From Polytrichum commune (taxonomy: Eukaryota > Streptophyta > Polytrichopsida > Polytrichales > Polytrichaceae), in contig OX485804.1 in assembly GCA_950295325.1 (NCBI GenBank), positions 30,194,001-30,258,000 of the forward strand: DNA of 64,000 nucleotides, given 5' to 3'. The notes under the pieces were generated by a model, which saw only the letters and a list, made by a program, of their open reading frames with translations, did no database searches and was not told the DNA's origin. Positions 1 through 64,000 of this stretch are shown piece by piece. The position numbers were made by a program, and so were the translations under genes. Position 1 is the stretch's first letter. Every line of letters begins with the position of its first letter.

Positions 1-538
1 CGACCCATAAGTGCGAATGTGTGAGTTGGGTGGAATCCGAGGCCCATGGAGTCCATGTTACGGCAGGCGGGCGGGCGGAAGAGGAAAGGCACCCCACCCG
101 GCCCCCTCCGTCACGCATAGAGTGTGAGAGATGCTCCATTTATGAGGCCTCATGTTACTTATAACTCCCCACCCCAACTTATCAACCACCATCATAAAGT
201 GTACCCTCGGTGCCCCATTACACCCACACTACTACTACTACAACGACCCGCTACCTTATTATTATTATTATTATTATTATTATTGTGGGTTTGGTATACA
301 AAGCTCATTAGCACGTCTCATCTACCGGCTACAACGTTGTTGTTTGTTAATGTTATTAGTATTAGTATTATTAATACTAAACTAATGGGCAGTTGCAGTG
401 AAGAGAGGATTTAAAGTGTGGGGCGAAGCGTGTACCAGTTGGAGCTGGCTGGCCAAGCATGTACCAAATCACGTGGGGGAGGGTTTAGGGCATAATTGGT
501 CAAAACCCTAGGGTTTCCAAGTCCAACCGTTTACGCCC
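1..538. other. Intergenic, no gene seen; (TTA)n microsatellite
   Basis: No coding signal stands out. A (TTA)n simple repeat lies at about 257-285. From about 480 onwards the sequence belongs to a dispersed repeat that is found again at about 13400-13660 and, inverted, at 16620-17030. The short open frames here are low-complexity translations of the microsatellite. Confidence 0.6.
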
Positions 539-917
539 TAAACTCCGTAATATCAACCTCCATAATGTCAAGCAATCTCTAATATCCCGAAACCCTAGGG
601 AACGGATGTTTGTACTTTAAATCTCACTCCTTATTATTGTCACATTTCTCTCCCTTATATCACCAATTTTTGTCATTAACACAAACTACTCAAGAAGTCA
701 ACCCACACCCTTGCATTGCGCATGCGTATGTCAACATCGCTTAGGAAGGCTGAGTGGAGTGGACCACACCACACCATTGAAAGTGTTGCACTTTGTGTTA
801 TTCCATAGTGTCACATGCTACACTAATTTTATAGTATCACGCATCCATGTTAACACTACAAAACTCTGTAATATCACGTGCGCTTTGGTTGACACCTGTG
901 TGATACTACGGAGTTAA
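539..917. mobile_element. MITE-like element, AACTCC family, copy 1
   Basis: The left end (about 539-556, TAAACTCCGTAATATCA) and the reverse complement of the right end (about 899-917, TTAACTCCGTAGTATCAC) form an imperfect terminal inverted repeat. Internal sequence is shared with 14203-14531 and, inverted, with 29247-29580. The element sits inside another repeat: flanks 490-538 and 920-1110 join up without a gap in the related copy at 13410-13640. It has no coding capacity. The family and superfamily are not recognised. Confidence 0.7.
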
Positions 918-1748
918 GAGTGTACATGTCGTGGTCTTTCGGCGGTTTTTCTTTATTGAAATCGAGGTATATTCTATAGATTCCTCTAAAACGGTGGGTG
1001 ATTTTCATGGAGTGTTGAACTGGAGTTGCTTATTTCTCAACTCAATGAGTTCATTTGTAACTAGTGGTCGGTTCTCCCCGTTCATTGGACCAAAACTTCT
1101 GCCCACAACTTCCCACATCCCAAACTACACTAAAGACATTGTTTATGGGATTTAGTGCCCACATAAACTACTTGCAAAGGGCCTAAGCTAGATGCCTAGA
1201 GGTTTTAAAGTGTCATGTCGATTAGTTATTGGTATGAAACTATTCGCCGACATAACTAACTTTTTTCAATGAAATGTTATTAACAATATGATATTTAGCA
1301 TAGCATGTTGGGATACACGAGATGATAGTTTTAAGTTTTAGCATGATGCAAGGGGAAGATGTTATTGATTGTCAATTTGTTGGTCATTAGTGTAACCTAG
1401 CAGACACCTCAAAACAAGGTAAGTGACACTATTACACATGTGACACTAACTGATGCAAGCAAGAATGTAGTCCTATTATTGCGGGCCACAATAACATACT
1501 AGAGTTCACGCTAATTCTCATACGAAGAATTCATTGATTTTCAACCCACACTAAATTTACACTAGAAAATTAGTGTGGGCCACATTTATTTATTTATTTT
1601 CTAGAAAAAGTAATGTGGGTGACTACTTCATTTTGTGCTAATTTCGTCCTATAACTATCATTGATTGTTCATAGTGGTCATTTTGTCACATAGATATTAT
1701 TTATTATTCTATTGGTCAGAAGTCTTCATGAAGACTTAGGGAAAGACA
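918..1748. repeat. Dispersed repeat (copy 1, right half) and unassigned intergenic DNA
   Basis: Positions about 930-1110 resemble 13485-13640 (shared words such as GGTATATTCTATA and TTCATTTGTAACTA) and the reverse complement of 16620-16780, so this is an old dispersed repeat. Positions 1110-1748 show no gene and no recognisable element, only AT-rich sequence with recurring TAGTGT/ACACTA words. Confidence 0.55.
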
Positions 1749-2468
1749 CCCAGGGGGTGGACTCTTCATCGGATACCTAAATGACGTGCGTGGCTCACTT
1801 TGAAATTTAAACCCCTATATGGGGAACTTTATGGAGGAAAATAAATGTATACGTACTAGTAGCATGCTAGAAAATGGATTCAAGTATTTATACCAAGCTT
1901 TCAAGTGAATGTGATAAATGCCTCCACTACATATACAAGATAGAAATCATGACTTAAATAGGCCCTTATTGCATATAAAATCCACTTTCACTTTTCAACG
2001 AGAAAGTCATTGCCCAAATTTCAGTCCATAGTACGTGGCTCGACAATTGCACCAAAACAAAGACTAGAGCACAATAACTTAGCCACAATCCGGAGAGCAA
2101 AACTCAAGGGAGCTTATGTTGTCCAAGAGCCTTCAAGTTGTAAAAAACCAAAACCCAAATGCAAACCCTTACCAAAAAAATGGAGATGATAATCATTAAG
2201 GACTATTATCATAACAACAACAACGGATGAAAACATGATATGGATGAAACAAAACAAACACATTTCTCGTCAAATGTTCCTTTGAACCTTAAGGTCCCCT
2301 TCTATACATCTACCTTTACTCTAAAATTTTGAATATCCTTTTTAACAATACATAGTAGAAAAAATAACACCACTCCCTTACATATATTATGTATGCCGAT
2401 GCCTCAAATAATACCCCCTCTTACACTCATGTTAATTTGAATGTGGTATGAAGAGTCTACCCCTTGGG
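1749..2468. mobile_element. Non-autonomous TIR element, about 720 bp
   Basis: The left end CCCAGGGGGTGGACTCTTCA and the reverse complement of the right end CCCAAGGGGTAGACTCTTCA form a terminal inverted repeat of at least 20 bp. Most of the interior occurs again in inverse orientation at about 25765-26300, which fits a dispersed mobile element. No transposase frame is visible. No clear target duplication was found, so the superfamily is open. Confidence 0.6.
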
Positions 2469-5400
2469 AAAAACATGAGGTCTTGGACCCACACTAATTC
2501 CACCTTGACTGGAAAATTAATTTGACCCACACTATTATTTTCTCGATAATTTTTCCGCCCAACCTAGTAGGACTATTTGGTGTGGTCTTCATTGTTTGAA
2601 AGTTGACTCAATCTCATGTGTAAGTGAGTAAGTGGGTGCCTAAAACTGTTGATGATGCTAATTTAAAGTTCAACTTTCTTCATCTTTCACTAGATCATAT
2701 CTTTCTTACGCTATGTGACGTGATCCGCATCCGTAAATTTACCACAACTTCTCATAAAAGGGTTTAGGGTGGGTTTAGATTAGGGTCCCATGTCCAAGTA
2801 ACTTTAGGACCCAAACACCTCTTAAATGGACTTTATTTTTGGACTCAATGTTCGATACCCATGCTCGAAGATGGGTTTTTCAAATTGGGAAGAGCGATCT
2901 GGAGGGAAAGAGTAATCGAGTAATTTCTTCAATAGTGATCTAGAAGGAAATGATGCTACGTTACCACAAGGAGTGCTATCATGTGAGCAATGAACAATGA
3001 GCAATAACTTCTAACCGGTGAGGGATGGAGGATATTTGGAAATACACCCACTAGTATCCTATGCCTAGCGCATTTTGTCACAAATAATAACAACTTCTTT
3101 TGTCATAATACGGGTGGACATGTATTTAAACATTGTTGTTAGCTTCAACATTGAATTCTTCAAAAAAAAATGCAAGCACATTCCAAGTGTTAAGCATGAT
3201 TTAGACTATTTTTTAAAGGAATTCACATAGGTTTGAGAAACAAATTGATGGTGACATTATGGAAGAAAAGAACTTAAGTTTTTGGACATAGATAGAAGTA
3301 TAGGATAAAGAACTCATATGAATCAATGTCCATTGATTGTGGTAAGTTCAAAGGAAGCCTAAGATCCAAATAGTGTTACACACTTTGAAGTTATTATCAC
3401 TTGGATTGTAGAGAAATAATCACAATGAAGTTGTCTAGACACATGGAGAATATGTGTACATGGCAAAAATGTCAACTGCGCACACAACCCGATGGCCATT
3501 TTTCTATTAATGAAGTTGCATAATCAAAACCATATCACATGCACTCACACAAACACCTTTGTAGCAATAAACTAGTCACAAACTAATTTAGCCTAATCAC
3601 GAAAATTAATGCACCTATATGCCTCCTTGTATATGAATAGGTGATGAACAATTTGTTTAAACCTACGGCAAAAGACTGATGTCGTTGACTCTGCCATGAT
3701 CCGAGCAACATACTTTGCATATGAAGGCTAAACCATAAAACTTGTAGGAGAAATCACACCAATTTTTTTCCTTTTACAAAATGAAATTATAAATGGTAGA
3801 CTTCAAGTGGGCATTTTTCAAGCTACGGATGTCAAATAATCAGGAGAATTTGGAGAAATGCCTAAATTTACGTATTCAAACAAATTTTCTTCGCCATCTT
3901 CTTGACATGCTCTTCGTCATAATTAACAGAGTCTATCTAAGCCAAAAGTTCCACCCGAGCTAGAAGTTGGTATTGTATCACACAATGGTGATAGGATGAC
4001 ATCGAACAATGAGGAGTTTTCCTTGTGCATGACTAGATGGTAGCCACTGCGTTTGCAAGCATGACTAGAGGCACCTAGCAATGAAATGTTGAGAGGTCAT
4101 TAAATTTGCACAAGCCATAAACAAAATCATAGTGAAATCTATGTAGCTTAAAACACCTTGAGAGTATGAGAATACCAACATGTAGATGAGGAGAGATTAA
4201 TGACAACTGATCCAAGAGTTGTTAAGGTTGCAATGACTCGTATGTCATTTATGAGTTGGATGCTTGCCAATGTGAGGGTAAGTGAACCTCCAAGGCCTCC
4301 ACATCCACCTCAAACTCTACATTTTTCATTTTATAAACATTTTTATTTATTTTGGGCTTTGAACCAAGAAACATCATGATGAAAAACCTCAAGCTTGCGT
4401 AGCAAATACTACCCTTCATGGTGGTTGCCTAAAACAATTTAACATTGCAAATGCACTAAAAGTGGGAGAACTTAAAGTAGCAGAATGATTAAGGTTTGGA
4501 AGTAATAATGTCAAATATGTGTCAAGAGGACAACACAATGACGACTTGTTGAAACCCCACCAATTTTTTTCCAACACGTAATCATAAAAGGTCATAAACA
4601 TCTTCATATCATCTCCAACATCTTTGTTGTAAGGGACAAATAGATTAAAGGCAGAATATGCACCAGAAAATTCATACATAATCACAATTATCCTTTTGTT
4701 GTGGTCATTCCAAGGAGGGATAGTATATTGATGTGATAAAACATTAGGCACAAAAAGTATTTTTGGAAACTTGCGTTAATAATAACCTCCAAAGGTACAA
4801 GCATGTGAAGAAACCCAATTTCACATATCGCCTAATGAATGAGGACATATTGCCTTGGTGCCAACGGTCTAAATATATGAAATTTATTTATTTGTTTAAT
4901 TTCATAATGATTTTCTTTTGAAATGGTCTCTACAAAAGTCAAATTAAAGTCACAGGAAAACAACATTGGTCATTTGATAATCGCTCCAAAAATGAAAATA
5001 TTATGTTGTGATACTAAGACTCCAAATTTGATAATTCTGGACATTCTAAACACCAAAAAATTGCCATTTTTCTAATAAAAAAGGGAATTCAATGTGGTCA
5101 ATTGGGATCCAAATGATCCCAACGACGTTTCCAAGGGTTCTAGAATAAATGTTTAAAAAATGAAAACTTTATGTCTGGATTCAAGACACCTTATTTTAAG
5201 ATTTTGGACTTTTATTGTTTGAGGGAAAGATTGAGTTTGATGTTGATTTTATTCTTTAGAATATTGTGAATTTAGTGTTTCAGTGCCCAAGGACTTCATG
5301 TCATGTCATGTGACGGCAACGCGACTCCTGACCAAAAAAACATAACGTCAACAGGAGTAACCCTGACACTTTACTTAGGGATCAACAATCAACCCTTGGT

Positions 5401-6931
5401 CAATGGTTTGGTCGATTATTACTTCGCAAACAACATGGAAAACAAAACAAAAGAATTCCAAATAATCTTGGACCAGTATATCTTGTTGGCTACAAGATCT
5501 AATGGTCCATATTTTTTTGGATATTTTTTTGTATGGTTTAGTAGTTGACTAGGAGTAGTCAACTTCTAAGAAAAAGTAAAAATAGATCAAAATATAGATG
5601 GGTGTAACTTGCATCTAACAAGATTTAAGGTTCCAAGATTTTAATTTTTTTTTTAAATATTTAGATTTGTTAAGGATTTGATTGCTAATAATAGTTGTTT
5701 AAAATAGGTGACCAAAAAAATGAAAAATGAAAGCAAAAAATTTATCCATAAAAACATCACATCAACATGCATCACACCTTGACGTGACATGATGGCCAAG
5801 GGCCAGGTCACATCTATTTGCACATCCTTATCAGTGCCAAGCTACTAGATGCAAATATTTCAAACGTTTAATCTCTTGAGAGTATATTGAATTTAATGGA
5901 GTCAAGTGATCTCCAAATGACCCCAACAACACTTCCTAAGGTTGTAGGAAAAATCCTTAAAAATGAAGCTTTGGTGATTTGGTCCCTTGACACTTTTTGT
6001 TTTTGGTTTGTTGGTTTTTAATTTTCTTTCTTAGTTTTTGGTTTTCCACGTGTTGGGATGTCCAATTTGGTGTGGCAGAGAGGGCCATCAACCCTACCCC
6101 CGCCCTTTGATGGTTTACGGTGGGGGAGCCATCACCATGCCCACACCATTTGAGACATGAATGCACACGTGTGAGGGCTTCTCTAAATATGCATTATATC
6201 CCTAGACCTACGTACAAGCTTGTGGTTCATTTGTGCCATTCATTTTGCCTCTAGAAGATGATGGATGCTCTTGTGTTCCTGAATATTTGCTTGGTGTAAG
6301 ATTCAACCTTTAGAAAGGACCATGCATGTTGCGCAAGATATGTACTCTACATACGGAGAGGTGTTTAAAGTAAATTTGATACAAAAGAACAATAACAAGG
6401 ATGGTTGTATCTGGAATTTGGGTCATTTTTTCATTTAGAGTTATAGCTCTTCTAATTCTCATGTGCAAACTTCTATTATGATTTTAACAATTGAGTGTGG
6501 TATGTCCATTGTTCAAGTTCCAAATGTCACCACTATTAATTATATTTGGAGCCTATCGCAATTTTTTTTAATTTTTTTTTATGCAAGACTTGACCATAAA
6601 CGTGTATAAATGCCAACATGCAACCCTTGTAAAAATGATCCATGACAAGCCGCTTTAACAATCTAGGACACAAACGACTTGTCTTAACAAAGGCACAGTG
6701 GATGATTTGATCCAAGCCTTCATGCATATTGCAAATTATAAATCATGGTTGAAAGGTGGTCCACTAGTAAAGGCCATGATTCAACATCATTGAAGTTGAA
6801 GGCTATTGCCAAGTGTGGAGATCCAAGGCCAATGGTATAGGCCATGAAGTCTTATCCAGGGACAGAAGCTCTTCGCACCAAAGATTGTGCCTTGGAGGGC
6901 ACAAAGTTGTTTGCTTCCACCAAATGGAAAC
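2469..6931. other. Intergenic, no supported gene
   Basis: AT-rich sequence with only short, isolated open frames, the longest a 111-codon minus-strand frame at 4416-4751 with no recognisable family motif. About 6550-6930 and 7893-8410 look like the two halves of one older sequence split by the 952-bp TIR element. They may be transposon-derived, but no domain could be identified. Confidence 0.5.
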
Positions 6932-6966
6932 CAGGGTTGTCTATTGTGTCGTGACGGAGGGTAATC

Positions 6967-7018
6967 CCGGCATAATGTCGTGCCGTCACGACACGTATCC
7001 GTCACGACATTATGCCGG
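6967..7018. repeat. 16-bp perfect hairpin inside the TIR element
   Basis: CCGGCATAATGTCGTG at 6967-6982 is exactly the reverse complement of CACGACATTATGCCGG at 7003-7018, with a 20-base loop that itself carries CCGTCACGACAC. It lies just inside the left end of the TIR element. Confidence 0.85.
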
Positions 7019-7164
7019 ATGCTGTCTTTATCCTGACGGACTTGAATTTTACCGATTTTTTTGTGTAATTACATTAACCCAATTCAGACACGTGGGATTT
7101 ACAATGTCCACGTGTGATGACATGTCAGCAAAGTAAAGGTAAAGTGGGGAAAAATTTACTAGAG

Positions 7165-7255
7165 CCCGTCCGCCCCTGTTCCCGACCCCGTCCGCTCCGT
7201 TCCCAACCCCGTACGCCCCGTTCCCCCCCCCCCCGTCCGCTCCCCCGTCCGCCCC

Positions 7256-7296
<41 letters not shown>

Positions 7297-7610
7297 CCTT
7301 CCCCGTCCGCCCCATTTTTTAAAAAAAAATTCCCCCCCCTCCGTCCGCCCCGTTCCCAACCCCGTCCGCCCCGTTCCCCCCCGTTCCCCCCCGTCCGCGC
7401 CCCGTTCCCCCCCCGTCCGCCCCTCCGTCCGCTCCCCCGTCCGCCCCAGTTTCCCCCCCCCCCTTCCCCGTCCGCCCCATTCCCAACCCCGTCCGCCCCG
7501 TTCCCCCCCGTCCACCCCCGTTCCCGACTCCGTCCGCTCCGTTCCCGCCCCCGTTCCCGACCCCGTCCGCTCCGTTCCCCCCCCCCCCCCACCCCCGTCC
7601 GCCCCACACC
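7165..7610. repeat. GC-rich CCGTCCGCCCCGTTCCC minisatellite with poly-T
   Basis: Irregular tandem units built from CCGTCCGCCCC, GTTCCC and AACCCC, interrupted by a poly-T run at about 7258-7294. The strand is strongly C-rich. Long open frames in this stretch on both strands are compositional artefacts (Pro/Arg or Gly/Arg repeats), not genes. It lies wholly inside the TIR element. Confidence 0.9.
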
Positions 7611-7892
7611 CTCCTTAGTCGTTTTTTACTACTTTGATTTTAACAAAATGGTAAACAAAATGGCAAAATGATTTACCTGGCGCTAGGCATATCCACGACC
7701 ACGTCGGCGTTTTCTGCCACATAGGACGCCACCTTGGCAAGAAGGTAAGTATTTTACCCACCCTAGTCCGTTCCCCCTATGTTGACCCTACGTGGACCCT
7801 ATTGTGTCGTGACGGAGGGGTCCGTCACGACACGACACGACATGACGGCACGACACTGTCATGACGTCGCGATAGACAACCCTAATGGAAAC

Positions 7893-10800
7893 TCGACTTG
7901 CCACTCGGTGCCGACTACGACTCACATTGACCCGACAAAGTGAACTATTCCACTCCTTGCTCAAACAGTAGGGCAAAAAAAAGGCATGCATAGAGGAGGC
8001 CTTTAAATATGCAAGGAATGATGTGGCACATATCACATCAGTGATGGAGATTGTCAACCCTAATCCCTAGTGGCACATTGTAAGGTTCCTACCTGATTCT
8101 ATCAAAATGTTGGGCAATGCAAGCCATTACATGGACTTTGTGCAATGCCAAAATGAGATTGGGCAAACATGACACCTCTGCTCCAACATGCAAAGAGACA
8201 AAGAAGAAGTTCCCTTCCACCAACAATGTGGAGGATGCATTTTGGTTTTGCCATGATGGCATCAAGCGTTGTGTGAGTGGCAACAAATATGAACATGTTC
8301 AGGATTGGTTCAAGGGAGAAATTATTGGTGCTAGAGTACACCATGTCCCGATTGTATCAAACCATGACGCCCACCCAACTTTAGGTTTTCAAGATAGTGC
8401 ATCATGATCCAGCAACACCAACAACATATCACAAAAACAAATGGGAGCATGACATACTTATCAATGGATATTATGTTGTTGTATTCACTGCCACTATGTA
8501 TCTAGGATTTGGAGTGATTACCAACATCGTCTCAAAGGTACCAATTATTGCAAACACATGTACTATGAGTACACATTTCTACTCAAGGTAAATTACGACA
8601 AAATCAAATTCCTTCACAATCCAACATATACCTACAATGTGGTCATGTGATTACTTGAGATTATCAATATTATTGAAGACAAGTAGTGATGTTGATATAG
8701 TGTTCATTGTAATGATTCAAAATGTCAAATGATGGCATAATTATTTCTAATCTACTTTGGTTGCATGCAACAATATTTTGGATTATTACAATAAGAATCA
8801 ACAATTGATTGTATAATTTTCTAGTAGTCTATGGTAATAGTCCCCCTTATGTTATCAAATTTTAGAATGTCAATACTATATAATTAAATAAAATTAGTAA
8901 ACATAATACCAAATTAAAGTTATGACCCCTATATTATAGTCATGGAAGTTTACTATATTTGACTTTATTGCTCAAATGTTACTACTCATTGCTCATGTGT
9001 TTTTCCTCACCGCTCATTGCTTACTACTCATTGCTCGCGTCTTAGCCTTCCTCACGTTAACAATTAACACCACTTCATTCTTCACGCCTTGGACCTAGAT
9101 TGTAGTGTAAGCTCCTTGGGTCCAACATTTTGCTCTCAACTAATAGGATCTTTGGATTTTGAACTTTCTTTGGTCTTGAACCCTAGTGCAAACCCGCCCT
9201 TAGGTTTATGGCAACCATGTCATGGTCACAGTAAGAACCTAATCTCTACATGTTTACACCTTATTCCTCCCAACCTAATCACACTACACTAATTCATGGT
9301 TTTTTTAATATTTAATATGGGGTCAAATATGTTAGTTTTTAAAATTGATTGAGTTACAACATGTTCCCATTGTTTTCCACTTCAACCTAGATGATTGCCA
9401 TGAATTCTTGACCCAACTTCCCACGATGTGCCGTATCAATGCATGATATGGTAGTTTAGAAATCATTGCACCCATGCTAAGGGGCATGTGAGCAAAGCAT
9501 ATCCCCTAACATTTGCGGCTATCTCCTCCATGTCTTAGAATCAAAAGACTATGGACTTTGATCCTAGTTCTTGAATCCAAGCAAACTCAAAAAGGAAATC
9601 CCAAGCTTTGACAAGCATTTCTTAACATTTCTACCTTCAACTTATGTGGGTGTCACAAATCCTTGACCAACGTACGCTTCTCATGTGCAACCCTAACTGA
9701 TAAGGTATGTAATCACATTATATGTTTCTTGAAAATCAACACCAAAACATCTTGCATCGTAACACAACCTAGATGCATTTACAACACGAGCACCTTTGAG
9801 GTTAGAGAAGTCCATACACTAATAGTATTAAACAACACATTAAACATCTGATTTAGTGTGACGTCAAAAAATGAATCCACCATGTTATTTAAAAGGGGTC
9901 AGGTTGTGACTCACCATGTGACATCATTTGTCATATGATGCCTTCTCTACTAGTTGCCACCCATGTTGCAAGACAATGAACGTGGGTCGATGGTGAATTA
10001 GTGTGGATCACAACATATGTGCGGATGTTTTTTGGTGTGGTTTTTCCTACAAAGAAGAGCATACACTCGGTTTCTTGACCAATGTGACCTTGACACATGG
10101 CAATAAAAAACTCAAGGTTAGGGTTTGGTTTTGCGCATTGGTACTTACGGTGTACGAGCATTGGACTCTCGAAAAGAACGAGCAATGTGGTTGCGCTCGC
10201 AGCTCAAATTAAATTTCGTGTCCTTTTAAAGGCACAATTGGGTGGCCATGTGGAGTTGGGTACAAGTCTCTCTAAACCCCTTCTCGGGTACTTACATGAA
10301 GTCCAACATTCCCTTGCTATTGGCTTGACCTTGAAAATTTTGAGTACAAGTTCGTCACTTGCTTGGCCCTACACGACAAAATTACTACCTCTCCAAATTG
10401 ACTCTTCAACAAGAGGATGATAGTGAAATGCGATGTGCTTGGCAACAAGGAGGTACCCACGAAAAAGTCAATATAAATTAGACGGTCATGTTTTAGTTAA
10501 GTGCCATTTAAGTAGCTCGAGACGAGTGTTCGAAGATGCCAAAAGACAACTTTTAGGTAGAGAAACATCTACATGTTATGTAAAAATCATTGAGTGTTAG
10601 ATGGCGTTGAATGATTTTAGACATGTATACCAAGTACTACCATTACAAGGATATGAGTTATGGGTAATTGACATGCGTTATTAGAGAACTGTCCGCTACG
10701 TCACTAGGAAATTTGCAAATCTACCATAATGCTACATTTTGTATGTTTTTTCATGTGACACAAGATAATTGCCGAGGACTTACATGATCGCAATGTAAAG

Positions 10801-13400
10801 ATATTGCGGTGGCCAAGGATTTGGGGGAGCCGTGTAATTTGAAAGGTTAAGATGTTGAGATGTTTATAACTTGGTTTTGATGGTTTCTAACAATTTGGTT
10901 CCAGGATTAACATCAAGACCTTGAATCGATCTTGTGCATGAGGTTAAGTTGGGATAAATATATTACAAACTTATAAAGGTTGGGTTGTATGATGTGTAAC
11001 CCTTAAAATGGTTGTCACAAGTTTAAGGCCCGGTGTGATTGGATGTCAAATATAAAGCTACTATGAGGAATGCGTGGTCTTAGCCTTAGTGAATTTCTTC
11101 CCTACATGGTCCTAGGACTTACGAATGTGGATCTAGAATCCATCATATACGAACGTTTTTATTTATTCTTTTATTTAATTGTGTCTAAAAATAGGTGTTC
11201 ATTAGCAACTAACATAACCATTCTTGCAATCACTTGGTGGTAGCCATAGAAAGTGTCATGGAACACTTGTGGCTACAGTCATGGAGGCTACGATAATTAA
11301 CATGGCACATCCATTTTAATGCCACACTTAATCAAGCATAGAATGTAGTGGCACGACCACGTGATGTATTTCTTATGAATTCATAGTGTGATGCATGTAT
11401 ATAGAAGTTATAGTGTTCCATCACACAACCAATGGCCAACCAACAAGTCACCTCCTCGCACTCCAAGTTGAAATATATTTCACATGAATGATTGTGTATC
11501 CAAGAGCAAAAGGGTTAACAAAACTTGTCACACATTTTCATCCATGAAGATGCAGTACCATCCACAATTTCCACAAGATGATTGGTTATGACTGATAACC
11601 GGCTCAAGGAGCTTAAGGACTCACCGCTCATATAGTTCGTTATCCACCCTCCTCTCGCTCATTATTTAGTCCATGATTTTAGGTACATCATTGTTGAATT
11701 CATCGGATGCAAAATAAGCAAAGTTGATTGAACATCTATCCTATTGATGCAATGTGTCACGTGATCTTATCCGTGTCACATGTAAGTGTCAAATTTTTAT
11801 CCAACATGTCATGTCACTTTATCATCATACCAAAACTCATAAAGAAAGGCAAAAGAAACATCGGTGTTCATGCATCGACGTGAATGTGAGCCGGCTCTCT
11901 ACATATTGATATTGGGTGTCCATGGTGCATGATAAAATGTGATATGCCTTCCTTATGTGGGCATGGGTACCAAAAATCATCTAATGCGATGTATATTGAA
12001 AGTCTGAAAGGGCTCAAGATCGTGGTGTCTACATAAACTCATCCATTGGGCAAGTGAAAACATAGTGAACTACTTCATGACTTATAAACGTCTATAGTAA
12101 GTGGAATAGCTATGGAATTACACCACTTACCGAAAACCAATCTACACCATTTATGGTATTTAGTGTCACATACACTATTGGCAATTGGTCTAAACTAGGT
12201 TGCTTGAGGCCTAGAAATGTCGCGGCCACTAATTGTCAACATGACATTATTTGCCACTGCAAGTAACTATATGAAATGGTTTATATTATGACATTCAATG
12301 AAGCACATGGGAGTACTTGAGGTGATAGTTTAACGTTTTAGTATGTAGGAGGAAGATATTATCAACCATACTAATGCCAAGTGTCACGAGTCGACATCTA
12401 TGGTCAACTTGTTGACCATTGTGTGACTTAGGGCAGAGTTCTCATAATATGCTTGAGCACACTAATTTGTCAAGACATAAATGTGCACAATAGTACCAAG
12501 TGTCACGAGGGTACACTAATGGTCAACTTGTCAATCAATCATTAGTGTAACCTACACATCACCCTTGTAATAGGGTAAATGACACTATTAGGCCGGTGAC
12601 GCTAAACACCATAGACAATTCAATGAAATTCATATGGGATGATGCGGTCCTAAACATAAGTTGTTTTGGTCCTAATAAGGGAGCAATAGTAAATATTGAC
12701 CCCCTATAGGTTGGTTGTTGAGTCGTCCCAATTGAGCTCACTAGACTAATTCATGGCCTCTGACCTTGATTTGGGGGGTACTTTAGCTAAAAATAACAAC
12801 ACATGGGCTTTACCATAATAGAGATCAACTATCACACCCTCTCCTCCACCAGTTCGCCCTCCCCCTTGGGAGGTGTTGTGAACATTCACCCAATATAAGA
12901 GGGGCTTGTTCTCAATTGAAGCCCATAAACATTACACATCTCCTCGGTTGCATTCCGTATGACTAGATATCACGTGAACATGATTCTCCTTTACTTCCCG
13001 GATTCCATGTTATCGAGAGCACTTAGGCTACGTACCATGGACTCTTCTTCAAACAATTCTATACTACCATAGTCTTGTTTTTAATGCAACCTCTTTCTTT
13101 GGAAGGAGATCGTCATGCAACTCCTCAATAATGTCAAGTCCTTCATCCACAACGGATGCGTTTGAGTTAACATAGATGCCACGAACCCTAGCCCCACCGG
13201 AAGAGCCCCGGTTCATATTGGTCAAACACATTTATGCTTGGAAAAAGTCCCAGACGTTGCTTACCAAGATTTCCTTAACGAATGCGATTCAATGTGGGGG
13301 GTCAAAAGTCTTATGATGACCCATAGCAACTTAGTGGTCCCATGGAAGGTTAGGCCCCGGATACGCATTGTTTCTCGATTTCCCCTCGGTTTTGCACCAG
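7893..13400. other. Intergenic, repeat-derived, no supported gene
   Basis: No convincing exon structure. The 96-codon plus-strand frame at 8117-8407 is the most protein-like stretch, but it matches no family I recognise and lacks a partner exon. The sequence has many TAGTGTCAC/GTGACACTA words and degraded repeat copies. Confidence 0.5.
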
Positions 13401-13660
13401 TGATCGGGAAGATTTTTGGGCATAATTGGTTGAGATCCTAGTGTTTGCAAGTCCAACTGGTTACATGTTGACATCCTTTTGCTTTCCTTCATTAAACTGG
13501 GGTATATTCTATAAATCCCTCTAAAACGATCGGTAATTTTCCTGCCATCTTGAACTTCAACCAATTCTTTCTCAAACTCAACCGGTTCATTTGTAACTAA
13601 CCGCCGGTTTTCCCCGATCATAGTTTTGCACCGGTTCTCTCGAGGTGGTTGTGCTTGGTC
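13401..13660. repeat. Dispersed repeat, uninterrupted copy (empty site)
   Basis: Similar to 480-538 plus 920-1110. In this copy the two halves are joined at about 13465 without the MITE that splits copy 1, so it documents the pre-insertion state. A further copy lies inverted at 16620-17030. Confidence 0.65.
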
Positions 13661-14202
13661 CCTTTCTTGCAATCGGTTTTTCAATTTGTGCCCCCAAAAA
13701 ACTAACATAAAATGAATGAATAAATAAATAAACACCATTATGCGAAGATATAGAGGGAGCTCGGTTGCATGGCAAGTACGGAACCCTAATAAACAAGTAC
13801 CTGCAAGGGAAGGAGTAAGATAGTACTTTACAAAACACGACTTGCAATGCAATGCGGCAACAAGTTGCCAACCCGTCTACATTCTCAAGGCTGCATGCAG
13901 GCCAAAAGGAATGAATTTTGTGCAGGAAAAAGGCCCTCCAACCGACACTCTTCACGGAAGAAGAAGAATGAGAAGAAGAAGAAGAACGCACGACAATTGT
14001 AAGTGTGAAAAGTAAAAAAGTAAAAGTAAAAGTAAAAGTAAAAGAGTAAGGAAAAGTATCGGCCTAGTGAATCAGATGCCGTAGTGGTAGTAGTATTATG
14101 GCGGCGGCAGCTTCGACACTAAATAACTTTCAATTTGAAAATGAGAAGTGCCACCTGTCGCAAAACCGTGGACCGAAACCGGTACACGGTTTATGGGACA
14201 CC
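13661..14202. other. Intergenic, simple-sequence patches
   Basis: Contains a GAAGAA-rich patch (about 13958-13986) and an (AAAAGT)n tract (about 14010-14045). The overlapping minus-strand frames of 173 and 134 codons cover repeat sequence and show no domain, so they are not called as genes. Confidence 0.5.
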
Positions 14203-14531
14203 TTAACCTCCGTAATGTCACTCCCTCTCTTCTATCTCAAAACCCCTAGGAGGGAACGCATGTGCTTAGTTGAAATCTCCCTCCTTGTCGTCACATTTCC
14301 TTTTCATATACCATGGGTCTTGGCATTAAAAGAATCCGTCACAGTATTCAAATGACACACTTGCACGCATCATGTTGTCACCATGGTCATTATTGCATTG
14401 ATGTTTTTGTGTTTTTCCATAATGTCACATGCTCTGCAAATTCCCTGTTTTCGTGCACCCATGTTAACATTGCATACCTCCTTAATATCACACGTGCTTT
14501 GGTTGCCACATTCATGATATTAGGGAGGTTA
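14203..14531. mobile_element. MITE-like element, AACTCC family, copy 2
   Basis: Begins TTAACCTCCGTAATGTCA and ends TGATATTAGGGAGGTTA, an imperfect terminal inverted repeat of about 17 bp. The interior aligns with 539-917 and with the reverse complement of 29247-29580. About 329 bp with no coding capacity. Confidence 0.75.
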
Positions 14532-17500
14532 GAGTATGTGTAGTGTCACGTGCGTAGTAGTGTCATTTACCTTAATTGAGGCATACGCCAGGTTGCACGA
14601 ATGATCAACAACTCCACCGTCACCTCATGACACTTGCCATTCAAATGCGCATACTGATATATCTCGGCATGAGTATGTTCAATAGTATTATGGGGTGTAT
14701 CCTTTGGTTACGCAGTGGTCTACAAGTTGACTAAAGTGTACACAAATGACACTTGGCATCAATATGCTCAATTACACATTCCACTTGCATACTCAAATGT
14801 AAGCACATGACGGTCGCCATTACCATGCTTGATAGTATCTTCCCTTGCATACTAAAATGCAAAACTATCATCTCAAGGGTCCCAATGTGTTATGCTAAAT
14901 GCCATAATGTAAATAAACCTTCACTTTCAAAAGTTTCTCATGTTGACAAATAATATCATATTGGCAATCAGCGGACTTGACACTTTGAGACCTCTAGGCA
15001 TCCAATTTAGAACCTTTGCAAATAATGTACATGACACTAAATACCATAGCTGGTGTAGTATAGTTAATGTGGCATACAAATAAGTTACAATTCAAGATGT
15101 GAAGTGTTGAGCACATTGTGGTAATAAGGCAAGTAGGTCTTAATCGGACGGTTTTCCCTCTTGCCACCCACTTGTCGTAGGATATGGATATGGAAACACA
15201 CAACTTAGTGCAAGATGATTAGCAAGTTTATAATCGTGCCCGTAAAGTCACTTTCACCCCCGTGCGGGAATCATGCTGATTATCGTGTCTAGAATGGTTA
15301 GCAAATTCTGAGCCTGTAATCCAATCCCATGTGAACACATGTCTTTTTGGTGTCTATTCTTAGATTCACACCCAACCATATATCAGTCAAATATAGGTGT
15401 CCGTTTAAGATTAGACACATAATAAGGCTCATCCACCTCATGAAAGATGAAAGTGCCATAGATGAGAGAGCTTGTTGATATCCATGATAATACGATAATA
15501 TTGTATTTAGTGTCACCGATTCTATTTTTCTTTTGCAGTACTGATTTTAAATTGCATGTGTAGTGTCACTGATAATGAATGTAAACCTAAAATTAATTGT
15601 CATTCCTTATCGTAAAAAAATTAGGGCATTACATAAACATTGAGATGGAAATTATACCGAACTTTGTTTCAATGATTGACATTTGAATGAACTAAAAGTA
15701 AATTCCGATGACAATACTTATAAACTTATTCATAAGAAATGTCACTAAACAATTTACCACAATGACATAAAATATCACATGGCACTAAATATACAACATA
15801 TTTCGTGTAGTGCATGCAATATGAAAGGCCGAATCCCTAGAAGATGATGACATCGATTCCATGATGCTTCTCCCTCCGATCCTCTCAATAAACTTTTTGC
15901 ATCAATTGTTCTGTCATGATTTTCAAGGAATTAGTGACACGGGTAGATCACTCTAAGGCATTTTTGTGCACCACGTGCAGCTGGGGTTTTTTTTTGTTTT
16001 GGGGCTATTTACCTTCAAGGGTTGAATTAAAGCCTCCCTATAATTACTTAAATTTCAAAAATGGCCCATTTGTTTGCACCCTTCCATTACTTATATTGTC
16101 CAAGTCACTGCAATTTTTTGTACTCTATATTCCTTTTAAGTAATAAAAGCTAATCTACTTCCTAACGCAATTGATGAGTGTTGAGGGAAAGCATGGAAAC
16201 AAAGAAGGGTGCAAACAGTAATACCATTGCAAACAGAGTTATGAAGAAAACACATAGGAGACCATAGCAAAGTAATACCAATTATCATCCATCCCCGTGA
16301 GTCCTAAACCCATTTACATACCATACTAAAAATACCTTCTAGGATCCTTATCTTCAACCCCTATATTAGTTTTACAAAAAAATAATGGCCCACGTTTTAT
16401 GTCCATCTAACTTACTTATAATGGGATTGTCTACATTTAATGGCCCCTTCATTATTTGGAATTCCTTTATAATTTTTATTTTAAATGATTTTAATCCTCT
16501 CTATATTATGCCGCACGTCGTTTTTAAAATGCACTAAGTGATCTACCCGTGATTGGTGATGTTTGATAGCTCATTGAAAAAAACTCTTCGAGCTAGCAAG
16601 TTGTGTGCTCTCCGCTTGCTTCGTTGGAGCAAGATATGAGAACAATGAACGGGGAGAATCGATCACTAGTTACAAATGAACCGGTGGTTGAGTTTGAGAA
16701 ATAACCGGTTCAAATTCTAAGACTTCGAGAAAATTACTGATCCAATTAGAGGAATCTACCTACCGCTCCTCAAATCAAAAAAGAAAAAGCCGAAATATGC
16801 CAACATGTAACCCTAAACTTAGTTGTCACTTGGAAAGTTAGGCCACAAATGGGCACTATTTCTCGATCTCCACTCGGGTTGTGTTGGTTCACATGTTTTG
16901 GTTGTATATTGGTTACTCTCTTGCAATTGAATTTTCAATTTGTGCAAAAACAAAAAAACAAAAAAAACATGTAACCCAGTTGGTCTTGGAAACACTAGGA
17001 CCTCGGCCGATTGTGCTCAAAAATCTCCCCACACACCGTATGAGAAACATTGACATCAATGCACAAATAGACTTGGAGAATGCACACATGAAGATTGAAG
17101 GTTCAATTTAAGGAAGAAACCAAAAGGGTGAATGAAATTTGATGGATGAGAGTAGTTTGTTAGGAACTTCTTCATAAGCTCCACTAGGTTAGCATTCATT
17201 TTGTTTCATTTGGGTAAGATTTTGAGCATGATATGAAGATAGATAGAAACTCCGGTCCCTGGGGTAGGGGCCGGCGTGAATAAAGTGTCCGTTCGTAATG
17301 CCAATAACCCGATGCCCACAGGACAAAGGGAAATTGGGGCTATACTACTCTCCCCTTTCGAGGATGGACACTATAGTAGTCAGAAACCGGATAAAGAAAG
17401 CTAGCTGCAGCTGGCAACCATTTACTGTTGTTTTGTTGGTGTTATAAGGTGTGATTTTGTGGCGTTGGTCATGATATGAACATCGGAAGGGATCGAACTA

Positions 17501-19390
17501 TGCAAGTTTTCTTGTTCTAATGTTTGAGTAAGATTCGAGGAGTGATAAGTCGTTGACCTTGTGTGAAGTAGTTGTGAAAGTTATAGAATGTGAGTGTTGG
17601 AGGTATGGTAAAAATCACTCCCATATAGGTTTATGGTTACTTACCCCGACTCGATCTCACAAAATTTATTTGGGGTGCTTTGATGCTAATTACAATGTGA
17701 TACTAACTACAAATAAATGAAACTATGACCTATAAGGAGTCTCCAATGGTTATCAAATCACTCAAAGGTCAAAACAATGTCAATTGGCCCCTTCATTTTA
17801 TGCTTGCTTCCTCATGAAGCATGTATTTATACATGTTTATGTGTCACATTCACCTTATATGGTAGCCACAATTCCTTTGTGAACCAAGGAGTGAGGATTT
17901 TTGAGCGATGCACACAAATCTTAGGTCACATACAAAACATTGTTCATCTATGGGAGACACCCTACTAAAGGAATCATGCCCCATTCTTAACCTTGATTTT
18001 TGAAATGTAATGGCAAGCAAACTTATCAATATTTGCGGTTAGGTTTTCATCATATATGCTAGCCAATGGTCAACCTGCATATTGGATGCATTTTTGGGGG
18101 CAAAGGGTCAACCTTGCACTCACTAAAGCATGTTGTGGGTTCAACTTGTTAGCACATACAACACAATTTGTGCATGTACATGTGTGGCATTGTCGTGCAC
18201 TGAGGAAGGCCCACCGGCTGGGTAAATTTGGGTGGTGAGAGTCATCTCCTACATCCAAAATCCACATGGCATTTGGGTGGGAAGGTTGGTTGTGACTCAC
18301 CATTCCAAACCAATTTTGAGGTTGGATTTATTATGTAGTGAGAGGTGACTTTATTTTGTGTGATGTGATTTTCCCCATATATGCTAGCTTGCATATTGAT
18401 CCCACTTTTGACAAAGGGCCGACAACATTACACTCCTTGAACAATGTCATGTATGGTAGAGCATGGTGAACCACCACTCTAAATCATTGTTCATGTATAC
18501 ATATCGATTTTGAGAAATTCTAGCACCTTAACATCGAGACCATGTTGGATTGTCGGTCATTTGCTGATAAAACTTTGAATCCTATTATTTTTGCATAAAT
18601 GGTTCAGAATGGCATACTTTGGTATGTTGGAACCCTTTCAAGTGCAAACAAGAAACATCTTAAACTTGCTCATCATAAGAATATTAGATACAATTACCTC
18701 TTCAAGTGATGGTTTTAACCCCTAACTTCCACGCCCAATTCCCCTTAAATTTGCTCAGAAAATGTGACCTCAAATTTCAACGACCGTAGCTGAAGATCTA
18801 AAGTTTTTTGGACAAATCCAACTGTATAGATGTTTGCAAGTTAGAGATATAACTAACATACATGCATACGTGTTGCCATCCCATGTTCAAGACTCAATCC
18901 AACGTGGAAATAAGCTTTTGACGCAAAAGTGTTGAATCAGACATCACTCTATGGTAATAGTAGACACGACGCACCTCTTCAAATGACTCTTTTAGCATCA
19001 TCTACCCTTATGCAACTCATCTACTCATAGAACACATTTTGTGCAACTTACATTATAAAGTAGTTGGGTGTTAATTGATTACTTTTTCGAATCAAACACC
19101 CAATACATTCGATTGGTGTACAGTCGTGCGAGTATCAAAGAACAAACACCACAAAAAGACACACGCCACAAAAAAGATTGCACTACATCTTCAAATTTTG
19201 CTAACCACTCCGCGCTCAATAATGAACACAACAAGGAGAAAATCTCTCTCTCTCTCTCAACATGCATTTTTTCTACAAACCATAACTAAATAAGACGGGA
19301 CCCAATTTTGAATCCGATTTTTGCCGATGCTTCATCATAGATTCACACAAGGTTCGTTGTGTAAACCTAATCGATAGAGATTCGGAGAAC
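14532..19390. other. Intergenic, decayed repeats, no supported gene
   Basis: Contains an inverted copy of the 13.4-kb dispersed repeat (about 16620-17030), a GC-richer island at 17240-17425 described separately, and a (TC)n run near 19240-19259. No exon structure is visible on either strand. Confidence 0.5.
17240..17425. other. GC-richer island, possibly organelle-derived
   Basis: Base composition and word usage differ from the AT-rich surroundings (for example CCGGTCCCTGGGGTAGGGGC, then AGCTAGCTGCAGCTGGC). The texture resembles intergenic DNA of plant mitochondria. No gene is recognisable in it. This is an impression, not an alignment; it could equally be a fragment of an unrelated repeat. 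Confidence 0.25.
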
Positions 19391-20984
19391 ATGGAAAACA
19401 AACGGAACAACACCCCCACACCCCTTACATGTGTGGCGGCCCGTCCCATGTTACGGGAGCCCCCCCACCCCCCCTTCCTTCATCCGGGTGGCGATCGAGT
19501 CGCCTCTTACACCTGGCACGCCAGGTGGCAAAGACTGATAGGAAGGAGGGGCAGAGACTCATTTAACATAGGTGGAAAGGTTGGTCGTCGTCGGCTAGGG
19601 GGTAGGGGGGGGGGTTCGCCAGGGAGCAATTGGTGCGGCCAAGGGCATTCTATGCTGCCGCTGCCTGCCGCGGGCTGCCACACTAGACCCGTCATAATAA
19701 ACGGCGACCTAGCTAGGCGAGGCCTACGAAGCCTACGTAGCGTCCAAGGCTGCGGCACTCCCCCCCTCCCTCCGCCATCCTCTCCCTCCCTCCCTCGCTC
19801 CCTCCCCCCACCCCCTGTCTATAATGTACTTTGGCGTTGCTGCTGTCTGATTGTCGCTGGCCGCACCATCCTTTCCTTTCCTTTCCCTTTTGCCTTGCCT
19901 TTCTTTCCCATTCCACCGCATTGCATTTCCCATCGCATTGTGTGCCGTCTCTTCTCCGCTCGCTCCTCTCGCCTGCCTCCAGCGAGGGAGGATTGGATGC
20001 GCGTCTGTCCGCCCTTCCTTATTGTCGTATTAGCAAGTTCTTGGAGTGTTGGAATCTTGTGGATGTGCGATTGGAGCGTGTGCGAATTTTTGTTTGTGTG
20101 AGTGAGCTTAGGGCGAGTGTTGTGTGTGTGCGTGTGTGTGAGGGGGAGAGAGAGAGAGAGGTCTAGGTTTCTCGTGTGTAGGTTTTGGTGTGTGTGAGCC
20201 TTGTGTTGTGTTGAAGTGTAGGTATATAGTTTTGTATAGTTTGTTTGTTTGTTTGTTTGTTGTTTGTGTGAGGTTGTTGAGGGAGAGGGAGGACGGTTTG
20301 CTTGGCGAGTAACTTAGTGGAGCGTTTTATTGATTGGAGGCGGTGTGTATTGTGGTGCGTGATTGGGAGTGAGTGGCGATTCGACTGTGGAGGAGGCGCA
20401 GTTTAGAGTTGCGTGTTGGTTATTGGTTGCGGTTTGTTGAAGGAAGTGGCATTGGCGAGGGGTGGAGTGTCTGCATTAGCTAGATTGGAGAACCGTGCGG
20501 GATCTTTTTTTTTGGTGATTGGAGGCTGAGCTTGGGGTGTGCGCTGGCGAGTGTTGGTGAAGGTGTAGGAGCTCGAGCTTTTCTTATGTATTTCCACCTT
20601 GTGTGACCAAGCAGCAGCTGGGGCTACGAATGAGGAATCTGGTCTGACAGGGTAGCCTTCACGACGCGTGTGGCAGGGGGCCAGTCGAGTTTGAAGCTCA
20701 ATTTTTTGAAAATTGTGGCAATCAATTGAGACGCCGCGCTATAATTTATTTCCTGTGCGAGTTTCTGGAGGTTCGATATCAATCTTTCCAATTGATATAT
20801 TCCTCGAAGAAGAGGTGCCAACGCACTTGTATAAAAATCGGCGGATTGTGGAAACTATCTGAAGCATCAGCAATTGGTAAGAGGACGCCAATGAAAGTAG
20901 GAAGTTCTTAGAGAGATAGGGAGTGTGAAGGAGGCGGAACAGAGAAGAGAGAAGCAGTTGTACAGAGAGACAGGAAGGGAAGGG
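19391..20984 (+). promoter_or_regulatory. Upstream region and leader of the WW-domain gene
   Basis: The sequence turns GC- and CT-rich from about 19420 (CCTCCC runs, TTTCCTTTCC runs at 19870-19910), as is common around plant transcription starts. Further down are (GT)n and (GA)n tracts at 20121-20160 and a (GTTT)n tract at 20238-20262. The transcription start cannot be placed exactly. A seven-codon upstream ORF (ATG at 20891, TAG at 20909-20911) precedes the main start at 20985 and could lower its translation. The 236-codon open frame at 19391-20101 is compositional and is not called. Confidence 0.45.
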
Positions 20985-22736
20985 ATGGGGAGAGCAGGGC
21001 GTGCAGCGCCTCGCACTTGCTCAACGTTGGAACTGCGCACTCATGTGTCTTCTCCTTTGACGGTCTCTCTTCTTCCTCCTACGACGACCGTTTCGAAGCC
21101 GTCAGTGCCAAGTAGTCCTCCATCTCCAAGCACTCCAGTACAGGAAGCACCTGCGAGTGTGACTCCCATGCGTCAGGCGTGGCCACAGGATGTGCTGCAA
21201 GTGGTGCAGCTTCAGCTGGAGTCGATCAGGTCCCATTCAGTAGTGCAACCCAATGAAACCGTCATGTCTCGAAAGCGCGGATTCCAATCTTCCGAGTCGT
21301 ATGAGGATGTTAAGAAGCAGCAGCAAGACGAACTGGCGGTCTCGCCTGGCTTGGAGGTGGAGCTTCAAGCGCAAACTCCTTTGCCACAGGACTGGGAACA
21401 ATGTTTGGACCTTAAGGTCAGAAATACACCTAACTGCTTCTTATTATCCTTGTGTCGATACGTTGCCAACAGCACCGCTTAGTGTAATGCCATTTGGAAC
21501 AAATAGAAATGTGGAACGTGTAATTCCTCATTCCTATAGCGGTCAAATTGACAAGTTGAGCGGCTTTCTGTCAATGTCATTTTTCGAATGTTTGCCAGAC
21601 GGGGCAGTTCAACTATTCCCATTGGAATATACTCTGAGCTTTTCATTGTGCTTATATCTTGTTGCCAACATTACTGCTTAGTTTGCCATTTGGAACAAAT
21701 CGCAATGTGGGACATGTAATTCCTCATTCCTATAGAGTTTAGATTAACAGTTGAGCGGCTCGCTGTCGATGTTGTTTGTGCTCAAGTCTCTGACAGACAG
21801 GAATGTTTTGTCACCGGAAGGGCAGTTTCTACTACTTATACTGCAATATACTCTTAACTTTTCATTGTGCTTGTATGTTGTTGCTGACGGTACTGCTTAG
21901 TAAGTATGCCAGTTTCAAGAAGTGGTAAAGTGGAACATGTAATTCCTCGTCCCTACAGTGTTTAAATTGACAATTAAGCGGCTTGCTGTCGACGTTGTTT
22001 GGACTCGAGTCTCTCTGACAGATAGGAATGTTTCTCACAGACAGGGTAGTTCTATTGCTACTTCCACTGGCATATACTCTTGAACCTTCCATTGTGTATG
22101 TTGTCGCCAGCATTACTGCTTAGTATGCCATTAGGCGAACATGGAGCGGTTGCTGTTTGAGGTCAAATAGGTGGAACTTGGCATTCCTCACTCCTACACA
22201 GGCTTAAATTGACAGTTGAACGGCTTACTGTTGAAGTTGTTTGTGCTCGAGTCCCTGACAAACATAAATGTCACTTGTCACAGACGGGGCAGTTCTACTA
22301 CTTCCACTGGAGTACCTGCAAGCGAGCTAAGCAGGATCCTCGGGAGCTTATTCGTCAAGCTGACAAGTGTGTGCAAGCTCATGTTATGCTAGCTGTTGCT
22401 CGTGAGGATGAGTGTACCTCTGACAATGCAGAGCAAGCTTCATCGCATGAGGAAGAAGAGGAAGTGAATAGTCAAGCTGGGACATCATCGGCTCGTGATG
22501 CATGCGCACAAACAAGCAGCGAATGTGCTGAGACATCCAGGTGCGGAAGACAAGACCAGGAAGACGACGGTGCTGTGTGCACAAGCAAGAAGCAACAGGG
22601 AGAAACAAGCCAAGACACTGTAATGGCTGTTTTGGGCTGCAGCAGCTGTTCGATGATTGTAATGCTTCATGTGTCGTCACCAGCATGCCCAAGCTGTGGT
22701 GCTTCCTTGCACCCGAGCCACGAAGGAATCCGCTAA
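20985..22736 (+). CDS. WW-domain protein, CFL1-like (2 exons)
   Basis: Exons are 20985-21416 and 22284-22736, joined in phase 0 (AAG|gtcaga, cacag|ACG), giving 294 residues. The WW domain spans the junction at about residues 133-163: LPQDWEQCLDLK is in exon 1 and TGQFYYFHW...KQDP in exon 2. The second canonical Trp is replaced by Lys (160), as I recall for plant CURLY FLAG LEAF1-type proteins. The C-terminus carries paired CxxC motifs (263-266 and 279-282), zinc-ribbon-like, matching the conserved tail of that family. The family is linked to cuticle and leaf development through binding of transcription factors in angiosperms; the role here is inferred only. The start is the first ATG after an in-frame stop at 20898-20900. 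The middle (about 185-250) is acidic and low-complexity. The intron carries a tandem array of decayed exon-2 starts. Confidence 0.85.
21417..22283 (+). repeat. Tandem array of intron plus exon-2 start (about 4 units)
   Basis: Units of roughly 200-240 bp share, in order, a GCCATTTGGAAC word (starting near 21488, 21685, 21907 and 22127), AATTCCTCATTCCTA, a TTGAGCGGCT word, and a copy of the start of exon 2 followed by ATATACTCT...TGCTTAG. Exon-like copies lie at 21599-21625 (AG acceptor and frame intact for nine codons, TGQFNYSHW, then a stop after three more codons), about 21811-21844 (acceptor lost) and 22041-22070 (AG kept, TAG as third codon). The fourth is the genuine exon start at 22284. 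Confidence 0.88.
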
Positions 22737-24700
22737 GAGACGACCTGAAAGGGTCGTGCATATAGGCCTTGCTTATAGTCATTGTCAGGAAAAGCCAATG
22801 ACAATGACTCTAAGCAATGTTGAAGCAAGCCGCCTCGGAGGGGAGAAGCCTGGAACGAGAGACATAGGCATGCTCATCTCATTCCGCTCCGAGTGCTCAG
22901 GTTCTACCGCAATCGCTCGCCCAATCTCAGGCAGAGTTTTAATGGACGCTCACGCTATATCTCATTGCTTAGGTCCATTGTCAGGAAAAAGACAATGACA
23001 ATGGCTCTAAGCAGTGTGCTACTACTCTGAAGGTTGTGGAGCTTGCAAGGTTGCTGCTTCAAGATGAAGGGATCCTCTCTCAAGAGACATCATGTCTCCT
23101 TCTGCCAGGCGAAAGCTGCAATGGCATGATGGGGGTCGGGTATGGAAGTACCATGAGAGGAACTTTGAATTGTCACATGTGCGTGAAAGGGTGTTCATCA
23201 TCTACATATTCTTGTAGAGAGCCCTTGTGTCACCACTTGACGATTTTGTACTTTATGAGATACATTGACTGCAGAAGAAGAATGGACACCTCGTCTATTT
23301 TGCTCACTCACCGTTCGTTGCATTCTTGAATGTGATGTTGTCACGCTTTGTTTGCTCTTTCATCCCCTCAGTGAAGGGCACGAGTGTGATTACCAGGCTG
23401 ACACTAGAATTCTCTGCAGATACAACCCCTATGTTGACATGGTGACCTTCCTTGCACAGTCATGTCATTTCATGTTATCGGGATATGTCTGTATTATGGT
23501 TTCTTTCTCGAAGATTGGCTGATGTATCTCCACATTCTGCCTCTGTTTGAATCTTTGAGAAGTTATCCAAAAAGCGGAAGTAAAATGTGGGAACTGCAAT
23601 AGGCCTCACAAACAAGAGAGCACATTCGTGCAGGTCTGTGTCTGCAAACATCATCACTCAAATGGTGCACGCCCAATAAATCTTATCTTCTGGCTGTCAA
23701 GCAAAACCCCAGCTGCGGATGCTGCTACTTAGTCAGGAAAGCCACCATTCAAATGCTTTCTGGTCAGGTAAAGAAGACTCCCTTCTCTTCAATCCACGTT
23801 TCCAGGAAGTTGTTTTTCCCAAGAAGTGAGCACTTGGCTAGGAGCAGTTTTTTTTGTTGTTCAGCTCCTCGGCCACTCAATGAGTGCCTACCAGATACAC
23901 ACTCAGTGCTCAATGCATCAAAAATAATATGATAGTGCATTCAATGCTTAGGCGCAATCAAACTGTTGCACTTTCATCTGCAAGTGTCCTCATCCATGCA
24001 TAACAAGAATGTCATATAATATGATGCCCGTAAAGCAAGATATCCGATTTCTAAACTGTGAAACGGTTTGAACTTGCCAGACATGTACATGCCTGCATTT
24101 AGCTCGAAATAATCTCCGCATTTTCAAATGTGTGGAATTCTGAAGTGCATCTAACAACTACCGTCAGCTTAGTCTCAACTTGGAAGGTTGTTGACTAGTG
24201 AAAAAGGAATTGGTCAAATTGCTCGTGTCTTTTCCTCCAGCAGGTGTTATCAATTTCATCCAACCATGTGCAGGAAGATTGGGGTTGGCATCATCCGAGC
24301 AAATAATATTTTAAAAGCCTGCCACCTCTAATGTGATTGAAGAACATTTAAAGCCACTTGTCTTGTATCTCCCACACCATGTTCTGTCTCAGGACGAAGC
24401 TTTATATTAACTACAAAACCTAAACTGCTGTTAAAGGGTGCAGACATTGGAGTGGCATCTAGAAATGAAACTGATGTTGACGTAAATCGATCTTCTACCA
24501 GTAACCTGCATGTAAGTATGCATCTTCCCTTTCCATGAAGTAAATCCACTAAGGTTAAGCTTGTTATTTGACTATACTTAATCCTGCACCTTTTATTTCA
24601 ATCAGCATTGATTACCGTTTGAAGTTGCTATGTAGGGATTATAACTTTGTTCTTGAGAATACAATATTTCATGAACACAACACAAATAGGATAGTAGGGA
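22737..24700 (+). other. Probable 3' region of the WW gene, no further gene seen
   Basis: Contains many short open frames but no splice-linked coding pattern that I recognise. It includes two copies of a hairpin-forming motif (22780-22820 and 22976-23014). The composition is closer to the gene than to the repeat-rich flanks, so it may be a long 3' UTR, a non-coding transcript or a decayed gene. Confidence 0.35.
22780..23014 (+). repeat. Duplicated hairpin motif, about 196 bp apart
   Basis: CATTGTCAGGAAAA...TGACAATG...CTCTAAGCA occurs at 22780-22820 and 22976-23014. In both copies the arms CATTGTCA and TGACAATG are perfect complements around a loop of about 12 bases. The GCTTA just upstream of each copy is also shared, so the duplicated unit is larger than the hairpin alone. 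Confidence 0.75.
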
Positions 24701-27700
24701 TCAACAAAGCTGTGTGATCCCACGCCACACTAAACAACTGATTAAGTGTGGCACAAACTATTCATCATTGACCCAAATTGAATATCTTGATTTAGAAGGT
24801 TGATGGCACACCGATTAACGTCACTAAATCAGACTTTTTAGTGTAGTGGCAACAAACAATGTAGTTTGATTACAACAATAACAACATGTTGAGTCGCAAG
24901 CGGGGCCAATTTGACCCCGAAAAAACTCCTAAGCAATGGGAGAAGAGATGGATGACAAAGTGACTGCCGACATAATTTGTACATTTGAGAGTTTTTTTTT
25001 TTTTTTTTTTTTCCCCGTCCGGTAGACTTCCACTTCATTGAACAAGTGGACGCTTTCTAACGGTCATAACTGGGGCGACTCGAGTGTCCTTTGTCCCACC
25101 CCTAAGGACTCGGAAGTTGCAAGCCTAAGGGTTTCCCACACTTTTTGGATGATGGGTTCACATTGTAATCACTATTCCTTAGTTAGGTGAACTATAAATA
25201 GATGCATCTAGCTTCTTGGCTTGGTGGAGACTCGAACTCATACCACTAACACAAGGAGTGTAGTTTTAAGTCCCACCAACTTGATTCTTACCAATCATGA
25301 AGTGTTACGGATTTGCAAATGTCCCGTTGGTACGTCAAATAGCACTACCTCCTATTATTATCGTTGTAGTAATATGTCGTCGATTGTCCATGTATCTTTG
25401 TAATGGACGATTATCAAGTCCTAACGTGCAATAGGACTAATCGATGTACTTCATGATAGTAGAATTTGTGCAAGATGACTACTTCCACCCCTTGGTGTGT
25501 GGCATGTTGGTGTTACAAGTGTACTCTCTATATTTGTTACACTTGGAAGAAGATCGCACAACTATAAAAACACCAATCCTTTCATGTCTAATATAAGGTT
25601 TTTGGCATGTGTTTTTGATACTTTGGCAAGTTTGGATACTTAACACAATCTGGTTAATGTGTTAATTGTTTCCTTGGATTAGCTTAGTGGGTTCGGAAGC
25701 CATGTGACTCAAACATTGAACTTCTTAGGAAATTGCATTGAAACAAATTTTGACAAGATTGAAACCTGGGGGGTGGTCTCTTCATACCACATACGAATTA
25801 ACTTGAGTGTAAGAAGGGGTATTATATGAGGCATTAGCATGCATAGTATACATAAGGGAGAGGTTTTTTTTATGTTTGTTTTTTTGTTTTGTTTGTACAA
25901 TTAAAAAGGCTATTAAGAGTTTTGAAGTGAAGGTAGATGTACAAAAGGGGGCCCTAAGGTTTAGAGGATTTTTTTTGACAATAGATGTGTTAGTTTAATC
26001 CAATTCACATCATCCATTATTCTCGTATGGTAATAATCTTCATTGACTACCATGTACATTCTTCTTAGGGTTTGCCATTTGGGTCCCAAGTTTTTACAAA
26101 CTTGAGCTTTTCTCTCCAGATCGTGGCTAAGTTATTGTGCTCTTGTCTTTAGTTTGTTTGATGCAATCGTTGAGTTACACGCTATGGATGAAAAAATAAT
26201 TCAACAACTTTCTCATTAGTAAGTGCAAGTGGAATTTATATGTAACAAAAAGCCTATTTAATTCATGGTTTATGTTTTGTATGTGTAGTGGAGGCATTTT
26301 GCCAGATGGGATGGGGTTTTGCATTAGGGAACACATGTAGTTAGGTGTAATGACACAACAACATGCCCTCTAAAAATAACCATGTGATCTCAAGTTCTAC
26401 ACACTACAAGGATCATGCGGTCTTAACATTAGTTCTCTTAAGCTAGATGATTATACGATCTACTACTATAGTGGATTTCCACCCATACCGATAGATTTCC
26501 AAAACCATCTAATGGTAGAGAATTAGTGGTAAGGCTCTGCAATTCCCATAGTGTAGACTTAAATGTTGTCACTTTGTATGTTCCAATTTTTCAGTTTGTA
26601 TATTGTAGAGTTCCACAAATCCATGCAATTGCTCAAAATTCTTTTGATATATATATACACACATATAATTGATTGTGAGATTACATACATTGGGCGAGCA
26701 AGTGTTGGGTGGCCAAGAACATAATAAATAGACTTTCTAAACCACTCACCTACTTTGCACTATGTAGCCCACATGACATAAGGTAAATGCACCTTTGTTG
26801 GGTTTAGGTGCCAATTCATATGCCAATATCTCATTGGTTTGATAATTCAACCAAGCCATGCAACTCAAAATACTTCATGGCATAATACAATTTCTAGATG
26901 AAAGATCTCATAACTCAGTGTAGTCACATTGGGCAACCGTTCGTGCTACCCATCTTGGTCTTGCCCTGTCTTTTGCATGGAATAAGTGCTTTTTAAATTA
27001 CCTATTATGTTCTTGCCTGACAGTTCATGATTGTGAGAACGTAGGACCACAAGTGCATGCCACATTGGCTTCCAATGATACTTCTTTAGTTCATTGAATT
27101 GTAAAATTGGCAAATCCATGGCCTTACGAAATATGTGAGCCTTCTTCCATTTGGTTGTGATGGTTCTAGAGCCTCCACATCACTTATTTATGTCATGGTG
27201 TGCTACTTAGTGGACTTGCCATGTGTGCACTTAGGTCATGCTATGCCTGCACTTGGGTTTTATGTTTAAGGGGACCATTCAACATATGTTTCACATCCTC
27301 GATACCCTTAACTTAAGGTATTCAAAAAGAGATCACAAATCAAAATAGGTGCACCTACCTTGATAAGTCTCTAGCCCACCATAAATTCAAGCCGCAACCA
27401 CTCAAATTGAGAAAAATTTATATCTTACAATACTTTTTATGCAAACATTCCCCAAATTGTTGAATTTTTATTGAATTCAATATTATTTAACTAAAATATC
27501 AAGATATTAAGTTTGAAATGTGTACTCATGCGACACTTTAAATGGGTACGTGCAATGATGATCATGTTCCAACTTGCATGTTTGAATACAAGACAAATTA
27601 GGTCAGTGCACCCTTTATGGACACTTTATGGGCTGCAACATATGTACATTGATGTGTGTAGTTGAGGTGCATGCACAAATAGGTTGTCTCTTTACCCGTG

Positions 27701-28912
27701 TAGAAACCATATCACAAAATCTTATAATTATGTTTATAAATATAATTATTTTCTTTATTGTAGCAACAAATATCTAAATAGCGTAGAATGTCGATAAATT
27801 AGTGTGGGACAACCTAATTGCACATATCAATGTAAAGATTTGATAGCAAAACAAAAACTACATGATCATCTTAGCAAATCCAAACGAAGAACATGGGAGT
27901 TGGGCTTGCTATGTTTGGAGTCAAAATAGATATTGTATGAATTTTAAAGTGAAAATCATAGATGATCATATAATGCTTTTATATTTTGGAGATAACACAT
28001 TTCAGACTTGAATACCTATATGTTAGAATCCATCATAGGTCACCATTCATGATTAGGTGCACTCACCTTACAAACCCCTCCTCGGCCAATGAAATGTTTG
28101 GGAGATCCCGTCGAAAGCTTGACTAGAATAAGATCAAGGCATCCATAGTCGACTGGGTTCATTTAACCGCTCACTAGGGTCATGTAATGCTGACATAGAT
28201 AAGATTTATATTTTTAGGCGAATGGAGATGAAGTTTATGTGGTGGCAACTTGTGATTGATTACCCTCATATGAGTTTTAACAACTGTCATAGCCAAGACT
28301 TAGCATTTAGATGAACGGTTATGGGTAAACATATAGATCGACTATGTATTACCCTAAATTTTACCGCTTCAAAATTTGTAGCAATTTCCTTATTCATGGA
28401 TTTTTTCTAAAAAAAAATGCATTCTCCTTGGAATAGGTTTCTCTTTGCAAGAAAAACAATTCCCCTAAACATATGCTATTACTCCTCCTAAATAGATGCA
28501 ACTACTCTTATCTTATCGGTTATAAATGCCTCAACCTTAGCCGGCACATGGAATTTCCCCTAGGCACATGACTTAAGCTTACAATCATACTACTCCCACA
28601 AATTTAGACTAAGGTGCTAAAACCAACAACCCACCCAAAACCAACACCCTAAAATCTTGCATAATAAGTACATGTCGATTATGAGAATGTTCACCATTTA
28701 AACATCATGCCCCTCTAATATTTTTGGGTAATCTACCAATGAAACTTACAATCCTTATAACTTTTGTATATGAAGTTCCAAGAAGGCATCATAGTTTGGT
28801 GCATTGGAATCCCCTATCAATTGCTAAACAAGAGACACTTTGGTTTCTTTCAATCTAATAATAGTATACATACGTAGCTCTTAAAGTGACATTTTAGCAC
28901 CCTCTACCTTAG
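24701..28912. other. Intergenic, dispersed repeats, no gene seen
   Basis: Includes a poly-T tract (24993-25012) and an inverse partial copy (about 25765-26300) of the TIR element at 1749-2468, starting CCTGGGGGGTGGTCTCTTCA. About 27690-27850 resembles 47700-47930, another dispersed repeat. No exon structure is visible. Confidence 0.5.
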
Positions 28913-29067
28913 CATAACATTACTCAACGTTCAACTCTTGTTCCATGGGCCCTCAAAATATAATAGTGAGATGCTTGAAAAGTTGCATCAGGAGACTCAA
29001 ATTCAAAGTGAACTCCCAGCATCTCATTGTTATATTTTGACGGCCAACGGAGCTAAGTAATGCAATG
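28913..29067. mobile_element. MITE, CATAACATTACTC family, copy 1
   Basis: The left arm begins CATAACATTACTCAACG and the right arm ends GCTAAGTAATGCAATG. The arms pair over roughly 55-60 bases, through ATATAATA/TATTATAT and GAGATGC/GCATCTC, around a short centre. The same structure recurs at 53387-53544. No coding capacity. Confidence 0.75.
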
Positions 29068-29104
29068 AGTGGGACTATTCAAAATGAATTGAAGTCACAA
29101 ACTC

Positions 29105-29830
29105 AAGAAGGGGAAAACTTAAGGTAGACCTGCTTAATTCAATTTCTTATCTTAATCAGTCACCTATATTTGAGTAGTATGTGGTTAGGTGTGGCTCCAA
29201 GACCAAATACCAAAAAGACATGTGTTCAAAGAGATTGGACTACACTATAACCTCCCTAATATCATGTTTGTGGCAACCAAAGTGAACATGATGTTAAGGA
29301 GGTCTACAATGTTAACATGGATGCATGATAATAGAGAATAAATTTAGCATGTGACATTATGGAATAACACAAAGTCCACATTGCAATCATGACAATAATG
29401 ACGATGTTGACAACGTGATGCATGCAATCATGTGGTTTGAATTCTTTGGTGGATTATTTTAATGTCAAAACCTATGATCTATCATAGGGAAATGTGACAA
29501 AAAGGAGGGAGATTTAAAGCGAGCACATCCGTTCTGTAGGGTTTCAAGATATAAGAGATGGAGTGACATTGCAGAGATTACAAGATATCCATTATAAGAT
29601 TACAATTTTCACCTTAATAATGATTAATATCCATATAAGCTCTAAAATTCATCAGGAAAGTGGCTACTTCCAACATCGATTTGGATTTGCTAACTCAATT
29701 CGTGTTTCATATGCTAGGAGAAGTGGGCTACTTGGGAAAAGTAACCTTTTAAGACCCATCTACCTTAGGTCTAGTGGGAACCATAGGCACATGCACTTTC
29801 TATTCAATGGCAGAGAAAATGCGGTTTGCT
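29105..29830. repeat. Dispersed repeat split by a nested MITE
   Basis: About 29105-29246 and 29581-29830 resemble consecutive parts of the repeats at 35640-36150 and 50905-51350 (shared words GAGTGGTATGTGG and AGAGATTGGACTACA). The intervening 334 bp is AACTCC-family MITE copy 3. The 93-codon open frame at 29563-29844 falls in this repeat and is not a gene. Confidence 0.6.
29247..29580. mobile_element. MITE-like element, AACTCC family, copy 3 (inverted)
   Basis: Begins ATAACCTCCCTAATATCATG and runs as the reverse complement of 14203-14531, ending TGACATTGCAGAGATTA. The right terminal repeat is decayed. It is inserted in the dispersed repeat listed at 29105-29830. Confidence 0.7.
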
Positions 29831-30509
29831 TTGCCAGCAAATAATTTTGTTGTGAAGTGATATAACAATAAAATAGAGCAATCACAACTGGAACACTTGT
29901 CACATATCCAGATATTATGAGCAGTCGCCTCTCACAAAATTCAACTGCACCAACAAAGTGAAAAGAGTATCTTCAAAAGAGAAGAGGGCAAAAGCAAAAC
30001 CCTTTGCAAGAGCCATAAATGGAGGAAGAACCAACCTGGACAGAGGAAACACCTCTTACCAATGAGCCAAAAACCAATCATTTGTCCAATCCATCATTGT
30101 CCTTGTCACCTAAATGGCTTTCAATTTCTTTGGTGATTGACCAATGTTTCATAAATGTTCTTCTGCAGAGGGCACAATCTTTCTCTACCTGTACACCGAC
30201 ACCAACTTTGTGCGCAGGGAACCTATCCTTACTAGATTGCAAACTAGGTATATAAAATCAGAACAAAGCAGGTGGAAACATCACTGCTTGTTGCAATAAT
30301 GGAACATTCAACTATATCTCAACACCAGCGTAGGCTGCAAGCCAACAAAATACATCACATCATGCCATGATGTGCGCTGTTAGATGCCAGCTGACAAATA
30401 CTGACAGCACCTTTCTACCCACTGTGGAGGAAACCTAAAAAAATTCAGGAGAGCGTGGTGGAAATGGTAATTAGGCGTAGCTAGCCATACTATGGTTCAA
30501 CACATTTCA

Positions 30510-34918
<4,409 letters not shown>

Positions 34919-35480
34919 CTCTCCCGGCTCTCCGTTGAATCCACGACTCCGAGGCTCCCAAACCTTCCACAAAAAAACTTCTCGAAACTCCTCGAAGCTT
35001 CTTTTCCCTACAGGAGCTTTTGCGGTGCACCTGCCGAGCACCCGACGTGCTTTCACGCCTCCGATGCAGCCTGAAAACCTCCTCCGATACAGATGCCCTA
35101 AGAACAGAGCACCGCAACGAGAGCTCCAAACAACAACAAAAACAACCCAAAAACAACAGAGGAAGCAAGAGGAGGAGGAGCCCAGGGGAGAGGAAGAGAG
35201 CCCGCCCGCGGAACAGGTCGCGCGGCGTGACGTCACCCCGAGCTCGGGCGCTGAGGGTTGTAAAGGGGAGTGGGGCTTGGGTGACGTCAGGACGGGCGCG
35301 GGGGTTGACGGGGTCCCCGCGCGGGTGTACCTTTGCGCCGGCCCAATCCCTGGCGGGTGGACCCGTCAGCACGGCCAGAGGGCGCTCATTGGCTGGACGG
35401 GGGTTGCCCTGCTGTGCGGGGGTACGCCACGTCAGCGAGGTCGTTGCATTAGTTCATGGCCAACAACCACATAAGAGCTT
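34919..35480 (-). promoter_or_regulatory. PP2Ac promoter and leader with TGACGTCA sites
   Basis: A GC- and CpG-rich block at about 35190-35440 lies 270-520 bp upstream of the PP2Ac ATG. It has two perfect TGACGTCA palindromes (35228-35235 and 35282-35289, 54 bp apart) and a CCACGTCA core at 35427-35434. These are known bZIP (TGA/CREB-type) recognition cores; occupancy here is inferred. A (GA)n tract follows at 35485-35502. The long overlapping open frames in this block, on both strands, are products of its GC content. Confidence 0.6.
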
Positions 35481-36923
35481 GTAGAGAGAGAGAGAGAGAG
35501 ACTTATGAATGGAGTTTGCCATTCTTCCGCTTTGCTATCTCGCAAATGATACATTAAAAGGAGGAGTCATGTGTTGGAGTTTGGGACATATAAGGATCCC
35601 GTTTTTTGAATCTTAATTAGGAGGTACATTGTCCTTTAGGGTGTCCCAATGTGAGGTGGGGACCAAGGTTTTCATAGGACAAGTTTTTCATAAAATGGGG
35701 GAGGTAGACGTGCCTAATTCAAACATAGCAGTAATTTGGACACCTATGTTTGAGTGGTAGGTGTGGATCTAAGAGTGGATACCAAAAAGAATGTGTTTTA
35801 ATAAATAGACTGGAGTCCATGCTCAAAATATTCTAGTCGTTCTAAGCTCAATACCTAGTCAACATGATTGGGGGAGGGGGGGGGGGCTATATGACCACTT
35901 GATGAGCATAATAATCTTCAATGTGATAAAGCTCGAGATATTCACATGACCTTCATGAATTATGAAGCAAATGGCTACATGTATGAATTCAAATTGTTAT
36001 TTATTTCGCACTAAATTGTGTGTTTCGTGTCCTACAAGAAGTGGGTGCATAAAGAAAAATATCCAAATAACACATGTGTTGCCTTGCCTTAATCGTAGGT
36101 TGGGCCTAATGGGTCCGCTTGTGCAAAGGCAGTCAAGGGGAGTGTTAAGTTTTTCATAAATCTAATTCTAATTTATACATTCTTATCAATATCTAGGAGG
36201 CCCCTTGGGACACCATGGCTAGTTTTGAAAATGATGGGAAATAAGAGTAGAGAGAAATAATATAACATGTTTGGTGGTCGGCTTGTTTAATTATGCAACT
36301 TATTGGGGGAGGGGGGGGGGGGGGGAGCATCACTTGCTAGTGACCTTGATCCGACATGTGGAGTAGTGAAATAGGAAAGACGGCTCCCAAGCAAGATTAG
36401 TAATATGTGTAATGCATGGATGGTTGAGAACGAAGAACAACTATCAAGTAGATTAGGTACCTAGTCATTGCATTACTTGGATGCTTGGAAACCGGAAGGT
36501 GACAATTGCGTTCATATATATATAAGAGAGAAAACTTCTTCAAAAGGACTTGTCATTCACAATCACGAATTTGCGCTCGATCCATGTGATTTGGATACGA
36601 CTGTAGGATACTTCATTTTTGTCATGACGTTGATCTTCTTCTTCTTTTTTCAAATTGTATATCTTTTTAGCATGGAAAATGCCCACTATATAAGTATTAC
36701 TCCATCTATTTTGAGCTATTTGTGATTTTATCTTGAATAAGAACGAGCTTGTCAACTCTTTAGGGCAAGTACAGTTGGACCTCCTTCGTCATCTTGAATA
36801 TCTTGTAAACACTCGGGGATAATTATCCATGTTAAACCCAATCAATAATGTAATGGGTAGTAAGAAAAGAGATAGTCAATGTTTCATTACAATTGGCATG
36901 CAATGTCCGTTCACCAATCCCTA

Positions 36924-36945
36924 CCCATGGCCACGTGGCCATGGG
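36924..36945. other. 22-bp perfect palindrome centred on CACGTG
   Basis: The sequence reads identically on both strands over 22 bases, with core ATGGCCACGTGGCCAT. CACGTG is the G-box bound by plant bHLH and bZIP factors, but no gene start is nearby, so a regulatory role is unsupported. Confidence 0.85.
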
Positions 36946-38761
36946 GGAAATGTTATGGACACAACATACGGTGAGGATAAATTGTGGTTGTCACCATGTG
37001 ATTTGGTTTGATCGAGAGGTTTATAGTACGCAAGTTGTTTGTAAAGTGCTATGTCTATGCAATCATACTTCAATAAATGTGGACTCCACAATAGCAACTT
37101 GTATGACACAAACGCTATTGTAGTTGTGGTCCTTTTTCCATGGTAAATGACTTTTGAGACAACTTGTGGGCACTTTGTCGAAGTCCTTGTTTAGTATTGT
37201 ATATGTACATTCCATGAGGCGCGTTGTCCTATTGTGAGCACTTCCAACTCCATAGGGAATCGGATCATGAATTGTGTCATATGATTAGCAATTGTGCATT
37301 GTGAAAAGATTGTGATTCCATGTTGTAGCATTAGTGTAAAAATGTGAACGCTATACAAAATCAAAAGTAAACTCACTCTTATTCTTTTAAGTCGTTGATT
37401 GCCCATATCTTCCGAAATGTGTTCACCATTGAATGGTTTACCCTTACAAGACCGAGGGGCTCAATGTACAACCCTAACACATAATTTCCATGAGCCTCTC
37501 CAAATCAACAAATAATATTTGTAATGTTTTTGGGGCTTAGACTTGATTGTTCACATTATCTTATGTCAAGGCGAAAACAAGTCTTACCATATGCATATAC
37601 CACATAACATATGGCCAGGGCTAGACAACCATCTCTTTGAGCTAGGCCCCCACCAACTCTACCTAATGTGAAAACACAATCAATTATATTGTTGTTATTA
37701 GTATTTTAGTTATTCATTTAGATGACATGACCCCCGGGACTAATAACAGAGAAACCTAGATGAGACAAATTAACCACAAACATATGGAAATTGTATGTTT
37801 CCTAGACTCCCTTTGCCTTGGGTAATGTTGGGGCCCAACTCAAAGCTTTGGCCCTCAAATATGCAACTGTCCAACTGAGATGAGGAGTGACCACATTAGG
37901 CCCAAGATTCTTTGTTGCCCCTAATATCTCAACGCCCGGTCGAGAATCGTGACCGAAAGGAGCCCGCCCACACAAATATAGATCGACACTTGGGAGTCAA
38001 ACGAACCGCCAAACTTACATTGAGCTTGAGACAATGCCACCTTGACAATAATACCCTACACGGTTCCCATGCTAAAAGATATTTTGGTTTAGCTTCATTT
38101 GCAAGCCAATCAACCCGAATTCATACAAATTGTCGCCAATAATAAGTTGCATGGCAACTGCACCTAAGTTATTATATTTTGGTTGTGGTTGTCACTTGTC
38201 ATTTGGACCTAGATTAAAGTAGTAGCTATAGTGTAAGTAAGAATCTTCAAGTGGTCAACTTCAAGAATGTTCTCTCTCTCTCGCTATATATATATATACA
38301 CACACACACAAAATAACTATCAGTCAAATCTATACAATTACATGAAATTTTCGCACATAGACCTTGTTTGATCAATGCATTGAATCTACACTGGCCACAT
38401 TGAACTAAACTACCCTAATATGGTATTTAGTGTCACATGGTATTTCATGTCACTATGGTAGCTTTTCAGATGACACTTATGAACAAGTGAACAAATATTG
38501 TCGTGGATGATGGATGAGTTCATCCATTGACCGAAACCCTACCTTCTCTTGTCAAGGAACTTGTGCTGAAATATTGTCATGGATGATTGAAATTCGGGAT
38601 GAAACACAACTTGGTAAGTGACAGTAATTGCGACATTGTGAATCTACAATCCCACCCAAAAATTACCAGGTTTGACAGATAATGTTGGGTTAACATTTAG
38701 ATGTTGGTGACAACACTACACCGTGGTTTACGATTAGAATTGGTGAGACTAAGTATCACAT

Positions 38762-38983
38762 GTACACTAAATATGCTATTTAGTGTGACTTGCTATTTGG
38801 AATTATGCAATGCTATATCTATTTACTGTACATCTCATATTTTACCAACACATATTAAATTGGTAGTTTGGACATTATAGAACATTGACCACTTTACTTG
38901 AATTACTTCAATAGTAAAAAGATATAACACTGTGTAAATCCAAATAGCAAGTCACACTAAATATCATATTCAATGTAGTGTAC
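38762..38983. mobile_element. MITE-like TIR element, about 220 bp
   Basis: The left end GTACACTAAATATGCTATTT and following AGTGTGACTTGCTATTTGG pair with the right end at about 38935-38983, whose reverse complement contains ATGATATTTAGTGTGACTTG and CTATTTGG. The inverted repeat is therefore about 40 bp. The TTTAGTGT core recurs in other fragments across the window (for example 12150, 15510, 38436 and 45590). Confidence 0.65.
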
Positions 38984-40303
38984 CATCATCCATGTTTCTG
39001 TCAAAAAATGGCACTTATTGTGTGATTGGTCGAGTCAACAATCATCACTCCATTACTAAATATCCAAGATTTGTAGTAATGTGGTCACACCTCTTAATCG
39101 GATGCATGTTTATGAGTGGTAAATGGCAAGGGTTGTTGTTAAGATTGGACACTAGAAAAGACAAAACATGTTAGAAGGAGATTGGACCAAGCACTACAAA
39201 TATATTAAGCATTACATGTTCAATAGTTAACCCAGTTACAAAGGCCTAGGAAGAAAATGAACGTTTTAACTTCTTCCAACTTTTGCATCTCATCAGCAAC
39301 TTTGAAATTTGAAATGACAGTCTTTGTGATTCCCAATTGCTAATCAAAGAGAAAATTCCCAATATGCTCCAACAGCCAAAATTACATGTGGGGTCGGAAG
39401 TCCTGACAATAGGGTCATATAAGTTACCTTACAATAACAGGGGAGCTAAGCTAACTTGCACACACAAGATGAGCAGGAACCAGGGGTTGTGTCAAAAGAA
39501 TAGAATTGTACTGACTCAATTATCACAATATTCTCAGTAAGTTACCATAAATTAGATCGCTGAGATTTTGATATCTCAAATTAGATCTGTTTGATCCCCA
39601 ATTTTTGCCCTCATCCCTTGCAACTAACCTGCAACCCTGGTGTGAGGAATCTATTTGATACAAAGGCTATATATGAGACCAAGGCTATCCTTGACACTGA
39701 TGGAGTGTTCTCTTGTAGATTGAGAATCCTTTGGAACAAAGTGCAACTGCTGATTTCCAAGTTTGTCAGGATTGGACACATAATCCAATTAACGAAACCA
39801 ATCACCTGCTTAGGCCTAGCAAGAGCTCCTTCCTTCTACTAAGTTCTGTATCTTGAAACCTAACAAGCTGGGTTTCATTAATGCATACATGTAGATCCCC
39901 AGAGCATTGTACAACGGACACACGGAGAACATAATTGGAGGTGCCATTGAAGAATGTTCCACTGGAGAATGATTAAAAGGATGCCAAAAAGAAGCACACT
40001 AGGATGGTAGAGGCAGAAAGGTGTGACAGACGTGTACTAATTCCTTTAAAACTTTAAAGTACAAGCTGGACAGTAGGATCTTTCCAGTAATATGTGTTGT
40101 AATTTTGACCATAATTACAATTCCGGGTCACTGGAATAACCTTCTTTAATTTACGCATGTATTCTTCATTCTAAAGTGAAATATGATACATGCACTCCAG
40201 CCACTTGACACCTAGAACTATCTTTCGACCCATCACCTATTTTTCATCTTCAACAGCTCTTCTGAGAGCTCTAGAGATTGCAAGTCATTTGTAAATGATA
40301 CCA

Positions 40304-43300
40304 TCATTCTTGAGGAGTATGGAGTGCTGAATGTAGAGCATCTTCCAAGTACTTCTCTGCAGCCTCGTATTCACGCCTCTTGTCCTCAATAGCAAGACCT
40401 GCTAATGCCTTGTCCTGTCACCACCCACAATGCCATTGTTACAATCAAGAACATGATATGGATGAAAAATTTGTGTCTTCATGGGACCTGAAATGATAAT
40501 CTACATTTTCAATATATATCATTCGTCAAATACAATAAAATTGGGTAGAATGTGCTCAATGCCATTCCATGGCAACATATCACAGGAACCCTCACATAAC
40601 TGGTGCAAGTTCTATTAAAACCCTAACGCAACATCCTTCAGAAACTGCCAGTATGATCTCGTGATTTTCCATCACCAGCTGTTACAAAGTGGACTGCTGC
40701 TCACCCAACATGGAAAAGCTAGATATGTGATTATATTCTCACCTTGAACAGATGCACAAAAGTGGAATGCCAGAATGTTACAGATTCTTGATAAATGAAC
40801 TTTCAATGCTTTCACTATTGATAATAATCCAAGTGCCATACACACAGAAGGTGTATACTTAGCAGAACATCTTTAACACAGAAAATGGTCATTAAGAAAA
40901 AAGTGGTCAATATTACCGGAGGTAGGTCTTGGTAGCTGCGAAGGGTGTCAAGAATGGGCTTTGTTTTGGACTCCAAATCACAACGATGCTCCACCATAGC
41001 CATAAGAACACCGTGACTGATTTCTCTTGTATACCCAAGACGCCTCAATAATGACTGCAACATCATGGTATTATCCTTTTGGTTAGTGAAAGTAGATCAT
41101 CAAGTTGGTGTGGATAGGATCACTTTTATTAGTGAATCTAGACCATCAAATGCTTGATCACCTTGTGTACCTGGAAGACAGCTAAGTTCTCGTTTCTTTG
41201 TTCCTGTGGATTGCAAAAACTGCGTTCCTGCTTTTGTGTATTTCTTCTGTGCTCTTATTTGCTTCTCTTCTTATTGAATGCTTTCTGCCATACCAAGCGC
41301 CAAGTTTCACTACCAATCAACATAAATCGGGAGAGTTTTTCCAGTTAATAAACTCCCAATTGGGAACTTTCATTCCATCAGGAACCTAACTAACACTTCA
41401 GAATGTGTTGGGGGTGCACCTTGTAATTTGCAAGCTGTTGAAGGTACTGACGCTCTTTTGAAGCCATCATTTTGAGATTCGTTTGCCACTGCATCATAGG
41501 CCCTTCCCGGATTGCCAGTTCCTCCTCAAGCTGGCCAAGAGCCCTTTTTGAAAACAAGACAAAAAGTGTTCACAAATTAAACAGACATCCTAAGGAGACC
41601 CATTTTGCATGCCATGGAAACCTTTTACATGAAACACAGAGGCCAACTTTTTATAACTAAGTAAGCACCTGCTAAACTAGTCTACTGCCACATGGAAATA
41701 GGGAACACATGTCTACCTTTTCAAATAAGTCAGTCGGGCAATAGCCTTTCGAGTGTAATCTAAGAGCATCTTAGACTCCCTCTGTGCCTTGGATCTTGTC
41801 TCCTCCAATTCAGTTTTCTTCAGAGAAAGCTCAGCTATGGCCATAAGGTAGCTGCCAAAAATGTCATAACTCAATTGAATCAGGTGTGCAACAGAATGCT
41901 AAAGTTAGACATGGAACCACAAGGACCTAATAGAATGATTAAATACACTAAAACCTAAAAGATGATATTATACTGTTCTACAAGGTTATTTTCCTAAATG
42001 GACATGCATTATAAGGATGGCAAACTCCATTCAAATGGTGCACTGCACTAGGATAAGGAATAAAAAACTATGAAACCTAGGTTTGCTAGTCCGCATTCTT
42101 TCCTGATCAAAGAATGCAAAGAAATTGATGGACCCAATTTGTGTAAATTTGTGGACAAGGGTCCAGAGTACCAGTTTCAGGAAGTCACAAATATGGAAGT
42201 ACTATCCTCTTTTATCTCATCTCAAAATGAAAGAGACCAGTACATAACATTGAGTCAATGTTGCTACAAAGCCTTTCAGGGTTTACAATCTTTTCAGTGC
42301 TAACTCTACATTTAGCTAATGACTCGTCCAACATTCACTCAACTCTTAATTCATCTTTTTAGGTCTTGCATTTATAAACTATAGCAACAAGAGATTCAAA
42401 TTGTAACGCTGTGTTTGGTAGATATAGAGTCAAAGTCATGATTTGATGCAATTGAATCAGTGTTGACATATGAATTAGAGGTCTGTGATGATGTTCTCCA
42501 AAACTTAGAACAGTAGTAGGTGTACAAAGAGGCTTTTCAGTAACCTTGCCTATAAGAAGCTCAACTTCAACTTCATGGATCTGAAAACAGACCTGGTAGT
42601 TTCTATGTCCTTGAGGTCCAGCAGGTTTGCCACATTGGCAAGTGTGTTTGCTGATGTAACCCCAGACTGTGATAGATTCTCCTGTGAAAGCCCTGTGCAC
42701 TCCAATATTTCCCGAATCCTGGCAGCTGCAAGAGCCACGCTCTGAGATCAGAATAAGCTCGTATCACATCACAATTTATAAATTCATGCATCAACATTGA
42801 CTTCACATTGATTCGATCACATCAAACTGCAATATTATGTCAATGCCTACCAAACATAAGATTATAGGTTTCATCCTTTGCTTCTATATTTTATAGTTCC
42901 AAGACATAAAATGAATGAATAAGGTATGAGTTGAATCGATGTTGAATGAATCATTAGCAAGATGTTGAGTTAGCATTCAGAAGATATTAAACACAGAGGG
43001 GTTTGTATCATACCAACTCAGACCTAATTCAAGTTTTTATGTCTTGCAACTATAAAATTTAGAAACAAAAGGTGAAAAGTTTATCAACCCCAGCATTTGT
43101 CTAACATCTGTAGGATATGCTATTATTTCAAAATGCAATGTCAAACAAATCATAAGGTAGATGTTGAGTTAGCACTGAAAATATATTAAGCCATGAAGCG
43201 GGTCGGTATCAACAATAACTCAACATTAAACTCTGGTCGCTTGTGTTTTAAGTTGCAGGGCAACACAAATTGCAAGGGACCCCTCCCCTCCCCTCCCCAC

Positions 43301-44199
43301 CAAAAATAAAAGAGCTTCAAACACTGGTAACGACCACATATAAACAAAAACTCTCAGACTATACCCAATCCCATCAAACAACAACATTGCCTACCAAACA
43401 TAAGGTTGCAGTTTTCATGTATCTTTGTTTCTATAATTTATAGTTGCAAGACATAAAATGCTGAACCAGGCGGGAGTTGTATCAATGTCAAATGAATCAT
43501 TAGGCAGATGTTGAGTTAGCACTGGAAATATATTAAACCTTGATCTGAAGGTGGTTTGTCTCTACACTAACTCAACATTAAACACTACTCACTTGCAATT
43601 TGAGATGCAGGGCAACAAACATTGCAACATAAAAGAGCTTCACACACTAGAGAACACCACTTACAAACAAAACTCTAGTGTTGAATTATGTATGAGTTCA
43701 AACAATGTCAAAGGAATCATTGGGCAGAAGACGTTGAGTTAGCACTGAGAAATATTAAACCCTGACCTGAAGTTACCAATTTGTCTCTACACTAACTCAA
43801 CATTAAACTTTGCTCACTTGCAACTTGAGATGCAGGGCACACACATTGCAACATTAAAAGACCACTTATAAACAACATCCTCGGACTATTGACAATATCA
43901 CCATAAGGTGCAGGAGCCTTGCCTTGGCTACGAAATTCAGACGCCCTCTGCCGCAGATCCGCGGCTACAATAGTGGCCGAGTGAGTACGGTGCTGGGAAA
44001 GGACAGCAAGGTTATGGAGATGTGCTACAGTGCGCGGTGTGTACTCGAATTCGGGGACTTCCTTTCCCACGGCTTCAAATGCCCCTTTCAGCCATGCCTT
44101 CACATCTGCCACATGCGATGCATCAAACACCCCATCCCCAGCACTCCCATTCCCATTTCCACTTTCCAATGTCGCAGCAGCACTACTTACACCAGCCAT
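40304..44199 (-). CDS. AUG1: AUGMIN complex subunit 1 (HAUS1 homologue, 6 exons)
   Basis: Exons in transcript order: 43923-44199, 42593-42725, 41717-41851, 41420-41543, 40917-41054, 40304-40414, giving 305 residues; Arabidopsis AUG1 is about 300. Conserved blocks recognised: KAWLKGAFEAVGKEVPEFEY (about 34-53), ARIREILE just after the first junction, LLDYTRKAI, LGYTREISH, and KPILDTLRSYQDLPP followed by DKALAGLAIEDK near the C-terminus. The protein is mostly coiled coil. Augmin recruits gamma-tubulin to existing microtubules so that new ones branch from them in spindle, phragmoplast and cortical arrays. Intron 1 has a GC donor (CAAG|gcaagg) and an ordinary AG acceptor. The start used is the first ATG of the frame at 44199; an upstream GTG is not used. 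Confidence 0.95.
42726..43922 (-). repeat. AUG1 intron 1: GC-AG intron built of tandem repeat units
   Basis: Three to four units share a GATGTTGAGTTAGCACTG word (near 42962, 43161, 43507 and 43733), then CTAACTCAACATTAAAC (near 43205, 43567 and 43792) and GATGCAGGGCA with ACATTGCAA. GTTGAGTTAG and CTAACTCAAC are reverse complements, so each unit can also fold on itself. The last unit reaches to within about 60 bases of the GC donor. Confidence 0.75.
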
Positions 44200-44258
44200 G
44201 TCCTCCTGATCCCTCACTGAACACTACAGCAGCTGCTGCAGAAGAAGAAGAAGCCAGT

Positions 44259-44860
44259 GATGAGGCCTAAGATTCCCAAAACCCAAATGTCGTTAACCCA
44301 AAAACCCCAAGTAAGGTGAGCTACTCGTCCCTTTCTTCCAAGCATCTTCCTACATCTCCATTTCAGATGCTCTCGTCAAATCCACCCTGCATTTGAATGA
44401 TGAGGCCTGACATTCCCTAAATCGAAATCTCTGCAAATGTAATTAACCCTCAAACCCCAAGCATCCGCGTTACCTAAGCAGGGTACCGCATCATCTTCCT
44501 TTCAGATTCTCTCTCCATCCACCCCGCTTCTAAATGATGAGGCCTGAACTTTCCTAACCCACAATCTCTGCAAATGCGGTTAACCCACAGACCCTAAGCA
44601 AAGGAGCTTCCTAGATCATCTTCCTTTCAGATGCTCTCTTCAAATCCACCCTGCATTTGAACGATGAGCCCTAGCAAGCATCTCCTAACCCCCACATCTC
44701 TTCAAACGTCGTTAATTCACAGACCCCAAGAATCTGAGCTACTCGCAATGAGCTAATCCGCCCTTTTCTTCCCAATGAGATATTCCTAAGTTACATCTTC
44801 CATTCAGCTGCTCTCTTTTTCAAGCTTCCATCCGCCCACCCTGCATTTGAAACTGTGCGC
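44259..44860. repeat. Minisatellite upstream of AUG1, units of about 127-190 bp
   Basis: The marker GATGAGGCCT/GATGAGCCCT occurs at 44259, 44399, 44536 and 44663. Each unit also has CATCTTCCTTTCAGATGCTC-like and CCACCCTGCATTTGAA words. The array begins about 60 bp upstream of the AUG1 start codon, so it occupies the leader or promoter of that gene. Confidence 0.8.
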
Positions 44861-45170
44861 TCCAGGATTCATCACCTTATTGCAGAAAGTACAATCACTT
44901 GCAGACTTGCAAAGATGTGAAGCAACCATATAGTAGATAGAGCACATTTCGTAAGTATAACTTAAATGTGACTGTGAATGCATCTAATAAAACAAAGTGT
45001 GAGCCATCAGTTAATAAGTCCTGTGAGAGATTGTGGGCTGAAGGCGAAGAGCGTCGCAATACACCGAGGAAGCTGCGCGGGAATGCAAACAGGCGCTCTT
45101 GGAGAAATAAAAAGAACAGAGTCATCCATCCATCCATCCACTTATTCTTTCATCCGTTTCAAGGTCCCAA

Positions 45171-46545
45171 GGCGCCGGTTTACACTATGGACCACGAACT
45201 CGGACCATGGAAGATGGCTTTTGTCAATGGTCCGATGGTCCGAGTTCATGGTCCAACTTCTTAAAAAATTAGTTTTGAAAGTCTTGGGCCCCTCATTTGG
45301 TCTAAACCGAATGTGGAACAAGAAGAATAACCATGCATCAGAAAGTGAATGTGATGATTTCTTTAATACATGTTCAAAAAGGACAGTGTTGAAAACAAAT
45401 CGAGTTTGATCATTCTCTTGTCTTTTCTTGGGTTTCACTTGTCTTCACTTCTTGTTAAACGTGTCGAAGATGTGGCTTGCAAATCTTCTCACAACAATTT
45501 TACAAGAAAAAATTAGCGATTTCATTTGTACATGTCACATGTAATTTACATGTCACATGTACCTTGTGTTGTCACTACACTAAATAGGATATTTAGTGTT
45601 TAATTATATTTGATGTTGTTACCACCGTACCTTGCTCAACACTAATTTTCAATTCTTTGATAATTAGTGTTAGAAGATTTGCTAGAAGATATGTTGGAAT
45701 CCTCCTTTTATCATTTAATGTTACTTACTTTCATAGGGTTATTGATAATTAATGTATGCGTTCGTATCTAGTGTATCACACACTAACTATCCTATTTAGT
45801 GTTGTGATGAACTATGCGAAAAAAAGTACTGCAATTGTTTTCCCATTGTGGTTCTTTTGACCACCTTGGTCTACAATCACTAAACGACTTTATATTTTCC
45901 TTTTTTGTTTTGCAACTGTGATTTTTAAAAGTTTTGGGACGTGTAATATACTGCTGGAAAGGTAATTTCAAGACCTTTCCAATGGTATACTACAAGCCCT
46001 CGGATTCCAAATATTTTAGTTGGTAGAAATTTACAGTCAAATTATTGAGTTCTAGATGTCCCACATTGTTTGATGAAACATGTGGGAGCAAGTTTAAGGG
46101 GTAGGGCATGGAATAAATGTTATGTCTCATGGGCTATGATATGATCTAGGTACATAGAGGGAGGACTTGCTTCTCAAGATTTAGTACATCATAAAGATGT
46201 TGAAAAGTATGCCCTTTGAGCCTTACCTAGTGGGAAGAGTTTTGTATTTAAAGCCCCCAAAAAACATTTCATTAAAAAAGTATTGTAATGGCATTTCTTT
46301 GCCATGGGACCTTGCCTTTTCCTACCATACCACCTCTCTTGCCTCTCACACTGCAAAACCCATTGGACCATGTCAATGTATTAATTAGGCCTTAAAATAC
46401 GTCTTTTGGGGACCTCGACCTACATGGTCACTTTGCCATTTTTTCCTTGGTGTAAACCGAAGTGGTCCCAAGACAAGTTCAATTCCCAATCATCGCTCTT
46501 ACAATGCCTTGGGACGACTTCTTGATCCATAGTGTAAACTGGCCC
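45171..46545. mobile_element. Harbinger-like element A, interrupted by about 0.8 kb
   Basis: The ends GGCGCCGGTTTACACTATGG and CCATAGTGTAAACTGGCCC form a terminal inverted repeat. The body at 45171-45425 and about 46240-46545 aligns with the reverse complement of element B (46616-47179). The intervening 45430-46235 has no counterpart in B and is a later insertion, with its own inverted-repeat piece (CACTAAATAGGATATTTAGTG at 45575 and a mirrored form near 45783-45805). A right-hand TAA follows the element; the left one is decayed. Confidence 0.65.
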
Positions 46546-46615
46546 TAAGTTAAGGTACTAAAGTAACACCTTCCTTTTTGGCGACACTTGTTTTTCATCC
46601 TTAAGCTATCAATAA

Positions 46616-47179
46616 GGGGTTGTTTACACCATGAACCATAAAGTCCTCCCAAGGCCCTTTAAAATTTGTGATTGGTTGTTGACTTTTTCCCAAAATCACT
46701 TCAGTTTACATCAAGGAAAAAAATGTTAGAGTGACCATGGAGTTCAAGGTCCCCAAAAGACACATTTTAAGGCCTACATTATCCACTGACATGGTCCAAC
46801 AGTTTTGTGGTGGGAGAAGCAAAAGAGGCGCTCCAGTAAAAAAAGGCAAGGGCTCATGGCAAAGAAATGTTGTTACAATAAATTTTCAATGAAATTTTTT
46901 TGGGGGGGAAGAGAAGATGAAAACAAGAGAATGGTCAAACCTTAATCTTTTTCAGAAGTGTCCTTTTTGGGCATATATTAAAAAAAATCAACACATTCAC
47001 TTTTTGGTGCATGGTCATTTCTCTTGGTCCACATTCAATTTACACCTAATGAGGGGCCCAAGGGTTTTGTAAATTGATTTTTTAAGAAATCGGATCATGG
47101 AAGTCGGACCATCAAGTTGGACCATGGAAATAGGCCATCTTCCTGGTCCAACTCCATGGTCCATGATGTAAACCGGCCC
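46616..47179. mobile_element. Harbinger-like element B, 564 bp, TAA target duplication
   Basis: Ends GGGGTTGTTTACACCATG and CATGATGTAAACCGGCCC, flanked by TAA at 46613-46615 and 47180-47182. A 3-bp TAA duplication with G-rich ends is typical of PIF/Harbinger (Tourist-like) elements. The flanks rejoin as ATCAATAAGTGAGTGCAA, and a related unoccupied site, ATCAACAAGTGAGTGCAA, is present at about 56260-56277. No transposase frame is present. Confidence 0.8.
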
Positions 47180-47182
47180 TAA

Positions 47183-50113
47183 GTGAGTGCAATAGTGCCA
47201 TCGAGTAAGTCGTTGCTAAAAGCAATTTGATCATATGCAATATTAAGTACAAAATCACACCACTTCGGTCATTCATAGTAGTGGTGTAAGAAGGATTGCA
47301 AGGACGTTTTAAGGAGACCACAAACTTTGGTCCATCACCATGGCTAATTTGAGATCTAGGTGCTCAACGAGATGGTGTAAGAAGTGATTCACAAAAGGGG
47401 GAAAACACCTTCATTTAATAGTAGAATCTCACCCATAATAAGATTGAATTTGTGGAGATTCTCACCTAGTGGAGAGTGAAAAGCTCAATTCTTGAAATGA
47501 CTTTACGAATTTATGTAGGTTGCAATTAATTTTATTTATCTTTGAATTTGTTGGGTTAAAAAAATTCAAAGTATTTTCTAATCTATAGATTTTTTTTTAA
47601 AGAAAAATACAAGCTATTTAACTTGCCTTACATAGCAAAAGTTTCTTACAACATCGTTTTAAGGCCTCGGTACTTAAAGTACATCAATATGTGCAATTAG
47701 GTTGTGTTCACACATAGGGTGCATCTTTACCCATGCAAATTGCCTCGGGTCAAAATCATATCACAAAGCTTATGACTTTGTTTATTCATTCATATAGCAA
47801 TTGTAGTAAACACAATGATTATTTTATTTTGCCATTGTGGTAGTAAATACTCAAAATAATGTGGAATGTCAATATATTATCATGGAGCAACCTAATTGCA
47901 CATAGCAATGTAGATGACAAAAATGTGGACCCCCCTTCATGTGGAAGTGTGTGTTGATCTCCCTTGGAAAACAAAATTCAACAATCATCATAATTGTAGG
48001 GGATAGTTGAGGTTTTCAAGAGGGGGACTTGACAACCTCTCTTTTCCACAAACCCAAAAATTGACTTTCAATTGAGTGGGAAAAACTTGATTTTCATAAA
48101 CATGTTGGTGTGGACCCCAATATTTGTTGTTTATTTTTATTTATTTATTATTTATTCCTTTCATGATGCCATATTCTCATTTTTCAAACCTTGCCCAAAG
48201 CTTTCTTGATTTTTGAATTAATTTCCATAATTCTAATACATCAAGGCATTAATTTCAATCAATCCAATCATGCAACATTCAAAATGGGTAAGTGTGAGGA
48301 TGGTCACACTCCAATTGGAATGTTGGACAACAAGGAAAATCTACCCTTTTGTATGTTAGCCCCCCTACTCCACATAGAAGTGCTTGGCAACCAAGATGCT
48401 TGAAATATTTGCAAAAGCCTTGTCGATATCAAAGAACTCTACCTATTTTGCTTCACCAAAACAATGAGGACATGGAAGTGTACCCTAAGTTAGAGTCCGG
48501 GGTAAATAATACAAGAAACTTAGACTCCAACACACCCCTTAAACACTTTTTGATGGACCTCTAAGTTTGGGCTCAAGATTGGACCCAAACTTGAGGTTAG
48601 GTTCCTCAAATTGGGTGGAATGTTTTTTGTTGAGTTGGGACTAACAAAATTTGATAGAAAAGTGACATCACATCAACATCACTTAATTCTCTTGTAATCA
48701 CTTAATCATGCCCTAACCGAGCCCTAGCGTAAACCCCTTTCGGGCCCATAATTCTACTCTCCACCAATAGGCTCACTTGATTTTGGAGTTTCTTCAAACC
48801 CTAAATTAAATCCACCTTGCGTTGAGAGCGCAAACTTGCAAATTTGAGAGTTTGATACTTCAAATTTGACAAGCTCTCATAGGAATCTCAAAAATCTCTC
48901 AGTGGCGGAAAATGAGACCATCCCACTTCACTTAACACTAGAGCTTGAGTGCTTGAATCAAGGAAGCTTGAACGGATGCAAAACCTACATGGCATAGATT
49001 GGATAATGCTTCATGGTATACTAAATTTAGCAATGGGGTCTTACATGAAACTTGGAGCCCATGACACTGCAAAATCTCGCAACTCTTGATTCAAGATCTC
49101 ACAATTTGTGTAGAAGGGCTCACATGCATACAATAGTAATGAAAGAGCATTCAGTTTGAGAGCCTGGTGGCGTATGTCTTGCACCACAATTGAAGTCATG
49201 TGACCACACCAATTCAATTTTAACTTTCCCTGGTACAGCCTTTGGATGAGTTTCAAAGACCCTCACAATTTCATGTCGCAAAACCTTGGCCATGGTGTAA
49301 AGTGGCCCTTACAGACCTTGGAGAGAATTTTGAATTCAACAATAAGAATCCTGAGTGCCCTGAACAACAGCTTCAATGTTCTCTTCCATCCCTGCCCACA
49401 ATTTGTTAGAGCTCTTGCCAGTGCTACACACAGAAAGGGAACATAGTCTCCTTGAGATCAGACCTGAAGGGCCAACAACATCACTGGGGCCGCTATTCAG
49501 TTCTTGTGTGTGTGGACACATGTAATTACAAAATTTTAGAATTTTACAGATTACCCAAATTACAAATGTACATCAGCCACTTAATAGGGTTCATGTTCAT
49601 GGACCTTTGGTGGATCTACAAGATTGGGAGAACCTGGAAACTAGAGACTTGTACAATATAGTTTATAAGATGCGAGAATGGTAGAAAAACAACACCCATA
49701 ACTACTTATACAATTAGAAAATGCACATTGAAGACAAGTCTGCTTATTCAACCCGAATCTTACTTGGTTTCCCTTGACGTACCAACGATGCCGTCGGTGC
49801 TGTTCGATGTCTCAGCACTCTTAGTTCAGGTAGAAGTTGATGTGGACGGCTAAACTTGCATGTACATGGCATTCCAATGTGACTTAAAAAAAGCTTCAGA
49901 GTTGCACATCATTTCAGCATTTTGAAGGTGTTTAGGGACTAGGCAACTAGACATAGCCATTTTGGTGGCCTCCCATTTGGACCCTCTGATTATGGAGATC
50001 AACGGTCTAGAATCACCACGGGGGAGGAAGAGGGTTATGTTATTGGGATGTCATCCTCTTCCCTGATCCCAGAACGCCATCTCATGAGCCCAATGGTTAT
50101 AAGCAGAAAAACT
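47183..50113. other. Intergenic, dispersed repeats, no gene seen
   Basis: About 47183-47540 continues the repeat into which element B is inserted; its homologue is 56205-56650. About 47640-47930 resembles 27700-27850. The remainder, 48.0-50.1 kb, has only short frames without domains. Confidence 0.5.
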
Positions 50114-52387
50114 TTAACATGTACCCGTTTCGCCCCCGAGCTTCCTGATTTCACGGTTCTCGAAAATGGAGACCTTCGCTTCACTCCCAGTCGCACCACC
50201 ACCACCACTCACAACCTTCTCAGCAATTACTCTCATCGCCTTTGCCACGGCGCTAATGCCACATGCAGCTCTTCCCCCCATGAGAATATTTAAGGGTTTA
50301 TGAATCACAAGCCCAATCGTTTCAGCAAACCTTGACTTCTCGCGCTTCTCGCCATCGTGTACTAAAAAACCGGGGCGGAAAATTGACAACGTTGTAAACC
50401 CTAGCTCTGTGAAATCCTTTTCAATAAGGCCTTTGGTTTTGAGGTACAACATTGAGGACGTTTGTGATGCTCCCCCACTCGACAACAAGAAAAAGTGAAG
50501 AGGTTTCGATGGGTTTGCATCTTTAAACAACTGGGCGACATGGAGCGGGATGTCGTGGTCAATTTTGATGAATTGCTCAGGACTTCCTGCGTCGGCACGT
50601 GTCGTTCCCATCGTGTTGAATCCCACATCCAAATTTTCAAGTAAAGCTTTGTGTTCATCAATTTTGTCAAAGTCCACAACATGTTGCTCAAGCTTCTCCT
50701 TGCCTGGACCCTCATATGCGACGACTCGCCTCCCGAGTGTCACGATTCGATTGAAGTGATTCGATTGCGCAAGCTCCGCCACGAGCTTCCGACCCACCAT
50801 CCCTGAAAGTTGCCAATTCCTCACATTCGAATCATATAAATGCATTAAGAAACTACATAACACCTATAGGTTCTTATATTACTACCAAGCAGTCAATGTC
50901 TACCAAAATCTTGAGCTAAGGAAAAATTGACCAAGGTAGATGTACCTAAAAGTGACAACACTAAAGAAATAAAAAGGTCACAATTCCCCTCTGCCCAATT
51001 CAGCACAATAATCTGGATACCTTTATTTGAGTGGTATGTGGTTAGATGGGGATCTAAGAACTGGCACCAAATAGAAATGTGTTTTAAAAGAGATTGGACT
51101 ACATGCTCAAAAAATACTAACCATTTGGAGCTCAATAATCAACATGATTAAGGGGACCTATGTGACGACTCAATGAGCAAGAGAATCTTCACTTTGATAA
51201 AGGAGATAAAATATTCATATGAGCTCCAAAATTACGAGGCAAATGACTCCTGACACGATCTGGATTTGCTAATCATCTTGCACTAATTGGGAATCACATC
51301 CTACACGATGTGGGTGCAGAGAGAAAAGTACTCATCTAAAACACGTATAACTTAATTGTCAGTCTGCTTGCAATAATACGGACTCAATTGTCTATAAGTG
51401 AGTGGTTCCTGAACAATTAAAAGTCCTGGAGCGTGTCCCATGCATAAGAAGGTATATGGTCACTCTTCTTAATTGAGAACCTATACATGAGTGGTATATG
51501 GCAAGGTCTCTAGTAACGAATGGACAAGAACAGCACACACATTATGACGAAATTGGACTATGTGCTCACAATAAAGTAATGCAGGTGTCATTCAGTTAGT
51601 TTTTGGCTTGTTCTCCATCTTCTATTGATTGGATTTGCATCTTCAGATTTGTGTTGCATTATCAAATCTATGATGAAACATCAATAAAAACCATCTTAAA
51701 AATTGGACCACCCCTTATTTAGTTATGGCTACCAAAAGTGCATGCTTCTTGATTCCTTCACTGATTACATACATAGGTCCTCCCAACTGTGTTTGCTATT
51801 TGGTGCGGAATAGTTGATTAAAATTTGAAGATGTAGTCCAATCTCTTCAAACATGTGCCCTTATGGTGTTTGTTCTTTGATCCTGAACTAAACACAGACC
51901 AATCAAATACCAGTGTCCGATTAGGAATAGTAGCCGACTAACACCCGCATACCTTATAGACACCATTCTAGGCTCAATTCTAGGTTCAATTGCTAACACA
52001 ATTGAGAAGGCCTACGTGATCGTCTACAGATAAATCTTCACTTTGACCTCCTCTATTTTTTGCTCCTCAAATCTGATTCTGAAACTTACTATGACAATCT
52101 TCACAATTCACAAGTGCTAACCGAATGCGACAGATATCCAATCCCCTCCAAAACTTAGGGTTCAAACACATAATCAGGTCATATTCTTCGGAGGAAAGAG
52201 ACTTGATTCAGCAAAAGGGACTCAGTTGAAAAATCAGATGGATTATAAAGTCCTAATGAGGCTCAGCTATTCAGCTCAATAAAAAATAAAAATAAAAATG
52301 ACATAAATTGGAAGAGCAGTGAAGTGTAAAGGCCGTACCAGTGCCACCGATGATGAAGGCAGCCATGGAGTCTTCCGATGAAGTCAT
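50114..52387 (-). CDS. TIP30/HTATIP2-like NAD(P)-binding oxidoreductase (2 exons)
   Basis: Exon 1 is 52339-52387 and exon 2 is 50114-50802, joined GGCACTG|gtacgg and ttcag|GGATGG, giving 245 residues (human HTATIP2 is 242). The dinucleotide-binding loop GGTGMVG (14-20) is created across the splice junction after the beta strand AAFII. Further SDR features are LLSSGG (122-127) and the catalytic pair Tyr136-x3-Lys140 in YLKTK. The protein is an atypical short-chain dehydrogenase/reductase binding NADP(H); the substrate in plants is not known to me. Exon 1 also contains an in-frame second Met (8) right before the Rossmann strand, so either Met could start. The intron (50803-52338) is filled by dispersed repeats. 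Confidence 0.92.
50905..52140. repeat. Dispersed repeats in the TIP30-like intron
   Basis: About 50920-51350 is a copy of the repeat at 35640-36150 (shared AGAGATTGGACTACATGCTC, then CAACATGATTA and AATCTTCACTTTGATAAAG). About 51800-51905 carries the GATTGGACTACAT block in the opposite orientation, and 52010-52045 repeats the AATCTTCACTTTGA block in the same orientation. The intron is thus made of partial copies in mixed orientation. Confidence 0.55.
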
Positions 52388-53386
52388 CTGCGGTCACCTG
52401 ATACTTTTAAAGAACAAAACCAAACTGTTTATGTCAACGCTGGAATCCCCCTCAAAACCAACAGAATCACCAAACCTTACAAACAAAACATTATCCCCCG
52501 AGTGACCCAAAACTCCACGACGTCTCTTCTCCACTCCTCTGTAACTTAGACACAAATTCTGTGACCTAATTCAATGTTGATGATGATGAGACAAATTGCA
52601 AATACTAACTAACTTACTCACCAGGGCCTAAAACAGAATCGCAGAATTTGAAGTAGAGGTGACGATATTCTTGACCAAAAACACAGGGTAAGTACAGATC
52701 TGTAAGAAATCCAAACTTCCGCTCAGTGAACGCAAGATTCAACGAGGCCTTCTTTCTTGTCTTCCCTTCTTGGGTGACTGTGCGGAGTTGCTGACTGTGC
52801 GGAGTTGCACGTGTGTGTGCATCCCGGAAAGTGGGAGAGGAATTGGACCTGAGGGTAATTTTGGGATTCCAACCCTTTGGGAAAAACCCAACTTTTTCCA
52901 GCCGATGCATTGGGTTTTTGGTTTCAATGAAAAAAAAACCCGATTTCTGCAAATAAAACCATGGTTTTATTTTGGCACTTGGCAATCAGCACCATCATTG
53001 GCGAACGTTGGGCCCCCTGACCTATAATCTCAACTCATTTGTAGTAAAACCGAATAAAGCATGATTTTGCTGGACCTCAGATGATTGGGTTTTTTTTTTT
53101 TAAAACTATGAAAAACCCAACTCTAAAAAAAACCGCGTGGTTCCAGCCTTGCCTCCTACAAATGAATAAGTGGGACCTCTTTCCGTGCATTAATCAGGGT
53201 GCCAACGTGAGTGGACATTGGGGTCCAATGTTCTGATTGGTCGGGGTGGGGTTGTTGGTTTCTAAAGTAGATAGGGTGACGTGGCTAGGCGGGGACTTGG
53301 CATTCGAGAATGGAAACCGCTGTTGCAAGGAAGCAGTGCAGGCAGGAGACGGTTGGATTATGAGTTTGCATACTCTAGGCAGTAGT
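52388..53386. other. Upstream of the TIP30-like gene, no gene seen
   Basis: Contains a direct duplication GACTGTGCGGAGTTGC (52776-52808), immediately followed by CACGTG (G-box core) near 52808-52813, about 420 bp upstream of the TIP30-like start. An A/T-run-rich stretch at 52855-53140 has several GGGTTTTT/AAAAACCC inverted words and may be a decayed transposon. Confidence 0.45.
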
Positions 53387-53544
53387 CATAACATTACTCA
53401 ACGCCCACTTCTCGTTCAATGGCCCCCCTGAATATAACAATCGAATGCTCGGAAAGTTGAGTCTCTGTGCTTAGCTTTATGTGCATCCGATTGTTATATT
53501 ATGGGGGTCCACTGAATGAGAAGTGAGCATTGAGTAATGCTATG
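53387..53544. mobile_element. MITE, CATAACATTACTC family, copy 2
   Basis: Left arm CATAACATTACTCAACGCCC and right arm ending GAGTAATGCTATG pair over about 60 bases. ATATAACAATCG(A/G)ATGC is shared between the left arm and the reverse complement of the right arm. It has the same architecture as 28913-29067. Better preserved than copy 1, so probably a younger insertion. Confidence 0.8.
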
Positions 53545-56500
53545 GTCTTCAATGATTGATTATAGAGCATGTGTAGGGTTTTTTGCTCTCATTCTTGACG
53601 TTTATTGTGTTGCTTGCTGGTTTAAAATGAAGGCCTATTTGTATTTGATGTTTGTGTCCAAATTGTGTCAGATCGTACTGCAGGATGTGGGAAGGTCTCC
53701 CGCAATTTTTTGTGGTGTTCACTTTGATGTGTACTTGTGCTCTACTAAGTAGCGAGAAAGAGGTGCCATTTTGTTGTTATATGCATTTCGCTTGAACTTT
53801 TGCACACAATGCTTATTATTATTTTGTGGGATATGTCAAGAAAATTAAAAAGGTTGAAAGGTTGAAGTTTTTTTTGTCATAATTGGGGATGCTTTAGTTT
53901 GTGTCTCAAAACATGCACAACAACAAACTACTTGGTGTTGATGATATGTCTCTCTGTGGACTTTTATGTCCTAAAATATTTATCATGGGGTTGCTACATT
54001 CATATAACACCCAAATATACCAATTGAGTTGATCTAGAAGTATATATATAATGTATTTAGAAGTAAATACTTTAAAAATCCATGAGAATCCATGAGAAAC
54101 TTGATTTGATTGGTTGAAGTTGTGAGTATTATATATTGGTGGAAAGTTGAAAGCGTTGAAAGCATAATGTGATCTTGGAGCGATTCAACTATCACAATGT
54201 CTATTGAGATTTGAGCACTTTGTGAAGTGTATTTGGTTTAATGGATTATTTTGTACAACCTTGCATTCGTAGTCTGCGAACAATAATTAAAAAATTAATT
54301 CGCCCTAAAAGATTGCAGGGTCGAGCCTAATAACCTAAAAAAATCCATAAAAACTTAGGATCCAACACCATAATAGTAAGGAAATCTCCATTTAGACCTA
54401 CGAGACATGTCAACATCCCAAAACCAGGAGAATCCAAGGATCGGGATAACCATTCATGGTCAATATTTGGGAGATGATAGACACTTTCAAATAAGTCTTA
54501 AAACAATATAAGATAAGGAAGTGTAAGTGTGTGTGTGTACACACAACAAAAATTAAACACTTGTAATCAAGGTTCCCATTTTGGGACAAATTAGGTCACT
54601 AAGAGCTACATAGAGCATATTGGAATTTCTCTAGATGACCCCATATCTCATATGGATGATTTCTTCCCCAAAATGTTGTTGTTTTCATGTACTATACTAG
54701 TTGCAACAACAACAAGCCACCCATCATACATCATTTGTGCATAATACTTGTTGCATGGAAACATTTGTGGCATTCAAGTAACATGAATGTAAATGCGATC
54801 ATACATTATGCCATTTTGTCACTAGGCGTTGTCTTTAATTATATACAGTTAATATGATAGATGTCAAACAAATTTCCAACTCATAATTTGTGGCCATCCA
54901 TGTAAGTTCAAGACGGAAAACATTTGGGAAAATTTGATAGATTGGATCTTTTTAAGTATGTATGAACCCACAATTAGAATTAGAGATCCTAAATCAGTGT
55001 AGTGGTGCGAAGTTGAGATCAACCAAGGGTAAGCTTTACCACCCCCCCTCCCCCCAATATTATATCTCCTCTTTTTTACATTGTTATAACTCATATAAAG
55101 CAATAGTTTTTTTTTTGTTCGTTTTTTTTCTTCATCTTTGTCCTATTTTCTTTTCCTTAAATGTGGCACATATTTAGCACATTGATTCAACAAGGCTTTG
55201 GTTTTGGCAAGATGACCTTATACTCTAAGGAAGAGGACACACCAAACTTTCACAATGTGATGAGTTGGTTTGAATCCAAGGCCTTGTGGCACCAAATCTT
55301 AGGTTGTATCGCTAGACCTCATCCTTGGAATCTAAGTGTTTGGACCACCTTACATTCATCTCAAAAGTGTTTTGTTTCTAGGTGGCAAATAGATCACAAA
55401 TCAAGGTGCACTAAATAGTGATCTAATTTGGAAGTAACCTACAATAAAGACTTGTGGAGGATGGATTTCAAATTACATTTTGTATGGTAATGGTTTTGTT
55501 TTTCAATCTCTAAGTGATTCCAAATATCGATTGACCTTGGAATTAGAGTATAGTGGTTTGAGAATAGGACTTGAGAAGAAACATACAATCATCATAATTT
55601 GGCACATTTGCAATCCCAAAATGTTGTACTCCAACTTACATCCAATTCTCTTCCACTATAGTTTTATGATATCTTATGATGGTAGACACTTATAGATTTC
55701 ATAACAATCTAGTGAAAGGAAACCAACGGTAAGGCCATGCAATGCTCGTAGTGATAGAAGAGTGGGATATGCACACCTTGATTACATTTAGATGTGGCCC
55801 GTTATATGTGCATAATATTCACTTATTAATACAAATACGTGTGTGTTGAATAGGTGTGGAAAATGTGAAAGGTTAGTACTTGATATTGAAAGGTAAATAA
55901 GTGTGATCCACCCTTGATTTTGACTAAGCCCAATCCTATATATGGGTATTGTACCCGGGCCAAGGCTAGACATCCCACCTCTTGAGTTGGGCGCTAAACA
56001 ACATTAGCCAAGGTGAAAACACAATTGATTATATTATAGCCTATATCTCTCTCCTTTTTGATTGATTCAACCCTAGATTTAGCATCAAAATCCATGAATG
56101 TTAATCTAGAGGCACATGCTTGAGATCAATTGGTAGTAGTGGTGGGGCTCAACTCAAAGAGGTGGGTGTTTAACCTTGGCCCCAAACCCGTGATTAAGGT
56201 AGCAATGCCTTAAGTAACTCCATCCTTTTCGCAACATCTATTTTTTATCCTTAAGCCATCAACAAGTGAGTGCAACGATGACATCAAGGAAGTCATTGTT
56301 ACAAGAGATTAATCATATGCACCATTAAGTACAAAATAGCACCACTTACACCATTCCTAGTAGCAGTGTAGGAAGGATGCAAGAACGCTTTCAAAATACC
56401 ACCACCATTGGCCATCCCTAGTAGCAATGTAAGAAGGATGCAAGAACGCTTTCAGAAGAGCACTGACTCATCAGGATCTGTCTACTCAATGAGGTGGGAC

Positions 56501-57527
56501 AACACCTTCACCTAACAGAAGACCCTCACATGCAAGAAAGCTGATTTTGTGGTGCTTCTCACCTAGCAATCCAATATCAATGGATCCCCCTAGTGGAAAA
56601 TAAAAGGCTCATTTCTTAAAACAACTCTGCAAGTTTCTGTAGGTTGTCTCTGAATGAATTTATAAATTTTTCAAAAAAATTGTAGACTCTATAAATACAT
56701 GCTAATATATGGAATTTTTTTCAAAAAGTGTCCAACCTGTTTAACATGCCTGAAATAGAATAGTTCCTTAAAGTGTGACTTTTAGGCTCCAAATATATTA
56801 GGGTATATGTCTACAAGAATGGACCATAAAGATTAGACAGAAGAAATTCACCCAAAAACAAAACAAAAAACAAAACAAAAAAAAAAACACCACAATATCC
56901 TCATCACTGCCCAAGTAAATTATTCTCCGGACAGATAGCTCAAGTGCAAATCTAGGATTGCAAAAGGATAGATCCTCTTTGAGAAGGTTGCTCTCTTATG
57001 TGTGCACAAAACCGCCTTCTTTTTCACAAGCATTTAAATTTTGCGATGACTAACATACTACCCACATGACAGTTCGAGTGCACTCGCATGTGGCGAGGAC
57101 ATTCGCCCCATGGCTCAAGGGTATATGAACTGACAACCACTAAGAGATTATAGTGCCCCCATTTAATTATAAAACCATCCCCCCCCCCCCCTCCCCCCAA
57201 CGGAAGGGAAACTATCCAAAAATCCAAAAGATATACGGGTGAGAAGCACAACCATTTTGAAACACGTGTTTCAAGTTGAGTTGCTCTTGCAGGTAACCTT
57301 TCTCCTATAATAAGTACATTGAACCAGGAACCTCCCTTAGAGAGGTCTGAAACCTACAATGAATACATGCACAAATGCCAAGCGCAAGAATATGCTTTCA
57401 ACATGCTGACTATGACTGAATAGATTATCACAGGAGAGCGCTGTAGACTTGCAAGCATTTCCCAATTTTGTGCTTCTCTCAGGTTCTCTACACTTCAAGT
57501 ACGTTACAAAGGTGTGGTTTCCATGTG
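53545..57527. other. Intergenic, repeats, no gene seen
   Basis: About 56205-56650 is the homologue of the repeat that hosts Harbinger-like element B, without the insertion. It contains a short local duplication GTAAGAAGGATGCAAGAACGC/GTAGGAAGGATGCAAGAACG at about 56366-56443. A C-run at 57179-57198 is present. Nothing else is recognised. Confidence 0.5.
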
Positions 57528-60500
57528 TCATCGCCTTCGTCGCCACCAATCAGCGATTTTCAATCTTTGGGAACGGTGAAGCGAGAGCTTCACCTGTGGC
57601 AGCTTTCTTTGCACCTGTTTGAAGATCATGTTCACAGCATCATCTTTCTTTGCTGGATGTTGGTACTCAAAGTGGTGTGAAACGGCTTTCAATTTCTTCC
57701 ACATCTTCAACCATCTCTCTTCTTCAAAGCCCCTCAATGTGTCCAACAAGTATTCAGGCTGGGTGGCTTCTTCAGCGGAGAAAAACAAGGAAAATTCTTT
57801 GTAATTGAGGTCGTCCTCGTATGGTAGTTCAATTTTGTCACTGATGATTACAGGGACACAATGGCTGACAATAGCATCAAATAGGCGGCAGCTTGATGGT
57901 GTGTCCCCTGCTGGATGTAGACAAAAGCGTGAAGACCTCATACCCAGAGTTGCCTGCACAAAACCGCAAAATTAGGCAGCGAGGAAAACATGAATATGTG
58001 AAACAGTGTAGGCTCTATCAGACATAGCAAAATCCACTGTTCCATCCCCTCTTACAATAGATGTCACATTTCCTTGATTCCCTTAGACAGAGGACTTGAA
58101 GTCTCTCCTCATCTCATAACAGATTGAGTATAGAACCTTCAGGGCAAACCTAGGCGATTAACCTCAATCCGTGAAGTAAAAATGTTCATACACATGGGAA
58201 TATCCTTAATTGCATAGTGTGAACAGGCTTGGAACCCTTAGGAAAAAGGGTGAAATCGCACATGTTGGGAATTCAGAAAATGTTATCGCAGTAAGGTACC
58301 TCAGCAAGGGCATCAGAGGAGGCTACACTATCCACGTAGTGCACATCTGTTCTATTCGCCAACAAACTTGCAAGCTTCTGCCTCACAATCCCATCCTGCA
58401 CAGTAAAAGACAATTTTAGTGCCCAAATGCAATTGTTGCACTGCCTGAGCCAAACTAGATAAGTAACTTGGAGACAAATATGACCTTTCCTAGCACCACA
58501 TTTCTTTTTTACAATCCCTGACTGAAGGAAATTTTGCTGAACTCTAGGACGTACATTGTGGACCTCAAAGACCATTTCAGGATATGCTCAAAGATGAGAC
58601 TAAGCTTGTCCTCCTATTTCACAAGGACTAAGTATCTTCAACCAGGGTCTCATGAACAACATACATCTTTTCGACTGATTCTTCCTTGAAAATACAGGAG
58701 AATATGGCGGGCTGCAAATGGATTATCAGCATTGTCGTTTTGATAAGTGTGTATAACATGTTCATAAGGGGCCACGATGTCCTTCTCCAGTCGAGCAATG
58801 GTGTTTGGGTACCTCCCAAAATCAGCAACTACTAAGATAGATGAATTGAAAAGTTCCCGATAATGTCTGTTGTGTGCCAACCAACAGATGAATCAACAAC
58901 TTTACTAGTCAAACCTTGCAATATCTATCAATTCTAAGTACCAGTCACATTCCTATAAACACTCGTAGAAGGCATCAAGATCCTGATGATTTTCTTGGAG
59001 TAGGATCAAGACAACACTCCCTAAATGGGCACTAGGCAATTGGACCAAATGAAATAAATTATGATCCAAATCTCTACAGGTTAAAATTGTGAATAAAAAA
59101 AACAATGCCATTAAATTTGCTACTATAACCTGTAAAGGCCTTTAAATTTTACACTCGAACACCATCTTGTTTACAGGTGAAAGATACTTTTACATCCACA
59201 AATCTGATTACCGAGACTGCTAGATGTGAAGGTTTGTGAGTCAAGGGCCAAGACAACTACAACTATTGGGTCATGGTGTGATGCCAATATTGGAGTAACT
59301 GTCCTATTTTTGGCAAGTCAACCTTGTAAATGCTCACTTCATACATTTTGGGTGGTCAACTTCCATTTCAAACACCACTATCTCTTGAACTATACATACT
59401 AGTTTTAGTACCTCACTACCTGAGAAATTTAAAAAGGCTGACAGTGAGTAGGTTAGCTCTAATTTCAATGCTTGCAACACACCCACTGGTGGAAAGTACA
59501 CACTTGTGAGGCTGCTACTGGTTTTATGTTGTGGATATTTTGAGGAAATGCAGAGCGCATTAAAATCTTTCCTGGAAAGAACTAAATCCAAAAACAAATA
59601 AAAACACACAAATATGATAATGATTTTGAAGAACCTGAAAGCATTCGGGTGATGGACAACGATGAGATGGTCGCGCCCTTGAGAAGCTTGCCACCACTTC
59701 GAATTGGATAAAATATTAAAAACACCTTCCTGCACATTACAAGTCAACCTGCAGGTTAGCCGTTGAGAAGTTGATCATGAACTATACTCATCCTACATGG
59801 TTTTAACATTGTTCAGTCTCAGAATAATTCACTGGGGACCAGATTTGGACAAAATTTGGAGTATTCTAAAATACTAAATGCATCAATGATACTGTACATT
59901 GATGACAAGCTAAATGTCAACCAAAAGCAATTGAAAGAAAAGATAACTGGAGATAAATTATGGGTGACAAGGCCTTCAGACAACTGATCTTACTTGGAGG
60001 CCGCGGTCAATTTCTGATCCTGGTCCAATCATGGTGTGACCATAGTTGTTGAATGAGAGAGATGCAAAGAAAGGGACGAAGAAAATATCAGCTTGCTTTG
60101 GATCTCTCACTCGAACGGCAACTCTCTTATTATCCTTGCGATCCCAACCATCTAGTAAATACACAGTCAACCAGTATTCTACACTATGCTGCTTGTTCAC
60201 CTCCCATTGCTGTGCCCATGGAGGTGCTACATGGTTCTTCCATGGGAGGTCTTCATTCTTCTTATCCGGCTTTATCATGCCAAAGTTATACTTGCGAGGA
60301 ATCTCGTACATGTACACTCGGAGGGGCAACGAGCAAGAGCCAGTTGACTGGGCAGCATTGGAATTGTCGAACCCAGCCATGGAGGGCCATGAGAGCCAGC
60401 TGAGAGTGTTCCCATTACCTTGAACACTTTCATGAATCTGAGAAAAGTAATCATTAATAGACGAAAATGGAATGAAGGCGGGAAGTGCCAGAAGCAGCGT

Positions 60501-60569
60501 GATAAAGAGGCCAAAAAGGACCCAGAAAGCTGGCTTCCTGCCAGATCTCACCACATTTCCTCCTGCCAT
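57528..60569 (-). CDS. GT47 exostosin-family glycosyltransferase, ARAD-like (5 exons)
   Basis: Exons in transcript order: 59994-60569, 59635-59729, 58665-58866, 58300-58395, 57528-57953, giving 464 residues. All junctions are GT-AG and keep frame. Residues about 14-35 form one hydrophobic segment after a short basic start, a type II signal anchor expected for a Golgi lumenal enzyme. The exostosin domain starts at [17 protein letters not shown] (about 83-99); its C-terminal half has [20 protein letters not shown] and [17 protein letters not shown] (about 331-370), the conserved nucleotide-sugar region of GT47. The closest group I recognise is the plant ARAD (arabinan synthesis) clade; donor and acceptor are not shown by sequence. 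The start is the first ATG; an upstream in-frame GTG at 60614 is not used. Confidence 0.93.
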
Positions 60570-63420
60570 ATGCACTTGTGATGAGAATCCTGTGTGTCCT
60601 AGTTTCTTTAGCACACAAGCTTATCATTCTTCTAGCTCCTATAAGCCAAGTCGATTTTCTTCAAACTCTGCCACCCCTGCAGATGCGTCCAATCTTGGCA
60701 TCAGAATAAACTATGTAGGAGAGGAAAAGAAAATGGAGAACAATGATAAATCAGTGACTGCATTGTATAAACAAAGCAAAAGGACAGTATGATGTCCTCA
60801 AGCATTACCACCTGAAATGTTCTCAATAAAGAGCCCTTGATAATTCACTGAGCAGAAGTATGAGGGTCAGCCTTCAGGGGTACAAGCGCTGCACCCTTGT
60901 TACACAGTCTCAAGCTGTCCAAAGAGGGTAAGATTTGCGTGATTGTAAATATTTCAGGCATATAATTTGATGATAATAGAGTCATCCTTTAGTTCAAAGG
61001 GACTTTTCAAGGGGGGTTGGTAGTTTTGTGTGCAACCCTTCCCATGTTCGGTAAGTTTTCAGTGCATGCTTGGAGCTAGTGTGGAGGTTTGAACGAAGAG
61101 CAAAAAACATTCCATGCAGGTTCATTGAGGGTCAAAATAATTTTGGCACACCAAAGGGTGCTAAAATGAGCTTGGCCTTCAAAGAATCGAAAGAGGTTGC
61201 TCTACATTCAAATTCAAACACTACCTCCAAGCATGCACCACGAGTGGAAAGAAATTGATGATATGGTATGGCAACCAACCAATAAAAAAACATAGGGGCC
61301 AACCCTTGACGAAAAGTCCCATTAAATTAAAGGATAACTCTCATAAAGAAGACATAACTTGATAGACATCGCTGAATGCCCGGCGTCAAAATTAGAGGAG
61401 AACTCGAGTTGGAACTCTGCCATCAAGACTCTTAAAGTCCAGGGGCACTTCCTTAAAACCTTGGAAGCACTAAGTCCTCCTTCCAACATTTCTGCCTGCT
61501 GCCTTCAGAGCTCTCAAATTCCTCATTATTACCAAGTAGAAAGTTTTGTAAAGCGAAATGTTTATTACCTCACAATCATCGTGGTCCTTCCGGTTTCTGC
61601 AAACTTTTTTCAGAAATGTTCATACCTCTTATTCTATTGAGCTACTACGATTCACTGCTCACAACCTCTCAATCTTCCAGTTATCTACAAATGTTGATTT
61701 ATTATCACCACATAGAGCTTTGTACTGCCAGCATTTTACACGAAGTCTAGCACAGCCGATACACGATTGAAGCAAAATGCTGTGTGCACCGTCAACTAGA
61801 ACTACTGAATCTCTAGCCGGGATCTCGTATTTTCAATATCTCGGTAAAAGTTAATAAGGAACATACACATCTGCAGTCAGCCTCAAAACTTCAAGTCGTA
61901 TCAGGTGGACGACACTGTTCGTAACAGGTGAAAGGGATCTTTTACATCGGTGCGTCGACTTTTGAGTCGCCACGAGGACATTCAAATAGGTTTTTGTATG
62001 AACTCGATGTGAGAAATATGCATTAATATATAGACAATAACATGTAAAGTACGGCGTGCAAATATTATATATAAACTGCTGTAGAAGGAGCAGGAGGCAG
62101 GCAATTCAAGGTTAGCTAGGCCAGAGGAAAAACCCACATGAGAAAGTTGTGGACCAAAGTCAAACCGATTCAAAGAGATTCTCTTCTTCTCTAGTATTCT
62201 GATACCGCCGGATTGCAGTCGAAACATTGCCAATCTAAGTTAGCAATAATAAGCGGAGTCCGCGCTACATAGGGAAGAAAACTTCTGCTCCCTTATATCT
62301 AGCAGCTTTTCGTATTCAGATCTCAGGTGTAATTTTCAAGAACCGTCACATCTTCCATATCCACAGGAAAAGAGTTCAGATAGGAGAGATTCGCTTACCA
62401 TTTCTGCAAGCAATGGCTGAAGTTTCGGCCGCCGTATGTTCTTTCCCTCATTGAGGGCGCTCCCTCTCTTCTCAATGGTAATATGTAAGTGCCAAACTAC
62501 AATCTAACAATAAACTCCAGTATTGAAAACTAGCAAAATTCCAGTAACAAGTCTTCGGGAACCTCGCCGTACACCTCGACGACTCCAACGATCGCCTCTC
62601 CAATGACACCACGACGCAATAATAATTACGCTCAAATGTAGAAGTGAATCCCCGCTACAGGAACACCCCGGCTCCCTACACACCGGCCTAGAACGACAAG
62701 AAGCATCCTCCAAGCTCACAATCTCACCATAACCGAAACTCCTTCCATCCACTCTCCGTCAAAAACCTAAACTAAACTAAACTAAACTAAACTTTCTAGC
62801 ACCAACTGCTGCCACCTGAGCGCAGATCTACCACTTTCTTCCTGCCAAAACGCCTTGCCGAACTCGCACATTACATTCCTCACAACAAAAAACACCTCGC
62901 CTCGCTCTCAAGACTAACGCGAAACAAGATTGACGAATACCGACTTCTTACTCTTCTTCTTACTCTTATTCCCGAACCTCCTCTTCCACACAGCCTGTAT
63001 ATTCACCTCCTACATCTTGCGCTTGCCATGTCATCAAGAGCATCCATATACAACACAGACTTCACGATTCATCACAAGTCCGCAGAACCAGAACCCGGGG
63101 AACATCTGAGTGACGCGAATCCCCTCCGCATTCACCACAACCTGTATGTTCACTATCTTAGCTATACCTGTAGCACATGTTCTCCAAGTGAATCTAAATT
63201 GAAGTCAGAGCGAATTTGAGATAACAGAGGCGAAGGACGGCTCCCGAACATCGACGTGAAGCTAATAAGCTAGACTGAAGCCGGCGATCTGAAGGCGAAG
63301 GAGAAAGAAGCAAAAGAAGGCTGCGAAGGGATGGGGGTGACAGCTTTGTGTTTTTGTGTTTGTCTTGGTTTTGTTGGCCTTCCCCGCTTAGTTCCTTGCT
63401 AGCTCCAGCGTAGTACATAG
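60570..63420 (-). promoter_or_regulatory. Upstream region of the GT47 gene, possible leader intron
   Basis: On the minus strand a good donor (AAATG|gtaagcga, donor at 62398-62397) follows a GC-richer stretch at 62400-63400, and a plausible acceptor (atctgcag) lies at 60677-60680, shortly before the ATG. This would give a spliced 5' UTR with an intron of about 1.7 kb. It is an inference from site quality only. An (AAACT)n tract lies at 62768-62794. No protein-coding exon was recognised in the region. Confidence 0.35.
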
Positions 63421-64000
63421 AGTTTAACGAATAATACGCTTCATTGCCAGGCTATGGTAGATGGGTCTTAAATGGTTACTTTTTCCCACCGCACTGACTA
63501 TCCCATTTAGTACGTGTGGTACTAAAGGGCCGGTTCACACGGGTCCCAAGTCCTCTGTCCCAAGTCCCTTGAGGTCAATCCGTGCAATCTCAGCCGTTGA
63601 GAGCATGGAAATTGGGACTTACCACTTCACACGGGTCCCAAGATCCAAATATGGCACAGTTGCCTTTATAGAGTTTAACGAATATAGTTTAACGAATAAT
63701 ATGCTTCATTGCCATGCTATGGTAGATGGGTCTTAAATGGTTATTTTTTTCCATTACATTTATTATCCCATTTAGTGCATGTGGTACTAAATGGCCGGTT
63801 CACACGGGTCCCAAGTCCTCATTCCCAAGTCTCTTGAGGTCAATCCGTGCAATCTCAGCCGTTGAGAACATGGAAATTGGGACTTACCACTTCACACGGG
63901 TCCCAAGACCCAAATATGGCACAAATGCCTACATGGAGTTTAATGAATAATATGCTTCATTGCCACACTATGGTAGATGGGTCCTAAATGGTTACTTTTT
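63420..64000. repeat. Tandem satellite, units about 250-267 bp, open at the window end
   Basis: Unit starts at GAGTTTAACGAATAATACGC (63420), AGTTTAACGAATAATATGC (63687) and GAGTTTAATGAATAATATGC (63939); the third is cut by the window edge. Each unit contains CACACGGGTCCCAAG twice, and the shared words TGAGGTCAATCCGTGCAATC and GAAATTGGGACTTACCAC. Units 1 and 2 are about 90% alike by eye. The small open frames in it repeat with the units and are not genes. Confidence 0.9.

What the first reader, a model, noticed from the sequence alone, without database searches (positions are those of the whole stretch)
21417..22310. Intron that repeats its own downstream exon start: decoy WW exons in tandem
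The single intron of the WW-domain gene is an array of about four units, each ending in a version of the first 27 bases of exon 2. The first decoy (21599-21625) still has an AG acceptor and reads TGQFNYSHW in frame before a stop three codons later. The second lost its acceptor and the third has AG but an early TAG. Splicing to decoy 1 would make a protein truncated inside the WW domain. The array therefore records repeated unequal duplication of an intron-exon boundary and may offer competing 3' splice sites.
Basis: partly seen in the sequence, partly recalled or inferred. Interest (0 to 1): 0.75.

Follow-up and report, generated by a model that had tools for sequence, protein, structure and literature searches.

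The report
Plant intron carrying decaying exon-start copies
In a plant-like gene, the end of an intron together with the start of the next exon was copied in tandem several times, leaving an intron with decaying false exon starts; the process is known in principle, but a related gene shows a similar copy at the same intron.

Summary
The 867-nt intron (21417-22283) of a two-exon, CFL1-like gene (weak WW and GIR1-type zinc-ribbon matches) is a tandem array of four units of 206-240 nt. Each runs from intron position about +6 to about +29 of exon 2. Searches of the genome find only this locus, against a dispersed transposon.

The exon-like parts differ from true exon 2 at 4, 7 and 4 of 28 sites and from each other at 11, 8 and 10: a conserved exon with independently decaying copies. 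The units carry the acceptor but not the donor, so the copies stay inside the intron. Decoy 1's acceptor scores like the true one (5.46 vs 5.06); leaky, non-productive splicing is plausible but untested.

New: of six family members sharing this intron site, a second (C6a) carries a copy of its own exon-2 start. A third (C6b) has an intron array whose reach into the exon is inconclusive. By one criterion 2 of 6 family introns and 0 of 77 control introns have an acceptor-crossing duplication; without the index case 1 of 5, p = 0.06.

Close precedent: potato RdRp (PMC4974935). New variant of a known kind.

The parts
20985..21416 (+). exon 1, from ATG to ...LPQDWEQCLDLK (first half of WW domain); donor at 21417
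   Evidence: ATG chosen by me, upstream limits not tested
21417..22283 (+). intron of 867 nt, GT...AG, phase 0, at the K|TG site shared with the paralogs examined
21422..21627 (+). unit u0: intron +6 to the end of decoy exon start 1
21599..21627 (+). decoy 1: intact AG acceptor, reads TGQFNYSHW, stop TGA at 21635
21628..21846 (+). unit u1, ending in decoy 2
21818..21846 (+). decoy 2: acceptor AG lost, 7 of 28 differences from the true exon
21847..22072 (+). unit u2, ending in decoy 3
21900..21905 (+). GTAAGT, consensus-like cryptic donor inside u2, the only GTAAGT in the intron; with decoy 1 it would bound a 301-nt stop-containing exon
   Evidence: use not tested
22041..22072 (+). decoy 3: AG present, in-frame TAG at the third codon
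22073..22312 (+). unit u3, ending in the true exon 2 start
22284..22736 (+). exon 2: second half of WW domain, C-terminal GIR1-type zinc ribbon, stop

Best explanation
A segment running from just inside the intron (about +6) to about 29 nt into exon 2 was duplicated in tandem and then amplified to four copies. The donor lay outside the segment, so the spliceosome still sees one original donor and several acceptors, and the extra exon starts stayed inside the intron. Selection kept the last, true exon 2 nearly unchanged, while the three upstream copies drift like ordinary intron sequence. Decoy 2 has already lost its acceptor. Correct splicing may rely on the GC-rich coding context downstream of the true site. 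Use of decoy 1, if any, would give a truncated protein or an mRNA open to nonsense-mediated decay. Inferred: order and mechanism of duplication, neutrality, and splicing outcome.
For: Unit alignment and shuffle controls. One locus in the genome. The exon part itself adds to the self-match: 0 of 500 shuffled exon starts do as well, at each of three query lengths. Decoys lie 4, 7 and 4 of 28 from the true exon and 11 of 28, 8 of 28 and 10 of 29 from each other, close to additive with the true exon at the centre. Decoy changes 15 of 84 against 12.5% per lineage in the intron parts, p = 0.14. Three of the five paralogs (C2b, C2c, C4) have the intron without a detectable exon-2 copy or significant duplication. 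GC contrast across the site is +0.08 at the true acceptor and +0.02, -0.07 and +0.02 at the decoys. Tandem arrays of period 60 nt or more occur elsewhere: 3 others in the window, and 7 distinct arrays (8 TRF rows) in 12 arbitrary 10-kb pieces.
Against: Decoy 1 keeps an intact acceptor, no AG in the 38 nt before its site, and 7 of 9 residues of the true exon start, and its score equals the true site. The matrix used is only a rough guide: an AG unrelated to any decoy (21751) ranks first and the true site fourth of 47. A second family gene with a boundary copy, and a third with an intron array, are more than a single random event predicts. No RNA data and no orthologs from other species were available.
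Confidence: 0.74

Rival explanations
1. The array is a working splicing switch: decoy 1 (21599) with the cryptic donor GTAAGT at 21900 forms a poison or decoy exon, or the competing acceptors stall splicing, so that the amount of WW protein is set by how often the true site is reached.
For: Decoy 1 acceptor ranks 2 of 47 AGs in the stretch scanned and scores 5.46 against 5.06 for the true site, which is itself below the median of 77 control acceptors, 7.4. GTAAGT at 21900. Splicing to decoy 1 or decoy 3, and retention of the intron, all read into early stops. Decoy exons that hold introns back are known in human genes (PMC12017769, passages).
Against: Exon-like parts drift at least as fast as the intron. 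Decoy 2 and the C6a copy have lost the AG. In C6a and C6b the true acceptor clearly outscores the other AGs. No RNA.
Confidence: 0.14
2. This boundary is a hotspot: the same intron in the family is repeatedly hit by tandem duplication that can run through the acceptor, by local sequence fragility or by tolerance of the genes.
For: Significant duplication in 3 of 6 family introns against 2 of 77 control introns; the acceptor crossed by 10 nt or more on each side in 2 of 6 against 0 of 77. C6a carries GTGTTGCTGAAAACTGGGAAGCT against the true GTGTCGCTGCAGACTGGGAAGCT, 245 nt apart, and its exon part adds significantly (0 of 500 shuffled exons at each of three lengths). The likely duplicate partners C2b and C2c show no such duplication.
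Against: Numbers are small; without the index case the tests give p = 0.06 (crossing) and 0.017 (any duplication). For C6b the exon part is not established: exon-only test 320 of 500; match ends at +4 with the standard query; shuffled exons reach the score in 4, 114 and 62 of 500 at three lengths. Control acceptors were placed approximately, with 100 shuffles each against 500 for the family.
Confidence: 0.27
3. The units belong to a dispersed repeat or transposon that only resembles the exon.
For: None found; other tandem repeats occur in the window.
Against: Whole intron and a single unit match only this locus, within the stated limits of that search, which skips common words. Exon similarity is in register with the unit borders.
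Confidence: 0.02
4. Whole-exon duplication for mutually exclusive exons, later degraded.
For: Exon-like sequence is repeated in tandem.
Against: Only about 29 of the 453 bases of exon 2 up to the stop are copied, and no GT directly follows any of the 3 copies.
Confidence: 0.03

Closest known systems
Intron gain by tandem duplication across an intron-exon boundary, potato RdRp gene (Ma, Lan and Niu 2016, PMC4974935; abstract and Results and Discussion read)
   Same: Tandem duplication takes in the 3' part of an intron and the 5' part of the next exon, with acceptor and polypyrimidine signals copied.
   Different: In potato a cryptic exonic GTAAG was activated, so a second intron arose with an inserted exonic sequence; there are two copies differing at ten nucleotides. 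Here four copies at 78-84% identity lie inside one intron and no GT directly follows any copy.
[quoted passage not shown]
   Same: Tandem duplication changes the set of splice sites.
   Different: That model duplicates an exonic AGGT to make a new intron; here an existing intron grew.
Decoy exons that promote intron retention (OGT, SF3B1, ARGLU1; PMC12017769, passages read)
   Same: Extra 3' splice sites inside an intron that may engage the spliceosome without being productive.
   Different: For OGT the decoy has predicted 5' and 3' splice sites and was tested by experiment; here there is no RNA evidence, and the copies visibly descend from the downstream exon.
CFL1, a WW protein acting with the HD-Zip IV factor HDG1 in cuticle formation (PMC3645734, passages read)
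   Same: WW domain; in this genome the zinc ribbon and the intron site are shared with five paralogs.
   Different: The window gene scores below both Pfam cut-offs and has the lowest ribbon score of the six. The link to CFL1 itself is recalled, not tested by sequence.

Membership tests
Intron gain by boundary-crossing tandem duplication | tandem duplication spans 3' splice site and exon start | tested here: met
Intron gain by boundary-crossing tandem duplication | a donor becomes available after the exon copy, so a new intron and exon arise | tested here: not met
   No GT directly after any of the 3 copies (they continue into AATATAC or CATATAC); decoys 1 and 3 run into stops. A GTAAGT further downstream at 21900 leaves a longer exon possible; RNA not available.
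Mutually exclusive duplicated exons | whole exons copied with both splice sites | tested here: not met
   about 29 nt copied
Decoy exons regulating intron retention | functional 3' splice site inside the intron | tested here: inconclusive
   decoy 1 scores like the true site; binding and use untested
Decoy exons regulating intron retention | decoy needed for regulated retention | not testable with these tools
   needs RNA and mutants
Dispersed transposon or satellite | copies elsewhere in the genome | tested here: not met
   one locus only; that search skips very common words
CFL1-like WW proteins | WW domain | tested here: inconclusive
   PF00397 21.4 bits, cut-off 26.9
CFL1-like WW proteins | C-terminal GIR1-type zinc ribbon (association with CFL1 recalled) | tested here: inconclusive
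   19.0 bits, cut-off 26; five paralogs 43.8-53.3 bits
CFL1-like WW proteins | intron between CLD(L/M)K and (T/S)G of the WW domain (feature of the paralogs here) | tested here: met
   6 of 6 genes

The most novel reading that the evidence does not exclude
The intron that splits the WW domain of this gene family is a recurrent target of boundary-anchored tandem duplication. At least two, possibly three, of six paralogs separately filled it with copies of their own exon-2 start, and the copies act, or once acted, as competing 3' splice sites that throttle the output of a developmental regulator.
Probability: 0.13. Interest if true: 0.65.

Novelty: new variant of a known kind. Interest (0 to 1): 0.4.

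Why it matters
It is a readable case of an intron growing from its 3' end by copying its own acceptor and exon start, with the functional site the most distal of several. It asks a testable question: how does the spliceosome pass an equally scored copy 685 nt nearer to the donor? If the recurrence in paralogs holds in other species, it would point to a fragile or selected boundary.

Tried and rejected
Dispersed repeat or transposon: disfavoured. Mutually exclusive exons: disfavoured, no donors and only about 29 nt copied. Rfam element in 20400-23600: 0 matches at E up to 1. TRF on the five paralog loci and 31 control loci (the controls total 74,861 nt) gave no row of period 40 or more; the longest period was 24, and a separate TRF run on L012 agrees. 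So the C6a and C6b duplications rest on alignment against shuffles and the repeat finder. C4 intron: 17 of 500 shuffles reach its score, not counted as duplicated.

C6b exon part, results for and against: exon-only test 320 of 500 shuffles reach it. Standard query ends at +4. A 250-nt query reached +29, without a shuffle control, while 350- and 420-nt queries ended at -85 and -191. 3 of 5 candidate decoys resemble the exon start (38, 78 and 78 of 8000 controls reach them) and 2 do not (2795 and 1529 of 8000); four of the five were picked by a pattern that already held AGTC(T/C)G. Shuffled exon starts reach the score in 4, 114 and 62 of 500 at query lengths 60, 120 and 170. I call it inconclusive.

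The second array in the window, about 44340-44850, looks like repeated acceptors (TTTCAG ATGCTCTC) but lies beside an ORF on the other strand, so it is not taken as a boundary array. Order of the duplications: distances are near a star and were not resolved. Orthologs from other species: the collections on hand that I could scan hold no plant genomes, by their descriptions; none was scanned for this. Paper searches used; none of the listings showed this array, which is weak evidence only. Species name: not established; seven contigs of 42-78 Mb make up nearly all of 407.8 Mb, and that this fits a moss with n = 7 is recalled.

Rows dropped: control families used 51 of 56 Cpn60 matches (dropped: three intronless genes, one single match, one with four stops) and 74 of 144 kinesin matches (where 122 of 274 candidates were scored), in 20 genes picked by me from those with 3 or more matches. 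Of 40 Cpn60 gaps 30 were tested and of 54 kinesin gaps 47; the rest had a missing exon or were too short.

Full report
Observation. The intron starts at 21417 (AAG|gtcag) and ends at 22283 (cacag|ACGGGG). Joining exon 1 to 22284 keeps an open WW reading, LPQDWEQCLDLK-TGQFYYFHWSTCKRAKQDPR. TRF reports a period-223 array with score 555, and self-comparison shows lags of 196, 219, 223 and 242 among others. Cut at the repeat borders, the units are 21422-21627, 21628-21846, 21847-22072 and 22073-22312. Six of six pairs align at 78-84% identity (K2P 0.19-0.27), with z from 17.6 to 22.4 against 100 dinucleotide shuffles per pair. Aligned units and exon 2 show about 29 exon-like bases at the end of each unit. 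Decoy 1 has AG and reads TGQFNYSHWNIL-stop, decoy 2 lacks AG, and decoy 3 has AG and reads TG-stop.

What was copied. The repeated piece runs from about intron +6 to about exon 2 +29. The exon-like end of each decoy continues directly into sequence like the intron's own start after its donor (GGAATATAC-like against GAAATACAC). The donor GTCAG is therefore outside the repeated piece, and no GT directly follows any of the three copies. All extra acceptors face the one original donor. The exact breakpoints are uncertain by a few bases. Adding the exon start to the intron query raises the self-match, and 0 of 500 shuffled exon starts do as well, at each of three query lengths.

Not a dispersed element. 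The 894-nt region and a single 226-nt unit each find only this locus in the 407.8-Mb genome. That search skips very common words, so this does not exclude every distant relative.

Decay, not conservation. In the exon-like part, decoys 1-3 differ from the true exon at 4, 7 and 4 of 28 sites and from one another at 11 of 28, 8 of 28 and 10 of 29 sites. The sums are nearly additive with the true exon at the centre, as expected if coding selection held exon 2 still while each copy drifted. Decoy change per lineage (15 of 84) does not differ from the intron parts of that alignment (12.5% per lineage; p = 0.14). The pairwise alignments give lower unit divergence (227 mismatches in 1208 aligned sites over whole units), against which the decoys would look faster, not slower. 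This argues against selection on the decoys as sequences, but with 28 sites the test is weak.

Could they be spliced? A position matrix from 77 control acceptors, themselves placed approximately, gives decoy 1 5.46, the true site 5.06 and decoy 3 4.23. The control median is 7.4. The matrix is a rough guide: an AG at 21751 that belongs to no decoy ranks first and the true site fourth of 47. In this gene local strength does not favour the true site. In paralogs C6a and C6b the true site ranks first (10.17 and 9.11). The true site alone has a clear GC rise into the exon (+0.08 against +0.02, -0.07 and +0.02). That plants may use such contrast is taken from the discussion in PMC4974935. GTAAGT at 21900, the only one in the intron, could with decoy 1 bound a 301-nt exon holding a stop. 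No RNA was available.

The gene. Its protein has a WW match (21.4 bits, cut-off 26.9) and a GIR1-type zinc ribbon match (19.0, cut-off 26), both below cut-off. Five other loci carry the ribbon above cut-off, and these five have a WW domain split at the same place. I call it CFL1-like. CFL1 as a WW protein acting in cuticle formation comes from PMC3645734 (passages); the link from this gene to CFL1 is by recall.

Paralogs. Introns are 867 (window), 349 (C2b), 468 (C6a), 987 (C2c), 832 (C6b) and 1256 nt (C4). The last part of the intron plus 40 exon bases was compared with the rest of the intron, with 500 shuffles each. None of 500 shuffles reached the score for the window, C6a and C6b; 368, 386 and 17 of 500 did for C2b, C2c and C4.

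C6a. The match crosses the acceptor to +31, and a 23-nt stretch across the boundary is 87% identical at 245 nt spacing. The copy has lost the AG and holds an insert of about 15 nt. The exon part alone is borderline (1 of 500; 4 of 300), but given the aligned intron part it is clear: 0 of 500 shuffled exons do as well at each of three query lengths.

C6b. The array has about five units. Its reach into the exon is inconclusive. The exon-only test is negative (320 of 500). The match ends at +4 with the standard query; a 250-nt query reached +29 but longer ones did not reach the acceptor. Single candidate decoys are mixed, and shuffled exons reach the score in 4, 114 and 62 of 500 at three lengths.

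Timing. C2b/C6a and C2c/C6b lie as neighbours on C2 and C6, though C2b is on the other strand, which suggests one old duplication (inference). C2b and C6a differ at 45 of 74 fourfold sites, much more than the window units differ from one another. The partners' lack of detectable duplication points to separate events.

Background. The same test on 30 Cpn60 introns and 47 kinesin introns, with 100 shuffles each, found 2 of 77 with an internal duplication and 0 of 77 crossing the acceptor by 10 nt on each side. The family has 3 of 6 and 2 of 6. Fisher tests give 0.002 and 0.004 with the index case, and 0.017 and 0.06 without it. Counts are small and control splice sites approximate, so the hotspot idea is a lead. 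Tandem arrays as such are common here: 4 with period 60 or more in the window and 7 distinct arrays (8 rows) in twelve 10-kb pieces at positions chosen by me.

Place among known things. The nearest case read is the potato RdRp gene, where a tandem duplication across an intron-exon boundary produced a new intron (PMC4974935, abstract and Results and Discussion). Here the donor was left out and the copies became part of the intron. The splicing-decoy idea has human examples (PMC12017769, passages). I rate this a new variant of a known kind, of moderate interest.

Noticed in passing
window 22763-22824 and 22958-23014: Two near-perfect hairpins 195 nt apart downstream of the stop codon (z -5.6 and -6.1), similar in sequence; one locus in the genome, no Rfam match.
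   Followed up: partly
window 44340-44850: By eye, four imperfect copies of a unit with a pyrimidine run, TTTCAG or ATTCAG and CTCTC, resembling repeated splice acceptors (TRF: 1.9 copies of 132 nt at 44490-44732), next to an ORF on the minus strand.
   Followed up: partly
window 63417-63949: Two copies of a 265-nt unit at about 90% matches, with what looks like the start of a third at the window end.
   Followed up: no
L010 (C6:41138758-41139225) and L012 (C6:41058826-41059657): Introns of two related WW genes with their own internal duplications: C6a through the acceptor, C6b at least up to it.
   Followed up: yes
G000 C2:11.917-11.974 Mb and C6:41.061-41.140 Mb: Two related WW/zinc-ribbon genes lie near one another on each contig, as if from one old segmental or genome duplication.
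   Followed up: partly
window 7332-7606: C-rich tandem repeats with period about 127.
   Followed up: no
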